A stretch of DNA of 23,008 nucleotides from a virus. The position numbers and the translations under genes are program-made. The stretch is taken from positions 1 to 23,008 of the IMG/VR virus record IMGVR_UViG_3300025759_000739. One strand, 5' to 3'. The stretch's first letter is position 1. Each line of letters opens with the position of its first letter. Positions 1 to 23,008 of the stretch are shown here, one piece after another. Below the pieces are notes generated by a model that was not told the origin of the DNA, did no database searches, and was given only the letters and a program-made list of their open reading frames with translations.

Positions 1-57
1 TATGATAATGCTTTAAAAAGAATTAAAGAACATCAATCTCAACTAAGGCTGATATGA
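1..57 (+). CDS. C-terminal end of a small protein upstream of the terminase (partial)
   Basis: Frame 1 is open from the first base to a TGA at 55-57 and encodes 18 residues, YDNALKRIKEHQSQLRLI. The stop overlaps the terminase start as ATGA, a typical coupled junction, which supports real translation. The gene just before a large terminase is normally the small terminase subunit. What is visible is too short to identify. If the window is a closed circle, this end continues in frame from the ORF at 22889-23008, giving a 58-aa protein, much shorter than usual small terminases. Confidence 0.6.
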   Translation, partial: YDNALKRIKEHQSQLRLI

Positions 58-1622
58 AACTTAAAGAGGACAAGACTTTTTACTTTGATGACAAGGCAGC
101 CGATAGAGTAGTCTACTTTATAGAGAACCACATAAAGCATATCAAAGGAGAGTTAGGTGGTCAGCCATTTAAGTTAGAGCCATTTCAGAAAACAATAGTA
201 AGAGATTTATTTGGCTGGAAATATAGAGATAGTGGTCTAAGAAGATTTAGAACTGCTTACATTTGTCTACCAAGAAAGAACGGAAAGTCTACTCTGATAA
301 GTGCAATAGCTTTGTATATGTTATTGGCCGACAACGAGCCTTCGGCTGAGTGTTATATAGCTGCTGGAGATAGACAACAAGCTGGTATTATATTTGACGT
401 AGCTAGTGGAATGGTAAGAGCTGACAATCAACTAAACAAGAATCTGAAAGTATTTAAAAACTCTATTATCCACGAGAAAAGCAACTCAGCTTTCAAGGCT
501 ATTAGTTCTGAGGCAAGTTCTAAGTTTGGATACAACGCTAGTTTTATTTGTATGGATGAGTTTTTCGTACAGAAAGACTCAAGTCTATGGGATGCCTTGA
601 CTACATCGGTAGGTAGTAGGAGACAGCCAATGACAATAGCTATTACTACTCCAGGATATAATAGAGAATCTATATGTTACAAGACTGAGGAGTATGGTCG
701 TAAAGTATCAGAGGGAATTATAGAGGATGATTCTTTTTATTATGTAAAATACTTTTGCGATTTAGAAACAGACTGGACAAGTGAGGATGCATTGAGAATA
801 GCAAATCCAGGAATAGAAACTGGAATTGTAAAATTAGACTATCTTAAAAGAGAACAAGAGAAAGCTATCAAGCTACCTAGTTATGAGAATACGTTCAGAA
901 TGTTACATCTAGGACAATGGATGTCATCAGCTAGTAAATGGCTTTCAGACCAGCAATGGATGGAGTGCAACAAAGCTCCAATACACTTAGAGGATTATAA
1001 AGGTATGACGGCTTATGCTGGACTTGACTTAGCGAGTGTTAGAGACATATCAGCTTTTGTTTTAATCATTCCAGAAGATGATAGGTTTACGGTTATCCCT
1101 TACTTCTTTGCTCCTAAAGAAAATGCTTTCATTCGTTCAAGACGTGACCAAGTTGATTATATCGGTTGGGAAAAAGAGGGATTGATGGAACTTACAGAAG
1201 GCGATGTAACAGACTACAATTATATAAAACGTAGAATAAAAGAAGTTGCTGAGATTGTAAACATAAAGTCTATTGCCTACGATAGATGGAACTCTAGCCA
1301 ATTAGTTATAGACTTGACAGAAGATGGATTGCCAATGGAGAGCTATGGGCAAGGCTTTGCTAGTATGTCAGCACCAACCAAAGAACTCGAGAAAATCGTA
1401 CTAGGCAAACAGATTAACCACGCTGGTAACAAAGTGTTGAGGTGGATGTGTTCTAACTTAGCTATGAAAACAGACCCAGCTGGAAATATTAAAATGGATA
1501 AGAGTAAATCAACTGAGAAGATTGATGGAATGGTGGCTTTAGTTATGGCTCTAGGCTGTTATATGAATGACGATTCTAGCGACTCATCTACCTATGATGA
1601 TAGGGGAATAGTATGGATTTGA
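54..1622 (+). CDS. terL: Terminase large subunit (HK97-type, Terminase_1)
   Basis: This is the packaging motor ATPase and headful/cos nuclease that pumps DNA through the portal. The 522 residues match the usual family length. A Walker A-like loop, LPRKNGKST, lies at residues 72-80, and the Walker B strand FICMDE at 164-169 ends in acidic residues. The ATPase coupling motif TTPG is at about 198-201. The C-terminal half shows the RNase H-like nuclease acidic residues: D325 in GLDLAS, D410 in AYDRW and D491 in KIDGMVA. The start overlaps the preceding stop by 4 bases. The portal gene follows after a 42-base gap that contains a promoter-like element. Identification is by recognised motifs and gene order. 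Confidence 0.96.
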   Translation: MKLKEDKTFYFDDKAADRVVYFIENHIKHIKGELGGQPFKLEPFQKTIVRDLFGWKYRDSGLRRFRTAYICLPRKNGKSTLISAIALYMLLADNEPSAECYIAAGDRQQAGIIFDVASGMVRADNQLNKNLKVFKNSIIHEKSNSAFKAISSEASSKFGYNASFICMDEFFVQKDSSLWDALTTSVGSRRQPMTIAITTPGYNRESICYKTEEYGRKVSEGIIEDDSFYYVKYFCDLETDWTSEDALRIANPGIETGIVKLDYLKREQEKAIKLPSYENTFRMLHLGQWMSSASKWLSDQQWMECNKAPIHLEDYKGMTAYAGLDLASVRDISAFVLIIPEDDRFTVIPYFFAPKENAFIRSRRDQVDYIGWEKEGLMELTEGDVTDYNYIKRRIKEVAEIVNIKSIAYDRWNSSQLVIDLTEDGLPMESYGQGFASMSAPTKELEKIVLGKQINHAGNKVLRWMCSNLAMKTDPAGNIKMDKSKSTEKIDGMVALVMALGCYMNDDSSDSSTYDDRGIVWI

Positions 1623-1646
1623 CTTTTGCGATTTCTCTTATCTTTG
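1618..1646 (+). promoter_or_regulatory. Bacteroidota-type promoter upstream of the portal gene
   Basis: TTTG at 1618-1621 (TTG 1619-1621) is followed after 17 bases by TATCTTTG at 1639-1646, a full match to the TAnnTTTG -7 element of Bacteroidota promoters. The accepted flavobacterial spacing is about 17-23 bases. It lies in the only gap between terL and the portal gene and would give a leader of roughly 15 bases. The match is direct; promoter activity is inferred. Confidence 0.55.
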
Positions 1647-1664
1647 TAATGTAATTACAGATTT

Positions 1665-2855
1665 ATGGGACTATTTGACTTCCTACGTTCAGAAAAGCGT
1701 GGAGATAATTTTTTAAAGGCTGTATTTGGTGGCTATGGTGCAGCCAACAGAACAGCAGTTACTAGAGATACATCTTTAACATTTAGTGCAGTCTTTGCGT
1801 GTGTTAGAGTTATTAGTGAATCAATAGCAAGTCTACCCATAAAAGTTTACAGAGTCGAGGAGGATGACGATAAGATTACTGACGTTAGCCATCCAATCTA
1901 CCGACTACTAGCTCGTAATCCTAACGAGTATATGACACCGTACACATTCCTAGATACTCTAATGACCAACTTATTACTAGAGGGGAATGCGTATTTTTAC
2001 ATTGAGAGAGATGGCAACGCTAGACCAATCTCACTTATTCCTATCAATCCAGAAGATGTCAAAGTAATAAAGCACGATGGTCAAATATATTACGACATTA
2101 AAAACTATGAGATTGGAGTAATGAAAGAAGATATGTTACACTTCTTCAACTTATCGTTTAATGGTTGTGAGGGAGTTAGCGTATTGAAAGCACAGAATAC
2201 TACAATAGCAACTTCTATAGCTGCTAACGATACAGCCAATAGTTATCTAGGAAACTCTGCTCAAGTTGGTGGAGTTATTAAACATCCTGGCAAACTAAGT
2301 AAAGAAGCTGTAGCAAGACTTAAAAATAGTTGGAATCAAAACTATAGTGGCTCGTTTGTAGCTGGTAAGACTGCTATCCTTGAGGAAGGTATGACATTCG
2401 AACAAACTAACATTGATGCTAACAAATATCAGCTTTTAGAGACTAGACGTTTCCAGATTGAAGAAGTAGCTAGAATATTTAAAGTGCCATTATCTTTGAT
2501 TGGTCACTTAGAGAAAGCTGCTAACTATTCATCTATTGAGGCTTTGAGTATTGACTTCGTAAGATTTACTCTTATGCCTTATATGGTAATGGTAGAACAA
2601 GAGCTAAACAGAAAGCTATTTAGGGAAACAGAGTTTGGCTCGTTTACTATTAAGCTAGATGCTAATGCTTTACTAAGAGGAGATAGTGCTTCTCGTGCAA
2701 GTTATTACAGAGAGATGGCTAGTATAGGTGCTTTGTCTATTAATGAGATTAGACGAATGGAGGACTTGAACAGAGTAGGTCCAGAGGGTGACCAGTTATT
2801 TATGCCATTAAACTTTGCTCCAGTTGGAGACGTAGAAGAGGAGGACAAAGAATAG
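1665..2855 (+). CDS. Portal protein (HK97 family)
   Basis: The portal is the dodecameric ring at the capsid vertex through which DNA is packaged and ejected. The 396 residues fit the HK97 portal family. An N-terminal MGLFDFL and a SAVFACVRVISESIASLP segment at about 41-58 are typical of phage portals. The C-terminal signature, in which FQIEEVARIFKVP is followed by SLIGHLEKAANYSSIEA, is diagnostic of the family. The gene sits directly after terL and directly before the prohead protease, the canonical order. Its stop at 2855 abuts the next ATG at 2856. The upstream base run gives no clear Shine-Dalgarno, as expected for Bacteroidota phages. Confidence 0.96.
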   Translation: MGLFDFLRSEKRGDNFLKAVFGGYGAANRTAVTRDTSLTFSAVFACVRVISESIASLPIKVYRVEEDDDKITDVSHPIYRLLARNPNEYMTPYTFLDTLMTNLLLEGNAYFYIERDGNARPISLIPINPEDVKVIKHDGQIYYDIKNYEIGVMKEDMLHFFNLSFNGCEGVSVLKAQNTTIATSIAANDTANSYLGNSAQVGGVIKHPGKLSKEAVARLKNSWNQNYSGSFVAGKTAILEEGMTFEQTNIDANKYQLLETRRFQIEEVARIFKVPLSLIGHLEKAANYSSIEALSIDFVRFTLMPYMVMVEQELNRKLFRETEFGSFTIKLDANALLRGDSASRASYYREMASIGALSINEIRRMEDLNRVGPEGDQLFMPLNFAPVGDVEEEDKE

Positions 2856-3977
2856 ATGCCGATACCCACTAAAAATATCGACGAGACTAACGAGGAGTTC
2901 ATCGAGAGATGTATGGCTGATGATACTATGGTAGAGGAGTATGAAGATGACCAAAGGTTAGCAATCTGTTCTTTACAATTAGAAGAGGACAGAGCGTTAG
3001 AGGATATAAACACTAAGCCAACTCAAGAGATGGCTGACGAAGCTGCACAAGGCTTAGAATGGCGTGAGGAGTTTGGACGTGGTGGAACAGAGGTAGGCGT
3101 TGCAAGAGCAAGAGATATTAAGAACAGAGTAAACCTTAGTATTGAAACAATAAAAAGAATGTACTCTTATTTTAGTAGACACGAAGTAGACAAAGAGGGA
3201 CAAGGTTTTTATAGTGGAGATGAAGGTTATCCATCTGCTGGTCGAATAGCTTGGGCGTTATGGGGAGGAGATGTTGGCTTTGCTTGGACTAAAAGAAAGA
3301 TAGAAGAAATAGGTAAAGAAGAAAAATTTATAGATATGAAAAATAAAGAAATAAGAACAATTGACGTTCAAGACTTAGAGCTTAGAATGGACGGGGACAA
3401 TCCAGTAGTAGTAGGCTACGGTGCTGTATTTAATTCTATGTCTAATGACTTAGGAGGATTTAGAGAGTTCATAGGCTCAGAAGCTTTTGAAGGTCGTTTA
3501 GAAGATGACGTGAGATTTTTAATTAATCACGATGGTATGCCATTAGCTAGAACGACTAATGGAACACTAAGACTATCTGTTGATGAGAGAGGATTAAAGT
3601 ACGAAGCTAAATTAAATCCTAATGTATCAACTTCAAGAGATTTAATGGAGCTACTAAAAGACGGAACTATCAATCAATCTAGCTTTGCTTTTATTGTAGA
3701 GGATGACTCTTGGGAAATGAAAGACGGTATGAATGTTAGAACTATAAACAAAGTATCTAGACTTTATGACGTTTCTGCTGTAACTTATCCAGCTTACAAT
3801 GAGGCTAGTAGCTCTGTCGCTTTACGTTCTATGGAACAATGGCAAGAAAAAGAACAAGCTAAAAAACTAGAAGAAAGTTTAGAGGCTGAAAAATTAGAGG
3901 GCATAAAAGAAGAAGAAGATTTAAAGCAACGCTCCCTCAATGAAATGCGTTTAAAAATCTTGAAAAATAAATATTAA
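2856..3977 (+). CDS. HK97 prohead protease (peptidase U35) with two N-terminal accessory modules
   Basis: The maturation protease cleaves the capsid delta domain during head assembly. Three modules can be seen in its 373 residues. Residues 1-50 (EFIERCMADDTMVEEY and LAICSLQLEE) are a short acidic module seen in many phage head proteins. Residues 75-152 carry the RHEVDKEGQGFY and GYPSAGRIAWALWGGD segments of a known phage accessory module. Residues 165-325 are the U35 protease, with catalytic H225 in FLINHD and a serine in NQSSFAF (S275/S276). The tail from 326 to 373 is a charged, probably coiled-coil segment, possibly scaffold-like. Met161, just before the protease module, could be an internal start for a protease-only product; this is speculative. 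Confidence 0.92.
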   Translation: MPIPTKNIDETNEEFIERCMADDTMVEEYEDDQRLAICSLQLEEDRALEDINTKPTQEMADEAAQGLEWREEFGRGGTEVGVARARDIKNRVNLSIETIKRMYSYFSRHEVDKEGQGFYSGDEGYPSAGRIAWALWGGDVGFAWTKRKIEEIGKEEKFIDMKNKEIRTIDVQDLELRMDGDNPVVVGYGAVFNSMSNDLGGFREFIGSEAFEGRLEDDVRFLINHDGMPLARTTNGTLRLSVDERGLKYEAKLNPNVSTSRDLMELLKDGTINQSSFAFIVEDDSWEMKDGMNVRTINKVSRLYDVSAVTYPAYNEASSSVALRSMEQWQEKEQAKKLEESLEAEKLEGIKEEEDLKQRSLNEMRLKILKNKY

Positions 3978-3988
3978 TATTAATTTTC
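3960..3988 (+). promoter_or_regulatory. Possible weak promoter for the major capsid gene
   Basis: TTG at 3960-3962 is followed after 18 bases by TAATTTTC at 3981-3988, one base off TAnnTTTG. It overlaps the end of the protease gene and would start RNA almost at the capsid ATG (3995). In such AT-rich DNA the match could be chance. Confidence 0.25.
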
Positions 3989-3994
3989 TATAAA

Positions 3995-5203
3995 ATGAAA
4001 ACATCAAAACTTTATAAAGAGGAAAGAGCTGAAGTTATCGAAAAGATGGAAGGACTTGTAGCATCTGCTGAAGGTCGTGACTTATCTTCTGATGAGCAAA
4101 GCAACTTTGACTCTTTGAATGAAAAAGTTGAGGAGTTAAATAAGATGGCAGTAAGAGCTGAATCTTTCGAGAAACTTCAAGCAACTAAAGCTGTTAAAGA
4201 AGTAACAGAAAACACTCCTAGCGAAGTGAGAGACTATTCTTTCCAAGATGCTATGAATCAAGCTGCAACTGGTCGTTTAGAAGGTCTTGTAAAAGAGATG
4301 GACCAAGAAGCAAGAAACGAGGCTCGTTATACTGGTCAATCGTTTAAAGGTATCGCTATACCATCTTCAATCCTAACTCGTGCTGCTGTAGCTACTGCTG
4401 CTGGTAATGCAACTGAGGTTATGGCTTGGACTGACCAATTAGAGGCTAACTTAGTTTTAGCTTCTGCTGGTGCTAATTTTTATGCTGGTGTAGACAATAT
4501 GAAGTTCCCAGTATTTAGCGCTATCAACTCTGGCTTCGTTGCTGAGACTGGTGGCTCTGCTCCAGCTGCTAATGGTACTGCTACAAGCGTAACGTTATCT
4601 CCTAAGAAACTTATTTCTATTGTAAATGTTTCTGCTGAGGCTATCGCTCAAAATGCTTCTATCGAGGCTGCATTGAGAAGAAATATGGCTCAGTCTGTTG
4701 CTGCTACATTAGAAGCTGCTTTATTAGGAACTGGTGATGTATCTAACGCTCCTACTTCTATCTTTGCTGACGCTGCTGCTGGTTCTACTGCTGCTTTCTC
4801 TGCTGCTAGTGCAATCGCTCTTGAGTCTGCTATCTTAGATGCTGGTGTACAATTAGAAGGTGCTAGAATGGCTTACTTAGTAGATACTAATGCTTATACT
4901 GCTGCTAAGTCTGCTGCTCAAGTTTCTAATGTTTCTCCATTATATGATAACTCTGACAAAACTATCAACGGATATTTCTCTTTTGTTTCTAGTAATGTTG
5001 GTAACGGTGGTGGTGCTACTAAAGACCACGCTTTATTTGGAGACTTCTCTAAAGTTCACATTGCTCAGTTCGGTGGTTTAGACGTTATTTATGACATCTA
5101 TACTAACGCTGGAACTGGTGAGCCAAGATATATCTTGACTTCATTAGTTGATGGTGATGCTGTACAAAACGATACTGCTTTCGCTTCTTTGATTGAAGCA
5201 TAA
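3995..5203 (+). CDS. Major capsid protein (HK97 fold)
   Basis: The 402-residue protein forms the icosahedral shell. Residues 1-70 are a charged, helical delta-domain-like scaffold (EERAEVIEKMEG, LNEKVEELNKMAV) of the kind removed by the upstream U35 protease. The mature part from about residue 110 contains the KGIAIPSSILTRA arm and an alanine/serine-rich HK97-like body (LISIVNVSAEAIAQNAS, NMAQSVAATLEAALLGTGD). Alanine is encoded mostly by GCT, glycine by GGT and serine by TCT, a stronger codon bias than in neighbouring genes, consistent with very high expression. The start has the A-rich leader TATAAA. It is followed by a strong hairpin with a T-run. Confidence 0.95.
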   Translation: MKTSKLYKEERAEVIEKMEGLVASAEGRDLSSDEQSNFDSLNEKVEELNKMAVRAESFEKLQATKAVKEVTENTPSEVRDYSFQDAMNQAATGRLEGLVKEMDQEARNEARYTGQSFKGIAIPSSILTRAAVATAAGNATEVMAWTDQLEANLVLASAGANFYAGVDNMKFPVFSAINSGFVAETGGSAPAANGTATSVTLSPKKLISIVNVSAEAIAQNASIEAALRRNMAQSVAATLEAALLGTGDVSNAPTSIFADAAAGSTAAFSAASAIALESAILDAGVQLEGARMAYLVDTNAYTAAKSAAQVSNVSPLYDNSDKTINGYFSFVSSNVGNGGGATKDHALFGDFSKVHIAQFGGLDVIYDIYTNAGTGEPRYILTSLVDGDAVQNDTAFASLIEA

Positions 5204-5218
5204 TTTGTTTATTTTAAC

Positions 5219-5255
5219 GGAGGGAGTGGAAACACTCTCTCCATTAATTTTTTTT
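5219..5255 (+). terminator. Intrinsic terminator after the major capsid gene
   Basis: GGAGGGAGTG (5219-5228) pairs with CACTCTCTCC (5233-5242): ten base pairs with one G-U, closed by a GAAA (GNRA) tetraloop. ATTAA and eight Ts follow, ending at 5255. The next gene begins at 5258 without a visible promoter, so partial read-through is likely, making this a dose-lowering attenuator between capsid and connector genes. Confidence 0.85.
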
Positions 5256-5257
5256 AA

Positions 5258-5887
5258 ATGGAATACTATAACTACAACTTCAACACATTAAGAGGCTCTG
5301 ACTATGTGCCTTATGGTAAGTTAGTTCTAAAGACTGCTCCAACGTCTACGGTAATATCATTATCAGAGGCTAAAGCATTTTTAAGAATAGACTCAGACTA
5401 TGACGATGACAATACTTATATTACTTCTTTGATTAATGTTGCTACGCAAGTTGTAGAAGAGTTTACTAGACGTAGATTAATGACTCAGACGTACAATCTT
5501 TTTTACGATGAGTTTCCTCCTTACATTGATTTACAAGTAGGAGATGTTGCTAGTGTTACTCACATTAAGTATTACGATGCCGACAACACATTACAAACCT
5601 TAGCAGCATCTAATTACGATGTAGATACTAAGGTAAGACCAGGAAGGATATATGAATCGGAGGACGGAGACTTTCCAAACACTTACGAAAGACCAAACGC
5701 TGTAGAAGTTGAGTTTATAGTAGGTGGGACAGCGAGTGAAGTTCCAGCTCCAATAATTCAAGGAATTTACATCATTGTTGGTCGTTACTACGAAAATCGT
5801 CAGGACGTCGTAATGGGTACTCAAGTAAATGAATTACCTTTAATGGTAGACCACTTATTAACTCCTTACCGATTGCTTGAACTATGA
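5258..5887 (+). CDS. Head-tail connector protein (gp6-like / phiE125 gp8 family)
   Basis: This 209-residue protein probably forms the adaptor ring under the portal. Residues 34-45 (SLSEAKAFLRID) followed by DDDNTYITSLINVATQVVEE and FTRRRLMTQTY are the helical signature of the gp6/phiE125 gp8 connector family. The C-terminal half, with IQGIYIIVGRYYENR and LLTPYRLLEL, also fits. It follows the capsid gene, where HK97 gp6 sits. The ATG lies three bases after the terminator T-run, so its mRNA comes from read-through or an undetected start. The stop overlaps the next ATG by 4 bases. Confidence 0.88.
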   Translation: MEYYNYNFNTLRGSDYVPYGKLVLKTAPTSTVISLSEAKAFLRIDSDYDDDNTYITSLINVATQVVEEFTRRRLMTQTYNLFYDEFPPYIDLQVGDVASVTHIKYYDADNTLQTLAASNYDVDTKVRPGRIYESEDGDFPNTYERPNAVEVEFIVGGTASEVPAPIIQGIYIIVGRYYENRQDVVMGTQVNELPLMVDHLLTPYRLLEL

Positions 5888-7290
5888 TAATAGGCAAACT
5901 AGATAGAAAGTTAAAACTATATACACAGACTTACTCTACTAACGCTTATGGCGAGAGAGTAGTATCTGACAATAGTTACGTTACCATCTACGCAGACTTT
6001 GACTTCAAAGGTGGCAACACTAACTTCGATGCTGATGCCTTAATCAATGATGAGCGTATAGAGTGCCTAATAAGATATAGAACTAACATTGGAGTAAGTC
6101 CACAATATTTTATCTCTAATGGCTCTACTAATTATTCTATCAAGAGTATAAAGGAAGTAGGTCGTAAAGATGCTATGGTGCTTCTATTAGAGAAGAATGA
6201 CGTAGTAGACTTATCACAAACAGCTCCTAATCAATTTGTCTTTACTATTGACACAGAGAACACATCTAGTGGCTCTAGCTTAAATACTCAATTTATGATG
6301 CCATTGGTTAGTGGTGGTAGTTATAACGCTACAGTAAATTGGGGAGATGGCTCTAGCGATACAATAACAAGTTACAATCAACAAGAGGTTACACACACTT
6401 ATAGTAGTGCTGGTCAATACGAAATAAGCATAGAGGGAACATTACAAGGATGGCAATTCAATAACGCTGGAGATAAGCTCAAAATGCTTGACGTAAAACA
6501 ATGGGGAGTCTTAGACTTATCTACTTCTGCTGCTTTCTATGGTTGTACTAATTTAGATGCTAGTGCTACAGATGCTCCAACTATCTCTACTACTTCTTTT
6601 AATCAAATGTTTAGAGAATGTACTAACTTTGATGGAGCTATTGGCAACTGGGATATAAGTACAGTAAACAATATGAGTCAATGTTTTTATAATTCTACTA
6701 CATTTAATAAATCCTTAAATAGTTGGAATGTTAGTAATGTTACAAGTATGATAAGTGTTTTCTATGGTTGCACATCTTTTGACCAAGATTTAAACTCGTG
6801 GGACACTTCTAATGTTGAGCGTATGGACTATATGTTTTTTAACTGTTCACAATTCAACGGAGATATATATAGTTGGGACACTACTAACGTAGATAATATG
6901 AGTTATATGTTTTATGACTGCGACCTATTCGACCAATCTCTAGCAGCGTGGACTATTGCAAATGTCTCTAACTTTACTAACTTTATGCAGAACGCTAGTG
7001 GTCTAAGTACTTCTAACTACGATGCAACGCTAATAGCTTGGGAAGCTGGAGTACACGATAACGATATAAGTATAAACTTCGGTGGCTCACAATTTACAGA
7101 GTCTGCTTATGCTTCAAGATTTAGATTAATAGAGGATGATGGTTGGACTATTGTTGATGGTGGTATCTTTAACCCAACACCAGCCGATTACATAAGCGTA
7201 TTAAACACAAGAGTAGTAGCTGCTGGAGGAGTAGTAGAAAACACTACAGACAGCCAAGCATTCTTACAAACATTAAATGATATAAGCTAA
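5884..7290 (+). CDS. Head-tail adaptor fused to a DUF285 (BspA-like) repeat domain
   Basis: Residues 1-106 look like a complete phage head-tail joining protein (Phage_H_T_join/head closure): MIIGKLDRKLKLYTQ, AYGERVV, VTIYADFDFKGG, and IKSIKEVGRKDAMVLLLEK. This is the right size and place for HK97 gp7-like closure proteins, which normally end there. The ORF instead continues for about 360 residues. Residues 118-200 are a PKD-like beta segment (VNWGDGSSD, THTYSSAGQY). Residues 239-385 are about five and a half 25-residue DUF285 repeats of the type SW(D/N)xSNVxxM...MFxxCxxFxxxL. Residues 434-468 (ADYISVLNTRVVAAGG) are a short C-terminal motif. Reading is continuous, with no frameshift. I infer that the repeats project from the virion neck as a binding domain. 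A virion role is nearly certain; adhesion is inference. Confidence 0.88.
   Translation: MIIGKLDRKLKLYTQTYSTNAYGERVVSDNSYVTIYADFDFKGGNTNFDADALINDERIECLIRYRTNIGVSPQYFISNGSTNYSIKSIKEVGRKDAMVLLLEKNDVVDLSQTAPNQFVFTIDTENTSSGSSLNTQFMMPLVSGGSYNATVNWGDGSSDTITSYNQQEVTHTYSSAGQYEISIEGTLQGWQFNNAGDKLKMLDVKQWGVLDLSTSAAFYGCTNLDASATDAPTISTTSFNQMFRECTNFDGAIGNWDISTVNNMSQCFYNSTTFNKSLNSWNVSNVTSMISVFYGCTSFDQDLNSWDTSNVERMDYMFFNCSQFNGDIYSWDTTNVDNMSYMFYDCDLFDQSLAAWTIANVSNFTNFMQNASGLSTSNYDATLIAWEAGVHDNDISINFGGSQFTESAYASRFRLIEDDGWTIVDGGIFNPTPADYISVLNTRVVAAGGVVENTTDSQAFLQTLNDIS
6598..6993 (+). repeat. DUF285-type 25-residue coding repeats
   Basis: Five to six degenerate 75-base units encode the periodic pattern: MF/CF/VF, then C or N-S at +4, then a (T/S)F(N/D) step, then a W(D/N)-(I/V/T)-(S/T)-x-V-x-x-M step. 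Examples are NWDISTVNNM, SWNVSNVTSM, SWDTSNVERM and SWDTTNVDNM. The repeats are visible at protein level and are less conserved in DNA. Confidence 0.85.
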
Positions 7291-8273
7291 TGGCAGACGG
7301 ACTATTAAATAAAGCAAGTATAATCTTAACTCCTACTGGTTACAAGGCTGGTACGCTTTACAACGTAGCACCAATAGACGAGCCTTATGAAGACTTTGAC
7401 TTTGCTAGAACTTCAACTGCTACAAGAATTAACTCTAGTGGATTAGTTTCTAATGTAGCTACTGGAGTGCCAAGAATAAGTTATGATAGTAATGGAGATA
7501 ATGGTCATATATTGTTAGAGCCTACTACAACAAATTTATATTTAAATACTGATACACTATCTACACAAAATATAAGTACATCAGCTAGTGATTATTCTGT
7601 TTCATTTTATGGAACTGGAACAATTACATTTAGTGGTTCTTATAGTGGCAGTCTTGTAGGAACTGGATTAAATGACAGAGTATCTTTAACATTTACTGCT
7701 ACAAGTGGAACACTTACAAGTACAGTTAGTGGTAGTGTTACAAATGCACAAATAGAGAATTTAGGTTACTCCACTTCATATATGCCTAGCCTATCAACAC
7801 AAGGAGTAAGAGCTACAGAGACTGCAACTGGTGCTGGTAGTGCTGACTTAATAAACTCAACAGAGGGTGTGTTATATGCAGAGATAGCTGCTTTAGCTAA
7901 TGATGGAACTTTTAGAGAAATAAGTTTGAACGATGGTTCTACTAATAATGTAGTAGAAATAAGATATAAAAGCACAGCAAATCAATTTCAATTTATTGTA
8001 AGAAATGGTGGAGCTGCTGTTGTTTCTCCATCAATTATGCTTACAAATGCTTTAGAATTTATTAAAGTAGCTTTCAGCTATAAAACTGATGACTACAAAA
8101 TGTACGTAAATGGGGTTGAAGTAGCGACTGATACAAATGGCACTATGCCTAGTGGACTTAATAATTTATCTTTTGATTGGGGTGGCAGTAACCCTTTCTA
8201 CGGAAAATGCAAAGCACTAGCAGTATTTAATGAGGCTTTAAGTGATAGCGAACTAACACAACTAACAACGTAA
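7290..8273 (+). CDS. LamG / concanavalin A-like virion protein
   Basis: This 327-residue protein is probably a glycan-binding decoration or fibre protein. Residues 36-55 contain the FDFARTSTATRINSSGLVS motif, a recurrent hallmark of phage fibre and decoration proteins that carry lectin-like domains. Residues 75-175 are Ser/Thr/Gly-rich beta structure (ILLEPTTTNLYLN). Residues 185-327 look like a LamG/ConA jelly roll: EGVLYAEIA, FIKVAFSYKTDDYKMYVNGV, and GKCKALAVFNEALSDSELTQL at the end. It is translationally coupled (TAATG) to the adaptor-DUF285 gene and lies between two neck genes where HK97 has nothing. Ligand and virion location are inferred. Confidence 0.8.
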   Translation: MADGLLNKASIILTPTGYKAGTLYNVAPIDEPYEDFDFARTSTATRINSSGLVSNVATGVPRISYDSNGDNGHILLEPTTTNLYLNTDTLSTQNISTSASDYSVSFYGTGTITFSGSYSGSLVGTGLNDRVSLTFTATSGTLTSTVSGSVTNAQIENLGYSTSYMPSLSTQGVRATETATGAGSADLINSTEGVLYAEIAALANDGTFREISLNDGSTNNVVEIRYKSTANQFQFIVRNGGAAVVSPSIMLTNALEFIKVAFSYKTDDYKMYVNGVEVATDTNGTMPSGLNNLSFDWGGSNPFYGKCKALAVFNEALSDSELTQLTT

Positions 8274-8482
8274 TGAGTTTAAGATTAACAGAAATATGTT
8301 ACCCAGAGGTAAAGAGTTACTACATCGTATGGAACGATAGCGAGGCGATAGTATCGTATGGAGTACTAGAGACTTATCAATGCTTAGAGACTAAGTGGGA
8401 CAATGTAGACTTATATACTAAGGAAATAGATTGGATAAACATATTAATAGATAACGGTATTAACCCATTTCCAGAGCAATGA
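8273..8482 (+). CDS. Small hypothetical protein next to the LamG protein
   Basis: This 69-residue, Trp- and Tyr-rich acidic protein (ICYPEVKSYYIVWNDSEA, LETKWDNVDLYTKEIDWINIL) has no domain I recognise and no membrane segment. It starts at a TAATG junction with the LamG gene and its stop overlaps the next ATG by 4 bases, so it is almost certainly translated as part of the late operon. Its place suggests it belongs with the LamG/DUF285 pair, perhaps as a small assembly or cap protein, but nothing in its sequence proves this. Confidence 0.7.
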   Translation: MSLRLTEICYPEVKSYYIVWNDSEAIVSYGVLETYQCLETKWDNVDLYTKEIDWINILIDNGINPFPEQ

Positions 8483-8907
8483 TAGTATCAGCGCAAATAG
8501 ATGAGAGAGAGCTAAATTCTTTGATTAAGGACTTAGAGAAACTTAATATGTCTGATAGTAAAAACAAGACACTATTGAGACAAGGTATGCGTAAAGCTGC
8601 TAAGCCTATTCTACAAGAACTAAAATCTATTGTGCCAGTTGAAACTAAACAACTTAAAAAGTCTTTAGCTATAATCAACGGAAAGAACGTAAAAGGCAAA
8701 CCACCTACAGTATATGTAGGACCAAGAGTTACTAAGTCATTTGCTACTAAAGAAAAGTCTGGATTTTACTTTTACTTTTTAGAGTATGGATTTAGAGGAA
8801 TACCTGGACTAAGAATGTTAGATAAAGCTGCTGCTAGTAAAGGTAATACAGCTATAAACGGTGTAATAGGAGAAATAAAAAAACTCATTGACAAAAGAAT
8901 GAAGTAA
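8479..8907 (+). CDS. HK97 gp10-like tail-completion protein
   Basis: This 142-residue protein matches the HK97-gp10_like family, which joins the tail to the neck. Features are the N-terminal helix (ELNSLIKDLEKLN), the basic KAAKPILQELKSIVPVETKQLKKSL segment with the characteristic VP-x-(D/E)T-x-x-L-K-x-S motif, the VYVGPR strand, and FYFYFLEYGFRGIPGLRMLDKA near the C-terminus (the usual HxxExGxxxxxxxPFLRPA region). It is followed by the DUF3168 gene, the expected neighbour. Junctions are ATGA upstream and TAATG downstream. Confidence 0.9.
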   Translation: MIVSAQIDERELNSLIKDLEKLNMSDSKNKTLLRQGMRKAAKPILQELKSIVPVETKQLKKSLAIINGKNVKGKPPTVYVGPRVTKSFATKEKSGFYFYFLEYGFRGIPGLRMLDKAAASKGNTAINGVIGEIKKLIDKRMK

Positions 8908-9323
8908 TGGAGATAGGAAAAGTAATATATAATATTTTAAGCAACGATTCAAATGTTGCTCCTTTAGTTACTACTGACGGTAATTTAAGAATATTTCCTA
9001 GTCGTTACAATTTCCCTACAGACGTTAAGTTACCATACATTACTTATCAGATGTTTGCAGATGAGCCTAACAACACTAAGAACGGAGTAAGTACTTATGA
9101 CTATGTTAGAGTACAGATAAGCATATATCACAATAGCTACGCTGATATGATAACTCTAGCTGGTCACATTAGAACAGCTCTAGACTACGTTAGTGGTACA
9201 TATAGTGGTGTAGTAGTAGATAAGATATTTTACCAAGACCAGAACGAGCTTTACGATGATTCTGCTGGTTCTATTGGTTTATATGGTATAGCACAAGATT
9301 ACAGATTCAACATAAATAGATAG
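8907..9323 (+). CDS. Tail terminator / tail-completion protein (DUF3168)
   Basis: This 138-residue protein resembles DUF3168 proteins, which cap the growing tail tube. Visible features are IGKVIYNILSNDSNVAPLV at the N-terminus, FPSRYNFPTDVKLPYITYQ (the conserved P-x-x-x-x-P-Y-I-x-Y turn), VQISIYHNSYADMITLAGHIRTAL and a C-terminal GLYGIAQDYRFNI strand. The position between the gp10-like gene and the tail tube is canonical. Only 2 bases separate it from the next small gene. Confidence 0.9.
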   Translation: MEIGKVIYNILSNDSNVAPLVTTDGNLRIFPSRYNFPTDVKLPYITYQMFADEPNNTKNGVSTYDYVRVQISIYHNSYADMITLAGHIRTALDYVSGTYSGVVVDKIFYQDQNELYDDSAGSIGLYGIAQDYRFNINR

Positions 9324-9325
9324 AT

Positions 9326-9502
9326 ATGTATAAAGTAAAGATAAAAAAAGACATTGAATGTAGAGGAGTAGAATACAAAGAAGGCGAATCTTACGAGGTT
9401 GGTCGTGTTGTAAGAAACTTTTTAAAGTTCAATGATGCAATAGATACAACAAAGAAAAAGTCTAAGAAGAAGGAAACTTCTGAGGATTTAGATATTAGCT
9501 AA
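9326..9502 (+). CDS. Small protein between tail terminator and tail tube (58 aa)
   Basis: ATG at 9326 opens a 58-residue frame ending in TAA at 9502, filling an otherwise empty 200-base gap. The first 40 residues (VKIKKDIECRGVEYKEGE then SYEVGRVVRNFLKFNDAID) have the pattern of short phage proteins of the type KV-(L/I)-K-x-h-x-x-x-G-x-x-Y-x-x-G-x-x-h, common near tail genes. The last 18 residues are a Lys/Glu-rich tail (KKKSKKKETSEDLD). Function is unknown; a small virion or assembly factor is plausible. Confidence 0.75.
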   Translation: MYKVKIKKDIECRGVEYKEGESYEVGRVVRNFLKFNDAIDTTKKKSKKKETSEDLDIS

Positions 9503-9526
9503 TTATAAATTTAAAATTAAAAGAAA

Positions 9527-9958
9527 ATGGCAATTTTTAACGGAACGGATTTAATCCTAAAGGTTTCTCCTAGTGATGGAGGAACAGAAGCTAAATTGAT
9601 GCATTCTCAGAATGTTTCAATTTCAATGAATGTAGATACAATAGATATTTCAACTAAAGACTCTAGTGGTTTTAGAGACTTACTAGGTGGTCAAAAGTCT
9701 TTCAGTCTTTCGGCTGATGGTCTTATGGACTTCGCTGGTGTTGCTGGAGATACTGAGGTAGATGAATTATTTGACCAAATGTTCAATAGAACTGCTGTAA
9801 CATTTACTTTTGGTTTAGCAAGTACTACAACTGGAGACTATACTTATAGTGGCTCTGGCTTTATTACATCTCTAGAGGTTAGTGGTGGTACAGAAGATGC
9901 ACCAACTTACTCTGTATCAATAGAGGGAAGTGGAGCATTAACTCAGAATGATATTTAA
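9527..9958 (+). CDS. Major tail tube protein
   Basis: This 143-residue protein is the likely tube subunit (TP901-1/Phage_tail_2-like). Features are the N-terminal FNGTDLILKVSPSDGGT, a VSISMNVDTIDISTKDSSGF strand pair with the D-T-x-D-x-S-x-K-D motif, the SLSADGLMDF strand and a C-terminal VSGGTEDAPTYSVSIEGSGAL, all typical of tail tube proteins. It is preceded by an A-rich leader with no Shine-Dalgarno and followed by a long hairpin. Its position before the tail assembly chaperone pair supports the call. Confidence 0.92.
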   Translation: MAIFNGTDLILKVSPSDGGTEAKLMHSQNVSISMNVDTIDISTKDSSGFRDLLGGQKSFSLSADGLMDFAGVAGDTEVDELFDQMFNRTAVTFTFGLASTTTGDYTYSGSGFITSLEVSGGTEDAPTYSVSIEGSGALTQNDI

Positions 9959-9968
9959 TAATTTCTTT

Positions 9969-10008
9969 GTTGGTTGGGGATTGTGCTTCGGCACGTCTCC
10001 CAACTAGC
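9969..10008 (+). terminator. Long hairpin with UUCG loop after the tail tube gene
   Basis: GTTGGGG (9973-9979) pairs with TCTCCCAAC (9996-10004) and GTGC (9983-9986) with GCAC (9991-9994) around a TTCG tetraloop, with a small internal mismatch. Weaker pairing extends outward to 9969 and 10008. There is no T-run after it, so it may act as an attenuator or an RNA-stabilising 3' end rather than a simple terminator. Confidence 0.6.
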
Positions 10009-10030
10009 AATAATTTAAACTAACAAAGAT

Positions 10031-10378
10031 ATGTACGAAGTAGTTATAATAAACGGAAAAGATTACCCAGTAAGATTTGGAATGAACTCGTTGAGGTTAT
10101 TCTGTAAAGATACTGGAAGAAGTTTAGCTGACTTAGATAAGCTAGGAGATGGTATGAGCTTAGACGATGCTTGTTATCTAATCCTAAACGGAATAAAAGA
10201 TGGCTCAAGAGTGAGTGGTCAAGAATGTTCTTTAAATGTTGATGATGTCGCAGACTTGCTAGACGAAGATTTTGAGGCTTTAAATAAAGTGCTAGAAGTA
10301 TTCTCAGAGCAATTCTCTGCTAAATTTGAAACGGAGGGAAACGACAAAGCCACGAAGAAAGTGGCAAAGAAGAAGTAA
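10031..10378 (+). CDS. Tail assembly chaperone, short form (gpG-like)
   Basis: This 115-residue acidic protein fits the siphovirus tail assembly chaperone (lambda gpG role), which coats the tape measure during tail assembly. It begins MYEVVIINGKDYPVRFGMNSLRLFCKDTGRSL, a motif recurrent in Bacteroidota phage chaperones. A helical middle (DDACYLILNGIKDGSRV, LLDEDFEALNKVLEVF) follows. It lies between tail tube and tape measure, and its 3' end contains a -1 slippery heptamer at 10336-10342, so a fraction of ribosomes make a longer product. The short form ends KKVAKKK. Confidence 0.9.
   Translation: MYEVVIINGKDYPVRFGMNSLRLFCKDTGRSLADLDKLGDGMSLDDACYLILNGIKDGSRVSGQECSLNVDDVADLLDEDFEALNKVLEVFSEQFSAKFETEGNDKATKKVAKKK
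10336..10365 (+). promoter_or_regulatory. Programmed -1 frameshift site (G GGA AAC plus stem-loop)
   Basis: The zero-frame codons GAG GGA AAC contain the heptamer GGGAAAC (10336-10342) in the correct X XXY YYZ phase, close to lambda's GGGAAAG. Six bases downstream, GCCAC (10349-10353) can pair with GTGGC (10361-10365) across a 7-base loop. The -1 frame is open from 10330 to 10701 and has no good start of its own. Confidence 0.88.
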
Positions 10379-10704
10379 CTTGGGATAAGTTAGAGGCTAT
10401 AGGTTATGGCTTCGGATTATTACCTAAAGACTTTTGGAGTTTGACTTTCCACGAGTTTCTCTGTATGCAGAAAGGCGTAAACGATAGAGTAGAGAAAGAA
10501 CAGCAATGGGAATGGGAACGAGTAAGATGGTTGGCTTGTGTTAATTTACAGCCACACACTAAGAAAGGACAAAACCTAACTCCTCAGAAGCTGATGAAGT
10601 TTGAATGGGAAAAGAAACAAGTTAAGACCGACATCAATAAACAAAAGAAAAGGGCAGAATATATAAAAAAGAAATACGAATTGTTAAACAAAGACAATGG
10701 CTGA
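10342..10704 (+). CDS. Frameshift extension of the tail assembly chaperone (gpT-like part of gpGT)
   Basis: After a -1 slip on GGGAAAC, translation continues in frame 1 for 120 codons to the TGA at 10702. This makes a fusion of about 224 residues (104 from the zero frame plus 120). The extension begins RQSHEESGKEEVTWDKLEA and includes GYGFGLLPKDFWSLTFHEF, a pattern typical of gpT-like tails, then a Trp- and Lys-rich C-terminus. The only in-frame starts are a TTG at 10441 and later internal codons; the conserved-looking sequence begins well upstream of both, so independent initiation is unlikely. The gene overlaps the tape measure start by 8 bases. Confidence 0.85.
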   Translation, partial: RQSHEESGKEEVTWDKLEAIGYGFGLLPKDFWSLTFHEFLCMQKGVNDRVEKEQQWEWERVRWLACVNLQPHTKKGQNLTPQKLMKFEWEKKQVKTDINKQKKRAEYIKKKYELLNKDNG

Positions 10705-12523
10705 GAAAACATTAAGCGTCAAATTATCATTAAACGATAAGCAGTTTCAAAGTGCTTTAAGAAAGTCTACTAATAGAATGAAGAAATTTGGAAAGTCTAT
10801 GCAAAGGACTGGACAAACTTTGAGTAGAAATTTAACTTTACCTATTGTAGCTTTTGGTGGTTTAGCAGTTAAAGCATTTGATGAACAAATAAAAGCTGAA
10901 ACTAAACTTAGAACAGCTTTAAAAGGTAATACAGAGGCTTTTGAAAATTTAACTGAACAAGCTAGAGAATTACAAAAAGTTACTTTGTTTGGCGATGAAG
11001 CTACTATAGAAGCACAATCTTTTTTGGCTCAGTTAGGATTAACAGAACAACAGATATTAATGATTACTCCAGCTTTGCAAGATTTTGCAACTGGTATGGG
11101 AGTAGATTTGAAAACAGCAGCTTCATTAGTAGGTAAAACAATAGGAACTAGTACTGATGCTCTAAAAAGATATTTTGATACTGGATTAAATCCAGCAATG
11201 ACAGCACAAGAAAAAGCTATAAAACTGACAGAGACATTAACTGAAAAATTTGGGGGTCAAGCTAAAGCAATAGCTACAGAAGGACTTGGACCATTACAGC
11301 AATTAAGCAATCAATTAGGAGATGTTAATGAACAACTAGGGGAAATTATTCTTGAAGGTATTGAGCCATTAAAAAACATATTACAAGTGTTTGCTGATAC
11401 TTTACAAGGTACATCTAAAGAAACTAAAGAAAGTGTAGTAGCTTTTGCTGGATTAGCTGCTATCATTGGTCCTATATTGTTTATTGTTGGTAAAATGATT
11501 ACAACATTTGCTAGACTTAGAAAGTTCTTTTTAGGTAGTTTAATTCCAGCTCTTAAAACATTAGGAAGGGCATTAGTTGCTTTGACTCCACAAGGTAAAA
11601 TTATAGCTGGAGTTATTTTAGCTGCTCAAGGTATTTATACCTATTGGGATGATTTAGTAACTGTCTTTGATAATGTTAAATCATCAGTTGAGAAATTATT
11701 AGAAAAATTAGGACTACTTAAAAAGGAAGAAGATATAGCTTTAGATTTTTCAATACAAGACCAGTCTGGTCAAGTATTTACTATTGAAGAACTAAGAAGA
11801 AGAACAGGAGCTTTTAAAGGAACAAAGATTGTGCCTAAGAAAAAGCCAGTACAAATGTCTCAAGAGGAGAGAGAAGGTAGAGCTAGAATGGCTAAACGTA
11901 AAGCTGAGGCTTTAGCATTACCAATAATAGAGCCAATAAAAGTTACTTCAGTTGCACTGAAAGAATTAAAAAATGATTTTGTTAATTTAGAACCTATTGT
12001 TCAAAACTTTGAGGAGAGTTTATCTGGTTTTGATATAGTAGGTAATGAACTTTCAAGAAGTTTTGAGTCTTTTGGCAATGTTTTACAAGGAACTTTTGCA
12101 CAAGCGTTGCAGAGTTCAGATGGTTTCTTTAAATCTTTTGTAGAAGGCTCTAAACGAGCTATGTCAGCATTGATGGCTCAATTAGCTGCAACATTAGCTC
12201 TAAATGCTTTGTTAGGTGGAAGTTATTTTGGAAAAATGCTAGGCTTAAGCGATATTGGTGGTGTTGGTGGTATAGGAACAGCTTTAAAAGGTTTATTTAT
12301 GGCTGATGGAGGTTTAGCTACTGGAGCAACTTTAGCTATGGTTGGAGAAGGTCCAGGAACATCAATGGCTAATCCAGAAGTCATTGCTCCATTAGATAAA
12401 CTAAAATCTATGATAGGAACGAACGGAGGCTCTACAGAAGTATTTGGTACAATAAGTGGAGCTGATATATTACTAAGCTCAGACAGAGCAAGAAAGAATA
12501 GAAATAGAACAAGAGGTTACTAA
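10697..12523 (+). CDS. Tape measure protein
   Basis: This 608-residue protein sets tail length. The N-terminus (TLSVKLSLNDKQFQSALRKS then MKKFGKSMQRTGQTLSRNL) is a typical tape measure start. Residues 60-240 are helical. Hydrophobic stretches at about 247-271 and 282-313 may insert in the host membrane during ejection. The C-terminus has the usual Gly-rich end followed by a conserved turn (MVGEGPGTSMANPEVIAPL, about 555-575). At roughly 0.15 nm per residue the tail would be near 90 nm; this is an estimate. No muralytic domain is visible. The ATG overlaps the chaperone extension by 8 bases and the stop couples to the next gene by TAATG. Confidence 0.93.
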   Translation: MAEKTLSVKLSLNDKQFQSALRKSTNRMKKFGKSMQRTGQTLSRNLTLPIVAFGGLAVKAFDEQIKAETKLRTALKGNTEAFENLTEQARELQKVTLFGDEATIEAQSFLAQLGLTEQQILMITPALQDFATGMGVDLKTAASLVGKTIGTSTDALKRYFDTGLNPAMTAQEKAIKLTETLTEKFGGQAKAIATEGLGPLQQLSNQLGDVNEQLGEIILEGIEPLKNILQVFADTLQGTSKETKESVVAFAGLAAIIGPILFIVGKMITTFARLRKFFLGSLIPALKTLGRALVALTPQGKIIAGVILAAQGIYTYWDDLVTVFDNVKSSVEKLLEKLGLLKKEEDIALDFSIQDQSGQVFTIEELRRRTGAFKGTKIVPKKKPVQMSQEEREGRARMAKRKAEALALPIIEPIKVTSVALKELKNDFVNLEPIVQNFEESLSGFDIVGNELSRSFESFGNVLQGTFAQALQSSDGFFKSFVEGSKRAMSALMAQLAATLALNALLGGSYFGKMLGLSDIGGVGGIGTALKGLFMADGGLATGATLAMVGEGPGTSMANPEVIAPLDKLKSMIGTNGGSTEVFGTISGADILLSSDRARKNRNRTRGY

Positions 12524-14664
12524 TGGCAATAGATACTAGATTAGTAGGAGAATTTCAAAGCGATAGAGGTACTTATTACAAAGTCTCTATAATTGACACA
12601 CAAAGCTCTACAGCTACTCAATATGATGTTGAGGTGGCTGGTAATGGTTTTGACTTAACATACCAAACAGACACAGACGATAGATTTACTGGTCTAATTC
12701 CATCAGAAGTCAAGTTTACTATGTTTGTCAATGACCCTAATAATAGTGCTAAACAAAGTATCTTAGACTCTATAAGAACTAGCGAATATAAAAGGTGGCA
12801 ATTAAAAATAGAATCTTCTACTAATGGAACTACATATAGTCTGTTTTGGGCTGGTAATCTATTAAACGAGATAAATCCAGAGGCTGACGAATCTTTGCCT
12901 AGACAATTTACACTTACTGCTATTTGTGGTCTAGCTGCTTTAGAAAATATACCATTCAATGAGGATGTAGCTTATGATTTTAATTTAGCTTACTCTTGTT
13001 ATCGTTATGTATTTAACGCTATAAACACAGACATTAACACAGATAACAACTGGGCAACAGATGACCGATTTATCAGAACTATGGTAGATTGGACTAATAC
13101 ACAAATACCTAGAAACAGCGCAACAGACCCACTAAACAACACTCGTTTTTTAGCTGCTTCTTACGCTCCAGTAGACAACAATGGAACAAGACAAGCAGAT
13201 ACAGCATTTAAACTGTTAAATCAAATATGCAAAGCCTTTGGAGCTAGATTGTTTTTAAGTGAGGGAATATGGTATTTTATACAAGTGAACACCTACGAAG
13301 AAATGGATAGTGCTGACCAATATTATAGAGACTATAAGAAAGGAAACAACGGAAGCACACACACTCCAGACTTTTATGGTTCTATAGACCTAAACACCTC
13401 AGAAGATGGCACAAACATAACTAGATTAGCTGGTAATAAGTTTGACTATTTAGGTATTTTGAAAGAAGCAACTTTAAACTACGAAATGTTTCAGAGTTAT
13501 GATTTACTACCTTTAACAGTCACTAACGCAAGTGGCACAAGTAACACGGTAAACAATTCTCTAGTAGCTTGGAACGGTTGGCACAGTACTGGTCTAGGAT
13601 TTAATACTGACTCTGGTATTTATGGAATAAATGACTTGAGCACCTCTGCTGATTATGCTTCTTACTATATGGGGGAGCTAGAGCTTTTAGATGGTCAGAC
13701 TATAAAAGTTACAAGAACATTCAACAGAGCAATAGATGCTACATATGCAAACTGGGGTTTTACTGATAATCAATCTATTTTATTTTATCATAGATTAAAA
13801 TTAGACGATGGTGCTGGAGATGTTCGATATGCTCGTTCTACTTATACTAATGGTGGTCTAGCACAATGGACTACTAATGATGTTTGGGGTAATGCTCCAA
13901 ATTACGCTGTGCCTTATTCAATTTTTGGAGATTCTGGTTTGTTTAATGCCACACCTATTAATGAGTTTATATTAAACTTTGAGACTGCTCAAGTTCCTAT
14001 TGGTGGAAATTTATATTTTGAATGCTATGCAAAAGTATATTATGACTATGGTAATAGTACAGACGTTGCTGAAGATGGTACAGAAATAACATCTGCAACA
14101 GACCAAGCTAAATTGTATATATACTCAGCTCCAGAAAGTTCTAACATACAGATTTTTCAATCATATATAGATGGGGAAAGTACATCGATTCAAAAGTTTG
14201 TAACCTCTCAGAATATCACTAATGGATTAACTTATGAGGTTGGAGACTTGCAGATTGGCTCTGGACCAACTGCTACAAATGTTGGTAGATTACAATGTTA
14301 TAACAATACCTCTTGGGATGATGGCACTAATATAACTTGGGAAGCCTACGGAGGTGGTAGTGGTAAAGCTATCTCTAAGCTGTTGCTTAGTGAGATAATG
14401 GCTGGACAAAATGAAGGAGCTAGAGTCTTTGATGGTGCTTTAAAAATATTGACTAATAATGTAAGCACTAACGGATACAAATTTCATAATGGAATTACTA
14501 TAGACAGTTCTTTATTTGTGCCTTATCAGACAACATTCATAGCTAATGAAGACACTTGGCAAGGCGAATGGTATGAGATTAACACTAATACCACAACTCT
14601 AACAGATTCAGTAGAGGCTGAAACTATAGACACTAACAACACAATAAACACTAATAGCTGGTAA
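12523..14664 (+). CDS. Large tail-tip / baseplate protein candidate
   Basis: This 713-residue protein follows the tape measure, where distal tail (Dit) and tail-associated (Tal) proteins lie. The N-terminal 150 residues (RLVGEFQSDRGTYYKVSIID, then YKRWQLKIESS and LFWAGNLLNEINPEADE) and the C-terminal part (ISKLLLSEIMAGQNEGARVF, then SLFVPYQTTFIANEDTWQGE with WYEI) resemble tail-hub proteins of Bacteroidota phages. Residues 320-540 look like an inserted beta-rich domain. I cannot assign a defined Pfam family by eye. With only one further tail gene downstream, this protein may combine Dit and Tal roles. No membrane segment or signal peptide is seen. Confidence 0.7.
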   Translation: MAIDTRLVGEFQSDRGTYYKVSIIDTQSSTATQYDVEVAGNGFDLTYQTDTDDRFTGLIPSEVKFTMFVNDPNNSAKQSILDSIRTSEYKRWQLKIESSTNGTTYSLFWAGNLLNEINPEADESLPRQFTLTAICGLAALENIPFNEDVAYDFNLAYSCYRYVFNAINTDINTDNNWATDDRFIRTMVDWTNTQIPRNSATDPLNNTRFLAASYAPVDNNGTRQADTAFKLLNQICKAFGARLFLSEGIWYFIQVNTYEEMDSADQYYRDYKKGNNGSTHTPDFYGSIDLNTSEDGTNITRLAGNKFDYLGILKEATLNYEMFQSYDLLPLTVTNASGTSNTVNNSLVAWNGWHSTGLGFNTDSGIYGINDLSTSADYASYYMGELELLDGQTIKVTRTFNRAIDATYANWGFTDNQSILFYHRLKLDDGAGDVRYARSTYTNGGLAQWTTNDVWGNAPNYAVPYSIFGDSGLFNATPINEFILNFETAQVPIGGNLYFECYAKVYYDYGNSTDVAEDGTEITSATDQAKLYIYSAPESSNIQIFQSYIDGESTSIQKFVTSQNITNGLTYEVGDLQIGSGPTATNVGRLQCYNNTSWDDGTNITWEAYGGGSGKAISKLLLSEIMAGQNEGARVFDGALKILTNNVSTNGYKFHNGITIDSSLFVPYQTTFIANEDTWQGEWYEINTNTTTLTDSVEAETIDTNNTINTNSW

Positions 14665-15452
14665 TGAGTTTACAAGGATACTTAAATAATCAAGTCTTAG
14701 CTACGGTTTCTGTTTCATCTACAACAGCTACTACTACTTTTTTACAGATATATAGTCCGACTATGTTAATGGCTACAAGTGGCGAAACAGTCAAGATTAT
14801 ACACAAAGGAACTGGTAGAGAATACAACGTGACTTTAACATCTGATTTAACTACCACCAGCACTAGGCTAGAGTTTAGCTCTACTACATTTGATACTATT
14901 ATACCAGAGGGAAGCATTGTAATACAATCTAACCTAGATAAATGGGACACTATATTTAGAGACTATACTATAGTAACTCATAAACTTTTTGAGGTAGGTA
15001 ATACTCACGCAAATACTAACCTAATCAATCCACAATATCCAACAGACATTTCAATTAATGCTGGTGCAGTTTGGGCTGATGGAGATACAATATCTAACGA
15101 GGCTACTGTTTTTAATATTTTTAGAAGTCCACACAATGGATGTAAAATAGAAAGAATTACTTGGGATGTTCAGACTGATTCTACTACTGGGCATAACGGA
15201 GTATTTGAGTTATGGCAGAAGAGGATAACAGAGAACGGAAATACTGCATCTCTAATATCATTAGTAGATAGTTTTGCATTTACTTCTCAAAACGATGTAA
15301 ACTATGTATTTAACAGAGATGTACAACTAACAAAAACACTTACTGATAGTGAATGTCTTATACCAGCTTTTAGAAAGACTGGAAGCACTTCTAGTAGTGA
15401 TAAATTTTATGCAACATTAACGCTATTAATTAGCACAGACCCACGACAATAA
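14664..15452 (+). CDS. Tail-tip or fibre protein candidate
   Basis: This 262-residue, Thr- and Ser-rich protein is dominated by predicted beta strands (VSVSSTTATTTFLQIYSP, VKIIHKGTGREYNVTL, VFNIFRSPHNGCKIERITW, KFYATLTLLIST). It is the last structural gene before the lysis genes, the usual place for a receptor-binding or tip protein. The C-terminal half (about 120-262) reads like a jelly-roll with a long ordered strand pattern. I recognise no named family. TAATG coupling at both ends shows it belongs to the tail operon. Confidence 0.65.
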   Translation: MSLQGYLNNQVLATVSVSSTTATTTFLQIYSPTMLMATSGETVKIIHKGTGREYNVTLTSDLTTTSTRLEFSSTTFDTIIPEGSIVIQSNLDKWDTIFRDYTIVTHKLFEVGNTHANTNLINPQYPTDISINAGAVWADGDTISNEATVFNIFRSPHNGCKIERITWDVQTDSTTGHNGVFELWQKRITENGNTASLISLVDSFAFTSQNDVNYVFNRDVQLTKTLTDSECLIPAFRKTGSTSSSDKFYATLTLLISTDPRQ

Positions 15453-15634
15453 TGAAAAATATGATAAAAGAAAATGCTGACGTTCTAGGCTTAAATAGCG
15501 TATCTCTATCAATTAGCTTTACAACATTACACGAGATGCTACAGATAACTCTATTAGTAGTCTCCATTATATATACTATAGACCGATTTATGTATTACAG
15601 AAATAAGAGAAAGAATGGCAAAGGTAATAAGTAA
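15452..15634 (+). CDS. Small single-pass membrane protein (possible holin or lysis accessory)
   Basis: This 60-residue protein has one clear hydrophobic helix at about residues 29-48 (MLQITLLVVSIIYTIDRFMY), followed by a basic tail (RNKRKNGKGNK). An N-out, C-in topology follows from the positive-inside rule. It is coupled by TAATG to the last tail gene and stands at the head of the lysis cluster. It could be an accessory holin or antiholin to the GTA-type holin at 16123, but many phages carry such small proteins with no known role. Confidence 0.65.
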   Translation: MKNMIKENADVLGLNSVSLSISFTTLHEMLQITLLVVSIIYTIDRFMYYRNKRKNGKGNK

Positions 15635-15731
15635 TAACTTTAGAAAGAAACCTAAAGTAAAACGTAAGGGAGTACACTCTAAGAACCTTAGTAAATCACA
15701 AAGAAAAAAACCAAGCAGAGGACAAGGATGA
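15615..15731 (+). CDS. Very basic 38-aa protein
   Basis: ATG at 15615 lies inside the end of the preceding gene, and the TGA at 15729-15731 overlaps the peptidase start as ATGA. The product (38 residues) is rich in Lys, Arg and Ser: KPKVKRKGVHSKNLSKS, then RKKPSRGQG. From memory, short phage ORFs in the Bacteroidota carry a similar RKGV-H-x-K...GQG pattern near tail or lysis genes. It fills the only gap in this cluster and keeps perfect coupling, which supports it. A role in binding nucleic acid or membrane is possible but not shown. Confidence 0.6.
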   Translation: MAKVISNNFRKKPKVKRKGVHSKNLSKSQRKKPSRGQG

Positions 15732-16135
15732 AATTTGATATTTGGAAGAAAAGCGTAGAAAACATAGAGAAAGAAATGGCATTGAAATATTTTAAGCTAA
15801 GTGAGTTTGAGTCACCCGACTTACCTGGAGTTAATAATATGTGTCCTAAATTCTTGAAAAAATTAGATAAAGCTAGAGCAATAGCTGGTATTCCTTTTTT
15901 CATTACAAGTGGTTATAGAAGTCCACAACATAATTTAGATGTTGGAGGAGTACAAGATTCAGCTCACACATTGATACCTTGCAAAGCAGTAGATATAGCT
16001 TGTGATAATAGCATAAATAGACAAAAGATTATAAGAGCTTTAGCTGAGGTTGGCTTAACAAGGAGGCTTGGCATTGCAAAATCATTTATACATACTGACG
16101 ACTCACAAAAGACTGACGCTATATGGCTATACTAG
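15728..16135 (+). CDS. M15-type peptidase (endolysin)
   Basis: This 135-residue protein is likely the peptidoglycan endopeptidase that lyses the host. Motifs of the M15_3/D,D-carboxypeptidase-like fold are present: FITSGYRSPQHNLDVGG (residues 58-74), SAH with H80, AVDIA with D89, and FIHTDD with H122. Zinc ligands are H80, D89 and H122 by family analogy. The usual spacing S-x-H-x-x-G-x-A-x-D is changed: two extra residues lie between His and Asp, and the Gly is absent (HTLIPCKAVD). There is no signal peptide, so release through the holin coded next door is expected. Met17 is an alternative start. Confidence 0.85.
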   Translation: MKFDIWKKSVENIEKEMALKYFKLSEFESPDLPGVNNMCPKFLKKLDKARAIAGIPFFITSGYRSPQHNLDVGGVQDSAHTLIPCKAVDIACDNSINRQKIIRALAEVGLTRRLGIAKSFIHTDDSQKTDAIWLY

Positions 16136-16506
16136 GAAATATACTTGGCAACTTATTAGGCAAAGCTGATACAATAATTGACGAATGTATCACAAGCACA
16201 GAAGAAAAAATGCAGTTAAAGAACGAACTGCAAAAGATTATCCAAGAGCAAGAGGCTCTAATAGAACAAGAAGTTACAAAACGATGGGAGTCAGATAACT
16301 TACAATCTAGTTGGCTACCAAGAAACATTAGACCATTAGTCTTAGCTTGGCTTGTAGTTTCAACTACTTTGCTTATATTTATAGACGCTGGAGTTATAGA
16401 CTTTATTGTAGAAGATAAATGGGTAGACTTATTACAGATAGTTTTAATAACTTGTATAGGTGCTTATTTTGGTTCTAGAGGATTAGAGAAAATCAAAAAT
16501 AAATGA
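16123..16506 (+). CDS. Holin (GTA_holin_3TM-like)
   Basis: This 127-residue membrane protein should form the lesion that lets the endolysin out. It shows the typical layout of the GTA-type 3TM holin family: a short N-terminal amphipathic helix (AILGNILGNLLGKA), a charged coiled linker (EEKMQLKNELQKIIQEQEAL), the conserved RWESDNLQSSWLPRNIRPLVLAW stretch split between linker and first membrane helix (about 71-90), and a second helix at about 101-118 (LLQIVLITCIGAYFGSRG). The gene overlaps the peptidase gene by 13 bases and the phosphoesterase by 4. Confidence 0.88.
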   Translation: MAILGNILGNLLGKADTIIDECITSTEEKMQLKNELQKIIQEQEALIEQEVTKRWESDNLQSSWLPRNIRPLVLAWLVVSTTLLIFIDAGVIDFIVEDKWVDLLQIVLITCIGAYFGSRGLEKIKNK

Positions 16507-17558
16507 AAGACTTTAAGAGGTATAGACTTAAAGAAGATGAATGGAAATTAGTAGATGAATATAGAAACGACAAAAAAAGACAATCGTTACTAGCTGATGA
16601 GTGTAACGAAGTTGGTATAGATGTCGGCTCTGTTTCTCATTATTGGTATAAGAGCCAAAAGTTTTCAATATTTGCAAAACCTAATGAATATACTAAAGAT
16701 GACTTTTTACAATCTATTGAGGAGCTTATCTCACAATACTCTCCTAAATATCCCTCCATTGATTATCCTACTAGACAAGATGGCCACCTACTTATAATCA
16801 ATCCAGCAGACGTTCACATTGGAAAGTATGCAGATGCTAGTGAAACTGGAGATGAATACAATATAGACATCGCTAAGAACAGAGTTAGAGATGGAGTAAA
16901 AGGTATTCTAAGAAACGCTGAGGGCTATCCTATAGAACGTATTTTGTTTTGTATTGGTAATGATATACTACACACAGACAACATACATAAAACAACTACA
17001 AAAGGAACTGCACAAGATGTAGACGGTAAATGGCATAAACACTTTACAGAGGCTCTAGAGCTTTATGTTGAGGTAGTAGAAATGTTAATGCAGATAGCTC
17101 CAGTCGATTGTGTTCACTCTATGAGTAACCACGACTATATGAGTGGCTTTCATTTAGCACACGCTCTCAAGGCTTGGTATAGAAATACAGAAGCTGTAAG
17201 CGTAGATGCTGAACCAATGCACAGAAAGTATTATAAGTATAAAAATAGTCTAATAGGATTGACTCACGGAGATGGTGCAAAACTGCCCAGTTTACCCTTG
17301 TTAATGGCACAAGAAAAACCTAAGATGTGGGCAGATACTAAGTATCGTTACTGGTATTTACATCATTTACACCACAAACAACGATATAAATTTATGACTA
17401 GCTTTGACAATGTAGGAGTAACAGTAGAGTTTTTACGCTCTCCAAGTGGCTCTGATGCTTGGCACTATCAAAAGGGTTATACTGGTAGTATTAAAGCTGT
17501 TGAAGGATTTATTCATAACGAATTTGGACAAATAGCACACTTAACTCATATTTTTTAA
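16503..17558 (+). CDS. Calcineurin-like metallophosphoesterase (possible DNA nuclease)
   Basis: This 351-residue protein carries the metallophosphatase metal-binding set: D103-V-H105, G-N-D at 152-154, N-H-D at 209-211, T-H255-G-D, and HLHH at 288-291. These match the order D-x-H, GD, GNH(D/E), H, GHxH of the Mre11/SbcD-type superfamily, with variations (GND for GD). Residues 1-55, with HYWYKSQKFSIFAK, are an extra N-terminal module, probably helical and possibly DNA binding. It closes the late gene block, after the holin and before a strong terminator, an odd place for a repair nuclease. A role in DNA end processing or host DNA breakdown is inference. Confidence 0.85.
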   Translation: MKDFKRYRLKEDEWKLVDEYRNDKKRQSLLADECNEVGIDVGSVSHYWYKSQKFSIFAKPNEYTKDDFLQSIEELISQYSPKYPSIDYPTRQDGHLLIINPADVHIGKYADASETGDEYNIDIAKNRVRDGVKGILRNAEGYPIERILFCIGNDILHTDNIHKTTTKGTAQDVDGKWHKHFTEALELYVEVVEMLMQIAPVDCVHSMSNHDYMSGFHLAHALKAWYRNTEAVSVDAEPMHRKYYKYKNSLIGLTHGDGAKLPSLPLLMAQEKPKMWADTKYRYWYLHHLHHKQRYKFMTSFDNVGVTVEFLRSPSGSDAWHYQKGYTGSIKAVEGFIHNEFGQIAHLTHIF

Positions 17559-17651
17559 TATATTTGCAACGTTTTTGGTTAGAAATAATCGTTTTAAGTG
17601 TGATTATTAGTTTGTTTGAGGGGGATATTTTAGCGAATATCCTCTTTTTTT
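17559..17651 (+). ncRNA. Candidate small RNA, or structured 3' leader of the late transcript
   Basis: The block begins with TATATTTG (17559-17566), a perfect -7 element but without a good -33 partner. AATAATC (17584-17590) can pair with GATTATT (17602-17608) to make a first hairpin. The terminator hairpin follows at 17621-17644, then seven Ts. No ORF is present. The result could be an RNA of about 80 nt or simply the 3' end of the late mRNA. Confidence 0.25.
17621..17651 (+). terminator. Intrinsic terminator ending the late region
   Basis: GGGGATATT (17621-17629) pairs with AATATCCTC (17636-17644), nine pairs with one G-U and a six-base loop, followed by seven Ts (17645-17651). It separates the structural/lysis operon from the early control region. 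Confidence 0.9.
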
Positions 17652-17681
17652 ATGCCTATATTTAAAAAACTTTAACATTTT

Positions 17682-17695
17682 TTTACTCTAGTAAA
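17682..17695. promoter_or_regulatory. Perfect inverted repeat, possible operator
   Basis: TTTACT-CT-AGTAAA is a perfect 14-base palindrome about 30 bases upstream of the early promoter's -33 box. It could be a protein-binding site. It is short and AT-rich, so chance is possible. Confidence 0.35.
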
Positions 17696-17708
17696 CTAAA
17701 AAAAATAC

Positions 17709-17727
17709 ACTTTTTTTGTTAAAAAGT
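17709..17727. promoter_or_regulatory. Inverted repeat touching the -33 box, possible operator
   Basis: ACTTTTT (17709-17715) and AAAAAGT (17721-17727) form a perfect seven-base inverted repeat around TTGTT. Its right arm ends on the first T of the -33 TTTG, placing it where a repressor or activator would act. Confidence 0.4.
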
Positions 17728-17758
17728 TTGCACAGTTTAAAAAAGCGTTGTATATTTA
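17727..17758 (+). promoter_or_regulatory. Main early promoter (Bacteroidota type)
   Basis: TTTG (17727-17730) and TATATTTA (17751-17758) are separated by 20 bases; only the last base departs from TAnnTTTG. RNA would start near 17762, giving a leader of about 28 bases, A-rich and without Shine-Dalgarno, before the ATG at 17790. It is the only good promoter in the gap between late and early genes. Confidence 0.75.
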
Positions 17759-17789
17759 CACCATAATTAACAAACTAAAACACAAAACA

Positions 17790-17939
17790 ATGACAACTAC
17801 AAACAAAAACATTACAATCGAAGAAGCAAGAGAGTTACTTAAATCAGTTGGAATGACTTATCCAGGAACTGAACACAATAAAAAAATGATAGCTCAAGCA
17901 GCTAGAGAAATTATAGCTAAATTACACGCAAACAAATAA
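17790..17939 (+). CDS. Small early protein (49 aa), first gene after the early promoter
   Basis: The true start is taken as the ATG at 17790 (MTTTNKNITIEEARELLKS), not the in-frame TTG at 17748, which lies inside the promoter before the expected RNA start. The 49-residue product looks helical (ARELLKSVGMTYPGTEHNKK, then AAREIIAKLHANK). I do not recognise it. It is alone between a strong promoter and a strong terminator, so it should be made in much larger amounts than the downstream early genes. A host-takeover or regulatory role would fit but is not shown. Confidence 0.75.
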   Translation: MTTTNKNITIEEARELLKSVGMTYPGTEHNKKMIAQAAREIIAKLHANK

Positions 17940-17946
17940 TAACAAT

Positions 17947-17969
17947 GGGGAGAGCAATCTCCCCTTTTT
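17947..17969 (+). terminator. Intrinsic terminator/attenuator after the first early gene
   Basis: GGGGAGA (17947-17953) pairs perfectly with TCTCCCC (17958-17964) across a GCAA (GNRA) tetraloop, followed by five Ts. The next gene starts 14 bases later without a promoter, so downstream early genes probably depend on read-through. Confidence 0.85.
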
Positions 17970-17982
17970 AAAACAACTAACA

Positions 17983-18213
17983 ATGCAAGATTTACACAAA
18001 CCAACTTACTTAGATGCTAAAATGGAATTAGGTACACAAGTACAATTTTTTAGCTTTACACTAACTCAATTATGCTCTTATTTAATGGTTTTAGCGTTTC
18101 TAACGCTTCTTCTATTAAATTTGATACCAACATACTACACAGAGGTATTAAGCCTTTATAGTGGCTCTTTTATCACTATGGTAGTTTTTTACATTAAATA
18201 CGGAACTAATTAA
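17983..18213 (+). CDS. Small two-helix membrane protein
   Basis: This 76-residue protein has two hydrophobic segments: about 29-48 (QLCSYLMVLAFLTLLLLNLI) and about 54-71 (EVLSLYSGSFITMVVFYI), with a short loop. It has a soluble N-terminus of about 25 residues. The leader AACAACTAACA before the ATG is A-rich. Its early position suggests a host-membrane role such as exclusion or takeover, rather than lysis; this is a guess from context. No family is recognised. Confidence 0.7.
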   Translation: MQDLHKPTYLDAKMELGTQVQFFSFTLTQLCSYLMVLAFLTLLLLNLIPTYYTEVLSLYSGSFITMVVFYIKYGTN

Positions 18214-18227
18214 AATCAATAAATATT

Positions 18228-18695
18228 ATGGAAAAAGTAGTAAAATCAGTAAAACAAGTAGGAGATTTTGAATCTCAATACGGACACTTTTATAAGTGGC
18301 TATTAGAGTTTGAAGATGGATTTAAGGGCGAGTACCTATCCAAGACAGAAACTCAAAACAAATTCATTGAAGGTCAGACAGCTTCAATAGAAGTAACTAC
18401 AAGAGAGTACAACGGTACTACAATCAATAAGATTAAACCAGCTTCTACTTTTCAAGGTGGAGGATTAAAAGCTAATACTAGCAGTAAAATGACTAAAGAA
18501 GAATGGAACGCTAAAGACAAAAAGAAAGAGATTGCAATAGCAAAACAAGTATCTCTCAAATGCGCTATAGATTATTGTATAGCTAATGATGGAGGACCAG
18601 CAGAGATTATTGAGATTGCTGATACTTTCACAGAATGGATTATAAACGATGTTAAACCAAAATCAACAAACAATGGCACAGACTTACCTTTTTAG
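18228..18695 (+). CDS. SSB-like protein with DLPF C-terminal tail
   Basis: This 155-residue protein reads like an OB-fold single-strand binding protein. Residues 1-75 have alternating strands (VKSVKQVGDFESQYG, YKWLLEFEDGFKGEYL, GQTASIEVTTREYNG). A flexible Gly/Ser region follows, then a helical section (EIAIAKQVSLKCAIDYC, AEIIEIADTFTEWI). The last residues, NNGTDLPF, copy the SSB C-terminal peptide (D-h-P-F) through which SSBs recruit repair and replication partners. It lacks the strong acidic run of E. coli SSB. Head position in the replication block supports the role. Binding to ssDNA is inferred. Confidence 0.65.
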   Translation: MEKVVKSVKQVGDFESQYGHFYKWLLEFEDGFKGEYLSKTETQNKFIEGQTASIEVTTREYNGTTINKIKPASTFQGGGLKANTSSKMTKEEWNAKDKKKEIAIAKQVSLKCAIDYCIANDGGPAEIIEIADTFTEWIINDVKPKSTNNGTDLPF

Positions 18696-18969
18696 TAAAC
18701 AATCACGTGACGAAGTATATGACCACGATACTAGCTACTGCTTTAGATTAAGACGTGGCAAAGGTTGGTTACACTTAAACAAGAAAGCTACAGAGCTTAT
18801 AGAACACGATGACCACTTTGAACTTAGACTAGCAGATTGGTATATTAATGTTGGAGATAAATATATCTCTGAAACAATTATAAGACAAGAGCAATGTCAA
18901 GAGCTTCAAGAATGGTTTTTAAAACAAAAAGAATATGAAAAAGAAAGAGCGAGTAGACAAGATACTTAA
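18673..18969 (+). CDS. Hypothetical early protein (98 aa)
   Basis: I chose ATG 18673, with A-rich leader AATCAACAAACA, giving MAQTYLFSKQSRDEVYDHD; an upstream in-frame ATG at 18649 would add eight residues. The protein is charged and soluble (CFRLRRGKGWLHLNKKATEL, HFELRLADWYINVGDKY), ending in a helical Glu/Lys/Gln-rich tail. The first codons overlap the last 23 bases of the SSB-like gene, so the DLPF tail and this N-terminus share DNA. No family is recognised. Confidence 0.7.
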   Translation: MAQTYLFSKQSRDEVYDHDTSYCFRLRRGKGWLHLNKKATELIEHDDHFELRLADWYINVGDKYISETIIRQEQCQELQEWFLKQKEYEKERASRQDT

Positions 18970-19123
18970 AGAATCTCATCTTATAATAAATTCTGCTACT
19001 GGAACTGACATCAGTAAGACGTGCAGAGAGAACGCTAGGAGAGAATCTAGGAAAGTACTTAGGAAGCTAAAAGACATAGCTCCAGAGATTTATGAACGAG
19101 TAAAACCAGAATTTGATGGATAA
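18935..19123 (+). CDS. Small basic hypothetical protein (62 aa)
   Basis: This 62-residue helical protein is rich in Lys, Arg and Glu (KKKERVDKILKESHLIINS, ENARRESRKVLRKLKDIA). It overlaps the preceding gene by 35 bases and the DnaA-like gene by 8, fitting the dense overlap style of this block. No family is recognised. The basic central helix would be compatible with nucleic acid contact. Confidence 0.65.
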   Translation: MKKKERVDKILKESHLIINSATGTDISKTCRENARRESRKVLRKLKDIAPEIYERVKPEFDG

Positions 19124-19547
19124 ATTAGATAGAATAGTAGAGACAGCTTGTTACATTGGTAACATATCCACAAAAGATTTTAAAAGTAGGTCAAGAGAAC
19201 GACATATAGTAGATATTAAGCGTATGACATACGCCATAGCTAGAGATGTTCTTAGAATGCCTTATCTGCACATTGCAAAGTATTTTAAAGTAAATCACGC
19301 TACTGTAATGCACCACTATAAACTGAATATGCAGTTAGTTGATACAGATACTTATTACTTTAAAAAATATAATACTATATTGCAGATGGTAAAAAGTGAC
19401 TTAAATGTAGTTGAGGTAGAAGAACTTATGGAAGTCATACAACGATTACAAGCTAATAAAGAATCACAACTAGAATTAAAAGAAAAATTAACCAAATTTT
19501 ATAACAAAGATGAAAACGAAATTATCACAGAAGGACAAGGTGCTTAG
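19116..19547 (+). CDS. Stand-alone DnaA domain IV-like DNA-binding protein
   Basis: This 143-residue protein (ATG 19116; an in-frame TTG lies at 19113) carries a DnaA C-terminal domain. Residues 25-70 contain RSRERHIVDIKRMTYAIARD, then VLRMPYLHIAKYFKVNHATV and MHHY. These correspond to DnaA's R-x-R-x-x-V-x-x-R-x-x-A-M-Y-h, L-x-x-I-x-x-x-F-x-x-x-(D/N)H-(T/A)-T-V-h-x-(A/H) signature that reads the DnaA box. No AAA+ domain precedes it. Residues 85-140 form a likely coiled coil (VEVEELMEVIQRLQANKES, QLELKEKLTKF). It may mark an origin, recruit replication proteins or compete with host DnaA; these are inferences. Confidence 0.8.
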   Translation: MDKLDRIVETACYIGNISTKDFKSRSRERHIVDIKRMTYAIARDVLRMPYLHIAKYFKVNHATVMHHYKLNMQLVDTDTYYFKKYNTILQMVKSDLNVVEVEELMEVIQRLQANKESQLELKEKLTKFYNKDENEIITEGQGA

Positions 19548-19740
19548 ACATCTTAAAGAGATTGGACCAATAACTCCAGTACAAGCATTTTTTGACTATA
19601 GCATTATGCGATTAGCTGCTGTAGTATTTATTCTAAAAGATGAGGGATATAACATTTCTACTACTATTCTCAAGTCAGAGAATAAGTTTGGAGAGCCAGT
19701 TAGTTACGCTCAATATAAAATAGAAAATGAAGCGAATTAG
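19510..19740 (+). CDS. Winged-helix protein (HTH_39-like)
   Basis: This 76-residue protein fits the small phage helix-turn-helix family: KLSQKDKVLRHLKEIGPITP, then QAFFDYSIMRLAAVVFILKD as helix-turn-helix, and a wing with GYNISTTILKSENKFGEPVS before YAQYKI. Such proteins are common in early regions of phages of Gram-positive and Bacteroidota hosts, and their targets are mostly unknown. It overlaps the DnaA-like gene by 38 bases and the next gene by 14. It is the only small dedicated regulator candidate in the window. Confidence 0.8.
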   Translation: MKTKLSQKDKVLRHLKEIGPITPVQAFFDYSIMRLAAVVFILKDEGYNISTTILKSENKFGEPVSYAQYKIENEAN

Positions 19741-20431
19741 AGTAGAGAAGTCTAAGAACTTTACCACAATCAACAATGAGTTTATCTTTAATAAGAACTT
19801 GTCGTTAAAAGCTAAGGGGTTGCTATGCCATCTCTTGGCTTTGCCTAACGACTGGAAGCTCTACGTTGAGGAGGTTGAGAAATGGAGTACAGATGGCAAG
19901 TCTGCTATCTACTCAGCCTTTAAAGAGCTGACATCTAATGGCTATATGAAACGAGAGCAAATAAGAGATAAAGGTAAGATAGTTAGCTGGGATTATATAG
20001 TCTTTGAAAAACCACATACCGATTTTCAAGAAATAGAAAATCAAGATGTAGAAATTCTAGATGTTGAAAATCGACCACTACTAAATACTAATAATACTAA
20101 ATACTTAAATAAACTAAATACTGATAATACTAAAACAGAAAGGGATTATCCTTTTGAATTGAATTTAGAGGCTTGGAATTTATGGAAAGAATTTAGGAAA
20201 GAACAATTTAGAACTACCTACAAACCATTAGGAGAGGCTGCTGCCATTTCTAAGCTATTAAGAATCTCCAACAACAACAAAGAACACCAGGCGCAAATTA
20301 TCCAGCAGTCTATAGAGAATGGCTGGAAAGGATTGTTTGAGCTTAAAACAGAAAAACAAACTAAAGTCCAAAAGATACTTAGCAACTATCACAAAGGACT
20401 AGAAATGATAAACAAAGAATACAATGACTAA
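19727..20431 (+). CDS. Replisome-organizer-like replication initiator with N-terminal HTH
   Basis: The 234-residue protein has two parts. Residues 1-97 are a winged helix of the replication-protein type (NFTTINNEFIFNKNLSLKAK, then GLLCHLLALPNDWKL, EKWSTDGKSAIYSAFKELTS, NGYMKREQ). Residues 145-210 are a helical domain typical of phage helicase-recruiting proteins (AWNLWKEFRKEQF, AAAISKLLRI, IIQQSIENGWKGLFEL). Between them is a Asn/Thr-rich linker (about 116-137) whose DNA contains direct repeats at 20080-20136, as in the lambda O gene. It probably binds the phage origin and loads host helicase. The role is inferred from layout and motifs. Confidence 0.8.
   Translation: MKRIRVEKSKNFTTINNEFIFNKNLSLKAKGLLCHLLALPNDWKLYVEEVEKWSTDGKSAIYSAFKELTSNGYMKREQIRDKGKIVSWDYIVFEKPHTDFQEIENQDVEILDVENRPLLNTNNTKYLNKLNTDNTKTERDYPFELNLEAWNLWKEFRKEQFRTTYKPLGEAAAISKLLRISNNNKEHQAQIIQQSIENGWKGLFELKTEKQTKVQKILSNYHKGLEMINKEYND
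20080..20136 (+). repeat. Iteron-like direct repeats inside the initiator gene (candidate origin)
   Basis: ACTAAATACT occurs three times exactly, at 20080-20089, 20096-20105 and 20113-20122, 16 and 17 bases apart. ATAATACTAAA occurs twice, at 20091-20101 and 20124-20134. They lie in the linker of the replication initiator gene, the same arrangement as the lambda origin iterons within gene O. The repeats also encode a low-complexity Asn/Thr linker, which is the main alternative explanation. Confidence 0.55.
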
Positions 20432-20672
20432 AGAACAAACAGCAGAACTGAATCTATTGATAGCTACGTTTAGGTGCTTTAATGAGCAACTATACAACTT
20501 AAAAGGCGCACACGCTGGAATAGTAAAGCTAAAGTTTAACAGACTTTTAAAAGTAGCTGCACAATATGAGAGAGAGATACTACAATGGACAGAAAGTAGT
20601 AAGGAACTAGAGCTGATATATGACAGCCTTATGGAAGTATTAATAGAAGTAAAAAAACAAGTTAATGATTGA
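20424..20672 (+). CDS. Hypothetical helical protein (82 aa)
   Basis: The protein is almost entirely helical by appearance (TAELNLLIATFRCFNEQLYN, GIVKLKFNRLLKVAAQYERE, LELIYDSLMEVLIEVKKQV). There is no membrane segment and no recognised domain. It overlaps the initiator gene by 8 bases and the next small gene by 8, so it is part of the replication operon. An accessory role in replication is possible by position only. Confidence 0.7.
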   Translation: MTKEQTAELNLLIATFRCFNEQLYNLKGAHAGIVKLKFNRLLKVAAQYEREILQWTESSKELELIYDSLMEVLIEVKKQVND

Positions 20673-20832
20673 TTACTTAGATATAAAAGAGCGCAAAGAC
20701 GTTACTATAAAAAAGATGTTTGAGATTTACAAGACTGACAATAAATACAGAAACAGAATAACTTGGGATGCACATTATTTAATAACTGGGTGGAAACACA
20801 TACAACAAACTAAAGATGAAAGACAAAAGTAA
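20665..20832 (+). CDS. Small hypothetical protein (55 aa)
   Basis: ATG at 20665 opens a 55-residue frame to TAA at 20832, filling the 140-base space between two larger genes and overlapping both (8 and 17 bases). The sequence (MIDYLDIKERKDVTIKKMFE, then NRITWDAHYLITGWKHIQQ) looks like a compact folded helix-rich protein. No family is recognised. Support is the tight overlap pattern and absence of any other use of this DNA. Confidence 0.6.
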   Translation: MIDYLDIKERKDVTIKKMFEIYKTDNKYRNRITWDAHYLITGWKHIQQTKDERQK

Positions 20833-21238
20833 ACAAGTGTGGTATTTATACGCACACAACATTAAAGAACTAAAAAGACAATGCTATGACGTTATATCTA
20901 CGCTTTATGTTCAGCTAGGACAAGCTCCAGAAGCTGAGATAATAGTACAGATGACTAATTTATTCTGCAACGATTTAGCTACTAACTATGGCTCAATGGA
21001 ATTAGAGGAGGTAAGATTTGCATTAAATAAACACATAAGAGAAAACGATGGACCACACTTTGTAAACGTACCAATGTGGAACGAGGCTCTCAGAAGTTAC
21101 AAGATGTCTAAAGCATTAAAAAGACAGACTAATCAAATAGACCAATATGAACTCTATAAAAAGCGTGTTGAATCATTTAGTAAGGCAATAGATAAAAGAG
21201 AGATAAAAAAGATAGGCAATGCCCACAACAATAAGTAA
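20816..21238 (+). CDS. Conserved-type replication-region protein (140 aa), function unknown
   Basis: The middle (residues 32-96) has a pattern seen in phage and plasmid replication-region proteins of the Bacteroidota: APEAEIIVQMTNLFCNDLAT, then Y-x-x-x-x-LEEVRFAL, then a H-I-R-E-N-D-G segment, and NVPMWNEALRSYKM. The basic C-terminus (MSKALKRQTNQ, KRVESFSKAIDKREIKKIG) follows. It sits between the initiator and NinG. A helicase-loader or accessory role is possible; I cannot name a family with confidence. It overlaps the NinG gene by 20 bases. Confidence 0.7.
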   Translation: MKDKSKQVWYLYAHNIKELKRQCYDVISTLYVQLGQAPEAEIIVQMTNLFCNDLATNYGSMELEEVRFALNKHIRENDGPHFVNVPMWNEALRSYKMSKALKRQTNQIDQYELYKKRVESFSKAIDKREIKKIGNAHNNK

Positions 21239-21614
21239 ACTTAAGAAAAAGCTAGATAAAGTATTTAGCGAGTACATTAGAAAGCGTGACAGCGATTATA
21301 AAGGCAATTGCAAGTGTATTAGTTGTGGTAAAGAATATCCAGCTTTTGGAGGTAGGATACACGCTGGGCATCTATTCAGCAGACGTTACCTCAGTATTCG
21401 ATACTCAGAACAAAATGTTAATAGCCAGTGTAGTTATTGTAATACTTTTTTAAACGGAAACCAAATAAAAGCAGCAAGAGGAGTAGAAAATAAATGGGGT
21501 AAGGGTACAGTCGATGAGTTAGAAAGTAGAATGCATATAGTAGTAAAATTAACAAGAGCTGATTATGAAGAAGCAATCGAAAATTATAAACAAAAGATTA
21601 GAGAGCTGGATTAA
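21219..21614 (+). CDS. ninG: NinG-like recombination protein (Rap)
   Basis: This 131-residue protein matches lambda NinG/Rap, a structure-specific endonuclease that acts on recombination intermediates. Its zinc/HNH-like core is visible: CKCISCGK (C31, C33, C36), GGRIHAGHLFSRRYLSIRY (H48, H51), and NVNSQCSYCNTFLNGNQI (C71, C74). It is shorter than lambda NinG (about 204 aa), mainly by a reduced N-terminus. It starts SKLKKKLDKVFSEYIRKRDS, a typical beginning. Its product probably works with the phage SSB-like protein on DNA ends. Confidence 0.88.
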   Translation: MPTTISKLKKKLDKVFSEYIRKRDSDYKGNCKCISCGKEYPAFGGRIHAGHLFSRRYLSIRYSEQNVNSQCSYCNTFLNGNQIKAARGVENKWGKGTVDELESRMHIVVKLTRADYEEAIENYKQKIRELD

Positions 21615-21647
21615 CAATCGATTGTTTAAAACTTTAGACCCAAAAGA

Positions 21648-21677
21648 TTGGGAAATTGAATCTATTTTATATATTTA
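21648..21677 (+). promoter_or_regulatory. Second early promoter (Bacteroidota type)
   Basis: TTG (21648-21650) and TATATTTA (21670-21677) are separated by 19 bases; the -7 octamer is identical to that of the main early promoter and both are followed by C. It lies in the gap after ninG. RNA would start within a few bases of the ATG at 21683, giving an almost leaderless transcript. Confidence 0.6.
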
Positions 21678-21682
21678 CAACA

Positions 21683-22048
21683 ATGAAGAAAACAGTAATA
21701 TTCGAGGGAGGAGTAAACAAAGTAAGCACTCTAGCAGACGGAACTCTTAGTATAAACATACATACTCAAGAGCTACCAGAAGAGACAATGATGAGAGTGT
21801 TTAGCTTACGTAAGTCTCCTGGAATGGTTTTGATAAGTTCTGACGATATAAGCAAGGCAGAACAAGAGGAAGTCGAGAAGTTTACCACAGACTTTGAAGT
21901 AGGTAAGACTAAGACAGCCTCACAAAGATTAAGAGCTGTACTATATAGAGTATGGGAGCAAAGCGAACAAGCCTACGATTTTCCTATATGGTATGAGTCA
22001 CAGATGGAGAGGATAATAAATAAATATAAATCAACTCTTGAAGTCTAA
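21683..22048 (+). CDS. Conserved phage protein of unknown function (121 aa)
   Basis: ATG 21683 is chosen (MKKTVIFEGGVNKVSTLADG); an in-frame TTG at 21656 would place the start upstream of the promoter's -7 box. The N-terminal half is beta-rich (TLSINIHTQELPEETMM, VLISSDD). The C-terminal half has KTASQRLRAVLYRVWEQSEQ and FPIWYESQMERIINKYKS, a pattern (SQRLR-x-V-L-x-x-x-W-x-Q ... Y-x-x-x-M-E-x-I-I) that I recognise from many phage early or recombination-region proteins. Function is unknown. It is the first gene behind its own promoter. Confidence 0.8.
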   Translation: MKKTVIFEGGVNKVSTLADGTLSINIHTQELPEETMMRVFSLRKSPGMVLISSDDISKAEQEEVEKFTTDFEVGKTKTASQRLRAVLYRVWEQSEQAYDFPIWYESQMERIINKYKSTLEV

Positions 22049-22259
22049 TAGGGCAACCAGACACCAAGAGATATATAAAAGAACGGAGAACGGACTAGAA
22101 TTAGTATTGCCTAAAAAGATAACATCAGACATAGGATTTCAATTAATGTTTGGATATAGAGAGGATTACAGAGTAGAAGAAAAAAGAATAGAAAGGAATG
22201 CAGATAAATATTATACTAAAACCTATTTAGATGTTGAGGATTTTAAAAAGTATATTTAG
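22038..22259 (+). CDS. Small hypothetical protein with a TTG start (73 aa)
   Basis: The frame has no ATG before residue 37, so the TTG at 22038, overlapping the previous stop by 11 bases, is the probable start (M)KSNRATRHQEIYKRTENG. The product is charged and soluble (FQLMFGYREDYRVEEKR, YYTKTYLDVEDFKKYI). No family is recognised. Its start is the least certain of the early genes. Confidence 0.5.
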   Translation: MKSNRATRHQEIYKRTENGLELVLPKKITSDIGFQLMFGYREDYRVEEKRIERNADKYYTKTYLDVEDFKKYI

Positions 22260-22386
22260 AACGCTGATAGCCTTAATAATACTATTAAGCTGTTTGCCTA
22301 TATTTGCTGTAATATTTATACACTATTTTATAGTAGGCTTTATAGCAGAAGAAAATAAAAGAAATGAAGATAGTAGCAAGTATTAG
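22231..22386 (+). CDS. Small membrane protein (51 aa)
   Basis: ATG at 22231 opens a 51-residue frame ending at TAG 22384-22386. It fills a 104-base gap and overlaps the genes on both sides by 29 and 23 bases. The sequence is a basic N-terminus (MLRILKSIFR), a long hydrophobic stretch (residues 11-38, including LIALIILLSCLPIFAVIFIH), and a charged tail (EENKRNEDSSK). The Cys at 21 resembles a lipobox position but is followed by more hydrophobic residues, so a plain membrane protein is more likely. Confidence 0.55.
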   Translation: MLRILKSIFRTLIALIILLSCLPIFAVIFIHYFIVGFIAEENKRNEDSSKY

Positions 22387-22561
22387 TATAGAATTAAAGG
22401 TAGAAGATACAGAACTACTAGACGATGCAAAAGATAGAGCTATAGATACTTTAATAGATAACTTAGAGGATTGGCTAAACAACAACGGAATACCACCAAT
22501 AATATCTATAGAGTATAAGCTACCAGAATACGATGACAACGATATAGAATTTTTAAACTAA
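22364..22561 (+). CDS. Small acidic hypothetical protein (65 aa)
   Basis: This 65-residue protein is strongly acidic (VEDTELLDDAKDRAIDTLID, NLEDWLNNNGIPP, YDDNDIEFLN). The N-terminal strand KIVASISIELKVE followed by a helix suggests a small alpha-beta fold. No family is recognised. The gene ends in a TAATG junction with the HNH gene. Small acidic early proteins sometimes mimic DNA or inhibit host enzymes; there is no direct evidence here. Confidence 0.7.
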   Translation: MKIVASISIELKVEDTELLDDAKDRAIDTLIDNLEDWLNNNGIPPIISIEYKLPEYDDNDIEFLN

Positions 22562-22902
22562 TGCCTAATCTACCAAAGGGAAAGAAAAAGAAATGGATAG
22601 CAAGTAGCAAAAAGACTACTGGCTTTACTGAGAAGCATAAGTCTGAGAACTATGACTTCTATAATAGTAGAGCTTGGAGAAACCTTAGGAAATGGCATAT
22701 AGAACGAGAGCCTCATTGCAGATGGTGTACTGAGGAAGGCAAAGTAAATTATAAAGATAAGATAATTATAGACCACATTATAGAGATTAAAGATGGTGGA
22801 GATAGACTGAATCAAGATAACTTAATGACTTTATGTCTACCACATCACAATCAGAAAACAGCGTGGGCAAAAGCAAAACGTAAAAGAAATGGCAAAGAGT
22901 AA
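22561..22902 (+). CDS. HNH endonuclease
   Basis: This 113-residue protein has a full HNH zinc-finger nuclease core: YNSRAWRNLRKWHIE, then C53-R-W-C56, D71-H72 in IIDHIIEIKDGGDRLNQDNL, and C92-L-P-H95-H96-N97. Such proteins sit just before the small and large terminase genes in HK97-like cos phages and are needed with terminase for DNA cutting. Here the following gene runs off the window and, if the genome is circular, precedes terL at position 54. This makes a packaging role likely; a free-standing homing nuclease is less likely. Confidence 0.9.
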   Translation: MPNLPKGKKKKWIASSKKTTGFTEKHKSENYDFYNSRAWRNLRKWHIEREPHCRWCTEEGKVNYKDKIIIDHIIEIKDGGDRLNQDNLMTLCLPHHNQKTAWAKAKRKRNGKE

Positions 22903-23008
22903 ATACTACTACGACTATACAAGGAACAGAGACGAAGCTAAAGAAGTTATAGAGGACTTAAAGAGTAATCCTATACCAAACTACTATGTAGGTAGCACTT
23001 ATGGATAT
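22889..23008 (+). CDS. N-terminal part of a small protein running off the right edge
   Basis: ATG at 22889 overlaps the HNH gene by 14 bases and the frame stays open for exactly 40 codons to the last base: MAKSKYYYDYTRNRDEAKEV, then IEDLKSNPIPNYYVGSTYGY. It is Tyr- and Lys-rich. Its position after an HNH gene is that of a small terminase subunit. The frame continues without a break into the first 57 bases of the window if the two ends are joined. Confidence 0.65.
   Translation, partial: MAKSKYYYDYTRNRDEAKEVIEDLKSNPIPNYYVGSTYGY

What the first reader, a model, noticed from the sequence alone, without database searches (positions are those of the whole stretch)
5884..7290. Head-tail adaptor fused to a DUF285 repeat domain
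The sequence shows one uninterrupted frame with about 106 residues that look like a complete neck adaptor, then a PKD-like segment, five to six 25-residue DUF285 repeats and a short C-terminal motif. Adaptors of this family are normally about 100-120 residues. DUF285/BspA-type repeats are known from bacterial surface proteins and mycoplasma lipoproteins. I infer that each adaptor ring subunit displays a repeat arm, giving a collar of adhesins at the neck, or that a host-derived surface domain was captured.
Basis: partly seen in the sequence, partly recalled or inferred. Interest (0 to 1): 0.75.

Follow-up and report, generated by a model that had tools for sequence, protein, structure and literature searches.

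The report
Phage neck ring carrying variable LRR arms
In a large group of uncultured aquatic phages, the small protein that plugs the neck between head and tail has grown a leucine-rich-repeat arm whose exposed face differs from phage to phage while the plug itself hardly changes, so the neck probably carries an exchangeable crown of host-binding arms.

Summary
ORF 5884-7290 (468 aa) is one frame: a head-closure (stopper) domain (PF05521), a PKD domain, DUF285/PARCEL 25-residue repeats and a C-terminal helical hairpin. It is not a chimera: full-length homologues occur in 45 different IMG/VR samples. A 99%-identical allele (L080) and a second clade (L163, L168) encode only the plain 112-aa stopper followed directly by the next neck gene, so the arm is an optional cassette. 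Structure prediction makes residues 1-106 a stopper fold and the arm a TpLRR-like LRR. The arm diversifies at the same register positions of each repeat (dN/dS near 1.1) while the stopper is frozen (0.07). L035 and L039 share 100% of the nucleotides for residues 1-200 but 50% of those positions. The C-terminal hairpin occurs only together with a downstream gene that in 18 of 20 tested relatives carries a GTA head-spike-fibre domain. A 69-aa ORF always accompanies the arm.

Best explanation: a neck-mounted accessory host-adhesion device, a hypervariable LRR arm on each stopper subunit plus a docking hairpin for exchangeable spike fibres. The fusion and its optional nature are shown; display, docking and host binding are inferred. 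No described stopper-LRR fusion was found. New variant of a known kind.

The parts
5884..6201 (+). Head-closure/stopper domain (Hc1, PF05521; SPP1 gp16, lambda gpFII type), residues 1-106; arm-less relatives end at residue 112
   Evidence: PF05521 30.1 bits; phrog_25 head closure Hc1; AF2 model of the domain alone, with the top VIA rows almost all neck/stopper chains, Z 8.7-6.3; dN/dS 0.07
6202..6483 (+). Linker and PKD-type Ig-like domain (residues 107-200; Pfam match 133-185)
   Evidence: PF00801 above cut-off; AF2 strands, mean pLDDT mostly 63-90; dN/dS 0.12
6490..7008 (+). DUF285/PARCEL leucine-rich-repeat arm (residues 203-375; canonical 25-residue repeats at 247-371 = 6622-6996); hypervariable at repeat register 1, 17, 19, 20, 23, 24
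   Evidence: PF03382 E 1e-44, TIGR02167; AF2 pLDDT mostly over 90; TpLRR 6mlx Z 13.8; register entropy rotation test P 0.0007
7009..7164 (+). C-terminal cap of the LRR arm (residues 376-427, helices 376-388 and 406-418)
   Evidence: AF2; end of the protein in the 429-436 aa versions without spike gene
7165..7287 (+). C-terminal helical hairpin (residues 428-468), candidate docking motif for the spike-fibre partner
   Evidence: Helices 433-446 and 455-466, pLDDT about 60; present in 40/40 loci with a downstream spike/LamG gene and 0/17 without
7290..8273 (+). Spike-fibre-like partner protein (327 aa, C-terminal LamG domain; constant N-terminus); 18 of 20 tested relatives, not this copy, contain the GTA head-spike-fibre domain NF048003
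   Evidence: PF13385 41 bits; NF048003 in relatives E 3e-24 to 1e-45 (nine; eight; one), window's own copy negative; diversity
8273..8482 (+). 69-aa ORF that accompanies every arm; function unknown, possibly an assembly helper
   Evidence: 56/56 arm-bearing loci, absent in arm-less L080 and not seen in L163 or L168; remote homologues beside DUF285 proteins in L077
5258..5887 (+). Context: head-tail adaptor Ad1 (gp6/gp15 type), overlaps the start of the stopper gene
   Evidence: PF05135, phrog_442, TIGR02215
8479..8907 (+). Context: Neck1/HK97 gp10-type tail completion protein; in arm-less alleles it directly follows the 112-aa stopper
   Evidence: PF04883, TIGR01725; junction in L080

Best explanation
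The gene encodes the neck stopper (head-closure ring protein) of a siphophage-like virus, extended at its C-terminus by a rigid arm: an Ig-like PKD spacer, a DUF285/PARCEL leucine-rich-repeat solenoid and, when a spike gene is present, a helical hairpin. Because the arm is in the same frame, every stopper subunit (six by analogy with known stoppers) would carry one, giving a collar of six arms at the neck. The exposed positions of the repeats act as a variable binding face for a host surface ligand, and the hairpin anchors the constant N-terminus of the product of the next gene, an exchangeable spike fibre/LamG lectin. The device is an accessory adhesin that helps the virion hold on to the cell surface or capsule before the tail tip engages. 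It is dispensable for assembly and is gained, lost and swapped as a cassette. Shown: the fusion, its domain content, its conservation, its natural absence, the selective pattern and the gene associations. Inferred: copy number, outward display, hairpin docking and host binding.
For: Fusion real and conserved in 45 samples. N-terminus is a stopper by profile, by gene order between Ad1 and Neck1 and by fold (T1, Pam3, SPP1 gp16, RcGTA, XM1, lambda gpFII, phage 812 stopper). Arm is an LRR by model (TpLRR Z 13.8). Optional: L080, 99% identical stopper, ends at residue 112 and is followed directly by Neck1, with clean junctions; L163 and L168 likewise. Nested position of L080 in the Ad1+Hc1 tree suggests recent loss. 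Frozen base, variable face: dN/dS 0.07 stopper, 0.12 PKD, 0.38 repeats, 1.05-1.55 at register 1, 17, 19, 20 with W10, F3 and F22 kept; register periodicity P 0.0007, and L035/L039 with 100% nt identity over residues 1-200 but 50% aa identity at 30 register sites. Hairpin and spike gene co-occur 40/40 versus 0/17. Spike partner has the GTA head-spike-fibre domain in 18 of 20 tested, a constant N-terminus (86.5% mean identity over the first 60 aa) and a diverse remainder. Precedent: RcGTA head spike fibre is anchored by its N-terminus, binds capsule and is not obligatory (PMC10218006); lactococcal neck passage structures carry carbohydrate-binding modules that bind host cells weakly and are non-essential in TP901-1 (PMC6669499).
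Against: No virion, isolate or host is known; no prophage or host hit in two genome scans. dN/dS at the exposed register is not significantly above 1 (1.13, P 0.12), so relaxed constraint is not formally excluded. The spike-fibre domain is missing from the window's own 327-aa partner, and NF048003 names a domain, not a location. Hairpin confidence is only about 60 pLDDT. Where the stopper C-terminus points in this phage was not modelled as a ring. Loci without spike gene are few lineages, so the 40/17 split is not 57 independent events.
Confidence: 0.62

Rival explanations
1. Neck reinforcement or assembly aid: the arm wraps the neck or touches the capsid and stabilises the virion, like the decoration proteins and the external stopper domain of phage 812 or the Ig-like domain of the R4C adaptor.
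For: Known neck-ring proteins carry extra external domains with proposed structural roles (PMC12886913, PMC10276861). The PKD part is as conserved as the stopper.
Against: Close relatives do without the arm; a structural contact should not vary at its exposed positions while stopper and PKD stay fixed; linkage to spike-fibre genes.
Confidence: 0.15
2. Broad adhesion: the arm binds polysaccharide, mucus or particle surfaces in general to raise encounter rate, without host specificity.
For: PKD, LamG and CBM_4_9 domains in the cassette are glycan-binding types; the relatives come from environmental metagenomes.
Against: A general glue does not need many diverged faces on nearly identical phages.
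Confidence: 0.14
3. Relaxed constraint: the arm is a captured passenger module that drifts.
For: dN/dS at exposed register is about 1, not clearly above.
Against: Repeat framework strictly kept (W10, F3, F22), length fixed at 468 aa in 48 of 58 closed proteins, perfect co-occurrence with partner genes.
Confidence: 0.06
4. Assembly chimera, or two products made by internal initiation or cleavage at about residue 110.
For: PF05521 proteins are normally 110-150 aa.
Against: Full-length in 45 samples; the only nearby methionines (138-139) are not conserved in other subgroups. Cleavage cannot be tested from sequence.
Confidence: 0.03

Closest known systems
Phage stopper/head-closure proteins (PF05521, SPP1 gp16, lambda gpFII, RcGTA g7, phage 812 gp97)
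   Same: Fold, profile and gene order; phage 812 stopper also has an extra external beta-sandwich domain (PMC12886913)
   Different: None read here has an LRR arm; usual length about 100-150 aa against 468
Lactococcal neck passage structure (936 group, TP901-1)
   Same: Optional collar at the neck with variable carbohydrate-binding ends and constant N-terminus (PMC6669499)
   Different: A separate BppU-like protein with coiled-coil fibres, not fused to the stopper and not LRR
RcGTA head spike and spike fibre (rcc01080, NF048003)
   Same: Partner gene in most relatives has this domain; spike fibre anchored by its N-terminus on a base protein, binds capsule, not obligatory (PMC10218006)
   Different: RcGTA spikes sit on capsid vertices; here the gene lies in the neck module and its presence tracks a stopper hairpin; the window's own copy lacks the domain
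DUF285/PARCEL (BspA-like, TIGR02167) repeat proteins
   Same: 25-residue repeat, LRR fold, variable hydrophilic residues, mobile module (PMC2996958)
   Different: Usually in bacterial surface lipoproteins or large phage proteins; here welded to a virion ring protein; no DNA dyad symmetry found
T4 whiskers (wac) and XM1 collar spikes (gp40)
   Same: Fibres or spikes displayed at the neck; XM1 spikes proposed for host sensing (PMC10491603)
   Different: Separate coiled-coil collar proteins

Membership tests
Phage stopper/head closure (PF05521, SPP1 gp16 type) | Profile match above curated cut-off | tested here: met
   30.1 bits vs 25 on residues 1-98
Phage stopper/head closure (PF05521, SPP1 gp16 type) | Stopper beta-barrel fold | tested here: met
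   AF2 of the domain; top VIA rows almost all neck/stopper chains, best Z 8.7 (9lbn_J, 95 residues, rmsd 3.3; 8hdr_A, 87 residues, rmsd 2.7) against 6.3 and below for unrelated folds apart from one 88-residue chain at 7.5; Foldseek E 2e-3 at best; model pLDDT 72.6
Phage stopper/head closure (PF05521, SPP1 gp16 type) | Gene order adaptor - stopper - Neck1/gp10 - terminator | tested here: met
   PF05135, PF05521, PF04883, PF11367 in order, with the cassette between stopper and Neck1
Phage stopper/head closure (PF05521, SPP1 gp16 type) | Single domain of roughly 100-150 aa | tested here: not met
   468 aa here; 113-154 aa in cultured flavophages, 112 aa in L080, L163, L168. The stopper domain itself is of normal size; the extension is the novelty.
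Phage stopper/head closure (PF05521, SPP1 gp16 type) | Hexameric ring with gating loop | not testable with these tools
   No complex prediction or virion data
DUF285/PARCEL repeat (PF03382, TIGR02167) | Profile above cut-off and 25-residue tandem period | tested here: met
   151 bits and 34.1 bits; W spacing 25 at 256, 281, 306, 331, 356
DUF285/PARCEL repeat (PF03382, TIGR02167) | LRR solenoid fold | tested here: met
   TpLRR 6mlx Z 13.8, rmsd 4.1, 208 aligned residues; repeats and solenoids score high easily, but the sequence families agree
DUF285/PARCEL repeat (PF03382, TIGR02167) | Dyad symmetry of the coding DNA | tested here: not met
   Inverted 7-10-mers no more than in codon shuffles (P 0.72-1.0); the original work used MEME palindromes, so a weaker signal is possible
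GTA head-spike-fibre domain (NF048003), partner gene | Profile above 36 bits in relatives of the partner | tested here: met
   18 of 20 distinct relatives of the partner; this row is for the relatives, not the window's copy
GTA head-spike-fibre domain (NF048003), partner gene | Profile above 36 bits in the window's own 7290-8273 | tested here: not met
   No match to NF048003 up to E 10
GTA head-spike-fibre domain (NF048003), partner gene | Location on capsid vertices | not testable with these tools
   Needs virion structure
Lactococcal neck passage structure | Separate collar protein with BppU-like N-terminal ring domain | tested here: not met
   The ring domain is PF05521 and the arm is fused to it
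Diversity-generating retroelement target | Adenine-restricted variation and a reverse transcriptase nearby | tested here: not met
   All three codon positions vary with all bases at hypervariable sites; no reverse transcriptase recognised in the part of the 23-kb record that was scanned, record may be incomplete

The most novel reading that the evidence does not exclude
A tail-independent variable receptor system at the phage neck: stopper-fused LRR arms whose exposed face is diversified much as in LRR-based immune receptors, each ending in a socket (hairpin) into which exchangeable spike fibres dock, so that host recognition is partly moved from tail tip to neck and evolves by cassette exchange.
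Probability: 0.3. Interest if true: 0.82.

Novelty: new variant of a known kind. Interest (0 to 1): 0.62.

Why it matters
Neck collars and head spikes are known to help adsorption in a few phages, but they are separate proteins. Here the adhesin is welded to a core ring protein, its natural presence and absence on near-identical backbones gives a ready-made comparison, and a frozen base with a hypervariable LRR face makes the open question of what neck appendages bind directly testable. It would also explain what a common unassigned repeat (DUF285/PARCEL) does in at least one phage setting.

Tried and rejected
Assembly chimera: rejected. Diversity-generating retroelement: codon pattern does not fit. 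Significant positive selection: not reached (P 0.12). Other empty alleles like L080 by junction pattern: none in viral contigs. Host or prophage: stopper profile and TerL scans of genome contigs found nothing. Cultured relative of the stopper by tblastn: none at E 0.1, only chance-level matches at E up to 10, which nevertheless include annotated head-tail adaptors and Hc1 of Psychrobacter phage Psymv2. phrog_10356 (852 positions, 'virion structural protein') matches the stopper N-terminus, so another phage family may also have a long stopper; its members were not found in eight flavobacterial phages and nothing rang in the controls, so this is inconclusive. PARCEL dyad symmetry: absent. Sequence search of solved structures: no relatives of stopper or arm. 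The first Foldseek run on the whole model gave weak E-values for the stopper part because that part had low confidence; repeated with the domain alone. Nonlabens phage P12024 shares only the partner's N-terminal motif, not the stopper arrangement. Internal start at Met138/139: not conserved in other subgroups.

Full report
Observation. The 468-aa frame at 5884-7290 is intact. Pfam gives Phage_HCP on residues 1-98, PKD on 133-185 and DUF285 in the repeats, all over their cut-offs; NCBIfam adds the PARCEL repeat TIGR02167. The window is a virus record of 23,008 bases, probably a fragment, with a standard siphophage order: terminase, portal, protease, capsid, adaptor, stopper, cassette, Neck1/gp10, terminator, tail tube, tape measure, tail proteins (the terminase, portal and capsid names rest and gene order).

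It is not a chimera. A scan of IMG/VR returned 79 loci. I counted 45 different sample identifiers with the full-length fusion. Of 58 closed proteins, 48 have exactly 468 residues. Profiles of the stopper domain alone found the same fusion in more divergent relatives.

The arm is optional. In L080 the stopper is 99% identical over 112 residues but stops there, and the next gene starts at once; the joint reads GACTTA|GAGCAATGATAG against GACTTA|TCACAAACA at the left and CCATTTCCA|GAGCAATGATAG at the right end of the cassette in the window. L163 and L168 are a second group with a plain 112-aa stopper (66-68% identical) followed directly by Neck1, although portal and adaptor are 84-95% identical to the window's. 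On a tree of adaptor plus stopper DNA, L080 lies inside the arm-bearing phages, which suggests recent loss. The arm is thus not needed to build a virion.

The cassette has rules. Among 57 distinct loci spanning stopper to Neck1, 40 have arm, C-terminal hairpin, spike/LamG gene(s) and 69-aa ORF; 16 have arm and 69-aa ORF but neither hairpin nor spike gene; one (L080) has none. Hairpin and spike gene never occur apart. The partner proteins have a constant start (first 60 aa, 86.5% mean identity) and a diverse remainder (median identity times coverage 31%), with lengths of 326-800 aa. In 18 of 20 tested, NCBIfam finds the GTA head-spike-fibre domain NF048003 with E 6e-24 to 1e-45 (one at 4e-22); the two without it are L040, which has a weak CBM_4_9 match, and the window's own short copy, which has only LamG. 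In contig L077, which shows no stopper match, DUF285 repeats, a similar helical motif and a LamG-like end lie in this order in one 872-aa protein, the same order as in the window across two genes; the LamG-like reading of that end is mine.

Fold. AF2 of the whole protein gives a confident arm and an uncertain stopper. The arm matches the Treponema LRR protein TpLRR best (Z 13.8, 208 residues, rmsd 4.1) and other LRR proteins next, including a hagfish variable lymphocyte receptor (Z 12.3). The stopper domain folded alone (mean pLDDT 72.6) matches T1, Pam3, FCWL1, SPP1 gp16, RcGTA, XM1, lambda and phage 812 stopper or neck chains; Foldseek E-values are modest (2e-3 at best) but nearly all leading rows are neck proteins.

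Selection. Over 40 distinct genes, pN/pS is 0.11 in the stopper, 0.10 in linker plus PKD, and 0.47 and 0.29 in the two parts of the repeats. A parsimony count gives dN/dS 0.07, 0.12 and 0.38 for stopper, PKD and repeats, with 1.05-1.55 at repeat positions 1, 17, 19 and 20 and near zero at F3, W10 and F22. The register pattern is not chance (rotation P 0.0007). The pooled exposed positions are at 1.13, not significantly above 1 (P 0.12), so I claim a variable face on a kept scaffold, not proven positive selection. L035 and L039 are identical over 600 nt (stopper plus PKD) but share only half of 30 register residues, as expected if arm alleles are exchanged. Codon changes at all three positions speak against a diversity-generating retroelement.

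Mechanism. By analogy with known stoppers, which form hexamers (PMC10721106, PMC12886913), six arms would project at the neck. The closest functional precedents are the lactococcal neck passage structure, whose carbohydrate-binding modules bind host cells and which is non-essential in TP901-1 (PMC6669499), and the RcGTA head spike fibre, which is anchored by its N-terminus, binds capsule and is not obligatory (PMC10218006). I infer the same job here: first hold on the cell, then tail engagement. Extra external domains on stopper or adaptor proteins are known (phage 812; R4C), so the kind is known; an LRR arm with a hypervariable face on the stopper was not found in the papers searched, which cover open-access literature only.

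Limits. No host, isolate or virion is known. Docking of the spike partner on the hairpin rests on co-occurrence alone. Some co-occurrence counts reflect shared ancestry. phrog_10356 hints that another phage family has a long stopper, which would lower novelty.

Noticed in passing
window 8273-8482; L077 7680-7901 and 9728-10072: A 69-aa ORF with no family match accompanies every arm; remote homologues sit right after DUF285 proteins in L077, which shows no stopper match, suggesting a small partner or chaperone of DUF285 appendages.
   Followed up: partly
window 10697-12523: The tape measure gene is only about 45% identical (median) among relatives whose flanking genes are about 79-96% identical, with length variants of about 608-768 aa.
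   Followed up: no
window 12523-14664 and 14664-15452: The 713-aa and 262-aa genes after the tape measure, probably the tail tip, have no convincing Pfam or PHROG match.
   Followed up: partly
L163 890-2665, L168 411-2303, window 2856-3977: The gene between portal and capsid varies from about 328 to 630 aa between close relatives.
   Followed up: no
L110, L111, L113 at about 7505-8035; L102 5330-5809: The Neck1/gp10 gene has alternative N-termini (such as MATVFTEKNLRGNQGGHQG or MAIGTTKILRGNQGGHSG) in some relatives, a further exchange point beside the cassette.
   Followed up: no
L072 start of locus: An in-frame stop lies near the contig edge inside the arm (open stretch of only 8 residues before it); sequencing error or broken copy not resolved.
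   Followed up: no
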